The notes below the pieces were generated by a model. It was not told where the DNA came from and ran no database searches. It saw only the letters and a list, made by a program, of their open reading frames with translations. 33,229 nucleotides of DNA, from positions 1 through 33,229 of IMG/VR virus record IMGVR_UViG_3300009091_000039; one strand, given 5' to 3'. Both the position numbers and the translations under genes were made by a program. The stretch comes from a virus. Positions 1 through 33,229 of the stretch are shown one piece after another; within the stretch, counting starts at the first letter, position 1, and each line of letters begins with the position of its first letter.

Positions 1-1
1 G

Positions 2-1090
2 GGGAAAAGTCAGGTCATTCCAAATCAGTCATATCATCAGTATTTCAATGCAAGGGTCAAGACCCAGACATCACCAATTTCAAAACCAGTTACACTGAAA
101 ACCAAACCAGTGAAACCAAAAGCAAAACCAAAGAAGGTTGTTGAAAAGGTGAAGACAGATGAATTTGTCCCAGCAAAGACAAAAGCTGGAATCCAGAAGT
201 GGATGGAAGAACGTGAACACACTGGTGTCAAAAAATATGTTGAACGTGAACCAAACAAACCAGCTTACAGGTTCAGGGGAACATACAAACTTAACAGGAA
301 GACAGGTCTTTCCACAAATATTTCAAAATATAGTCTGGGGTCACTTGACCTGAAGGATGCACAAAAACTTCAGACCCTGATGAATGAAGCTGACAAGATT
401 TGTGATCTGATGGATGTTCCCAGATTAAGGGGTGTTGTTGCACCAAGGTCAAAGGATTGCATGGCTGACATGGGTGATGGAATCATGGGGTTCAACAACA
501 GGTCAGTGGGAAGTGGAAGTCTTAAATGGAAAAGACCAGAACAATCCCTTGAAGAATTCATCCAGAAGGAAGTCACCAAAAGAAGGGAAAGCTTTCAAGC
601 TGGTGGAAGACCAACACTGGGAATGGACTATCTTGCAGAACACCCAGATGCATGGAACAAGTTCACTGACAACACCTTTTGGCATGAATTTGGCCATCAC
701 ATCCATCAACAGCTGGGTGTTGACAATGTTGTGAAATATGCAAATCCAGAAATGGAACAGAAGATCAAAGTTGTTGTCAACAATGTCAAAGAAAAAATTC
801 TGGTTTCGGAAAGAAAGTTGAACGACATCATTGAAAAAGAAAGAAAGCTTTTTGAACAGACACAAGATCAGGCACATCTTGATGTCATAAAAAATGCACA
901 GCAAGCACATCAGGATGTCATCAAAAATTATTTCCCTTCATACTATTCAAACCACAACAGCAAGGAATGGTTTGCTGAAAACTTTGCACTGTTCATGAAT
1001 GGAAGGGAAGACATGCTGTGTGAAGAATTCATCCAGCTTCTGAAGGATGAAAAAATTTATGGTGTTGTGAAGGGATTTGTGAAACCATAG
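2..1090 (+). CDS. Minor head protein, C-terminal part, with metallopeptidase-like domain (5' partial)
   Basis: The frame is open from the first complete codon of the window, so the gene begins upstream; 362 residues are visible. A GTG at 110 could be misread as the start, but it has no good ribosome binding site and the residues before it (PNQSYHQYFNAR) look like the end of a phage head morphogenesis (SPP1 gp7/Mu gpF-like) domain. After a Lys/Pro-rich linker comes a domain with HEFGHH (HExxH, codons 683-697) followed about 90 residues later by EWFAENFA, which could supply the third zinc ligand. This arrangement resembles the anthrax lethal factor-like peptidases fused to minor head proteins in other phages. 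Position just before scaffold and capsid fits. The peptidase substrate is unknown; capsid maturation or an ejected effector are both possible. Confidence 0.75.
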   Translation, partial: GKSQVIPNQSYHQYFNARVKTQTSPISKPVTLKTKPVKPKAKPKKVVEKVKTDEFVPAKTKAGIQKWMEEREHTGVKKYVEREPNKPAYRFRGTYKLNRKTGLSTNISKYSLGSLDLKDAQKLQTLMNEADKICDLMDVPRLRGVVAPRSKDCMADMGDGIMGFNNRSVGSGSLKWKRPEQSLEEFIQKEVTKRRESFQAGGRPTLGMDYLAEHPDAWNKFTDNTFWHEFGHHIHQQLGVDNVVKYANPEMEQKIKVVVNNVKEKILVSERKLNDIIEKERKLFEQTQDQAHLDVIKNAQQAHQDVIKNYFPSYYSNHNSKEWFAENFALFMNGREDMLCEEFIQLLKDEKIYGVVKGFVKP

Positions 1091-1161
1091 TCCAGTCAGG
1101 GTCATTGACTTTCACTTTCTTTGACCCTAAGTTTCAACAAAAATAATTGAAAGGAAACAAA

Positions 1162-1368
1162 ATGCAACTGAATCCTGACAGTGTTTGCATCAAGTGTGGA
1201 CACTTCAAATCAAATGACATCAAAGGAACTTTCGCTTGCAAAGCATATCCAGAAGGGATTCCACAAGAACTTCTGGATGGAAAAGCAAAACATGACAGGG
1301 TCAGGAATGACCAGAAGAATGATGTTGTTTTCAAAGAATTTTCATTTTCTGAAGACTTCACACCCTGA
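1162..1368 (+). CDS. Small CxxC phage protein
   Basis: A 68-residue protein. I chose ATG 1162 because AAAGGAA lies 5 bases upstream; a TTG at 1147 would put that site inside the gene. It contains CIKC near the N-terminus, a third Cys in FACKAYPEGIP, and a His in KAKHDR. Small proteins with a Cys-x-x-Cys, a 'C-A-P-GIP' motif and a following His are common in phage head regions and probably bind a metal, but no function is established. It sits between the minor head protein and the scaffold and is followed at once by a hairpin that looks like a terminator. Confidence 0.7.
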   Translation: MQLNPDSVCIKCGHFKSNDIKGTFACKAYPEGIPQELLDGKAKHDRVRNDQKNDVVFKEFSFSEDFTP

Positions 1369-1390
1369 CCTGAAATAATTCAGGTTGTTT
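1368..1390 (+). terminator. Hairpin with T-rich tail after the small CxxC gene
   Basis: ACCTGAA (1368-1374) pairs with TTCAGGT (1379-1385) around a 4-base loop, overlapping the last base of the stop codon. A T-rich stretch (TGTTTCTTATTT) follows. The stem is only 7 bp and AT-rich, so termination may be partial. The 154-base gap to the scaffold gene is one of the longer gaps here, which suits a transcription boundary; I see no clear promoter in it. Confidence 0.5.
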
Positions 1391-1522
1391 CTTATTTCCA
1401 CAATTCCTTTTTTTGCACCAACAAAATGAACGGACACAACACAATGGTGCAAACAAGCACTTCAAAAATTTCCTTCACATGGGTTGATAACCTAAAACAA
1501 ATCAAACGAAAGGACACCTGTC

Positions 1523-2215
1523 ATGGATGCAATTAAAAAACTTCTGGGTGAAGACCTGTTCAGCAAGGTTGCTGAAAAACTTGGTGATTCAAAACTTGCT
1601 TTGATCAGCAAGGGAATGAAAGCACTGATTCACAAAGAAGACGAAGAACCTGTCATCACCAACAATGGTGAATGGATTCCCAAAGAAAAATTCAACAACA
1701 AACTGGATGAGATTAAACAGTTGAAGAAAGAACTGGGTGAAGTCCAGACAAAGCTGACTGATCTGTCAACAACAGCACAGGATGCAAAGACTTGGAAAGA
1801 AAAAGTTGAAGCACTGACAGCTGAACTGAACACCAACAAGACTGAAGCTGTGAAAAGGGAAACCAACATCACCAAAAAATTTGCACTGATGGAAGCACTT
1901 AGAACATCAGGTGCAAAATATCCAGAATTGCTTTCAGCAAAATTCAATCTGGATGAACTTGAACTTGATGGTGAGAAGATCAAAGGTTTTGAAGACAAAC
2001 TGAAACCGCTGAAGGAATCCTTCAAGGATTTGTTTGGGGAAGTAAGCTTCAAAAGTGGAAAGGGTTCTGGAAATGGTGAACCAAACATTGATGTGAAGCT
2101 TCCTGATGGATTCATCACACATGAACAGTTCAGCAAGATGTCACAGAAAGAAAGGGTTGCAAACATTGACAAGATCAATGAAAGTTCTGTTCACTGGGAA
2201 CAAAACAAAAATTAA
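1523..2215 (+). CDS. Capsid scaffolding protein (phage minor structural GP20 family)
   Basis: 230 residues, ATG preceded by AAAGGA. A short N-terminal region is followed by a long predicted coiled coil (roughly residues 50-120, heptads rich in Lys/Glu/Leu such as KLDEIKQLKKELGEVQTKL). Next comes a segment of the form 'ALMEALRTSGAKYPELL', then a flexible Gly/Lys-rich stretch and a short helical C-terminus. This order (coiled coil, then a 'GAK-P-LL' segment) is typical of the GP20-type scaffolds that organise capsid assembly and are removed before DNA packaging. Its place directly before the major capsid gene supports the call. Confidence 0.85.
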   Translation: MDAIKKLLGEDLFSKVAEKLGDSKLALISKGMKALIHKEDEEPVITNNGEWIPKEKFNNKLDEIKQLKKELGEVQTKLTDLSTTAQDAKTWKEKVEALTAELNTNKTEAVKRETNITKKFALMEALRTSGAKYPELLSAKFNLDELELDGEKIKGFEDKLKPLKESFKDLFGEVSFKSGKGSGNGEPNIDVKLPDGFITHEQFSKMSQKERVANIDKINESSVHWEQNKN

Positions 2216-2239
2216 AAATTAAAAAAAAGGAAATGACAC

Positions 2240-3088
2240 ATGTCAATTGCAAATTTTATTCCTGAACTGTGGTCAGCTAACATCCTAAGAACACTTGAAA
2301 CAAAGCATGTCTTTGCTTCACTTGCTAACAGGGACTATGAAGGGACAATCAGACAAGCTGGTGACACAGTCAAAATCAACATGCTGGGTGACATCACCAT
2401 TGCTGACTACACAAAGAACACAGACATTGCTGATCCTGAAGCACTGGATGGTGCACAGTCCACCCTTCTGATTGATCAGCAAAAATATTTCAACTTTCAG
2501 ATTGATGACATTGACAAAAGACAACAGATTCCAAAACTCATGGGTGAAGCAACAAGCAAGGCTGGATATGCTTTGGCACAGGCAGTTGATGCTTTCTTTG
2601 CTGGGAAATCTGGTGAGTGTGGAATTGCAAGAAATTCTTCTGGAACACCTGTTGACCTGACTTCAGCAAATGTTGCTGAAGAACTTGCAGGTCTGGGAAG
2701 ACAGATGTCTGATGCTGATGTTCCACTTGCTGGAAGGTTTGTGGTTGTCCAGCCATGGGTGGTTGAAAAGATGGTGCTTGCAGGTCTGACAACAAAGACT
2801 GACAATGCTGGTCTTTGGGTTGATGGTTTCATTGAAAGAATTCTGGGATTTGATGTCTTCATGTCAACAAACGTGGAAGACACTGGTGGTGCAGGTGCAC
2901 AGACAGAAAACATTGCTGGGGTCAGGGGTCAGTCTTTCACTTTTGCTGAACAGATTGTGGAAACAGAAGCATATAGACCACAGAAAAGGTTTGCTGATGC
3001 TTTGAAGGGTCTTCATGTGTATGGTGGGAAAATAATCAGACCAGACATGACAGCTGTCTGGTGGGCTGATTACACAGCTGAAGCATAA
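2240..3088 (+). CDS. Major capsid protein (P22 coat protein-like, HK97 fold)
   Basis: 282 residues. ATG 2240 is preceded by AAAAAAAAGGAAATGACAC. The N-terminus (FIPELWSANILRTLE, then NRDYEGTIRQAGDTVKIN) and the block LLIDQQKYFNFQIDDID are hallmarks of the P22-coat/gene-5-like capsid family that forms the icosahedral shell. Length is a little under the 300-430 residues seen across the family. It follows the scaffold by 24 bases and is followed by a strong hairpin, consistent with an abundant, separately controlled transcript. Confidence 0.9.
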   Translation: MSIANFIPELWSANILRTLETKHVFASLANRDYEGTIRQAGDTVKINMLGDITIADYTKNTDIADPEALDGAQSTLLIDQQKYFNFQIDDIDKRQQIPKLMGEATSKAGYALAQAVDAFFAGKSGECGIARNSSGTPVDLTSANVAEELAGLGRQMSDADVPLAGRFVVVQPWVVEKMVLAGLTTKTDNAGLWVDGFIERILGFDVFMSTNVEDTGGAGAQTENIAGVRGQSFTFAEQIVETEAYRPQKRFADALKGLHVYGGKIIRPDMTAVWWADYTAEA

Positions 3089-3094
3089 GCTGGA

Positions 3095-3134
3095 AATGTT
3101 GTTGCAACATTGCTGGAATGTTTCAGCAATGTTG
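3095..3134 (+). terminator. Overlapping competing hairpins after the capsid gene (attenuator/terminator-like)
   Basis: CAACATTGCTG (3105-3115) pairs perfectly with CAGCAATGTTG (3124-3134) around an 8-base loop. The same CAACATT can instead pair with AATGTTG (3095-3101) just upstream in a 7-bp hairpin with a 3-base loop, so the two structures exclude each other. Another CAATGTTG copy lies at 3138-3145. The following sequence TGTTGTTTTGATATT is only moderately T-rich, so this may be a leaky terminator, a transcript 3'-end stabiliser or an attenuator setting capsid mRNA apart from downstream genes. Confidence 0.6.
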
Positions 3135-3193
3135 TGACAATGTTGTTTTGATATTAAAAAATATTTTTCAAAAATTAAAAAGGAAGAACTAAC

Positions 3194-3547
3194 ATGGCAG
3201 AAGTAAGGTTGACACCGACAGCAATTGCTGTGAATGTGGAACAGGTTGTGACACAGGGTGCTGGAACAGCAATTGTGGGTGCAAACACAAATCTGGTTGC
3301 TGTCTTGAAGAACAAGAAAATCCTGTTCTGGGTTGACAGTGATCATGCAAACACAGCAATGACAATCATTGCATCAACATGGGCAACAGAAAAAGGACAT
3401 GGGAATCTTGTCTGGGCAATTGGAAATGCTGTTGCTGAAGTGCTTGTTGTTGGTGACAGTGCAAGATTTGTCAATGCAAATGGTGATCTGAATATTTCAT
3501 GGCACGCTGACAGTGCTGGGTTCATTAAGGTCTTTTATTTACCGTAA
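3194..3547 (+). CDS. Small capsid decoration/head-fibre-like protein
   Basis: 117 residues, ATG with AAAAAGGAAG upstream. The sequence is rich in alternating hydrophobic/polar residues suggesting an all-beta fold (for example 'TNLVAVLKNKKILFWVDSD' and 'LNISWHADSAGFIKVFYLP' at the C-terminus). Small beta proteins of 100-130 residues starting 'M-KV-LTP-AI' directly after the coat gene are frequent in phages and are thought to decorate the capsid or form head fibres. It is flanked by a hairpin on each side, so it appears to be its own short transcription unit. No enzyme motif is visible. Confidence 0.55.
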   Translation: MAEVRLTPTAIAVNVEQVVTQGAGTAIVGANTNLVAVLKNKKILFWVDSDHANTAMTIIASTWATEKGHGNLVWAIGNAVAEVLVVGDSARFVNANGDLNISWHADSAGFIKVFYLP

Positions 3548-3564
3548 AGTAAAAGCTGATTGAC

Positions 3565-3592
3565 AGGGGTGAAAACTATTCACCCCTTCTTA
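3565..3592 (+). terminator. Rho-independent terminator after the decoration-like gene
   Basis: AGGGGTGAA (3565-3573) pairs perfectly with TTCACCCCT (3579-3587) across a 5-base loop and is followed by TCTTAAATT. The stem is 9 bp with four consecutive G-C pairs; the T tract is short. It lies 18 bases after the stop codon. Confidence 0.7.
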
Positions 3593-3621
3593 AATTATTA
3601 AACTGAAAAAGGAAATTCACC

Positions 3622-3990
3622 ATGGCAAAAAGAAAAAAGCTTGAAGAAGAAATCATTGTTCCAGAAGAAAAGCTGGAAGCTTCCACACCTGAAGAAACAA
3701 CAGCACCTTCAGTCCCAGTCAGTGAATACAAAGACTTTGTCCTGATTGATTTCAGGGATGCTGTCAGATTGCAGAACATGCTGACTTTTGGAATGGGAAG
3801 AAGAATGAAGAAAATCATCAGAGCACATAAGGTCAAGCATGGTCTGGTTGACAAAACAAACATTGAACAGAATGCACCAAAGTCAAGGACACAGATTCTT
3901 CAGGAAGTCAAGGAAAGGGATTTGAAAAAAGAAATCCAGCAAACACAAGTGAAAGCTGAAGTGCTGGGGAAAAAACTTCCCAAAAAATAA
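3622..3990 (+). CDS. Uncharacterised highly charged head-region protein
   Basis: 122 residues; ATG preceded by AAAAAGGAAATTCACC. The first 35 residues are Glu/Lys/Thr/Pro-rich and likely disordered. The middle (YKDFVLIDFRDAVRLQNML) may fold, and the last 50 residues are Lys/Glu/Gln-rich and probably helical. I do not recognise the family. Position between the capsid/decoration genes and the head-tail connector suggests a virion or assembly role. Confidence 0.75.
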   Translation: MAKRKKLEEEIIVPEEKLEASTPEETTAPSVPVSEYKDFVLIDFRDAVRLQNMLTFGMGRRMKKIIRAHKVKHGLVDKTNIEQNAPKSRTQILQEVKERDLKKEIQQTQVKAEVLGKKLPKK

Positions 3991-4003
3991 AAAAGGAATT
4001 CAC

Positions 4004-4594
4004 ATGCCGATTCTGACAGTCAAACAAGCAAAAGAAATTCTTCAGCTGACAGACACTGATGAATATGATGAAACACTTTCAGTGTTGATTCCTATTGTTC
4101 AGAACCATGTCATCTTCAACATCCTTCACAAAAGCTTTTCAAGTCAAAAGGTCTGGTTGATGTCAAACACAATTTCATTCCAGAGTTCAACAAACAAAAT
4201 TCTTGACAGTGCTGGGAAGTTTCTTTCAGAAGGAAGGTTCACATCTGGAATTGACATCTGGGTGACAGGTTCACTTTTCAATGATGGAATCTATTTTGTG
4301 AAAGAAGCACTTGCATCATCTTTGGAAATCAACTTTGAACACAGCATCAGGAATGACTTCATTGAAGAACCAAACACAGACAAAAAGGAAACAATCTTCA
4401 TCAGACACCTGATGCTGGATTCACAGGATGATTTGAAAGTTCCCACAGCAAGACTTCTTTTCTATATGATGCAACAGGAAGGAATCAAGGGAATCAAGTC
4501 AGAATCAGTTCTGACTTATTCTGTTCAATACCTGAATGAAATTCCACCTGACATCAGGAACATGTTCAACAACATCAGAAGTGTCAGCTGGTGA
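4004..4594 (+). CDS. gp6-like head-tail connector with an inserted beta domain
   Basis: 196 residues, ATG with AAAAAGGAATTCAC upstream. The N-terminus (LTVKQAKEILQLTDTDEYDETL) and the C-terminus (AGE-like 'GIKGIKSESVLTYSVQYLNEIP' split around residues 160-185, ending in a short helix) match the two helical halves of gp6/gp15-type connectors, which ring the portal and bridge it to the head-closure protein. Between them lies an extra segment of about 80 residues with ISFQSSTNKI, GRFTSGIDIWVTGS and NDGIYFV, resembling small beta-barrel modules seen in other phage proteins. Typical gp6 proteins are near 100 residues, so the insertion roughly doubles the length. The next gene overlaps by 4 bases. 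Confidence 0.75.
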   Translation: MPILTVKQAKEILQLTDTDEYDETLSVLIPIVQNHVIFNILHKSFSSQKVWLMSNTISFQSSTNKILDSAGKFLSEGRFTSGIDIWVTGSLFNDGIYFVKEALASSLEINFEHSIRNDFIEEPNTDKKETIFIRHLMLDSQDDLKVPTARLLFYMMQQEGIKGIKSESVLTYSVQYLNEIPPDIRNMFNNIRSVSW

Positions 4595-4911
4595 AACATT
4601 TATTCAAAACAAACTTTGAAATCCTAAGAACAACCAGAACAGTTTCTGGTGGTGCAATATCCGAAACAGAAACAGTGTCATCCACAGTCAAGGGTGTCAA
4701 AGTCCCAGTTGCTGGTTTTGAATCCTTCAGGTATGGGAAGACCACAGCTGAAGTGACTGACAGACTTTATTGTGGAATTAGTGAAGACATCCTGAAGAAA
4801 GACAGAATCAGGGAAGAAGGGAAGACAGAAAAATTTGAAGTCATTGAGATCAAGGATTCTGTTCTGGGAATAAACAAACACAAAGAAGTTGAACTTAAAA
4901 AGGTTGAATGA
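4591..4911 (+). CDS. Head-closure/head-tail joining-like protein
   Basis: 106 residues starting at GTG 4591, which overlaps the stop of the connector gene (GTGA), a usual translational coupling. The sequence is predicted all-beta, with strands such as 'TRTVSGGAISETETVSSTVKGV' broken into short segments and a C-terminal 'KFEVIEIKDSVLGINKHKEVEL'. Size, fold style and place directly after the connector fit the SPP1 gp16-like stopper proteins that plug the connector. The assignment rests on synteny more than on motifs. The stop overlaps the next ATG by 4 bases. Confidence 0.55.
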   Translation: MKHLFKTNFEILRTTRTVSGGAISETETVSSTVKGVKVPVAGFESFRYGKTTAEVTDRLYCGISEDILKKDRIREEGKTEKFEVIEIKDSVLGINKHKEVELKKVE

Positions 4912-5180
4912 AAATGAACAAATTTATCAAAGACCCAGATTCAATTCTTGACTATACAATTGACTGGTCTGACTGGCTGGGTTCTGACACAATTATTTCA
5001 AGCAACTGGACTGTTCCCACTGGAATCACACAGGGTTCTGTTTCAAACACAGACACAGCAACCACCATCTGGTTGTCTGGTGGTGTTGTGGGGAAGACTT
5101 ATTCTGTGGTCAACAGGATTGAAACAGCTGGTGGAAGAACTGATGACAGGACAATCACCATTGTGATCAGAGAAAAATGA
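4908..5180 (+). CDS. Phage fibre-tail adaptor-like small Ig-type protein
   Basis: 90 residues. ATG 4908 overlaps the preceding stop (ATGA). The pattern 'FIKDPDSILDYTIDWSDWL', 'SNWTVPTGI', 'TTIWLSGGVVGKTYSV' and 'RTDDRTITIVI' is characteristic of small immunoglobulin-like proteins annotated as fibre-tail adaptors or uncharacterised virion proteins. They are often found between head-closure and tail genes and probably mediate attachment of fibres or decoration. A second in-frame ATG two codons in (4914) is possible but less well supported. Confidence 0.7.
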   Translation: MKMNKFIKDPDSILDYTIDWSDWLGSDTIISSNWTVPTGITQGSVSNTDTATTIWLSGGVVGKTYSVVNRIETAGGRTDDRTITIVIREK

Positions 5181-5244
5181 TTTTGCACATATTCTGACAA
5201 GAATAAACTTAAACAAACAACAATCATCAAAGAAGGGAAAGAAG

Positions 5245-5739
5245 ATGAAAAAAAACAAGAAAAAAGAAGTTGCTGTGAAACTTGCAGTGAAGGGATTCTT
5301 CAGAATTCAGATTGAAGAAGAAGGAAGAATTGTGGGTGACAGTGGATGGAATGAAAACAGGGTCACAAACACTGGGGTGGAACACTATCTGATTGACCTG
5401 ATGTTGAATCAGGCTGGGTCACTTAGGGTGTCACATCTTGCATTGGGTTCTGGAAGTGCACCAGCTGAAGCTGACACATCACTTGCTGGTGAACATGAGA
5501 AAAGAAAAGTTGCATCCACTTCAAAGATTGCTTCACACACAGCACAGTTTTATGCAACCTTTGGAAGTTCTGACAACTTTGTCACAGCAACAGCAACCCT
5601 GAACAACATTGCACTGGTTGCATATAGTTCAAAGGGTTCTGGTTCAATCATGGCTGGACAAACTTACACTTCCAGTCAGGTTCAGACAAACCAGAATGTC
5701 AATGTCAGCTATCAGATCAGGTTTGCAACAACAACTTAA
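5245..5739 (+). CDS. Uncharacterised phage virion structural protein
   Basis: 164 residues, ATG preceded by AAGAAGGGAAAGAAG. After a Lys-rich start the protein looks beta-rich, with 'VTNTGVEHYLIDLML', 'LALGSGSAPAEADTSL' and a C-terminal strand 'VNVSYQIRFATTT'. The 'IGSG-A-P-A-DT-L' motif is common in phage tail-fibre, baseplate and capsid-associated proteins, where it lies in a repeated beta module. It follows the adaptor-like gene and precedes the methyltransferase/glycosyltransferase pair, so it is probably part of the fibre block. Confidence 0.65.
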   Translation: MKKNKKKEVAVKLAVKGFFRIQIEEEGRIVGDSGWNENRVTNTGVEHYLIDLMLNQAGSLRVSHLALGSGSAPAEADTSLAGEHEKRKVASTSKIASHTAQFYATFGSSDNFVTATATLNNIALVAYSSKGSGSIMAGQTYTSSQVQTNQNVNVSYQIRFATTT

Positions 5740-5773
5740 AAAAATAATTTCTTAAACTATCAAAGGAACAAAA

Positions 5774-6427
5774 ATGAAATCAGTTGCTGAATCAAAAAAT
5801 GGAATCCTTCTTGACCTTGGTTGTGGTGCGAACAAGCAAGGTGAAAACTGGGTGGGTCTTGACAGAAGAAAACTTCAGGGTGTTGACCATGTTCATGACT
5901 TGGAAGTTTTTCCCTATCCAATAGAATCAGATTCCTGTCTGACAATAGTTGCATCACATGTTGCTGAACATATCAGACCAACATCAATTGATGCAAGAAT
6001 CATTGGACTGTTCAACTTGCTGGTTCAGAAGGGAATCATCACAGCTGAAGAAATCTTCAGGTTCTGTGGTGAAGTCAATGATGAACCAGTCTTCATCAGG
6101 TTCATGAATGAATGCTGGAGAATGCTGAAGGATGGTGGAAGGTTTGCAATAGGTGTTCCATATGGGAGAAGTGATGGAATGCTTCAAGACCCCACACACA
6201 TCAACTTCATCAATGAAGCTACATGGCAGTATTTTTCACCTGAACATGGTCTGTTCTACATTTACAGACCCCTTCCATGGAAAATCATTCAGAACACTTG
6301 GATGCAAACTGGAAACATGGAAGTGCTTCTGGAAAAGGTCACAACATTCAAAGACCTGATGACAAACACAACCATTGAAGGTGTCACATTCAAAAAACAC
6401 TATCAACTTCAAGAAGGAACAGTCTGA
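5774..6427 (+). CDS. SAM-dependent class I methyltransferase
   Basis: 217 residues, ATG with AAAGGAAC upstream. Motif I is LLDLGCGANKQGENWVGLD (about residues 12-30), and the acidic residue ending the second strand is present (LD). 'VVHDLE'-like VDHVHDLEVFPYPI follows, then 'VASHVAEHI', the usual motif IV region of small-molecule or sugar methyltransferases. No DNA-methylase catalytic motif (NPPY, DPPY, PC) is visible, so I do not call it a DNA methylase. The stop overlaps the start of the glycosyltransferase gene (TGATG), suggesting that the two work together, perhaps modifying a virion or cell-surface glycan. Confidence 0.85.
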   Translation: MKSVAESKNGILLDLGCGANKQGENWVGLDRRKLQGVDHVHDLEVFPYPIESDSCLTIVASHVAEHIRPTSIDARIIGLFNLLVQKGIITAEEIFRFCGEVNDEPVFIRFMNECWRMLKDGGRFAIGVPYGRSDGMLQDPTHINFINEATWQYFSPEHGLFYIYRPLPWKIIQNTWMQTGNMEVLLEKVTTFKDLMTNTTIEGVTFKKHYQLQEGTV

Positions 6428-7263
6428 TGAAAAAAGAAATAAAAATGAACAAGAAGACAAGGGAAGCACTTGTCAACAAAAACATCCAGTCAAAAGAAAA
6501 AGCAATGAACAGAATTCTGGTGGGAATCCCCAGCACTGGTCTTGTCAGAATTGAATGGGTGCTTGCAAGATATAATCAAATCATTCCCACAAACTGGTCA
6601 CATGCTGAAACACTTCAGATGTATGATTCAAATTCCCCAGTGGGGTTCAGTGTTGCTGATGCAAGAAACATCATTGCAAACAAAGCTGTGGTTGAAGACT
6701 GGGAATGGCTGGTCTTCATTGATCATGATGTCAAACTTCCAGCAACATTCTTTGTCTGGATGAATGAAATCATTTTGCATGAAAAAATCCCTTGCTGGTC
6801 TGGACTATATTTCACAAAGTCAGTTCCAGCTGAACCTTTGATCTACAAAGGAAGGGGAAACGGATATTTCACAAACTTCAAACTGGGTGAAAGGGTCTGG
6901 TGTGATGGTCTTCCTATGGGTTGCACTGTCATCAATGTCAAGCTTCTGAAAGCAATGTATGAAGAAGAACCTTCTTATAATGTTCAGGGACTGACACTGA
7001 AAAAAATATTTGAAACACCGAACAATCTTTTTGTTGACCCACAGACATTGAACTGGTTTGTGTCAACTGGGACTGAAGACCTGAACTGGTGTTCAAGGGT
7101 CATCAAGAACAGGATTTTCGACAAAGCTGGTTTTCCAGAATATCAGGAAAAGCTTCATCCCTTCATGATTGACACAACTATGTTCTGTTATCATCTGGAC
7201 ACAAATGGAAGACACTTTCCATCAAAGGGTGAAGAAGCAAGGTTCATGAAAAAAAGGAAATAA
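6427..7263 (+). CDS. Glycosyltransferase, GT-A fold (family 2-like)
   Basis: 278 residues. ATG 6427 overlaps the methyltransferase stop and has AGAAGGAAC upstream; ATG 6445 and 6508 are weaker alternatives. The core starts with 'RILVGIPSTGLVRIEWVLA'. 'VADARNIIANKAV' and 'WEWLVFIDHDVKLP' follow; DHD is in the place of the metal-binding DxD of GT-A enzymes. Later 'GLPMGCTVINVKLL' and 'STGTEDLNWC' fit an acceptor/catalytic region. Such enzymes occur beside methyltransferases in many environmental phages; the sugar and acceptor are not predictable from sequence. Confidence 0.8.
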   Translation: MKKEIKMNKKTREALVNKNIQSKEKAMNRILVGIPSTGLVRIEWVLARYNQIIPTNWSHAETLQMYDSNSPVGFSVADARNIIANKAVVEDWEWLVFIDHDVKLPATFFVWMNEIILHEKIPCWSGLYFTKSVPAEPLIYKGRGNGYFTNFKLGERVWCDGLPMGCTVINVKLLKAMYEEEPSYNVQGLTLKKIFETPNNLFVDPQTLNWFVSTGTEDLNWCSRVIKNRIFDKAGFPEYQEKLHPFMIDTTMFCYHLDTNGRHFPSKGEEARFMKKRK

Positions 7264-7269
7264 AAATTC

Positions 7270-9945
7270 ATGTCAATTACTTTTGGGGTTGCATCAGTCA
7301 CAACAACACTGGGTGGTGCTGGAAGAACAGGCAATGGTGACCTGACCATCCCACTTCCCAGTGGATGGTCGGCTGGTCAGTTTGCAATCCTGATTGTTTT
7401 TAATGACCAAGGAACAGCATCAACACCCACAAACTGGACTTCACTTTCTGGAAGTCCCTTTGGTGGTGATGTCTGGAAACTTTATGTCTTCCACAAATTC
7501 CTTCAGACTGGTGAATCTGACCCAGTGACAACCATTGCTGGGTCGGGGACTGGTATTTCACATGTTGGTGGAATCATGACCTTCAATGGTGTTGACACAA
7601 GCAATCCTGTGGAAGTTGTTGGGACACCCACAGATGGAAGTGGGACACCCATGACAGCAGGTGCAATCACAACACTGACACCACTTGCATGGGTTCTGGG
7701 TCTTTGTGGAAGGGGTGACAATGAATCTTCTTCAAATCAATCTTTTGGTGGGTCAACAACTGATGTCACAGAAAGACTTGACAGTGGAACAAATGCTGGG
7801 GATGATTCACAAGTCAGTGCTTATTCAAAAGAAATCACTTCACCAGCTTCAACAGGTGCTGGTTCAGCCGACACTTCAGCAACAGACCCATGGACTTCTG
7901 TTCTAATTGCAATCAGGAATGCTGTTGCTGGTCTTCTGGTCAGTTCACTGACAGTTGCTGATGTTGTCACCATTCAGCTTGTTGGTGATCTTTCAATCAA
8001 TGTTTCTGATGGTGTGAATATTTCTGATGTAGTCACCACCCAGCTTGAAGGTGATCTTTCAATCAATGTCAATGACATTCTCAAAATTTATGATGTCCCC
8101 ACTATTGAAGCTGAAGTTGGTGATTATGCTGTTGATGTTTTTGATGCACTTAATGTTTCAGATGTCACTACAGCTGAACTGACTGGTGATCTGGGGACTT
8201 CTGTTGCTGACACAATCAATATATCTGATGCTGTTGTCATCCAGCTTGAAGGTGATCTGGTTGCTGATGTCTTTGACAGGCTGAACCTGTCTGATGTTGT
8301 CACAATACAACCTGAAGGTGATCTGGGAACTTCTGTTGCTGATGCACTGAATGTGTCTGATGTTGTCACAATCCAGCTGACAGGTGATTTGTCTGTGAAT
8401 GTCAGTGACATTCTTTCAGTTGCTGACAGTCCAACTGTTCAGGTTGAAATTGAAGGGGAACTGAACATCAGTGTTCTTGATTATGTTTTCATCATTGGTT
8501 TTGATGACAGTGGTTCTGAATTGTTTGTCCCAGCTGGGTCAACTGGTTTTCAGGTTGTGGGTGGTGGTCTTTTTTATGTTCGGGACAACAACCCAGCAGG
8601 GTCTGGAACTTCTGAAGTTTTTGTCACCCTTGAAAGCATTATTGATCTTGCTGATCTGATTCAGGTTTCTGAAAGTGCTTCAGTTGAAATCACTTCATTC
8701 CCTGATTTGAACATTTCAGTTATTGAACAACTGGACATCACAGATTCACCCACTGTTCAGGTGCTGGGTGACAATGAAGCTTCTGTTGCTGATCTGTTGA
8801 ATGTGTCTGATGTTGTTGTTGTTCAGCTGGAAGGTGATTTGATTTCCAATGTTTTTGACAAACTGAATGTGTCTGACATTGTTGTTGTTCAGTTAGAAGG
8901 TGATCTGGTCATTGATGTTTTTGACAAACTGAATGTGTCTGAAGACTTTCAGGGTCAATCAATTGGGGATGGTGAAGTTTCTGTTTCTTCACAGCTGACA
9001 ATTGCTGATGTTGTTACAATCCAGCTGACAGGTGATCTGGAACTTTCTGTCTTTGATGTTCTGGGTGCATCTGATGTTGCTTCAGCTGATCTGTCTTCCC
9101 TTCCTGATCTGATTATTTCAGTTAGTGAACAGCTGAACACTATTGATTCACCCACAATCCAGCTGACAGGTGATCTGGAAGCTTCAGTTGCTTCTGTTCT
9201 TTCACTGATTGATTCTGTGACCATTTTGATGACTGGGGACATACAAATTGACACCCCAGACCTTTTGACCATCACAGACGTGGTTTCCTTGCTTCTGGAA
9301 GGTGATTTGACACTGTCTGTTGCTGACACAGTTGCAATTTCTGATGTTCCAACTATTTCACCAGAAGGGATTGTCAATCCATTTTCTGTTGATGACAGAC
9401 TGACCCTTCAGGATGTTGTTTTTGTCCAGCTGGTGGGTGATCTTCAGCTGTCTGTGTCATCCAGCATCACAGCTGGTGATGATGCAAGCATTCAGGTTCT
9501 GGAAGCTTCAGCACTTTCAATCATTGTCAGTGACCAGCTGACAATTCAGGATGTTGTCACAACACAGCTTGAAGGTGATCTGGTCATTGATGTAAATGAC
9601 AGACTGGACATTTCTGAACAGATTGAAATAAGTTCAGCACTTGAAATTTCTATTGCTGAACAGTTGACAATCATTGAAGACATCACAGTCCAGCTGGAAG
9701 GTGATCTGGTCATTGATGTGTCTGACCAGCTGACAGTTGGTGATGAAGTCCTGACAGCATTCAGTGGTGATTTTTATGTTGATGTGTTTGATGAAATTTT
9801 CATCACAGACTATCCAGCAACACCAACACCAGAAGAAAGAATTTTTTATGTCTTCAGGGAAACAGATTTCATCATCATTGGTGATGGGTGGGAAGCACAC
9901 AGGGTTTTGGAAATTAAAAATGAAGGAAGGAATTTCAATGCTTAA
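7270..9945 (+). CDS. Giant repeat fibre protein (about 25 x 22-residue repeats)
   Basis: 891 residues. Residues 1-212 form a beta-sandwich-like head module with 'PLPSGWSAGQFAILIVF', 'PTNWTSLSG' and a later 'WTSVLIAIRNA', a layout seen at the start of phage fibre and adhesin proteins. From about residue 223 to 850 the protein is a tandem array whose unit reads roughly 'V-D-LNISDVVTIQLEGDL'. It is interrupted once (about residues 405-470) by an unrelated segment 'SELFVPAGSTGFQVVGGG'. The last 35 residues are different and may be a tip or trimerisation region. Cys is nearly absent and Asp abundant. An elongated beta-solenoid or fibrous trimer is likely, but no homologue with known function is recognisable. 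No SD of standard strength lies before ATG 7270, which is 6 bases after the glycosyltransferase stop. Confidence 0.8.
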   Translation: MSITFGVASVTTTLGGAGRTGNGDLTIPLPSGWSAGQFAILIVFNDQGTASTPTNWTSLSGSPFGGDVWKLYVFHKFLQTGESDPVTTIAGSGTGISHVGGIMTFNGVDTSNPVEVVGTPTDGSGTPMTAGAITTLTPLAWVLGLCGRGDNESSSNQSFGGSTTDVTERLDSGTNAGDDSQVSAYSKEITSPASTGAGSADTSATDPWTSVLIAIRNAVAGLLVSSLTVADVVTIQLVGDLSINVSDGVNISDVVTTQLEGDLSINVNDILKIYDVPTIEAEVGDYAVDVFDALNVSDVTTAELTGDLGTSVADTINISDAVVIQLEGDLVADVFDRLNLSDVVTIQPEGDLGTSVADALNVSDVVTIQLTGDLSVNVSDILSVADSPTVQVEIEGELNISVLDYVFIIGFDDSGSELFVPAGSTGFQVVGGGLFYVRDNNPAGSGTSEVFVTLESIIDLADLIQVSESASVEITSFPDLNISVIEQLDITDSPTVQVLGDNEASVADLLNVSDVVVVQLEGDLISNVFDKLNVSDIVVVQLEGDLVIDVFDKLNVSEDFQGQSIGDGEVSVSSQLTIADVVTIQLTGDLELSVFDVLGASDVASADLSSLPDLIISVSEQLNTIDSPTIQLTGDLEASVASVLSLIDSVTILMTGDIQIDTPDLLTITDVVSLLLEGDLTLSVADTVAISDVPTISPEGIVNPFSVDDRLTLQDVVFVQLVGDLQLSVSSSITAGDDASIQVLEASALSIIVSDQLTIQDVVTTQLEGDLVIDVNDRLDISEQIEISSALEISIAEQLTIIEDITVQLEGDLVIDVSDQLTVGDEVLTAFSGDFYVDVFDEIFITDYPATPTPEERIFYVFRETDFIIIGDGWEAHRVLEIKNEGRNFNA
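7936..9815 (+). repeat. Tandem 66-bp (22-residue) coding repeats in the fibre gene
   Basis: About 25 units, each ending close to QLEGDL or QLTGDL. Unit spacing is 22 residues with rare 20-24 residue variants. Repeats are diverged at DNA level, so this is an old array rather than a recent expansion, although neighbouring units around 8800-8940 (FDKLNVSD... twice, FDKLNVSE once) are very alike and may be recent duplicates. Confidence 0.85.
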
Positions 9946-11278
9946 AAAAATAATTTATGTCATTTTGCTGTCAGCTGTTTCTGTGTTTGCACAGTTCACT
10001 TCTGTTCACACAGGGGAACATGTTGATTCAAGTGTCACAGCATATGACTTTGCAATTCTTCAGCTTGAAGGTCAGACCATTGATGGTTCTGTGACAGCTG
10101 GGGAAGTTTGTGAACTTACTTCTTCAGGATGGAATGAAGCTGATGCTTCAGCTGAATCAACAGCTGATGGTGTTCTGGGAATCTATTTGGGTTCAAATCA
10201 GGTTCTTCTTTCTGGAATATACACAACAACAGGACTGACAGCTGGAAGTTTGTATTGGTTGAGTGAAACAGAAGGACAATGGACATCAACCATGCCGACA
10301 GCAACAGGGACAATTGTGAAGTTCATTGGTCAGGCAATTTCAACAACAAAGCTTGTGGTCTTTCAAAATATTTGGCTGGAAAGGGGTTCAGGTGGTGGTG
10401 AAGATACTTTGCACTACACAACAGTCCCATTGGTGATAGGGTTGCAGGACACCATTGATGCTTTACAGTCAGACATTGAAAACATCCTGAATATAGGTGA
10501 TGTCAGAGTTCCCTTCATGTGGGCTTATTTACAACTGGACACCACTGGTTCAGTGGTAAGCATTGACAGTGTCAAGGATGGTGCTGTTTCAACCTTGTTC
10601 ACATCAGACACCTTTGATGTCAGCACAAATGATGTTGTCTGGGTTCATGTTGATTCAGGAAAATACAAAGTCAAATATAAGTTTGAAAGTGAAACAGCAA
10701 CTTGGATTGCCAACTGGCAAACAAACGCAAACTATTACAAGGGAGTTGATTCAGCTGTGGTTCAGTTTTACACAGGTGCATCCAATTCAACAGCTTATGA
10801 ACAGGTGTTTTATGTCAGCAATGATGCTGACACATTCTTGGTGACCACAGTTGCTTCTGGTGGTGACACACTTGGTGCAGAACTGATCACCAATGGCGAC
10901 ATGGAATCCAACAGTGAATGGGTCACATATTTGGCTGGGACAAACTATCAAAGTTCAACAGCACCACATGGTGGGACATACAGCTGGTATGTCAGTGCGG
11001 TTTCAGGTGCTGGAATTTACAACAGTGCTGTCACACTGGAAAATGGTGAAACATATTATATTGATTTTTGGGTCAAGGTTGTGACAGTTGGTGGGAATGC
11101 AAAATGCAATTTCATTTCAGCTGAAATAGTCAATGAAGACTACACAGATGGAAGCTGGGTTCATGTCATTGCTTCTTTTGTTTCAGATGTGACAAGTTCA
11201 TCTATTTACTTTCTGTCAAATGGTGGTGCTTATGAATTTTATATTGATGATGTTTCACTTAAAAAGAAATTAAACTGA
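9938..11278 (+). CDS. Secreted-type fibre/adhesin-like protein with C-terminal carbohydrate-binding-like module
   Basis: 446 residues. The true start is ATG 9938 (AAGGAAGG upstream, 8-base overlap with the previous gene), not in-frame ATGs further upstream, because it creates a complete Sec signal peptide: MLKKIIYVILLSAVSVFAQ, cleavage expected before Gln. The next region (about residues 20-150: 'VTAGEVCELTSSGWNEADASA', 'GVLGIYLGS', 'GLTAGSLYWLSETEGQWTS') matches a small beta domain common in phage capsid/tail proteins. Residues about 320-446 begin 'LGAELITNGDMESNSEW' and end 'YEFYIDDVSLKKK', the framing of CBM4/9-like jelly-roll sugar-binding modules. It probably binds a surface glycan. Why a virion protein should be exported is unclear. 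Confidence 0.75.
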   Translation: MLKKIIYVILLSAVSVFAQFTSVHTGEHVDSSVTAYDFAILQLEGQTIDGSVTAGEVCELTSSGWNEADASAESTADGVLGIYLGSNQVLLSGIYTTTGLTAGSLYWLSETEGQWTSTMPTATGTIVKFIGQAISTTKLVVFQNIWLERGSGGGEDTLHYTTVPLVIGLQDTIDALQSDIENILNIGDVRVPFMWAYLQLDTTGSVVSIDSVKDGAVSTLFTSDTFDVSTNDVVWVHVDSGKYKVKYKFESETATWIANWQTNANYYKGVDSAVVQFYTGASNSTAYEQVFYVSNDADTFLVTTVASGGDTLGAELITNGDMESNSEWVTYLAGTNYQSSTAPHGGTYSWYVSAVSGAGIYNSAVTLENGETYYIDFWVKVVTVGGNAKCNFISAEIVNEDYTDGSWVHVIASFVSDVTSSSIYFLSNGGAYEFYIDDVSLKKKLN

Positions 11279-11279
11279 C

Positions 11280-13214
11280 ATGAAAAATTTTTTGACAAGC
11301 TTGCTTTTTATTATTTCTGTTAATGCACAGAACGTGTGGTATGTTTCACCAAGTGGGAACAATTCAGATGGTTCAACTTGGGAAAATGCTTGGACTAATT
11401 TAGATCAGTTCACTTGGGAAACTGACATCAGTGCTGGGGACACCATTTATGTTGATGCTGGTGATTATGCTGGGGTTGAACTGGTCAGTGGGTTGAATCC
11501 ACAAGAACTGAATAACGGACTAAGAATATATTTCAGCACACAGGTTGTTGTGACAAGGTCTTATGAGGCAGGGCACACAGGAACAGTCAGGTTCATAAAA
11601 GATCAGGCTGAAGAAAGAGCATTCAGAGCATATGGAATTGCAAATGTGAAGTTCAATGGTTTCACGTTTTCAAATATTGCTGATGTATATACTGACAATG
11701 GCAATTATTCAAATTGCACCATTGGATATGACAGTCTGATTGTGATGGATAGTTGCAGGTTTGTGACAATTGGAAATCCTTCAGCAGTGTTGAACGTGGG
11801 ATATTCAGAGAAAGTCACAGTTCAAAATAGTATTATTGAAACCATGCCGAACACTTATGCAAGGGCTTATGACATCATCACCTTTGGAACAGGAAGGGGT
11901 GGAATAACTTTCAAGAACAACAGCATTATTCAGAGAAGTGCTTATTCTGGGACTTCTGGGACTTCCAATGGTGCTGTCACATTTACAGACACATCACTGA
12001 CTGACACAAGGTTGACTGGTGGTAGTGCATTAGTCCCAAACTATCACAAGCATGGAACAATAACAGTTGGGGATTCTTCCTATTTATTTGTTGACAGCAA
12101 TTCAACCAACACATTTTATGGGGTGGAATGGACTGGTGGTGGGAAACCAGCAGATGGTTCAGCATGGTATGTCAACACAGCACAGCACAGGGACTTTATT
12201 CAGTGGAGTGAGTTTTTGAACACTGACCCTGAATTCAATCTGATAGTGTTTGATAAAAATTTCATGCTGGTGTTGACCCCTGAAGCACATGCTTATAACA
12301 TGTTATTTTACAGTGTCAGTGCATTTCCCCAGTATGGAAGGATGGTTTTCACAAACAACATTCTGGTGGTTGAAACAGCAGGAATCACACCCCTTGAAAA
12401 TTGTGGTGGTCAATATGCAATTCAGAACTATACTGATGTGACAAATGGAACTGGAAGTGGTGTGACAACAGACAACACTTCCCTGACAGACACAGACCTT
12501 GACATGGAAACTGATGTCTTCATAGGTTGCAGGCTGACCTGTGCTGGTGAAACCCTGACTGTGACAAGCAATGACAATGACACATTTTTTGGCACAGAAG
12601 GATGGAGTGGGGAAACACCACCCAGTGGTTCACCTTGGTCACTTGCAACAATTCATGCAAATCATCTGAACTGGACTGTGATAAACAACACTTTCATCAC
12701 CCCAAATGGTGGACTAAGTATTGACCCCTTTGATTCAATGATAGTTAAAAACAATTTTTTCATAGGTGGTTGTGCTACTGATCAGGCGGTGATGGGAATG
12801 GGTTACAGCAACACACACTTTGACACTTCTTTCAAAGATGTTGACTACAATCACTATTGGTTTCCAAGCTGGAACAGCAATGTCAGACAGTTCAGAATCT
12901 ATGGTGGGACTTCCAGAAATTGGGGTGACTGGAAAGCTGAAGGTGTGGATGTGAATTCAGACACTGGACACATAAGTCTTGCAGATGTAAGGGATTCAGT
13001 GATTGCTTCATACATGCCGACAGAACAAATTGCAGGGACTGATGTTTCCCAGTATGGTGTCACCACTGACATCCTTGGCAATGAAAGAACTGTCTGGACT
13101 ATTGGTGCACTGGAATTTCAAAGTGGAACAGGAACTGGAACATTCAAAATTTTGGGTGTGAATGTTTCAAAGGTTTTGGGGATTTCCCCTTCAAAGATTT
13201 TTGGAATTCAATGA
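11280..13214 (+). CDS. Right-handed beta-helix (pectate-lyase-like) spike protein with signal peptide
   Basis: 644 residues. Signal peptide MKNFLTSLLFIISVNAQ, then 'NVWYVSPSGNNSDGSTWENA', the standard opening of secreted parallel beta-helix proteins. Repeated 'FKNNSII', 'VIDSC-F', 'VNNTFI'-type rungs follow. Two related inserts of about 75 residues break the helix (11976-12206 and 12462-12674). The C-terminus carries three short repeats KILGV, KVLGI and KIFGI, each preceded or followed by a Ser, a tail motif also seen on other phage proteins. Such helices often bind or cut polysaccharides, but I cannot identify catalytic residues. Word usage differs from neighbours: GAG triplets, nearly absent elsewhere, occur about eight times, suggesting more recent acquisition. 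The start is 1 base after the preceding stop. Confidence 0.75.
   Translation: MKNFLTSLLFIISVNAQNVWYVSPSGNNSDGSTWENAWTNLDQFTWETDISAGDTIYVDAGDYAGVELVSGLNPQELNNGLRIYFSTQVVVTRSYEAGHTGTVRFIKDQAEERAFRAYGIANVKFNGFTFSNIADVYTDNGNYSNCTIGYDSLIVMDSCRFVTIGNPSAVLNVGYSEKVTVQNSIIETMPNTYARAYDIITFGTGRGGITFKNNSIIQRSAYSGTSGTSNGAVTFTDTSLTDTRLTGGSALVPNYHKHGTITVGDSSYLFVDSNSTNTFYGVEWTGGGKPADGSAWYVNTAQHRDFIQWSEFLNTDPEFNLIVFDKNFMLVLTPEAHAYNMLFYSVSAFPQYGRMVFTNNILVVETAGITPLENCGGQYAIQNYTDVTNGTGSGVTTDNTSLTDTDLDMETDVFIGCRLTCAGETLTVTSNDNDTFFGTEGWSGETPPSGSPWSLATIHANHLNWTVINNTFITPNGGLSIDPFDSMIVKNNFFIGGCATDQAVMGMGYSNTHFDTSFKDVDYNHYWFPSWNSNVRQFRIYGGTSRNWGDWKAEGVDVNSDTGHISLADVRDSVIASYMPTEQIAGTDVSQYGVTTDILGNERTVWTIGALEFQSGTGTGTFKILGVNVSKVLGISPSKIFGIQ
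11976..12206 (+). repeat. Intragenic duplicated insert, copy A
   Basis: Encodes about 77 residues beginning VTFTDTSLTDTRL and containing 'NTFYGVEWTGGGKPADGSAW'. It matches copy B at 12462-12674 in the motifs TSLTDT-L, N-TF-G and WTGG-P--GS-W. The region is probably a small beta-barrel inserted into a beta-helix loop. Confidence 0.65.
12462..12674 (+). repeat. Intragenic duplicated insert, copy B
   Basis: Encodes about 71 residues beginning VTTDNTSLTDTDL and containing 'DTFFGTEGWSGETPPSGSPW'. Homologous by eye to copy A; DNA identity is modest, so the duplication is not recent. Confidence 0.65.
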
Positions 13215-13248
13215 ATGCTTTTATGATTAAAAATTCAATGGTGGGATA

Positions 13249-13692
13249 ATGTATTTCATTTTGTTTCTTTTTGTGCTTGCTTTGATTGCTGGACACAGGG
13301 AAGTTGAAATCCTTGTGAAAGCACTTCTGTGGACAATGGAAATGACATGGCTGAAGTTCTGGGAAGGTGGGAAAGGAATTTTCAGGATGTTTGATTCATT
13401 CCATTTCATGAATGGACTGTGGTGGTTTCTTGTCATCCTGTTCATCATCACTGAAGTGATCTGGTTTTATTTGTTTCAGGACTTCTTCATTGAAGTCTGG
13501 GTCTTTATTATTTCAAGGGAAATCTGGTGGGTCATTGCTTCTGTCATCCTGAATGTTGTCATCTACTGGCAGACATACATGTGGTTCAGAAATGTTTCAA
13601 TGCACATCATCTTCATGAAACCGAAACACAGACAATGGAAATATATTTTTCCACTTGTTGACTTATATGACAAACTGAAAGGGAAAAAATGA
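13249..13692 (+). CDS. Multi-pass membrane protein of the lysis-like block
   Basis: 147 residues. Hydrophobic segments are at about 2-18 (MYFILFLFVLALIAG), 55-75 (GLWWFLVILFIITEVIWFY) and 80-105, with an aromatic-rich, amphipathic stretch at 28-50. The C-terminus is basic (KLKGKK) and likely cytoplasmic. I do not recognise the family. It is the first of a run of four translationally coupled membrane-protein genes, so a part in host lysis or envelope modification is the best guess. The stop overlaps the next start (ATGATG). Confidence 0.7.
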   Translation: MYFILFLFVLALIAGHREVEILVKALLWTMEMTWLKFWEGGKGIFRMFDSFHFMNGLWWFLVILFIITEVIWFYLFQDFFIEVWVFIISREIWWVIASVILNVVIYWQTYMWFRNVSMHIIFMKPKHRQWKYIFPLVDLYDKLKGKK

Positions 13693-14060
13693 TGTGTGTG
13701 GTCACACAAAATGGAATCAGGATGAATGATGGTTCATTCATCCCATATGACACATCAATTGCTGACATCCATCCAAAGCACATTGATGAACTGTCAAAAA
13801 ATGTTTCTTCTGTCTGGGAAAACTTTTTGATTCATAGACAAATCAAGGAAATGAAAAATGAAATTCTTCCACTTCTTCAGTCAGTTGCTACACACACCAC
13901 TGGTTGTCCTATCAACAGAACAGCTGTGGAAGCAATTGTCCTTGACAAAATGAAATCAGTGGGGAAACAGGGATGGGTGAAAACACTTGACATCATCAAG
14001 AACATCACCCTGATTGCAACAGGAATTCTGGTTGTTTTAAAAATATTAGAAAGGATTTGA
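13689..14060 (+). CDS. Tail-anchored membrane protein (XhlA-like topology)
   Basis: 123 residues; ATG 13689 overlaps the preceding stop, ATG 13692 is an alternative. A soluble, partly helical N-terminal region of about 100 residues (with 'IKEMKNEILPLLQSVATHT') precedes one C-terminal membrane segment, 'ITLIATGILVVLKIL', and the protein ends 'ERI'. Small proteins with a coiled/helical domain and a C-terminal anchor occur next to holins (XhlA type) and regulate or assist them. Sequence similarity to XhlA is not strong enough for a firm call. Confidence 0.6.
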   Translation: MMCVVTQNGIRMNDGSFIPYDTSIADIHPKHIDELSKNVSSVWENFLIHRQIKEMKNEILPLLQSVATHTTGCPINRTAVEAIVLDKMKSVGKQGWVKTLDIIKNITLIATGILVVLKILERI

Positions 14061-14062
14061 AC

Positions 14063-14398
14063 ATGGAAAAATTTTTCATTGAACACTTTGGTCTGGGGTG
14101 GTCACTTTTTGCAATCCCAGTTTTCTCTGGTGTTGTCATGTCTTTTGTTGTCATTGCAATTGACACACTGACCACAGATGCTTTCAAGGGAAGGTGGATG
14201 CTTCTGGGTGCATCCTTTGTTGTGGGTGCTGGTCTGGTTGTGGGTTTCCCCACTGTGTGTGCAACATTGTTTGACAAAATCATTGTGACCTTCCTGAATG
14301 TCCTTTTTGCACTGACATTCTATCACCTGAAGGGGAAGGAACTTGTTGAGTTCATCATCATCAAGGTCTTTGGGAAGGTTCAGAAGAAGGTGGAATGA
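14063..14398 (+). CDS. Holin candidate (three membrane segments)
   Basis: 111 residues. ATG 14063 is chosen because AAAGGA lies 7 bases upstream; a TTG at 14057 is too close. Hydrophobic segments are at about 10-32 (GWSLFAIPVFSGVVMSFVV), 45-65 (LLGASFVVGAGLVVGF) and 70-90 (IIVTFLNVLFALTFY), with a basic C-terminal tail (KVFGKVQKKVE). Size, three-segment topology and neighbours fit a holin that permeabilises the inner membrane at the end of infection. The stop overlaps the next ATG (ATGATG). Confidence 0.6.
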   Translation: MEKFFIEHFGLGWSLFAIPVFSGVVMSFVVIAIDTLTTDAFKGRWMLLGASFVVGAGLVVGFPTVCATLFDKIIVTFLNVLFALTFYHLKGKELVEFIIIKVFGKVQKKVE

Positions 14399-14835
14399 TG
14401 AAAACAATTTTGAAAGCTTTTTATTTGTTTGCACTGGTCTGTGCACTGATGCTTCTGTGGAACTGTTCTTCAAGTCAGCAAGTTTCAGATCAGGTGGTCA
14501 TTGAAACAAGAACAGACACCATCACTGTCTATATTGCAGGAAGAACTGACACAGTCATTGCAGAACCACAGGAACTGTCTGATCTGGGTCTGGTCTGGAC
14601 TGGGAACATTGTGGAAGGTGTTGACACAATTTACAGAATCAAGTTTGTTCCAAGGGACACAATCTTCATCTTTGAAAAACCAAAAGATTCACTGAATGTT
14701 GTCCACCAATATCAGGACACAACATCAATCACACAGACAACAATCATTGAAGAACCAACATTCATTGAACAGTGGTGGTGGTTGATTCTGGTTGTTCTGG
14801 TTCTGGTTCTTATCATTGTCATAAAACTAAGGTGA
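14395..14835 (+). CDS. Candidate unimolecular spanin (lipoprotein signal plus C-terminal membrane anchor)
   Basis: 146 residues. The N-terminus is a basic-hydrophobic signal ending LLWNC-SSS, a candidate lipobox with Cys24 as the lipidated residue (Trp and Asn before Cys are unusual). A periplasmic stretch of about 100 residues rich in Thr/Asp/Ile follows ('TRTDTITVYIAGRTDTVIAE'). The protein ends in a strong membrane segment 'WWWLILVVLVLVLIIVI' with a KLR tail. An outer-membrane lipoprotein that also spans the inner membrane is the architecture of unimolecular spanins such as T1 gp11, which fuse the two membranes at lysis. Directly follows the holin candidate. ATG 14398 is an equally likely start. 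Confidence 0.6.
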   Translation: MMKTILKAFYLFALVCALMLLWNCSSSQQVSDQVVIETRTDTITVYIAGRTDTVIAEPQELSDLGLVWTGNIVEGVDTIYRIKFVPRDTIFIFEKPKDSLNVVHQYQDTTSITQTTIIEEPTFIEQWWWLILVVLVLVLIIVIKLR

Positions 14836-14839
14836 AAAA

Positions 14840-15268
14840 ATGGGAGTAAATAGTTTCAGAAATTATGTGGTGAAAGTATTTCACAAACCAGTGACATTCC
14901 TTGACACTGTTCATTTCAGGGGTGGAAAACCTTACAAATATTATATTGGTTTGATGTCGCAATTATATCAAGATGCACCCACTGTCATAATATTGGAAAA
15001 TACCATTGGTGAAATTGTTTGGACAAGGGTCAACACTGGGGTGTTTCGTGGAACATTGGCAGGTGCTTTTGTGGACAAAAAAACTTGGTGCTATATGAGG
15101 ATGGCACATTCTTCTGTTCCTTCTGTTGTTGGTTATTCCAGCATGAAAAGATATAATGATGATTTTATTGAAGTTACATCAGGGGAGTATGACCCACCAC
15201 CCACAACACTGTGGGGAAGGGATGGAATACTGTGGGAAGTTCCGTTTGAAATCAGGGTTTATCCATGA
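14840..15268 (+). CDS. Uncharacterised protein in the lysis-like block
   Basis: 142 residues, ATG with AAGGTGA upstream. Mixed alpha/beta appearance, with 'YKYYIGLMSQLY', 'TVIILENTIGEIVWTRV' and a C-terminal 'DGILWEVPFEIRVYP'. No signal peptide, membrane segment or known motif. Word usage is less constrained than in neighbouring genes (ATAATATT, two GAG triplets), which may mark separate origin. Its stop overlaps the DUF5675-like start. Confidence 0.7.
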   Translation: MGVNSFRNYVVKVFHKPVTFLDTVHFRGGKPYKYYIGLMSQLYQDAPTVIILENTIGEIVWTRVNTGVFRGTLAGAFVDKKTWCYMRMAHSSVPSVVGYSSMKRYNDDFIEVTSGEYDPPPTTLWGRDGILWEVPFEIRVYP

Positions 15269-15735
15269 TGACATTGAAACTTGAAAGACTGATTGACACT
15301 GGACATGAAACAGTGGGAATTCTATACAACAGAAATCACATTGAAGGAACAGATGAATTTCTGTGCTTCACACTTGAAGATGAAAAAAGAACACAGAAAA
15401 TTTATGCTGAAACCAGAATCCCAGCTGGGACATACAAAATCAATTTAAGAACAGAAGGAAGAATGCACCTGAAATATTCAGGGATGTTTCCAAAAGTTCA
15501 TGTTGGTATGTTGCACCTGACTGATGTTCCAAATTTTGAATTCATTCTGATTCACACTGGGAATGATGAAGATGACACAGCTGGGTGCATCCTTGTTGGT
15601 TCTTATCCAGTGGAATTTGAAGAAGGAAGATTCAGGATTGAAAAATCAACAAAAGCTTATGAAAAAATTTATCATCAAATTGCAAAAGAAATTTCCACAG
15701 GTGGAAATGTTTTCATCACAATCATTGACAACTGA
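15265..15735 (+). CDS. DUF5675-like protein, candidate cell-wall-active lysis enzyme
   Basis: 156 residues; ATG 15265 overlaps the previous stop, ATG 15268 is an alternative. Features match the DUF5675 family: 'FTLEDEKR', 'IPAGTYKI', then 'FILIHTGNDEDDTAGCILVGS', where a His and a later Cys sit in a layout recalling L,D-transpeptidase-type domains (His...Gly-Cys). DUF5675 genes are common in phages infecting Bacteroidota-type hosts, often among lysis or tail genes. A role in peptidoglycan processing is inference. No standard lysozyme or amidase is seen in this window, which makes this the best endolysin candidate here. Confidence 0.7.
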   Translation: MMTLKLERLIDTGHETVGILYNRNHIEGTDEFLCFTLEDEKRTQKIYAETRIPAGTYKINLRTEGRMHLKYSGMFPKVHVGMLHLTDVPNFEFILIHTGNDEDDTAGCILVGSYPVEFEEGRFRIEKSTKAYEKIYHQIAKEISTGGNVFITIIDN

Positions 15736-15737
15736 CC

Positions 15738-16241
15738 ATGGCTGAAAGAAGGGTGATCTGGTTTGGCAAACATGTTTATAAGACCATGAAGGATGCAAAT
15801 GAAAAAGCACTTCTGGTCATGGGTGCATATGGTGCTGGTGTGTGTAAACAACTTGCACCTGTTGACACTGGACTTCTGAAATCTTCCATCACCTATGCAA
15901 CAGCACTGGAACTTGGAAGACCAACACAGGAAGGAAGGGTCACAGCAAAAGACAAGCACATGATTTCACAACCCTCTGAACATTACAGGCTGAAAATTGG
16001 AACAGCTGTGGACTATGCACCCCATGTTGAGTATGGAACAAAAGCACACTTCCCACCAGTGAAGTCACTTGTGGGGTGGGCGAAAAGGGTGCTGGGGAAT
16101 CCCAGACTTGCTTTTGTTGTTGCAAGGGCAATCAGCAAGAAGGGAACAAAAAGACAAAGCTTCTTAAGACTTGGTGTTCTTTCACACAGGAAGGAACTGG
16201 GTCAGATATATTCCAAAGCAATGAAGGGACTATTAAAATAA
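15738..16241 (+). CDS. HK97 gp10-like tail/neck protein
   Basis: 167 residues. ATG 15738 is 2 bases after the previous stop; no strong ribosome binding site, so coupling is likely. 'LAPVDTGLLKSSI' and 'YAPHVEYGTKAHFPPV' are the defining signatures of the HK97 gp10 family, which acts in head-tail joining or tail completion. The C-terminus is basic. The last base of its TAA is the first base of the next ATG. Confidence 0.85.
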   Translation: MAERRVIWFGKHVYKTMKDANEKALLVMGAYGAGVCKQLAPVDTGLLKSSITYATALELGRPTQEGRVTAKDKHMISQPSEHYRLKIGTAVDYAPHVEYGTKAHFPPVKSLVGWAKRVLGNPRLAFVVARAISKKGTKRQSFLRLGVLSHRKELGQIYSKAMKGLLK

Positions 16242-16687
16242 TGGATGAAGAAATCAGAAAAGAAATTGAAAGAATTCTTCTGGGGACATCAGGAAGGACT
16301 GATGCATGGTTGTTCTATACAAAAGCACCTTTTGATGCACCCATTCCATTCTGTGTCTTTGAAGTGATTGCATCTGAAGGAACAAAGGACACCAAAGATT
16401 CATATGTCACTTTTTTTCTTCAGTTCAGTGTCTATGACAACAGTGTCAATCCCACTGAAGCTGAAAGGTTTGCAAATGAAATTGCTTCAAGGATGGATGA
16501 ATCAGAAAAACTGTTCAGACTTACAAACTGGAAGCTGATCAGTGTTGATGAAGTCAGACCAGCAAGGACAACACCTGATGAAGATTTTTTGCAGGTTTCT
16601 TTTGACATCAGGATGAAGCTTGAAAGAATAAAAATCACAATTGATGTCAGTGACACACTGAACATCAATGAATCAATTCAAACATAA
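16241..16687 (+). CDS. Tail completion protein (gp17/DUF3168-like) with fibre-repeat C-terminal tail
   Basis: 148 residues. I place the start at ATG 16241 (TAATG junction with gp10-like gene); in-frame codons further upstream lie inside that gene. The fold pattern 'APFDAPIPFCVFEVIA', 'YVTFFLQFSVYDNS' and 'DFLQVSFDIRMKLE' fits the gp17/DUF3168 tail completion family that caps the tail tube where it meets the head. After the family's usual end the protein carries about 17 further residues, ITIDVSDTLNINESIQT, which match the 22-residue repeat unit of the giant fibre gene at 7270-9945. Confidence 0.8.
   Translation: MDEEIRKEIERILLGTSGRTDAWLFYTKAPFDAPIPFCVFEVIASEGTKDTKDSYVTFFLQFSVYDNSVNPTEAERFANEIASRMDESEKLFRLTNWKLISVDEVRPARTTPDEDFLQVSFDIRMKLERIKITIDVSDTLNINESIQT
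16634..16684 (+). repeat. Fibre-type repeat unit at the C-terminus of the tail completion protein
   Basis: Encodes ITIDVSDTLNINESIQT. Compare fibre units such as INVSDGVNISDVVTT and VIDVNDRLDISEQIEI. The match is at protein level; DNA is not closely similar. Confidence 0.7.
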
Positions 16688-16704
16688 AAGGAAGGAAATA
16701 AAAC

Positions 16705-17097
16705 ATGGCAAAATCAGAATTTGCAAGGGGAACACTTTACTGGGGTGGAACAACAACCAGCAATGTGAAGGGAATTGTTGACATCACCCTTGATGAAAAC
16801 ATTTCTGAAATTGATGTCACTGACACTGAAACAACACTGGGTGAATCAGAATTCCTTGGTGGAAGAAACACAAGGGGAATCAGTTTCAACTTGTTCAAGG
16901 ATGTTGAAGATGCTGATTTGACAATGAAGACAGCAACAACATTCCAGCTGGTTGCAGAAGATGCTGGTGGAAAGAAAGCAACCTATGCTGGAACAGCACT
17001 TCTTCTGACAAAGTCAATCACAGGAACAATTGATGATGCTGTGAAAGTTGCATACACTGGAAGAATCAATGGTGCACTGGTAGAAACCAACACTTAA
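16705..17097 (+). CDS. Major tail (tail tube) protein
   Basis: 130 residues; ATG with AAAAGGAAGGAAA upstream. Beta-rich with 'ISEIDVTDTETTLGESEFLGG', a likely tube-forming core, and 'ATTFQLVAEDAGGKKATYAGTA' near the C-terminal half. Size, composition and position between tail completion and tail chaperone genes are those of siphophage tail tube proteins, which polymerise around the tape measure. Strong ribosome binding site suggests high expression. Confidence 0.8.
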   Translation: MAKSEFARGTLYWGGTTTSNVKGIVDITLDENISEIDVTDTETTLGESEFLGGRNTRGISFNLFKDVEDADLTMKTATTFQLVAEDAGGKKATYAGTALLLTKSITGTIDDAVKVAYTGRINGALVETNT

Positions 17098-17133
17098 AAA
17101 GTAATTTCTTAAACTTAACAAAGGAACAACAAG

Positions 17134-17526
17134 GTGAGAAGAAAAAGTTTTTTATTCAAAATAGGTGGGAAGGAACTGGTCTTCTTTGAACGAAACAGGG
17201 AAGACCTTGACCTTCTTTCCATCACTGAAAAATACAGGGCAAAAGAATTCAGGTTTGTTCAGGAAAACACAACAGACCCAGATGACAGGGGAATGTTGCT
17301 GGTCAAAATTCTTGACAGGAAATATTCACCTGAAGAACTTTCCTTGTTTATATATAACAGCATGGAAGGAATCAGGGAAGTTCTGTGGGATTCATTCAAG
17401 CTGGGTGATCAGAAAATAAAACGTGAAGAATTCTTTCAGCTGATTGAAGGTCAGGAAAGAAACATCAGGGACATGCTGATCAAACTTGAAGACCTGAAGG
17501 ACTTAAAAAAAAAGACACCAGTGTGA
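17134..17526 (+). CDS. Tail assembly chaperone, short form (gpG-like)
   Basis: 130 residues, GTG start with AAAGGAAC 8 bases upstream. Soluble, charged and mostly helical, ending in a Lys-rich stretch 'LEDLKDLKKKTPV'. The first of the two tail chaperone frames usual between the tail tube and tape measure genes. It is read through a run of nine A residues just before its stop, where a -1 shift would extend it into the next frame. Confidence 0.75.
   Translation: MRRKSFLFKIGGKELVFFERNREDLDLLSITEKYRAKEFRFVQENTTDPDDRGMLLVKILDRKYSPEELSLFIYNSMEGIREVLWDSFKLGDQKIKREEFFQLIEGQERNIRDMLIKLEDLKDLKKKTPV
17505..17514 (+). other. Programmed -1 frameshift site (A AAA AAG)
   Basis: In the gpG-like frame the codons are TTA AAA AAA AAG ACA; A-AAA-AAA (17505-17511) and A-AAA-AAG (17508-17514) are both standard slippery heptamers. 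The -1 frame is open from 17490 through the site to the TGA at 17757-17759. Slippage at A-AAA-AAG would give a fusion of 127 plus 81 residues, matching the gpG/gpGT arrangement of siphophage tail chaperones. Confidence 0.85.
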
Positions 17527-17759
17527 CTGAACTGTCAACAGAATTTGCTGACGCACTGATGCTGAAAGTTTATGGTCTGTCAAGGGAAGAACTTGGAAAG
17601 CTGACACAAAGACACTTCAGTGAACTTCTGGAAAACATTGGTGGTGTGATTGTGTTTGAACAGACAGGAAAAATTGTTGACAGGAAAGCAGAAATTGAAA
17701 AAGACAGGAAGAACATCTTGTGGACAAAGAAACATAAAAAGGAAATGATTCATGGCTGA
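17523..17759 (+). CDS. Tail assembly chaperone extension (gpT-like), read by -1 frameshift
   Basis: The frame from GTG 17523 encodes 78 residues, but no ribosome binding site precedes that codon, so it is more likely made as a fusion with the preceding frame. The residues 'SREELGKLTQRHFSELLENIGGVIVF' are helical and the end is basic (WTKKHKKEMIHG). In lambda-like phages the fused form recruits tail tube subunits to the tape measure. Its stop overlaps the tape measure start by 8 bases. Confidence 0.75.
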   Translation: MTELSTEFADALMLKVYGLSREELGKLTQRHFSELLENIGGVIVFEQTGKIVDRKAEIEKDRKNILWTKKHKKEMIHG

Positions 17760-20220
17760 AAAACTTGCTGAACTTTATGTGGACATTGAAGGAAGACTGA
17801 CAAAGCTGGAATCAGCACTTGCAACTTCTGAAAAGAAAGTCAAGACTTCAGCTGACAAGATTCAAGGAATCTATTCAAAGCTGGGAAGGAACATGGGTGC
17901 AATCTTTGGTGGTCTTGCAATTGCAGGTGCAATGAAGAAAGCTTTTGATGGTCTGGTCAGTCTGGACAAGGGCATGAGGCAGGTCAACACCATTGCAAGA
18001 CTTTCAGAAAAAGACCTTGCTTCACTTACAGCACAGGTCACAGAACTGTCTTCCAGACTGGGTGTGGGGACTGGTGATCTGACTTGGTCACTATATCAGA
18101 CCCTGTCAGCTGGAATCAAAGCTGGTGATGCAATGAAGTTTCTGGAAACAGCAACAAAAGCTGGGATTGCTGGAATCACATCAACTGAAAGTGCTGTCAT
18201 GGCACTGACAAATGTGATCAATGCATGGGGACTGTCAACAGAAGATGCAACAGAAATCAGTGATGTGATGTTCAGGACAATTGACCTTGGTCAGACAACC
18301 TTTGAAGAACTGTCAGCATCACTTTCACAGGTGTCATCACTTGCTTCAGCTTCAGGAATTTCTTATCAGGAAATATTTGCATCCATTGCAACCCTGACAA
18401 AAATGGGTGCACCCACAGCTGAAGCATTCACCAGAATCAATTCAGCAATCTTTGCAATGAATGAAATCTTTGGTGATGGATGGTCAAAGACAATGACACT
18501 TCAGGAAGCAATGGTGAAGCTTGCAAAATCCACAAACTATTCTTCAGTGGAACTTCAGAAGCTTATGGGAAGGAAGGAAGGTGTTCTTGCTGTTCTTTCT
18601 ATTGCTTCAGAGAATGGGAAGCTTGCAAGTCAAGACCTTGACAAGATCACACATTCAACTGGGATGCTGAACAAAGCTTTTGAAGAAATGGAAAAATCCT
18701 ATTCTGTCATTCTTGAAAAGCTGAAAGTCACAGTTGAAAACAAGCTGGTCAACACACTGGGAAGGGCAGTTGAAAATGTTGGAAAGCTGGTTGATGCTTT
18801 CAACAACCTTCCACCATGGGTTCAGACGCTGATGAAGGTGGGTGGTGCACCCTTTGAAATGGGGAAGGGAAGTGTTGTCACAAAAACACCACAAAACCAA
18901 AAATTCACAGAACAACGTGATCTGGGAATTGTCCAGTGGGGAACTTTTAGTGAAATAGTAACAACAGCACTTCAGGAAACCACTTCTGGTCTGAAGTCAT
19001 CAAGAACTGAACTTGAAGGTCTGATCAATAAGACCAAAGAAGAAGGTGATGCTGTCACCAAAATGACAGATGGTTTTGACTTAAGCAAGATGTCAATTGA
19101 AGAACTGGAAAGGAAAGCAACTGAACTTGAAACAGCAATGAAGTCAATGACACCAACTGTTGCAAAAAGTTCAGATGAATTCAAACAACTGAACCAGATC
19201 ACAAAAATGCTGGACTTGAAAAAAAGTTTTGAAGATGCACAGAAGTCAGCCGAAAAGATGACAGAATACATCAAGGGAATCACTGATGGATATGAAGAAA
19301 CACTGAAGAAGGTCAAAGCAATTGATGAATCAATTGCATCTTCAGCTGGGAACACACAAGCAATTCTTCTTTATGAAATTGAACGTGGGAAGGTGATGTC
19401 TGAACTGGTCAGAAGTTCTGAAGCATATCTGGAATCATTGAAGAAGATCAATGAAGAATCAGCAAAAAGGGGTGGGCTGACACAGTCAGAAATTGACAAC
19501 CAAAGGGTTGAAGAAATTCCTGAAGAAACAATTGCTGAAAGAATAAAAAGGGAAGCAAAGGGTGGTGAACTTGGTATCAAGGAAGTTCCAGAAAAAGATG
19601 ATGATGAAATCAGAAGGAAGACAGAAGAAGAACAGAAGGATGCTGATGAAAGACACCAGAATTCACTTGAACAAAATGCTGATGTCATGCAGATCATGCT
19701 GGGACAAGCACAGATGATTTCAGGTGCACTTTCACTTGGTGCACACACCTTTGTCAGTCAGCTTGCTTCAGCACTGTCACTTGCTGACCAAATTGCACAA
19801 TCAATCCTGTCAATCATTTCAATCTTCACACCCACTGGTGGGTTTGGTGTTGGTGGACTGATTTCAACTTTGTTCGGGAAAAAAGGTGGAACTTTTCAGG
19901 GTGGAAAGAAGATTGCTTCTTTTGCTTCTGGTGGTGATTTCATTGTCCCACCATTTCACACACAGGACAATTTCCCCATGTATGTTTCCAGTGGTGAAAG
20001 GGTCAGGGTCACACCACAGAATAAAGTCAGTGAAGAAGTTCAAGCAATGAAAAACATAGGGACAAGAATTGAAGCAATGAATCAGAACCTTGTGAACATG
20101 AATTCAAAACCACAGGTGGTCAAAGTTCCACTTGTCATCAAAGGAAGACAGCTGGGTGAAGCTGTTCTTGAAATCACAAACGACATGACAAGAAACAAAA
20201 TCAATGCTGGGGAATTCTGA
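17752..20220 (+). CDS. Tape measure protein
   Basis: 822 residues, ATG preceded by AAAAAGGAAATGATTC. The N-terminal region has a coiled coil followed by a hydrophobic patch 'NMGAIFGGLAIAGAM'. Residues about 65-330 match the TP901-type tape measure core ('GMRQVNTIARLSEKDLASLT', 'ATKAGIAGITSTESAVMALT', 'FEELSASLSQVSSLASASGI'). The centre is helical and Lys/Glu-rich. Near the C-terminus are a hydrophobic segment 'SILSIISIFTPTGGFGVGGL' and 'FASGGDFIVPPF' typical of tape measure ends. At about 0.15 nm per residue it predicts a tail of roughly 120 nm. Confidence 0.9.
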   Translation: MAEKLAELYVDIEGRLTKLESALATSEKKVKTSADKIQGIYSKLGRNMGAIFGGLAIAGAMKKAFDGLVSLDKGMRQVNTIARLSEKDLASLTAQVTELSSRLGVGTGDLTWSLYQTLSAGIKAGDAMKFLETATKAGIAGITSTESAVMALTNVINAWGLSTEDATEISDVMFRTIDLGQTTFEELSASLSQVSSLASASGISYQEIFASIATLTKMGAPTAEAFTRINSAIFAMNEIFGDGWSKTMTLQEAMVKLAKSTNYSSVELQKLMGRKEGVLAVLSIASENGKLASQDLDKITHSTGMLNKAFEEMEKSYSVILEKLKVTVENKLVNTLGRAVENVGKLVDAFNNLPPWVQTLMKVGGAPFEMGKGSVVTKTPQNQKFTEQRDLGIVQWGTFSEIVTTALQETTSGLKSSRTELEGLINKTKEEGDAVTKMTDGFDLSKMSIEELERKATELETAMKSMTPTVAKSSDEFKQLNQITKMLDLKKSFEDAQKSAEKMTEYIKGITDGYEETLKKVKAIDESIASSAGNTQAILLYEIERGKVMSELVRSSEAYLESLKKINEESAKRGGLTQSEIDNQRVEEIPEETIAERIKREAKGGELGIKEVPEKDDDEIRRKTEEEQKDADERHQNSLEQNADVMQIMLGQAQMISGALSLGAHTFVSQLASALSLADQIAQSILSIISIFTPTGGFGVGGLISTLFGKKGGTFQGGKKIASFASGGDFIVPPFHTQDNFPMYVSSGERVRVTPQNKVSEEVQAMKNIGTRIEAMNQNLVNMNSKPQVVKVPLVIKGRQLGEAVLEITNDMTRNKINAGEF

Positions 20221-21410
20221 TGTCATCACCAAGGTTTGAACACAACAACAGCACAACAATCAACAACTACATCAGAAGCTGTGATGATGTTCCCCTGTTC
20301 TGTGAAAAGAACAGGGATGGAACACTGGTCATTGGTGAATTTGAAATGGAAGTCAGTCAGAACTATTCAACAACACTTTCTGTGGGTCACTTCATTGATG
20401 CTTATTCTGATTCATCATCTGGAACACCTTTCTTCATGGGTGAAATCACAGAAGTCAAACCAAGTGATGATGGTGAAGTTTATTTTGTCACAGTGAAAAG
20501 CATTCTGGTTCAGCTGACCAGATTGACCCTTTCATATAGTGAACTACACACACAACTTCAGCAAACAACAAACGCAAATGAATGGATTGCTTCAGACAAT
20601 TTTTCACTTCCAAATGCACAGGTCTTGTGGATTATTAAATGCATGATGGTGGTTGCTTTTCCAACTTATCCATATTCAACTTTTCTTGTTTCAACTGAAC
20701 TTGAAGAAACAATTTTGAAAAGTTTTGACTATGAAGAAACATTCAGGGAATTCAGGGTCAAGCATCTGGTTTTGGATGAAAATATGTTATATGCAATTAA
20801 TCAGAACTATGCACTGAACACAACTGGGATTGATGCTGACTTGGAAAAGAAAAAACTTAGAATCACATTCTTTGATTTCATTTCTGAATTCTGTTCACAT
20901 GTGAATGCAAACATCAGACTGTCAAACCAGACAAAGGGTTTCCTGATCTTGTCACTTCAGGGGACACAGTCGGTTGTTTTAGGTGATTCATACATTCTTG
21001 AAAAAAGGGTGGACAAGATTGTGGGTGAAGCTGGTGGATATTCAGCAAACTTGAAATTCAATTCCACAAGAACCACTTACAATTCATCAACACCAACAGC
21101 ACTGACAGATCATGAACTGACAAGTGGTGATGTCAGGAACACCATTCCTGTCTTCAACAATACTGTTTATATGTTGAGGAAATATTTTGGGGATGCTGGT
21201 GATGTTCTGGGGACAACTTATCCAGATTATGTTTTTGATGCTGAACTTTTTCTTCAGGAAAAGATTGACAGTGTTGTTTCAGGTTTTACAAAGACAGTCA
21301 TCAGGTTCAATGCAATTGCAACTGGAAATGCAATTCAGTCAAACACAAAGTCTTCCTTCATGGACATGGGAAGGGAAGAAATCATCTATACTTATGAAAT
21401 AAAGGACTGA
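20220..21410 (+). CDS. Tail tip/baseplate protein (hub-like, uncertain)
   Basis: 396 residues; ATG 20220 overlaps the tape measure stop (TGATG) with GGGGAA upstream. Sequence is mixed beta with early strands 'TLVIGEFEMEVSQNYSTTLS' and 'FFMGEITEVKPSDDGEVYFV', resembling the barrel region of hub or distal tail proteins. Several short Asn/Thr-rich loops follow. Position directly after the tape measure is where the distal tail and tail-associated hub proteins are encoded in siphophages. I do not see a peptidase or lysozyme motif. Confidence 0.65.
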   Translation: MSSPRFEHNNSTTINNYIRSCDDVPLFCEKNRDGTLVIGEFEMEVSQNYSTTLSVGHFIDAYSDSSSGTPFFMGEITEVKPSDDGEVYFVTVKSILVQLTRLTLSYSELHTQLQQTTNANEWIASDNFSLPNAQVLWIIKCMMVVAFPTYPYSTFLVSTELEETILKSFDYEETFREFRVKHLVLDENMLYAINQNYALNTTGIDADLEKKKLRITFFDFISEFCSHVNANIRLSNQTKGFLILSLQGTQSVVLGDSYILEKRVDKIVGEAGGYSANLKFNSTRTTYNSSTPTALTDHELTSGDVRNTIPVFNNTVYMLRKYFGDAGDVLGTTYPDYVFDAELFLQEKIDSVVSGFTKTVIRFNAIATGNAIQSNTKSSFMDMGREEIIYTYEIKD

Positions 21411-21414
21411 CACA

Positions 21415-22008
21415 ATGATTTTTGGGACATCTTATCCGAAACTGAAGCTGGGAACAACAATCTATGAACTGGGGAAAAGTCTGGTTGACCCTTCTTTTGC
21501 TGAACCAAACTTGATTGAACACAAAAGCATCATGAATGCTTTCAAGTCATGGAGAATCAAAGGAAGTGGTGATCATGCTTCCTTCAGAATCACAATGAAT
21601 CTTTTCAAGTATGAATCACCAAGGGCAAAATTAGAAGAATTGATTGTCTTGAACCATCAATATGTGAAGTTGATGCTTCATCAGGATTCGGGTTTGTGGT
21701 TTCAGGATGTTGATGGAAGTGATGCTGACTTTTTCATTTCACTGATGCTTCCATTTTATCTTCAGGTGTCACCACCAAACTATCAAGACAGACTTTTGAT
21801 TGAACTTCAAAGTCAGAAAGCACTGAACCTGACTGGTTCACTTTATGGATATTTGGTGGATGCACAGGGTGACTTTCTTGTTGATGGTTCTGGGAAAAAG
21901 CTGAAGGTCTTCAAGGGGTTTTCAGCTGGTGATCAGGCAATGGTTGAAGCTTGGAACATCAGTGTCAATGACAAAATCAATATTTCAGAAAATGTGACAA
22001 CTTCATAA
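21415..22008 (+). CDS. Tail tip protein with fibre-repeat C-terminal tail
   Basis: 197 residues; ATG with AAAGGACTGACACA upstream. Beta-rich ('IKGSGDHASFRITMNLFKYE', 'LLIELQSQKALNLTGSLYGY'). It probably forms part of the baseplate along with the preceding protein, judged by position only. After 'LVDGSGKKLKVFKGFSAGDQ' it ends WNISVNDKINISENVTTS, which matches the repeat unit of the giant fibre and the tail of the gp17-like protein. The family is otherwise unrecognised. Confidence 0.7.
   Translation: MIFGTSYPKLKLGTTIYELGKSLVDPSFAEPNLIEHKSIMNAFKSWRIKGSGDHASFRITMNLFKYESPRAKLEELIVLNHQYVKLMLHQDSGLWFQDVDGSDADFFISLMLPFYLQVSPPNYQDRLLIELQSQKALNLTGSLYGYLVDAQGDFLVDGSGKKLKVFKGFSAGDQAMVEAWNISVNDKINISENVTTS
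21952..22005 (+). repeat. Fibre-type repeat unit at the C-terminus of the tail tip protein
   Basis: Encodes WNISVNDKINISENVTTS. Shares 'I-V-D-(L/I)NIxE' with the fibre repeats and with the tail at 16634-16684. Confidence 0.7.
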
Positions 22009-22029
22009 ACTTAAAAATAAGGTGAAAAA

Positions 22030-23259
22030 ATGAAAAAAATTCTTTTAATCTTTTTGATTGTGACAGCATCAACCATCTTTGCACAGGACTTCACAATCAG
22101 AAGCTTGACCACAAGATCAGGAATCACAGGAACAGACCTGTTCATCACTTCACAGTCAGCTGTTGATGCTTACTGGAAAATGTCAATCACTGAACTTCTG
22201 GGATTTGTTGATGACCAGACTTTCACATGGACTGGTGCTCATGTCTTCAGTGGTGCGGTTTCACTTAATGGGGTGACCACAATGGGTGCATCATCACACT
22301 TTGTTTTTGCTGGAAATGGTTCAGCACTTTATGCAAGGGAACTGACAGCATATGACCAATATCTGAAATATACTGGAACAGTAAGAACAGACACACTTGT
22401 GTCATGGAATCAGTTCTATTTGCAACCAAGGACACTTTATGCAACATCAACTTTTGCTGGGAATGTTGTGACAAATGCTTCAGCTTCATCAACATTCAAT
22501 GGAACTGTCATACTTGGAAATACAACCATCACAACATCAACAATGACCTTTGGTGGTGCTGTCACTTTTGGTGGGTCTGGTTCATTAAGACTTGGAACAA
22601 ACACTGGAACACTTGGTGGAAGTCTGTTCAGATATGACCTTGCAACAGACCTTCTTGCATACAGGAAAGATGATGGTGGTGGGATTGACACAATCCCTTC
22701 ATATGCTTATTTGCGACAGACCTATGCTTTGAAAAATAATTCCATATTTTCTGGACTTGCAACATTCACTTCATGCACTGATCTGATTCTTCCAAATAAT
22801 GCAACAGGGAACAATCAGGGAAGCATACATCAGAAGGGGAATGAAGGTTCTGGTTTTCTTGTCTTCAACTATGGAACATCAGGAACATCAAAAGACACAA
22901 TGGTTTCAAAAAGGGAATTCAGGTCTGGGAATCATGATTTTTATGGTCAGGTTGATTTCAAGTCACAAGCTGTTTCACTTGTGGGTGGGTTGCAAACTAT
23001 TGCACCAACAAAAAACTTCATTGTGATTTCTGGGAATGCTTCACCAGCTGTCATTCAAAACTTCACAGGTGCACAGGAAGGTTGCAGGCTGACAATTCTA
23101 TGCAACCCAGCAGGGTCATATGGGTTCACCATCAATGATGATGATGTGAACATTCAGCTGAATGGTGACACAAACCTTGCAATGGGACTTGGTGATGTTG
23201 TTGAACTTATTCAGTTTGGTTCAGTCTGGTTTCAGATTGCACCAAGGTCAGACAACTAA
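22030..23259 (+). CDS. Tail fibre protein with signal peptide
   Basis: 409 residues; ATG with AAGGTGA upstream. Begins with a Sec signal peptide MKKILLIFLIVTASTIFAQ. Next come 'LFITSQSAVDAYWKMSITELL' and 'TFTWTGAHVFSGAVSLNG', then Thr/Gly/Asn-rich repeats ('TFNGTVILGNTTITTSTMTF') typical of extended phage fibre shafts. The C-terminal 120 residues ('NFIVISGNASPAVIQNFTGA', 'VVELIQFGSVWFQIAP') look like a compact beta-structured fibre head. Last gene of the late block, followed by a strong terminator. Confidence 0.75.
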   Translation: MKKILLIFLIVTASTIFAQDFTIRSLTTRSGITGTDLFITSQSAVDAYWKMSITELLGFVDDQTFTWTGAHVFSGAVSLNGVTTMGASSHFVFAGNGSALYARELTAYDQYLKYTGTVRTDTLVSWNQFYLQPRTLYATSTFAGNVVTNASASSTFNGTVILGNTTITTSTMTFGGAVTFGGSGSLRLGTNTGTLGGSLFRYDLATDLLAYRKDDGGGIDTIPSYAYLRQTYALKNNSIFSGLATFTSCTDLILPNNATGNNQGSIHQKGNEGSGFLVFNYGTSGTSKDTMVSKREFRSGNHDFYGQVDFKSQAVSLVGGLQTIAPTKNFIVISGNASPAVIQNFTGAQEGCRLTILCNPAGSYGFTINDDDVNIQLNGDTNLAMGLGDVVELIQFGSVWFQIAPRSDN

Positions 23260-23288
23260 AACAGGTCAGGTTGTTTGATTCAGCACTG

Positions 23289-23320
23289 AAGCTGGGGTGT
23301 CAAGACCCCAGCTTTTTGCA
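23289..23320 (+). terminator. Strong Rho-independent terminator closing the tail block
   Basis: AAGCTGGGGT (23289-23298) pairs perfectly with ACCCCAGCTT (23305-23314) over a 6-base loop, followed by TTTGCATTTT. It begins 30 bases after the fibre stop and marks the end of the late genes. Confidence 0.9.
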
Positions 23321-23333
23321 TTTTCAAGCACCC

Positions 23334-23366
23334 TTGACCATTTTTTATTTAATCGGTTCATATATA
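23334..23366 (+). promoter_or_regulatory. Candidate promoter for the replication block
   Basis: TTGACC at 23334-23339 resembles a -35 box; TTCATA at 23357-23362 (17-base spacer), overlapping TATATA at 23361, could serve as -10. The gap of 224 bases holding the terminator and this site is the largest non-coding region of the window, so a promoter is expected here. Host sigma preferences are unknown. Confidence 0.45.
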
Positions 23367-23397
23367 GGATGAATGGTCAAATAATGTGATGAATGGT
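23334..23397 (+). promoter_or_regulatory. Operator-like inverted and direct repeats around the candidate promoter
   Basis: TTGACCATT (23334-23342) is the exact reverse complement of AATGGTCAA (23372-23380). GATGAATGGT occurs at 23368-23377 and again at 23388-23397, exactly 20 bases (two helical turns) apart. The first arm covers the -35 candidate. A dimeric repressor, perhaps the HTH protein encoded at 26728, could bind here. Confidence 0.45.
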
Positions 23398-23499
23398 TAC
23401 AAGTTCAGCTGGTTCTGGGAACTGAATTTGTTTTTTTTCGTTTCTTTTCATATGTTTGTGGAAAAAAGACAGACCAAAACCAAATGAAAGGAACTTCTT

Positions 23500-23640
23500 A
23501 TGAAATACTTAACCCACAGACAGCTGATTCTTCCAGTCAGGAAGCTGTCATCAATACCAAAGAAACCACTTCTGAAAAGACCAGTCCTGAAGTGCACACC
23601 CATTCAGCTTCCACTGATCAGAAAAGGGGAAAGATCATGA
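23500..23640 (+). CDS. Possible short coupled ORF ahead of the next gene
   Basis: 46 residues (MKYLTHRQLILPV...), ending ATGA-coupled to ATG 23637. It is preceded by AAAGGAACTTCTT, almost identical to the leader of the Bet gene at 28293. An overlapping frame from ATG 23484 could instead extend the next gene by 51 Ser/Thr-rich residues, but that ATG lacks a ribosome binding site. Product is basic, Leu/Pro-rich and unrecognised; either reading is possible. Confidence 0.4.
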   Translation: MKYLTHRQLILPVRKLSSIPKKPLLKRPVLKCTPIQLPLIRKGERS

Positions 23641-24236
23641 AGACCCAGCTGATTCCAAAACTATCAGAAAGAAATGCTTGTCTGATTTCCAAAGCATTGA
23701 AGACCTGTGGGTCTGAACATGCTTATGACTACATTGTTGAAGACTTATATTTGTCTGAAGCTGAATCTGTCAGACTGTTCATTGAATGGATTGACAAGAA
23801 CCATCACAAAGCTTCCCCTGAATTCAGATTTGTTGAAGAAAATTTTCCAAACTTGTATGAAAACTTTTTCCTGAAAGAATATGAAGGGAATAAAATTTCA
23901 GCAAGGTTCATTGATTGCAACATGACAATGGATGCTGTTGTTGCTTCATTAAAAACATATGCTGTTTTCTTGTTTGATGGAAAGAAGGAAGGGTGGGATG
24001 CTTACACTTATTTGAAGGACATTGAAACAAATTCACCAGCAACAGCTGGTGATGAAATCTTCAGGGAAAGATTCACTATGTCAGCTGAAGGGTCAAGACC
24101 CTTCAATGGGAAGGTCAAGATTCATGGTGTCAAGTTTGAAAGAATGATTTCCCTTTTCAGAAAAGGGAATGGACTGAAAGAAATTGTGCTTGCTGAAAGA
24201 ATAAACAATCAACCAACAACCAAAGAAAGGAACTAA
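23637..24236 (+). CDS. Uncharacterised early-region protein
   Basis: 199 residues from ATG 23637, which has AAAAGGGGAAAG upstream; an alternative start at 23484 would give 250 residues. Mixed helical sequence with 'LIPKLSERNACLISKALKTC', 'FRFVEENFPNLYENFFLKEY' and 'MTMDAVVASLKTYAVFLFDG'. No known motif. First full gene after the block terminator and promoter candidate, so probably expressed early. Confidence 0.7.
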   Translation: MKTQLIPKLSERNACLISKALKTCGSEHAYDYIVEDLYLSEAESVRLFIEWIDKNHHKASPEFRFVEENFPNLYENFFLKEYEGNKISARFIDCNMTMDAVVASLKTYAVFLFDGKKEGWDAYTYLKDIETNSPATAGDEIFRERFTMSAEGSRPFNGKVKIHGVKFERMISLFRKGNGLKEIVLAERINNQPTTKERN

Positions 24237-24244
24237 AAACAACC

Positions 24245-24475
24245 ATGAAAAAATTTCATATTCTCAATCATGATTGTGCAACTGACAGAACACCACTTGA
24301 AACACTTTGTGGTGTCCAGACTGTTGAAACAATCTTTGTCCTGAAGATGAAAGACTTCATGACAGTCAGGACTGAACATCCAGAAATTTGCTGTGGGAAC
24401 TGCTCACTGTCATTGCAGAAAAATTTTCCAAATGCGATCAAATTGCATGAACTAAAAACCATATCAACAAACTAA
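24245..24475 (+). CDS. Small Cys-containing protein
   Basis: 76 residues. Five Cys, including 'CCGNC' near residue 50, and several His could bind a metal, similar to other small phage proteins, but no family is recognised. AAAGGAAC is 10 or more bases upstream of the ATG, a loose spacing. Confidence 0.6.
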   Translation: MKKFHILNHDCATDRTPLETLCGVQTVETIFVLKMKDFMTVRTEHPEICCGNCSLSLQKNFPNAIKLHELKTISTN

Positions 24476-24493
24476 ACTGAAAGGAACTTCAAA

Positions 24494-25732
24494 ATGGAAC
24501 AGACTATCAACACAAACTGGATGCTGGAACACAACAGACACTTTGCACAGGTGAACGGATTTGACCCAGCTTTAAGACCACAGGAAAACCATGAACTTCA
24601 ACAGAAGAAACTTGACACAATGATTCAGGATGGTCAGAAGAAGGTTGCACCTATTCTGACAGCTTATGAAAGGGATGGAAGACTTCTTCAGGACTTTGTT
24701 GCACCAATAGGTTTTGGAAATCAAATGGGGAAGACAGTCAGATTTGTTGCAAATGGTGGTGTCAACCTTGTTCTTCCAGAATCAAAGGGTGATCTTGTTG
24801 TCCCAAAGTCAGAAGATGATCTTATCACATCAAATCATTATTCACTTCACAGCAATGCAATCACACAGCTGTCAGGGATGCTGGGAATCCATGGTGGATA
24901 TGTCAGGGACTTAATGAACAGCAATGAACCTTGGAAGAATGAACTGATTGCACACACACTGAATGAATTTTCTGGACATAACAAACGTGAAAGGGTTCTT
25001 CTTAGATCAGTAATGGGTCAGGTCAGGGGTGTCCTGTCAACAAAATACAGAAGATATGACAGTGTCCAGCTTCTGGAATCATTCATCAGACAGTCACAAG
25101 CAATGGGAATGCAACTGATTGATGGTCATTATAATGACATCAAGGTTTTCCTTGAAGCTGTTCACACAAAAGTTTTTGTTGTTGACACACCAAACAATGG
25201 AAGAATGATTTTTGCTTTTGGTGTCAGGGTGAAGAATTCAGACTTTGGTGCTTCAAGATATGAAGTCCAGTGCATCATGTTTCAGGTGTGGTGCTACAAC
25301 ATGGCAACAACACAAAGTGTGCTTTCACAAATTCACATAGGAAAAGAACTTCCAGCTGACATCAACTTTGCTGATGACACAAGGGACTATCAGACAAAGC
25401 TTCTTGAAACCGAAACAAGGGACATCCTTGGTCATGTGATGTCACCAAATTATTTGATGGAAAGAATTGCAGAAATTCAGAAAGCTTCTTCTGTTGAAAT
25501 TGATTTGAACAATGAATTTTCCAGACTGTTCAGCACTGGAAAGATGATGAAGACAGAAGTTGAAATGCTGAAGAATGTCATCACAGCATCCAGACCAGAA
25601 GATGGAATCACAGGTGGAAACACTTTGCTGAAGCTTTCACAGGGTGTTGGAAGGGTTGCACAGGATGTTGATGCTGACAGAAAAAGGGAACTGGATGAAC
25701 TTGCTTTCAGTTTAATGGTCAGAAAAAACTAA
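24494..25732 (+). CDS. DUF932-like phage/plasmid protein
   Basis: 412 residues, ATG preceded by GAAAGGAACTTCAAA. The segment 'GQVRGVLSTKYRRYDSVQLL' is the signature of the DUF932 family, found in phages and plasmids near replication and recombination genes; function is unknown. The C-terminal third is helical. In this 1.2-kb gene I find no GAG, no CTC and no GCC triplet in any frame and only three CG dinucleotides. Followed by a clear terminator. Confidence 0.75.
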   Translation: MEQTINTNWMLEHNRHFAQVNGFDPALRPQENHELQQKKLDTMIQDGQKKVAPILTAYERDGRLLQDFVAPIGFGNQMGKTVRFVANGGVNLVLPESKGDLVVPKSEDDLITSNHYSLHSNAITQLSGMLGIHGGYVRDLMNSNEPWKNELIAHTLNEFSGHNKRERVLLRSVMGQVRGVLSTKYRRYDSVQLLESFIRQSQAMGMQLIDGHYNDIKVFLEAVHTKVFVVDTPNNGRMIFAFGVRVKNSDFGASRYEVQCIMFQVWCYNMATTQSVLSQIHIGKELPADINFADDTRDYQTKLLETETRDILGHVMSPNYLMERIAEIQKASSVEIDLNNEFSRLFSTGKMMKTEVEMLKNVITASRPEDGITGGNTLLKLSQGVGRVAQDVDADRKRELDELAFSLMVRKN

Positions 25733-25753
25733 TTCACAACATTCAACCACAAT

Positions 25754-25783
25754 GGACTGGGGTCAAACCCAGTCCTTTTTTTT
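25754..25783 (+). terminator. Rho-independent terminator after the DUF932-like gene
   Basis: GGACTGGG (25754-25761) pairs with CCCAGTCC (25768-25775) around a 6-base loop and is followed by eight T residues. Confidence 0.9.
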
Positions 25784-25795
25784 GAAGGGACACAG

Positions 25796-26224
25796 ATGAA
25801 CAAATTCCAACAAGCAACATTTCCAGATGATGAAAAGACAAAGCTTCTGGAAAAAATTTGTCCACATGAATCTGTCTGGATGAATGACACCTATCAGGTC
25901 ATCATCTATGACTGTAAAAAGACAGGGATGATTGCTGATGGCTTCCCTGACATGTGGTGGTTGTCCATCAAACGGATTGACAAACAACCCATCAGGGACT
26001 GGGTTGACTTCCAGAGAATCAAGAACATGCTGGTGGGTGCTGAACATGAAGCTGTTGAATTGTTCCCAGCTGAATCCAGACTTGTGAACACATCAAATCA
26101 ACATCACCTTTTTATCTTCAAGGAAAAGGGATTGCACTTTCCTTTTGGATTCAATCAGGGAAGGGCAATTGCAAATCAAAAGGATGTTGAAGCAATTGGT
26201 GCTGTTCAAAGGAAGTTAAGATGA
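25796..26224 (+). CDS. DUF7694-like conserved phage protein
   Basis: 142 residues, ATG with GAAGGGACACAG upstream. The core 'WWLSIKRIDKQPIRDWVDFQ', 'RIKNMLVGAEHEAVELFPAE' and 'SNQHHLFIF' matches a well-spread small phage domain (W-LSIKR...DW-D-QRIKN...E-ELYPAE) of unknown function. The family name is given from memory and is less certain than the match itself. Stop overlaps the next ATG by 4 bases. Confidence 0.75.
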   Translation: MNKFQQATFPDDEKTKLLEKICPHESVWMNDTYQVIIYDCKKTGMIADGFPDMWWLSIKRIDKQPIRDWVDFQRIKNMLVGAEHEAVELFPAESRLVNTSNQHHLFIFKEKGLHFPFGFNQGRAIANQKDVEAIGAVQRKLR

Positions 26225-26454
26225 AAATTGAAATTGGGAAATTCTATGGTTCATCATCTAATCCACTTTGTGTTTATCTGGTGACAGCTGACAATGGTCA
26301 GACAGTCTGTGCTGATGCTTATGGACTTTTCAACACAGCATATTGGAACAGGGGTCAGAAGATCACTGACTTCAATCACATTGAAAAAAAACTTCTGAAG
26401 GAACTGACAAATGAACAAAATAAAACTATATCCAGATGGATTCAGCAAGATTGA
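26221..26454 (+). CDS. Small uncharacterised protein
   Basis: 77 residues; ATG 26221 with AAAGGAAGTTAAG upstream and ATGA overlap. Begins with a likely beta pair (IEIGKFYGSSSNPLCVYLVT) and ends in a helix. Not recognised. The next gene starts inside its last 44 bases. Confidence 0.65.
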   Translation: MKIEIGKFYGSSSNPLCVYLVTADNGQTVCADAYGLFNTAYWNRGQKITDFNHIEKKLLKELTNEQNKTISRWIQQD

Positions 26455-26662
26455 ATTCTTCAACTTATCTGATGGAACTGAACTTGTCACATATTTTGGT
26501 GGTGCTGAACTTCAGCATTTCCTTGATGAATTCCACACCACTGAACAGAAATGGTCACCTGAAGCATTCTGTGACTTCCTGAATGCAAAATATGACCCCA
26601 CCATGGTGATCAGGATTCTTCCAAACAAAAGACCAGCTGGTTCAAGTGGGAAGGGTGGTTGA
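26411..26662 (+). CDS. Small uncharacterised protein
   Basis: 83 residues; ATG has AAGGAACTGACAA upstream but begins 44 bases before the previous gene ends, in another frame. Contains 'GTELVTYFGGAELQHFLDEF' and a Gly/Ser-rich end. Not recognised. Its stop lies within the stem of a terminator hairpin. Confidence 0.65.
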   Translation: MNKIKLYPDGFSKIEFFNLSDGTELVTYFGGAELQHFLDEFHTTEQKWSPEAFCDFLNAKYDPTMVIRILPNKRPAGSSGKGG

Positions 26663-26685
26663 CATTGTCAACCACTTTTGTCATT
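26655..26685 (+). terminator. Terminator overlapping the stop codon of the preceding gene
   Basis: GTGGTTGAC (26655-26663) pairs perfectly with GTCAACCAC (26667-26675) over a 3-base loop, followed by TTTTGTCATTTTA. The stop codon TGA is inside the first arm. Confidence 0.8.
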
Positions 26686-26727
26686 TTATGTTCACACTTA
26701 TTCAAAACTATCTGAAAGGGTTCAAAG

Positions 26728-27033
26728 ATGATTCAATTCAATTTTCCTTTGTTTGAACAGAAGGAAAGAATTTCAAGATCAATGCTTGCTGAAAAGACTG
26801 GTCTTCCAAAGTCAACTGTTGTTGCTTTCTGGGAACGTGGTTCACTGAAACCAGAAACACTTCAGCTGATTGAAAAAAAAACGAAAAAGAAGCTGGATGA
26901 ATTCATTGTCCCAGCTGTCAGAACACAAGTGATCTTCAAGACACACAAGATCAGAACACATGAAACCAAACCAACAAAAAAAGGAATACACAATGAAAGA
27001 AGAAAAAACAAAACTTCAAAAGCTTCCAGATGA
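26728..27033 (+). CDS. XRE/Cro-type helix-turn-helix protein
   Basis: 101 residues, ATG with GAAAGGGTTCAAAG upstream. 'SRSMLAEKTGLPKSTVVAFW' followed by 'ERGSLKPETLQLIEKKTKKK' fits the two helices and trailing pattern of XRE-type DNA-binding domains. The last 40 residues are basic and probably unstructured, and overlap the next gene by 41 bases. A candidate repressor of the block, perhaps acting at the repeats near 23334-23397. Confidence 0.65.
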   Translation: MIQFNFPLFEQKERISRSMLAEKTGLPKSTVVAFWERGSLKPETLQLIEKKTKKKLDEFIVPAVRTQVIFKTHKIRTHETKPTKKGIHNERRKNKTSKASR

Positions 27034-27685
27034 ACTTGTCCCCGAACAGATCAGGGTCAAGGTTCTGGAATTTTATGCAAATATCAACACAGCTGTTCAG
27101 CAATCTTCAGCTGTGGTTGTCACCACAGATGCTTCACTGGAACAGGCTGGGTTCTTCCTGACCAAGTTCAGACAGCTGACAAAAGCATCAGAAGAAATCA
27201 GGAAGGAACTGGTCACACCACTGAATATGAAGGTGAAAGCTGTCAATGAATTCTTCAAGGACATTGTCAGCAGATATTCAGCAGAAGAAAAAAGACTTGA
27301 AGATGAATGCAACCTTCACCTGAAAAAGAAAAGACAGCTGGAAGAAGAAATCAAAGCACAGGAACAGAAGGAACTGGAAGATCAGATTCTGAATGAAGCT
27401 GAAATGTTCAATGATGTTTCTGTCATTGATGAAATCCCACAGGTTGAATTCAAAAAGGAAAAGGTTTCTGAAACATCAGAATTCCTTCAGACACAAAGGG
27501 TCAAGAAGTGGAAGCTTGCTGACATTGACAAAGTCCCCAGACAGTTCATGATTGTCAATGAAGCACTGATTGATGAAATCAGAAAGAAGTCTGACTTTGA
27601 AGACAAGTCACACATTGATGGAATTGAGTTCTATTTTGATGAAGTCATCAAGACCAAGGGGACAAACCAGAAGAAGGTGAACTGA
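26993..27685 (+). CDS. Coiled-coil protein of the recombination block
   Basis: 230 residues; ATG 26993 chosen over 26960 because AAAAAAGGAATACACA precedes it. A long Lys/Glu/Gln coiled coil spans about residues 60-145. The C-terminal region 'RVKKWKLADIDKVPRQFMIV' and 'NEALIDEIRKKSDFEDK' matches a recurrent ending in phage proteins encoded just upstream of RecT/Bet genes. Function is unknown; an accessory in recombination or replication is likely. Confidence 0.7.
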   Translation: MKEEKTKLQKLPDELVPEQIRVKVLEFYANINTAVQQSSAVVVTTDASLEQAGFFLTKFRQLTKASEEIRKELVTPLNMKVKAVNEFFKDIVSRYSAEEKRLEDECNLHLKKKRQLEEEIKAQEQKELEDQILNEAEMFNDVSVIDEIPQVEFKKEKVSETSEFLQTQRVKKWKLADIDKVPRQFMIVNEALIDEIRKKSDFEDKSHIDGIEFYFDEVIKTKGTNQKKVN

Positions 27686-27687
27686 CC

Positions 27688-27822
27688 ATGGCACGATTAC
27701 ACTTTGTAAAAAAAGCAAGAAAAAACTATAAAGAACATGGAATCAAAAATGAATATATGGAAGAAAGAAGGGAAGAAATTGAAGGGGAAGTCACCAGTGC
27801 ACTTGAAGGACTTGAAATATGA
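27688..27822 (+). CDS. Small VKKARK protein (shortened member)
   Basis: 44 residues starting MARLHFVKKARKNYKEHGIK, then an acidic helix ending GLEI. The opening matches a family of phage proteins that are usually much longer and carry a Trp/Cys-rich middle. Here the middle seems to be missing and only the start and helical part remain. AAGGTGA is 9 bases upstream and the stop overlaps the next ATG. Confidence 0.6.
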   Translation: MARLHFVKKARKNYKEHGIKNEYMEERREEIEGEVTSALEGLEI

Positions 27823-28280
27823 CTGAAGAAACAATCAAAGAATATTTTGACAGCTTCCTTTCCCACACATCATGTGCAAAGGACAAGGAACTGTCATGGT
27901 TTGATGACAACTTCATTCTTCTGAAGCACATTGAGCACACAGCACATGTTTCCAGATTTTTCCCACCACAGACTGGTGTTCATGGCACATATTATTTCCT
28001 TGTGAATGTTGGTGTGTGCACAGCATCTGTTGTGAAGTATGGTGACCTATATCAAAGACTTGAAGGTGTTCATGTCTTCCCCTTCAGACTTGTTGCTGAA
28101 CACAGAAGAAAAATCCAGAAGCTGACAGGAAGTGAACTTCCTGAAAAGCTTCCCAGCTGGAATTTGTTCAATGATGATTCACCAGACTGGGGTCAGGTCA
28201 GGGTCAGACTTTATGAACTGGAATTGAAAAGGGTCATTGACAGTGACCAGAAAAAAACAGAAATTAAAACAACCAATTAA
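27819..28280 (+). CDS. Uncharacterised protein
   Basis: 153 residues; ATG 27819 overlaps the previous stop with GAAGGAC upstream. 'SRFFPPQTGVHGTYYFLVNV' and 'VVKYGDLYQRLEGVHVFPFR' suggest a mixed alpha/beta domain. Not recognised. Sits directly before the Bet recombinase. Confidence 0.7.
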   Translation: MTEETIKEYFDSFLSHTSCAKDKELSWFDDNFILLKHIEHTAHVSRFFPPQTGVHGTYYFLVNVGVCTASVVKYGDLYQRLEGVHVFPFRLVAEHRRKIQKLTGSELPEKLPSWNLFNDDSPDWGQVRVRLYELELKRVIDSDQKKTEIKTTN

Positions 28281-28306
28281 AAACCAAAAACAGAAAGGAA
28301 CATCTT

Positions 28307-29611
28307 ATGAAATTCACACCAGACCAGATTCAGCTTCTGGTTGCAAACAAAATCATCCCAAAGAACACACCTTCAGCACAGGTTGAATTCTTTTTGGAAG
28401 TCTGTGGAAGAAAAAGACTTGACCCATTCCAGAAACAAATTCACATGGTTGAAAGGAATGAAAAGAACAATGATGGTTCATATTCAAAGTCCTATACTAT
28501 TCAAGCAAGCATTGATGGCATGCGTGCAATTGCACAAAGGAATGTGAAGGTTCTGAAATATGAACGTGGTGTCATCACCAAAAACAACTATGACATCACA
28601 GCAATGAAAGAGAAGTTGAAGCTTTATGGTTTTTGCAGGGTCATCACAGCTGACAGGGGTGAATATTATGATGAACTTTGCTTTGATGAATATGTTCAAA
28701 GGACAAAGCAGGGTGAAAAGAATCACTTCTGGAAACAGTTTCCTGAAACAATGATCAAGAAGTGTGCTGAAGAATCTGTTTTAAGAATGGTTGCACCTGA
28801 AGACCTGTCTGAAATATATGGTGATGATGAAATGGGTGATGAACCTGTCATCAGTGCTGTTGAAACAACTGCAACCATTGTGGTCAGTGAAATCAAAGCA
28901 CCTGTTGCTGAACCAAAACAAATCCAGACACAGGTTCAGGTGCTTCCAGATCAGAACAAAGAAGCACAGAAAATGTTCACACCTGAATCTTCAATGGAAG
29001 TCCTTCAGGAAGCAAACAAATCAGATGGAACAATCAAGATTCCCATGGTCACAGCACCTGTTGTTGAAATCAATGGGAAGCAAGTTCATTCAGGTGCATC
29101 TGTCAGCATTGACCCACCATTGAAACCAAAGGGTGGAAGTGGTGTTCTGGACAAAACAAAAAATGAAAACAAATATGTCCCTGAAGATGTTTTCAAAATT
29201 GATTTCAGAAAATGCAAGACCTTCAAACAATATCTTGAACTATGGAACAGACTGTCACCAAACCAAAGACAGAACAAGGAATGGGAATTCCTGAAGAAGA
29301 TGATTCAGGTTGCTGGGACTGTTGATGAACTTGCAAAGCTTCAGCTGGGATGTTCACATGAACTGAAAGTCAAATATGCTGATGACTTTGCTGGAAGAAG
29401 AAACTTTCTTGAAGGAAAGGTTCAGGAAAATATGTTTGAACAGCAAGCTGAACAGAAACTGATGGAAGAAATTGACCAGCTGAAGACAAAGAAACAGCTG
29501 AAGGAGTTTGCAAAGAAGAACCTGAAAGAAATCCAGAAGCTTGAACCATCTTCATACAAAAGGGTTTCTGAAAGACTTGAAAATTTGGAACAGAAGCTTG
29601 TTGACTATTAA
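28307..29611 (+). CDS. bet: Bet/RecT-family single-strand annealing recombinase
   Basis: 434 residues; ATG with GAAAGGAACATCTT upstream. The N-terminal 190 residues carry the Bet signature: 'FFLEVCGRKRLDPFQKQIHM', 'YTIQASIDGMRAIAQR' and 'FPETMIKKCAEESVLRMVAP'. A flexible region of about 90 residues follows, then a C-terminal helical extension (about 300-434, with 'KTFKQYLELWNRLSPNQRQN') not present in the roughly 260-residue lambda Bet. It anneals homologous DNA during phage replication. No lambda Exo-like partner is visible in the window; the DnaQ-type exonuclease at 31900 is the only exonuclease seen. Confidence 0.85.
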   Translation: MKFTPDQIQLLVANKIIPKNTPSAQVEFFLEVCGRKRLDPFQKQIHMVERNEKNNDGSYSKSYTIQASIDGMRAIAQRNVKVLKYERGVITKNNYDITAMKEKLKLYGFCRVITADRGEYYDELCFDEYVQRTKQGEKNHFWKQFPETMIKKCAEESVLRMVAPEDLSEIYGDDEMGDEPVISAVETTATIVVSEIKAPVAEPKQIQTQVQVLPDQNKEAQKMFTPESSMEVLQEANKSDGTIKIPMVTAPVVEINGKQVHSGASVSIDPPLKPKGGSGVLDKTKNENKYVPEDVFKIDFRKCKTFKQYLELWNRLSPNQRQNKEWEFLKKMIQVAGTVDELAKLQLGCSHELKVKYADDFAGRRNFLEGKVQENMFEQQAEQKLMEEIDQLKTKKQLKEFAKKNLKEIQKLEPSSYKRVSERLENLEQKLVDY

Positions 29612-29632
29612 AAAAATAAAGTGAAATTTTGG

Positions 29633-29700
29633 TGGGGTGCTTTCCTGTTCAACTTAGTGGTTCTTGAACAGGTCAGAAGTTCCAAAGCACCCCAGTTTTT
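29633..29700 (+). terminator. Nested double-stem terminator/structured element
   Basis: An outer stem TGGGGTGCTTT (29633-29643) with AAAGCACCCCA (29684-29694) encloses an inner stem CCTGTTCAA (29644-29652) with TTGAACAGG (29664-29672). AGTTTTT follows. Both stems are perfect. A terminator with a built-in second hairpin, or a small structured RNA. Confidence 0.7.
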
Positions 29701-29723
29701 AACAACCTAAAAAGGAACAACCT

Positions 29724-29771
29724 ATGAAAACAAAAATCAAACCCTTCCATCTGAAGCTGGGGTCACCATGA
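29724..29771 (+). CDS. Leader peptide ORF coupled to the YdaU-like gene
   Basis: 15 residues, MKTKIKPFHLKLGSP, preceded by AAAAGGAACAACCT and ending ATGA-overlapped with ATG 29768. Its ribosomes would have to pass through the hairpin that holds the next start codon. Confidence 0.5.
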   Translation: MKTKIKPFHLKLGSP

Positions 29772-29789
29772 AACAGAAAGACCCAGCTT
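29754..29789 (+). promoter_or_regulatory. Hairpin enclosing the start codon of the YdaU-like gene
   Basis: AAGCTGGG (29754-29761) and TC (29763-29764) pair with GA (29780-29781) and CCCAGCTT (29782-29789), with one bulged G. The 15-base loop contains ATG 29768. The only Shine-Dalgarno-like bases of that gene (GGGG) are in the stem. Confidence 0.5.
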
Positions 29790-30541
29790 TCCTTTTTTAC
29801 TTTCAAGACTTTCTTCTGGGAACATCTTTCCTGACTGATGCTGAAGTGGGTGCATATATCAGACTATTGTGTCATCAGGCTGACAAAGGACATATCACCA
29901 GTCATATGATTAAGACAATTGGTGGACAACACTGGGAATCCTTCAAAGACAAGTTTGTTGAAATTCCAGATGAAGGTGTGTTCATTAATCCCAGACTTCA
30001 GGAAGAAATGAGAAAACGGAAGGAATATGCTGAATCAAGAAGAAAGAACAGAATGGGTGTCAAAGATATGACAAGACATATGAATGAACATATGTCAATA
30101 CATATGACTGGTCATATGGAAAATGAAAATGAAAATGGAAATCTTTTCTTAAAGGAAGGGGTGCAGGGGAAGGAAAGATCAGTGTCCAGTGCAAACATTC
30201 CCAGCATTGAAGAAGTGGTGGAATATTTCAAAAGCTGTGGGTTCACAGAAGAAGATGGAAAGAACTTCTGGTCACACTTTGAATCCATAGGCTGGGAAGA
30301 CAGACAGGGAAGAAGAATCACAAACTGGAATGCAAGGGTCATCCTGTGGATGAATCAGGGGAAGCAATTCAGACCAAAGGAAGAAAGGAAAATACTTGCT
30401 TCAGCTGACTTCACTGAAAAGAAAAACAGAGAACTGAAAAAACAATTCAATGAAAATGCTGAAAGAATCAAACGTGAAGGAAAGTTCACTTCATTCAAAG
30501 ACTTTATTGAAGAACCGAAACAGAAAGGAACAAAAAAATGA
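29768..30541 (+). CDS. YdaU/DUF1376-like replication protein
   Basis: 257 residues. The N-terminus 'DPAFLFYFQDFLLGTSFLTD' and 'EVGAYIRLLCHQADKGHI' is the YdaU/DUF1376 signature, a winged-helix-type domain found in phage replication modules. A linker with spaced His-Met pairs (RHMNEHMSIHMTGHM) and Asn/Glu repeats follows. A C-terminal domain 'EVVEYFKSCGFTEEDGKNFW' with 'WNARVILWM' resembles the replisome-organiser/DnaD-like ends of such proteins. Likely loads replication proteins at the origin. Stop overlaps the next ATG (ATGA). Confidence 0.75.
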   Translation: MKQKDPAFLFYFQDFLLGTSFLTDAEVGAYIRLLCHQADKGHITSHMIKTIGGQHWESFKDKFVEIPDEGVFINPRLQEEMRKRKEYAESRRKNRMGVKDMTRHMNEHMSIHMTGHMENENENGNLFLKEGVQGKERSVSSANIPSIEEVVEYFKSCGFTEEDGKNFWSHFESIGWEDRQGRRITNWNARVILWMNQGKQFRPKEERKILASADFTEKKNRELKKQFNENAERIKREGKFTSFKDFIEEPKQKGTKK

Positions 30542-30993
30542 CAAACCTGATGGAAATGACAGTGGATGAAATCTTCCAAACACTGGACAAAGAAAAAAAG
30601 ATGGAAGTGCTGAAGCAACATCTTCTGACAAGTGCTTCACAGCTGAAACCCATTGTGTCTGATAAACTTGAAAGTTTTTTTGGAATCAGCAAGGTTGAAC
30701 TGATGGATTTGGTCAGGTCATTAAGAAGAAAGGGAACACCAGTTGTTGCAACTTCTTCTGGTTATTACATAGGGAATAAAATTCAGGATGTGAAAATCAT
30801 CAAGGATGACATGGTCAAAAGAATCAAGTCAATGGTCAGAACGGTCAATGAAATGTGTCAGCACTATGAATATTCTTTTGATGTTGTTTTCTTCTTTGAA
30901 AGGAAGAAGAAGGAAACAAATCCAAACCAGATCAGTCTTCTGGAAGAAATTGCTGAAAGGGAGAAAGATGAATCCAGATTATTTTGCACCTGA
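30538..30993 (+). CDS. Winged-helix DNA-binding protein
   Basis: 151 residues; ATG 30538 with AAAGGAACAAAAAA upstream. 'LESFFGISKVELMDLVRSLR' then 'RKGTPVVATSSGYYIGN' fits a recognition helix and wing ending in a GYY motif, as in several phage winged-helix proteins. The C-terminal part is helical and charged. Probably a regulator or replication accessory. Confidence 0.65.
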   Translation: MTNLMEMTVDEIFQTLDKEKKMEVLKQHLLTSASQLKPIVSDKLESFFGISKVELMDLVRSLRRKGTPVVATSSGYYIGNKIQDVKIIKDDMVKRIKSMVRTVNEMCQHYEYSFDVVFFFERKKKETNPNQISLLEEIAEREKDESRLFCT

Positions 30994-31351
30994 AATTGTC
31001 AGGGGACTTGCAACACCCATTGTTGTTGTTTTTGTTTTTGCTTTTGGAATGCTGGGGTGGACAATTGCACTTCAGCTGTCAAAGGAAGTGACAACTTTAA
31101 GAATCAAACTGGGGAAGGAAGACCCAGAAAGGAAAATCCAATGGTCAAAAAAACTTGTGAGTGTGGTCAGGAATTTGTCTTTCTCAAAAACTTTCAGACT
31201 GGGAAGACAATTCCTGTCAACCTTGAAACAATCACTGAAGAAGAAAAGAAAGGACTTGAAGCTGGTCTTCAGGTGGGTTTCAATGGGAAGCATCACATCA
31301 ATCATTTTGCAGATTGTCCGAACAGGGACAAGTTCAGAAAGGGGTGAATGA
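30968..31351 (+). CDS. Small membrane protein ORF overlapping the zinc-binding gene
   Basis: 127 residues from ATG 30968 with AAAGGGAGAAAG upstream. One membrane segment 'TPIVVVFVFAFGMLGWTIAL' is at about 16-35, and the 147-base stretch 30994-31140 has no other gene. The rest of the frame lies wholly over the zinc-binding gene at 31141-31347 in a different frame and is basic. Either the two genes truly overlap or an indel removed the membrane protein's stop. Confidence 0.4.
   Translation: MNPDYFAPEIVRGLATPIVVVFVFAFGMLGWTIALQLSKEVTTLRIKLGKEDPERKIQWSKKLVSVVRNLSFSKTFRLGRQFLSTLKQSLKKKRKDLKLVFRWVSMGSITSIILQIVRTGTSSERGE
31141..31347 (+). CDS. Small zinc-binding phage protein
   Basis: 68 residues; ATG 31141 preceded by AAAGGAAAATCCA. 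'KTCECGQEFVFLKNFQTGK' with 'IPVN', and 'HHINHFADCPNRDKFRK' fit a common small phage protein with CxC...H...CP-RD-FRK ligands for zinc. Function unknown. Confidence 0.7.
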   Translation: MVKKTCECGQEFVFLKNFQTGKTIPVNLETITEEEKKGLEAGLQVGFNGKHHINHFADCPNRDKFRKG

Positions 31352-31722
31352 TGTTTGAAAAGAAAAAAGAAATCAAGACAGACCTTGAACTTGAAGATGA
31401 TGTTTCTGATTTCTGGAAACAGCACAGGAATGAACAACAGGAAAGAAGAATGAAAAGACTTCCCAGAAGGGTGTCCATCATTTATGACCTTCAGAAGTTT
31501 GGTTTCAAAATTCAGAAGCTGACTGAATTCCAGTTCAGAATCACAAAGGATGGTTCAGACTTTGCTTTTGACATTTATCCAATTCATATGCTTTACCACA
31601 ACACCACAACTGGAAGAAGGGGTGAAATCAGGGGTGAAGTCAGACTGATTCCTTTTGTCAGAAATTGCTTCAGCAATCACAGGAAGGAAAGGATGACAGA
31701 TGTCAAGAAAAAACTTCAGTGA
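31348..31722 (+). CDS. Uncharacterised basic protein
   Basis: 124 residues. ATG 31348 or 31351 (the second has better spacing from AAAGGGG). After an acidic start comes 'RRVSIIYDLQKFGFKIQKLT', 'FQFRIT-DGS', then 'FDIYPIHMLYHN' and a Gly/Arg turn. Resembles small phage proteins with 'FQ-RI...DIYP' of unknown role. Overlaps the next gene by 23 bases. Confidence 0.65.
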   Translation: MMFEKKKEIKTDLELEDDVSDFWKQHRNEQQERRMKRLPRRVSIIYDLQKFGFKIQKLTEFQFRITKDGSDFAFDIYPIHMLYHNTTTGRRGEIRGEVRLIPFVRNCFSNHRKERMTDVKKKLQ

Positions 31723-31903
31723 AGAAAAAAGAAAAATGTTCAGACTGAAAGAAAGGATGGAAGAATTCAGGGACAAACTTGAAGCTGAAGGGTGCATCAT
31801 CATCAGGTCTGGATATATTTCACAAAGCACTTACAGAAATTATGGTTTCAAATATGGAATTGTGTTCAGAGAAAAACTAAAACAAAAAGGAACAAAAAAA
31901 TGA
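31700..31903 (+). CDS. Small uncharacterised protein
   Basis: 67 residues; ATG with AAAGGATGACAG upstream. Basic helix at the N-terminus then 'CIIIRSGYISQSTYRNYGFK'. Overlaps the previous gene by 23 bases and the exonuclease start by 4. Not recognised. Confidence 0.6.
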   Translation: MSRKNFSEEKRKMFRLKERMEEFRDKLEAEGCIIIRSGYISQSTYRNYGFKYGIVFREKLKQKGTKK

Positions 31904-32508
31904 AAATGAAATTGTGTTTTGCTGATCTGGAAACAACTGGGGTTGACCCAAAGGTGAATGCAATCATTCAGATCAGTGGAAAGATTGTCTTCCTTGAAGA
32001 AGGGACGCCTGTTGAAAAAGAGAAATTCAACTTTCTGGTCAGACCATTCATGAAAAAGGTGATTGAACCTGAAGCACTGAAGGTCAACAACAGATCAGAA
32101 GAAGAAATCATGAAGTTCCCAGCACCTTCTGTTGCTTTCTCAAAGCTGAAGGAAATATTCAATGCACATTGTGAACAATACAACAAACAAGACAAGATGT
32201 TTTTTGTTGGTTACAATTCAAGATTTGACTATGACTTCTTAAGAAGGTTCTGGGAAGACTTCAATGACAATTATTTCGGTTCATATTTCTGGACACCACC
32301 AGTGGATGTGATGAACATGGCAATTGTCCAGCTGATGAAAGAAAGACAATCACTTCCAAACTTCAAGCTGGGGACTGTTGCTGATCACCTGAAGATCACA
32401 GCTGATGGTCAGCTTCATGATGCAATGACAGACATCAACCTGACAGAAAAAATTTTCTTTCATTTATATTTAGGGTTGAGGAACAATCTTGAACGTGGTG
32501 TCATATGA
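31900..32508 (+). CDS. DnaQ-like DEDDh 3'-5' exonuclease
   Basis: 202 residues. ATG 31900 is preceded by AAAAAGGAACAAAAAA; upstream in-frame codons lie in the previous gene. Motif I 'FADLETTGVDP', motif II 'FVGYNSRFDYDFL' and motif III 'QLHDAMTDINLTEKI' (His and Asp five residues apart) give the four acidic residues and His of the DEDDh group. It may proofread or process ends for replication and Bet-mediated recombination. ATGA overlap with the next gene. Confidence 0.85.
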   Translation: MKMKLCFADLETTGVDPKVNAIIQISGKIVFLEEGTPVEKEKFNFLVRPFMKKVIEPEALKVNNRSEEEIMKFPAPSVAFSKLKEIFNAHCEQYNKQDKMFFVGYNSRFDYDFLRRFWEDFNDNYFGSYFWTPPVDVMNMAIVQLMKERQSLPNFKLGTVADHLKITADGQLHDAMTDINLTEKIFFHLYLGLRNNLERGVI

Positions 32509-32900
32509 AAACACTGAACATTGATTTGAGATTTTTACCAAAGGATGTGATGATGGTTGATGAAGTTGACCAGCTTTATTCAGCTGAACTGAAAAGGGTC
32601 AATGGTGGAAAAGCTTTTGAAAGGTTTCTTCACAAATGGTCTTATTGGCTGGATGAATCTTCCCTGAAGCTGAAAGATTCAGACTGGGATGCATGGGTCA
32701 ATCATTGTCTGTTCAAGATCAGGATTGAAAATGACCCCAAAGAAGTCAGGAAGCTGATGCACAGAAAGGACTTTCAGATTGCTTCAGCACTTGCAATCCC
32801 AGAAAAGATTCTTCTGGTCAGCATCAAAGCACAACAGCTGAAAGTTCCATGGGGACTTTGTTATCACAGAATGCATGAAGCAAAAGCAATCAAATATTAA
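32505..32900 (+). CDS. Uncharacterised protein
   Basis: 131 residues; ATG overlaps the exonuclease stop and lacks a strong ribosome binding site. Helical, with several Trp ('FLHKWSYWLDESSLKLKDSD', 'WDAWVNHCLF'). Not recognised; may be a partner of the exonuclease. Confidence 0.65.
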   Translation: MKTLNIDLRFLPKDVMMVDEVDQLYSAELKRVNGGKAFERFLHKWSYWLDESSLKLKDSDWDAWVNHCLFKIRIENDPKEVRKLMHRKDFQIASALAIPEKILLVSIKAQQLKVPWGLCYHRMHEAKAIKY

Positions 32901-32917
32901 TCAGAAAGGAAAAATAA

Positions 32918-33184
32918 ATGATAAAAATTTTCATCAGATTTGTCCCAGCAAGTTTTGTTTATTTGGCTGGGTTTGAACTTCTAAGACATGCAACCATGGG
33001 GAAATATTCTTCACAGGAAGTCCCAGCACTGAAGATGGTGGATGCACTTGACAGGTGGTATGAAGACAGGTTGAAAAAGAAGAAAGAAGATTCCAACTTC
33101 TGGAACTGGGTTTTGTTTGGGGTCATGGTTGTCATTGTCATTTCACTGGTGATGACTGGACTTCAAAGATGGGGTGTCATATGA
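32918..33184 (+). CDS. Small membrane protein
   Basis: 88 residues; ATG with AAAGGAAAAATAA upstream. A weakly hydrophobic start (IFIRFVPASFVYLAGF) and a clear membrane segment near the C-terminus (WVLFGVMVVIVISLVM) flank a charged region. Function unknown. Confidence 0.65.
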   Translation: MIKIFIRFVPASFVYLAGFELLRHATMGKYSSQEVPALKMVDALDRWYEDRLKKKKEDSNFWNWVLFGVMVVIVISLVMTGLQRWGVI

Positions 33185-33229
33185 AAGCATCAGGACAAAA
33201 ACTGACCAGACACAAAAGACTTCACAGAA
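33181..33229 (+). CDS. Start of a further gene (3' partial)
   Basis: ATG 33181 overlaps the previous stop (ATGA) and stays open for 16 codons to the window edge: MKASGQKLTRHKRLHR. Too short to identify. Confidence 0.35.
   Translation, partial: MKASGQKLTRHKRLHR

Follow-up and report, generated by a model that had tools for sequence, protein, structure and literature searches.

A probable phage lysis cassette with a DUF5675 protein, predicted to adopt an L,D-transpeptidase-type fold, as its proposed endolysin

Results

Organisation of the cassette

The window, by which we mean the whole stretch of 33,229 nucleotides analysed here (positions 1 to 33,229 of IMG/VR virus record IMGVR_UViG_3300009091_000039), carries a run of small forward-strand genes whose features are collected in Table 1. 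The four genes that a sequence-only reading had proposed as a lysis cassette (14063-14398, or 14057-14398 with the alternative start, 14395-14835, 14840-15268 and 15265-15735) were all recovered as open reading frames (ORFs), and the cassette itself was borne out; its start, however, had been placed too far downstream, as two further membrane protein genes extend it to 13249. The second of these overlaps the first by 4 nt, ends 2 nt before the gene at 14063 and appears to have a hemolysin/antiholin-like layout. The starts had also been described as coupled, which holds at 14395 and 15265, where 4-nt ATGA overlaps are found, but not at the third junction, which is a 4-nt gap (14835/14840). The holin candidate is 111 amino acids long from ATG 14063, which is preceded by the purine-rich stretch agaaagg, and 113 from an alternative TTG start at 14057.

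The DUF5675 protein, soluble and with neither a signal nor a transmembrane (TM) segment, thus shares a cassette with holin and spanin candidates, the gene context expected of an endolysin. Relatives of the gp10-like gene that follows were so scarce and remote that they do not reveal what occupies this site elsewhere, and the window holds no Rfam match or tRNA. As the record lacks end repeats of 20-50 nt, and neither a terminase nor a portal was recognised among its ORFs, it is probably an incomplete genome, so that a normal endolysin could lie outside the window.

Table 1 Features of the proposed lysis cassette and the gene that follows it
Feature	Coordinates	Strand	Remarks
147-aa membrane protein with three predicted TM; probably the first cassette gene	13249..13692	+	No Pfam/PHROGs match
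123-aa protein, one C-terminal TM	13689..14060	+	No Pfam/PHROGs match
Holin candidate, 2-4 predicted TM	14063..14398	+	No Pfam match
Unimolecular-spanin candidate, 146 aa	14395..14835	+	Lipoprotein-type signal and C-terminal TM
142-aa ORF interposed between cassette genes, probably coding for a small virion protein	14840..15268	+	Three relatives; no family match
DUF5675 protein, 156 aa, without signal or TM; proposed endolysin	15265..15735	+	PF18925
His97 codon, proposed catalytic His	15553..15555	+	Invariant in 15/15 and 31/31 aligned members
Thr105-Ala106-Gly107-Cys108 codons, proposed catalytic-Cys motif [ST]xGC	15577..15588	+	118/118 ORFs
HK97-gp10-like / neck protein, first gene past the cassette	15738..16241	+	PF04883 E 8.3e-5; phrog_5 E 2.1e-9

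DUF5675 is a distant relative of YkuD and Tlde1 domains

The assignment of the last cassette gene to DUF5675 is secure: its product is a full-length member of PF18925 (E 2.4e-30; 105.2 bits against a curated cut-off of 26.7) and also matches phrog_1501 (E 5.2e-24), both of which are described as being of unknown function. Against Tlde1_dom (PF10908), its sole further suggestive match, the window protein reached E 0.0059 and 17.5 bits, below the cut-off of 30.1, and it had no match to YkuD (PF03734). Among 31 diverse members searched with a limit of E 0.1, 13 matched Tlde1_dom (best 3.9e-5), in one case over nearly the full profile, and three matched YkuD (best 0.0067). Because these scores lie below the curated cut-offs, DUF5675 is, at the level of sequence, a superfamily-level relative of YkuD and Tlde1_dom and not a member of either. 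A phmmer search of PDB sequences returned a single irrelevant match (E 0.32).

The family is widespread: a scan of viral contigs gave at least 579 DUF5675 matches, and 180 annotated phage records carry the domain, 79 of them from Vibrio phages. Some relatives already bear public labels, namely 'peptidoglycan hydrolase' and 'L,D-carboxypeptidase/transpeptidase'. The latter is attached to genes of the same family in crAss-like phages (cr112_1 and the phiCrAssBcn series), where it is a database label only; in cr112_1 the DUF5675 gene lies two genes after a 'lysis regulatory protein/holin'. The main text of the phiCrAss001 paper gave no match for carboxypeptidase, transpeptidase or holin. A literature search, in which the commas in 'L,D-' limit matching, found no functional test of DUF5675, and the mentions that it returned, in partly available texts, were annotation lists.

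In the set of 118 ORFs, made up of 117 viral-contig sequences and that of the window (four of 122 loci having yielded no DUF5675 ORF), every sequence has the His, the [ST]-x-Gly-Cys element at an H..C spacing of 11, and a TxIPxGxY-like motif, and His, Gly and Cys are invariant in all 31 diverse members. This conservation arises partly by selection, since the scan patterns contained parts of the motifs; the pattern used for the viral contigs included the His, whereas Ser/Thr, Gly and Cys formed no part of it. We take the TxIPxGxY-like motif to recall the TPxGxF/Y motif of L,D-transpeptidase-type enzymes. The YkuD motif is given as HXX14-17-(S/T)HGC-hydrophobic, and the Tlde1a residues as His121, Ser128, His129 and Cys131, in the sections available of PMC9638812. 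With a His-to-Thr distance of 8, DUF5675 is near to Tlde1a (7 by that partial source) and not to the YkuD motif (14-17). (S/T)HGC occurs in some members only, and the window protein has TAGC, with Ala in place of His before Gly-Cys. The earlier suggestion that a His and a Cys are placed somewhat like those of L,D-transpeptidases agrees both with the residues kept in 118/118 ORFs and with the predicted fold.

Both structural models rank L,D-transpeptidase folds first

This fold was modelled twice using AlphaFold: for the window protein (15 sequences; pLDDT 86.3) and, as an independent check, for a distant Bacteroidales member (31 sequences; pLDDT 90.9). Taken on its own, Foldseek found nothing in the PDB at E <= 0.001 with either model, and the fold emerged only on re-alignment of its candidates. 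When Foldseek's best 1000 chains for the window model were re-aligned, the nine top rows were all of the L,D-transpeptidase/carboxypeptidase fold (Z 6.1-8.7), while the next row had a Z of 2.6. The scores of individual structures were 8.7 for Bd1075, 8.2 for Pgp2, 8.0 for DpaA, 7.8 for Csd6, 6.5 for a Klebsiella L,D-transpeptidase and 6.3 for Tlde1a. For the second model, all 35 rows listed were of the same fold, the best of them reaching Z 9.3 over 113 residues at 2.9 Å. Structures of the kind named in the sequence-only reading therefore rank first for both models, and DUF5675 is predicted to have the fold of the YkuD L,D-transpeptidase superfamily. A DUF5675 structure lacking a catalytic pocket, which had been named as refuting the idea, did not turn up at the level of these predicted folds.

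Bd1075, Pgp2, Csd6 and DpaA, the best structural matches of both models, share with DUF5675 a common catalytic His/Cys logic at a sequence identity of 12-16%. We take the first three to be carboxypeptidase-type cell-shape proteins and DpaA to be an enzyme, and all four presumably work as cell proteins after export, several of them carrying additional domains; the window DUF5675, in contrast, is a bare single domain without an export signal, encoded in a phage cassette. Tlde1, a type VI secretion (T6SS) effector, matched the DUF5675 models structurally at Z 6.1-8.0; DUF5675 differs from it in scoring below the Pfam cut-off, in having no effector context and, in the window protein, in having Ala for the motif's second His.

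The spanin candidate and the 142-aa ORF

The product of 14395-14835 begins with a basic start and a hydrophobic core followed by Cys24-SSS, and its lipobox, LWNC, departs from the consensus at -1 and -2. In the excerpted text of PMC6139136 the consensus is [LVI][ASTVI][GAS]C, and unusual lipoboxes are known among spanins, one AWAC box having been put to the test. A C-terminal TM segment spans residues 127-145 (mean hydropathy 2.91). The only cysteines are at positions 16 and 24, leaving none after Cys24 and none in the periplasmic part. That part is beta-rich in unimolecular spanins; here, by composition alone, T, V, I, Y, F and W account for 46% of its 102 residues. Of the lipoprotein with a C-terminal anchor that had been claimed here, the anchor stands, but the lipobox is non-standard. 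The C-terminal TM and the lack of periplasmic Cys are shared with T1 gp11-type u-spanins, as described in part in PMC6139136, whose lipoprotein signal has a putative counterpart here; the window candidate differs from these in its unusual lipobox and its lack of sequence similarity in phages, where tblastn gave no match, nor were relatives seen in the viral contigs.

A u-spanin rule, devised with the window sequence already in view and allowing N at -1, asked for a lipobox-type signal together with a C-terminal TM. Of the window's 70 six-frame ORFs with a length of 80 aa or more, 14395-14835 was the sole one to combine the two. The rule was passed by only three of the 1299 forward ORFs of the viral-contig loci: that of the window and one each in loci L066 and L102, which have consensus-like lipoboxes, unlike LWNC. 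All three lie within 1.6 kb of DUF5675. In bacterial genomes, where a DUF5675 ORF was recovered at 30 of 31 loci, the same rule flagged none of its neighbours within four genes upstream and three downstream.

For the 142-aa ORF, no Pfam or PHROGs family matched. Its three relatives, at 27-35% identity, all share an NTIGEIVW stretch, and those in loci L143 and L144 come after long tail-type ORFs; no DUF5675, by the motif rule, lies within 3.5 kb of the match in any of the three. Given this common stretch and the two relatives behind tail-type ORFs, the sequence comparison suggests that the ORF is probably a virion protein and not a lysis protein.

Neighbourhoods of DUF5675 in phages and cells

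After clustering of the viral-contig loci at 70% into 24 representatives, of which seven were too near the locus end, a small TM protein was found within two genes of DUF5675 in 11 of the 17 that were used, as against 11 of 66 background genes taken from the same loci (P 2e-4). Among 12 annotated phages, whose neighbours were judged by eye from hydropathy, lipobox output and record labels, eight have holin-, spanin- or lipoprotein-like neighbours (PC11, BF766P1, Thiohalocapsa phage, Dulem virus 260, cr112_1, GR7B, DAC15 and PCA1). DUF5675 occurs in Microviridae of 6-7 kb, and in one of these, the 6.4-kb Dulem virus 260, it overlaps a 71-aa lipoprotein-like ORF. No such neighbours were seen for RodF1_11 (by the TM rule), Kuja, 1.244.A or Cygsa01; among the portal-side phages the TM rule was applied to Kuja's neighbours only. 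In most near relatives, one and the same series of small genes for soluble, connector-like proteins stands immediately ahead of DUF5675.

DUF5675 lies directly behind the portal gene in the Vibrio Ackermannviridae Kuja and 1.244.A, and also in Cygsa01. In Kuja, a 170-aa SLT-like ORF (E 6e-4, below cut-off) sits between two annotated two-TM membrane proteins; this locus looks like a normal lysis cassette, while the DUF5675 gene is in the head region. Given that SLT-like ORF between two membrane genes, the Kuja DUF5675 is probably not the main endolysin. Since 79 of the 180 annotated records are from Vibrio phages, the portal-side form may be common by record count, and GR7B shows that not every Vibrio phage has DUF5675 at the portal. 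Because of such cases, our endolysin claim covers cassettes like that of the window, not every member of the family.

Outside phages, 31 bacterial-genome loci, mostly of Bacteroidota, encode DUF5675. In a Bacteroidales-type group (L174, L175, L178-L181, L183 and L184), the protein has an N-terminal TM region and its gene is mostly downstream of one encoding 270-290 aa. In L181 the preceding gene encodes an Amidase_2+SH3 protein (E 7.4e-29), and DUF4230 proteins come after; an amidase beside a membrane-anchored DUF5675 ties the family to peptidoglycan outside phages as well. When a plasmid collection was searched for the Bacteroidales domain, a single record came up, from Prevotella.

No other endolysin-sized match above cut-off in the DUF5675 records searched

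The earlier claim that the window has no lysozyme, amidase or lysin-type peptidase held, by Pfam, for the 47 forward ORFs taken as genes, DUF5675 apart. A standard endolysin elsewhere in the genome had been named as what would refute a DUF5675 endolysin; none is seen in the window, which belongs to a record that is probably incomplete. In other genomes with DUF5675, no other lysin family was found in the ORFs scanned (hypothetical and small) of PC11 (42 of 57 CDS), BF766P1 (51 of 66), Thiohalocapsa phage (47 of 80) and two microviruses (8 of 14 together); for PC11, BF766P1 and the microviruses this concerns the best 25 of 50 families, the remainder being expected to hold single matches weaker than 1.9e-5.

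Eight lysin families were then compared with 36 DUF5675 records, with no endolysin-sized match above cut-off. PF00959, PF01510, PF08291, PF13539, PF01551 and PF00182 had none, PF05838 had two matches, and PF01464 had two above and one below cut-off. The four GH108/SLT matches above cut-off fall in frames 648-1139 aa long (G011, G019, G006 and W07), whose products we take to be virion enzymes and not endolysins. PF00959, PF01510 or PF13539 was present in 0/36 DUF5675 records versus 6/10 controls (Fisher P 2.2e-5; 0.0028 when only the 12 annotated records are counted), P values that are indicative, since the 36 records are not independent, several being closely related, and include 24 viral contigs. 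The controls were ten phages without DUF5675, chosen by capsid similarity, several of which infect Gram-positive hosts; PF08291 and PF05838 were left out for them.

Discussion

Taken together, the gene layout, the family, the predicted fold, the conserved residues and the lack of any other known lysin in the scanned ORFs, all of which were computed directly, make it probable (roughly 0.8) that a tailed phage with a Gram-negative host uses 13249-15735 as its lysis cassette, with DUF5675 as the endolysin. The host is probably Bacteroidota-like. The suggestion that DUF5675 may be the wall-degrading enzyme is strengthened by the predicted fold, the residues, the weak family matches, the neighbours and the lack of other lysins; judged from sequence and models, this is its most likely role in the cassette.

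In the course of events that we infer for its activity, the bond that it cuts and the roles of holin and spanin, the holin candidate and its partners at 13249-13692 and 13689-14060 (holin/antiholin) would open the inner membrane, and the soluble DUF5675, having no export signal of its own, would then reach the periplasm. There, the putative His97/Cys108 site, backed by Thr105 on a fold of the L,D-transpeptidase/carboxypeptidase type, would hydrolyse the bond that joins the L-centre of meso-diaminopimelate (mDAP, position 3) to D-Ala (position 4), a cut that would sever the 4-3 cross-link and free the strands. The protein encoded at 14395-14835 would then act as a unimolecular spanin and disrupt the outer membrane. 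It counts against this course that the fold's known enzymes are mostly engaged in trimming stems or linking them to one another, and we assume that cleavage by DUF5675 is strong enough for lysis. Some of those enzymes do have L,D-endopeptidase activity, according to the accessible part of PMC12729407.

It is improbable, in our assessment, that DUF5675 is instead an L,D-carboxypeptidase/transpeptidase-like editor of the host wall, acting in infection or against rival phages, or a rider in the virion, with the true endolysin encoded in whatever the record lacks of the genome or among the window's unassigned proteins. The portal-adjacent genes of Kuja, 1.244.A and Cygsa01 and the separate SLT-like cassette of Kuja speak for such a role, as does the wall editing done by known enzymes related in fold (PMC12729407, in part); the holin- and spanin-like neighbours recur, however, and neither the scanned ORFs of PC11, BF766P1, Thiohalocapsa phage and the two microviruses nor the comparison of eight families with 36 records offers another enzyme of endolysin size above cut-off. 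That DUF5675 is a head or connector protein keeping an enzyme-like fold without activity is highly improbable. The window gene does lie directly before head-tail connector genes, most near relatives place it after connector-like ones, and in some myophages it adjoins the portal, but His, [ST] and Gly-Cys are conserved in 118/118 ORFs, the family also occurs in 6-7 kb Microviridae, which have no such connectors, and the membrane-anchored form adjoins an amidase in Bacteroidales chromosomes. We give scarcely any weight to the 142-aa ORF as the real endolysin: it has no assigned family and sits between the spanin candidate and DUF5675, whereas its L143 and L144 relatives stand behind long tail-type ORFs and none of the three is near DUF5675 (3.5 kb, motif rule).

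The protein of 14395-14835 might likewise be no spanin, for example a superinfection-exclusion lipoprotein, which we regard as unlikely while allowing it some weight. Its lipobox is off consensus, it has no sequence relatives, and its spanin role is that of a candidate. Against this reading stand the C-terminal TM, the lack of Cys past the lipidation Cys and the position in the cassette, together with the same architecture near DUF5675 in the unrelated loci L066 and L102. Bacteroidetes phages are, moreover, said to use u-spanins only, in the sections available of a 2025 survey (PMC12596118), and we retain the unimolecular spanin as the preferred reading.

Part of this picture is already public, in the hydrolase and L,D-carboxypeptidase/transpeptidase labels on relatives and in the small YkuD class, with 10 entries, of the PhaLP table of phage lytic proteins (PMC8310338, in part). 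This class is of the same fold, yet lists, in the portion available, PF03734, PF10908 and cd16913, not DUF5675. What is proposed here is a function for PF18925/phrog_1501. In a broader form, for which we see the case as evenly balanced, DUF5675 would represent a large unnamed class of one-domain, holin-dependent L,D-endopeptidase endolysins that cut mDAP-D-Ala inside cross-links, mainly in Bacteroidota phages, both tailed phages and Microviridae, where they would replace lysozymes and amidases, with a membrane-anchored Bacteroidales branch beside an amidase. If this is true, a family that Pfam and PHROGs list without a function would gain a role, as the missing endolysin of many seemingly lysin-less phages, and L,D-specific cleavage, unlike that of lysozymes and amidases, would join the ways in which phages open cells.

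Genes neighbouring DUF5675 in phages and bacteria

Secretion-type-signal proteins adjoin the lysis genes both in the window, where the protein had no match in Pfam, and in locus L041. The ORF at the end of the record matched SLATT_1 weakly, below the cut-off (E 0.003). The closest relatives of the window's major capsid protein (~46%) were found in phages of thermophilic bacteria and a Methanosarcinales-associated virus record.

Because DUF1353 immediately precedes DUF5675 in PC11 and GR7B, two unrelated phages, it may be a further lysis-cassette gene. In Kuja, the SLT-like ORF is flanked on both sides by membrane genes and is probably the endolysin of this phage. DUF5675 is also encoded by Microviridae with genomes of 6-7 kb (L047, L048); in the microvirus Dulem virus 260 its gene overlaps a lipoprotein-like ORF, making the two a possible minimal lysis pair.

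Coordinates of the features discussed
Feature	Location	Detail
Major capsid protein	window 2240-3088	
Protein with N-terminal secretion-type signal	window 11280-13214	644 aa
ORF, two predicted TM	window 32918-33184	88 aa
Protein with N-terminal secretion-type signal	L041:6447-7850	467 aa
DUF5675 region, Microviridae	L047:3650-4254	
DUF5675 region, Microviridae	L048:3955-4380	
DUF1353 (PF07087), Campylobacter phage PC11	L130:909-1289	E 6.6e-17
DUF1353 (PF07087), Vibrio phage GR7B	L135:3634-3993	E 3.6e-15
Conserved Bacteroidales-type chromosomal cluster with DUF5675	L181:3833-8437	
SLT-like ORF, Vibrio phage Kuja	L187:3525-4037	annotated as hypothetical

In the bacterial cluster of L181, DUF5675 is membrane-anchored and is accompanied by an Amidase_2+SH3 gene (compared with Pfam in L181 only), a protein with three TM and a pair of DUF4230 proteins (compared with Pfam in L181 and, for one of the pair, in L175). 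The cluster is also present in L174, L175, L178, L179, L183 and L184. Possibly, it represents a cell-owned system for wall cutting or lysis.

Follow-up and report, generated by a model that had tools for sequence, protein, structure and literature searches.

The stretch of DNA analysed here (the window) spans 33,229 nucleotides of a virus, IMG/VR record IMGVR_UViG_3300009091_000039, and the fibre gene, the three genes preceding it and the genes of the two tailed proteins described below lie on the plus strand. A large fibre of 891 aa is encoded at positions 7270–9945. About 22–24 copies of a short repeat unit fill its residues 220–850; a period of 22 residues is dominant, and 13 of the unit-to-unit spacings measure exactly 22. 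In an AlphaFold2 model made from a 24-row alignment each unit is predicted, at low confidence (pLDDT 58.8, pTM 0.52), to form one long strand, and a fold search of the PDB with this model gave no match at E≤0.001.

Three genes precede the fibre. They encode a conserved protein, called here P164 (5245–5739), a methyltransferase-like protein (5774–6427; PHROG 6636 methyltransferase, E=8.9e-5) and, directly upstream of the fibre, a putative glycosyltransferase of GT-A-like type (6427–7263). The last assignment is weak but consistent: the protein is conserved in 21 scanned proteins, one homologue matches Pfam Anp1 (E=6.2e-6), and the profile matches the viral protein A197 (2c0n) in the PDB (E=0.0079). 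Apparent signal peptides, unusual for virion proteins, are found at the start of three large proteins of the structural region, encoded at 9942–11278 (MLKKIIYVILLSAVSVFAQ), 11280–13214 (MKNFLTSLLFIISVNAQ) and 22030–23259 (MKKILLIFLIVTASTIFAQ).

Two further proteins end with one copy of a sequence resembling the fibre unit. The first is a tail-terminator-like (gp17-like) protein of 148 aa (16241–16687), which carries ITIDVSDTLNINESIQT at residues 132–148 (16634–16684). The second is a putative tail tip protein of 197 aa (21415–22008), in which WNISVNDKINISENVTTS occupies residues 180–197 (21952–22005).

Single repeat units on two tail proteins

The likeness of the two tails to the fibre was measured with a position-specific scoring matrix (PSSM) built from 21 fibre units of the window. 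WNISVNDKINISENVTTS scores 22.1 bits and ITIDVSDTLNINESIQT 21.1 bits; the next-best non-fibre protein of the window reaches 8.9 bits. In 200 shuffled proteomes the top score was 16.3, and the highest second-best score 12.0. A scan anchored at the C-terminus, to which 23 phage loci contributed 885 proteins, places the putative tip protein (29.4 bits) and the terminator-like protein (28.6 bits) first and second, the null maximum among 26,550 shuffles being 16.0. Third, at 14.1 bits, is the homologue of the tip protein in the nearest relative of the phage (G001; 39.8 kb, major capsid protein 67% identical). This homologue ends with YVDITDTLDVS, resembling half a unit, and has been left out of the count of tails, as these residues may be its own last strand. 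Chance or convergent likeness of a natural β-strand end, conceivable for that homologue, is hardly credible for the tails of the window and has been rejected on both scores, as both outscore every shuffle by far, and the homologues of the terminator stop before the tail. Judged by sequence, both tails are genuine single copies of the fibre repeat unit, as the earlier note had proposed.

The terminator-like protein matches the tail terminator families PHROG 176 and 123 over about residues 22–129, the PHROG 176 match (E=2.5e-6) covering residues 25–127. Its gene is located between a neighbour matching HK97-gp10_like (15738–16241) and the next tail genes, as expected of a terminator. Comparison of homologues with and without the tail, recommended in the earlier note, returned two homologues, in G001 and in the contig L110. 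Both are devoid of the unit and stop where the tail of the window protein starts; the tail thus directly abuts the terminator domain.

No Pfam or PHROG family matched the putative tip protein, and its identity is therefore deduced from gene order and from one homologue, found in G001, which is 27% identical and 60 residues shorter. A structure model of the protein reached a pLDDT of 30.6. The repeat unit is here preceded by an extra stretch (LVDAQGDFLVDGSGKKL...), missing from this only homologue. A second possible add-on, YGYLVDAQGDFLVDGSGKKL (21845–21915), lies between the tip domain and the repeat unit, and is similarly missing in the G001 homologue. The earlier description of each unit as directly following its own domain is hence correct for the terminator-like protein, not for the tip protein. 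Likewise, the placement of the two proteins at opposite ends of the tail stands for the former, which is assigned to the tail terminators by PHROG; the place of the tip protein is positional only.

Repeats and short tails in uncultured phages

Repeats conforming to about SISVSDSVTVSENVTV, with a period of 20–24 residues, have been identified in about 25 contigs of uncultured phages. Whole or near-whole contigs were fetched, and each predicted protein was scanned for units; genes outside the window were predicted simply as the longest ORFs, and the sample includes several fragments. The threshold adopted, 14 bits, was passed by none of 746 shuffled proteins, and by no protein of eight array-free relatives. 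Arrays of at least 6 units were found in 24 contigs, some of them near-identical to one another. A broad repeat pattern, scanned alone, retrieved 21 loci, and a scan of IMG/VR with P164 retrieved five further phages, all five endowed with an array of related units. The narrow LNIS pattern matched G001 only, and no relatives were retrieved by scans with the terminator or tip protein alone, or with patterns falling on GDL linkers. The virus recurs, since in one 7.6-kb contig (L009) derived from a different sample both the capsid protein and P164 are 100% identical to those of the window.

The repeat family has no model in Pfam or PHROGs at the sensitivity used, and no credible relative in the PDB; sequence matches to designed toroids (dTor) were judged spurious, because no single stretch was significant. 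Literature searched with general terms yielded no description of the repeat. Among 50,697 named phages neither the repeat, nor P164, nor the glycosyltransferase found a match at the thresholds used, with the proviso that the BLAST low-complexity filter may hide some matches to the repeat. As these searches were empty, the feature would be known only from metagenomes.

Short tails similar to those of the window mark other proteins in other phages. L145, a 10.6-kb contig from a phage unrelated to that of the window, encodes a tail tube protein (PF18906, E=1.6e-7) closed by a single unit (TIDVSDTVTIAEDIDVSIPE) and a DUF2460 tail protein (E=1.2e-18) closed by three. It also encodes another DUF2460 protein, in which a lectin-like region comes after four units. 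Contig G024 provides a 230-aa protein with two units at its very end. The five clear tails, including the two in the window, have a similar design, the protein ending 4–8 residues past the conserved acidic residue of the unit, unlike complete long arrays, which continue for at least 22 further residues. Short tails are uncommon, being found in 3 of about 25 contigs. Since they recur in other phages on other proteins, the shared-tail pattern is real and independent of the phage in the window; the add-on noticed earlier on two tail proteins proves to be general, and extends to tube, DUF2460 and 230-aa proteins elsewhere.

Some candidates were not counted. An 84-aa protein of G001 ending with GDSLGIQESVSVQIK scores only 4.0 and 2.7 bits, the unit of a 245-aa protein in G026 runs off the contig end, and single internal units in a 130-aa protein of G029 and G031 were judged to be due to chance.

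Other terminal sequences have been noted as well. The protein encoded at 11280–13214 ends with another short repeat, FKILGVNVSKVLGISPSKIFGIQ (13140–13211), which differs from the fibre-unit tag. A further C-terminal motif (VTPGIQQIQGVRIV, VTPGIQQVANVVVS, LTPGLKIIG) is common to repeat-bearing proteins of three phages, encoded at 5355–6890 in L173, 11538–12878 in L175 and 8446–9555 in L197.

Nature and possible role of the tails

Because other phages place the same repeat on different tail proteins, a portable module seems a better description of it than a dock for one fibre. The reading that we favour, with a probability of roughly 0.6, is that the tails are single copies of a widespread, promiscuous short surface module, not a fibre-specific lock. 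Phages would deploy the module mainly as a long fibre array; one to three copies would at times become fused to the C-terminus of other virion proteins, such as terminator-like, putative tip, tail tube and DUF2460 proteins, the module being presumably spread by recombination. Fused units may project outward from the tail and supply its surface with additional copies of the fibre's surface chemistry, possibly providing weak adhesion, or acceptor sites for glycosylation by the phage itself. They could in this way act as the C-terminal Ig-like and FN3 domains of other phage tails do.

Ig-like (Big_1, Big_2) or FN3 domains are located at the C-terminus of tail tube proteins as lambda gpV, T5 pb6, the YSD1 tube protein and SPP1 gp17.1*, and in several such phages the domain juts out from the tail and is wholly or partly dispensable (PMC8718954). 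The fibre unit is likewise a small C-terminal module that turns up on various virion proteins from one phage to another, being fused to the terminator-like, putative tip, PF18906 tube and DUF2460 proteins. The differences are marked. Ig-like and FN3 domains are globular β-sandwiches of ~90 residues described by Pfam models; the fibre unit measures 17–20 residues and has no Pfam match, and no Ig-like or FN3 model of Pfam matched the tails, the fibre or the arrays. Unlike those domains, the unit also builds the fibre array. In SPP1 fusion is achieved by ribosomal frameshift, whereas the tails of the window are fused in frame. By analogy, the repeat module is most likely a functional counterpart of the Ig-like and FN3 add-ons that lies outside their family.

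The BACON domain is distinct from the fibre unit, and larger. Tandem BACON repeats in crAss-like phages are likewise reported to be small β modules arranged in tandem in a phage tail-associated protein (PMC6949934). Similar tandem units, of the form V-x-V-x-E-x-I-x-L-x-D, are found in a large protein from the Acidobacteria phylum (L213), which, unlike the phage fibre, is a cellular protein; in a sample of 297 genomes, all from the bacterial phylum to which Chloracidobacterium belongs, only 1 had repeats of this type (E≤1e-6).

A more specific role is suggested by the genes upstream of the fibre. Of the contigs retrieved with the repeat alone, 18 in all, 16 contain P164, 15 the GT-like gene and 14 the methyltransferase-like gene; the two contigs missing all three are fragments of 10–13 kb. 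None of these genes, nor any array, was found in 88 control loci (890 kb). The linkage of the cassette to arrays spans unrelated uncultured phages; because of it, glycosylation of the repeat by phage-encoded enzymes has to be taken seriously as an alternative function. The units would be acceptors for glycosylation by the fibre-adjacent glycosyltransferase and methyltransferase, and a lone unit would tag its protein for glycosylation; the proposal is a narrower version of the surface-module reading. The array found in all five contigs recruited by P164 agrees with it, as do the location of the two-unit protein of G024, encoded immediately upstream of the cassette, and the abundance of serine and threonine in the units (~26% of residues). 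The basis, however, is gene linkage, the assignment of the glycosyltransferase is weak, the acceptor could instead be P164 or some other protein, and in the window serine and threonine make up 18% of the array, less than the 23% found in the remainder of the fibre. We regard the acceptor role as tentative. A fuller version, in which P164, methyltransferase, glycosyltransferase and array fibre make up a four-gene cassette, and the repeat is a glycan acceptor used also as a one-unit tag that would coat the whole tail, neck to tip, with sugar, is somewhat more doubtful.

The tails may alternatively be functionless and neutral, left behind when repeat-bearing genes recombined. Their uncommon and patchy distribution would fit such an origin, as would the tailless terminator of the nearest relative. 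Yet one compact genome keeps two tails, in which core residues are conserved and divergence is comparable to that of functional fibre units, and a similar truncation point is shared by unrelated phages. We consider this explanation improbable.

The earlier note proposed that the tails could serve as a dock for the fibre, or else as a virion-incorporation tag; in the docking version, the fibre would attach at either end of the tail by adding a strand or a hairpin. Fibre and tails do carry the same unit, and the long strand predicted for each unit in the low-confidence model could add at an edge. The tails of the window, however, resemble units of other phages as much as, or more than, units of their own fibre. 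DNA comparison gives the same picture: identity of the tails to the closest fibre unit is 67% and 56%, that of a fibre unit to its closest fellow 67% on average, and recent copying of the tails from the fibre within the genome was on these grounds rejected. G001 carries the fibre, yet its terminator has no tail; a tailed partner is missing from most phages with an array; and in L145, the fragment that encodes the tailed tube and DUF2460 proteins, no separate fibre accompanies them. Docking specific to the phage's own fibre is possible, although nothing favours it; the claim is left unsupported by these comparisons, and we hold it to be quite improbable.

Read as a portable surface module, the tails point to a family of short repeats, mobile among tail proteins in uncultured phages and absent from the family libraries that were searched. 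The tie between the repeat and the upstream cassette provides a direct, testable lead on the decoration or glycosylation of tails by phages.
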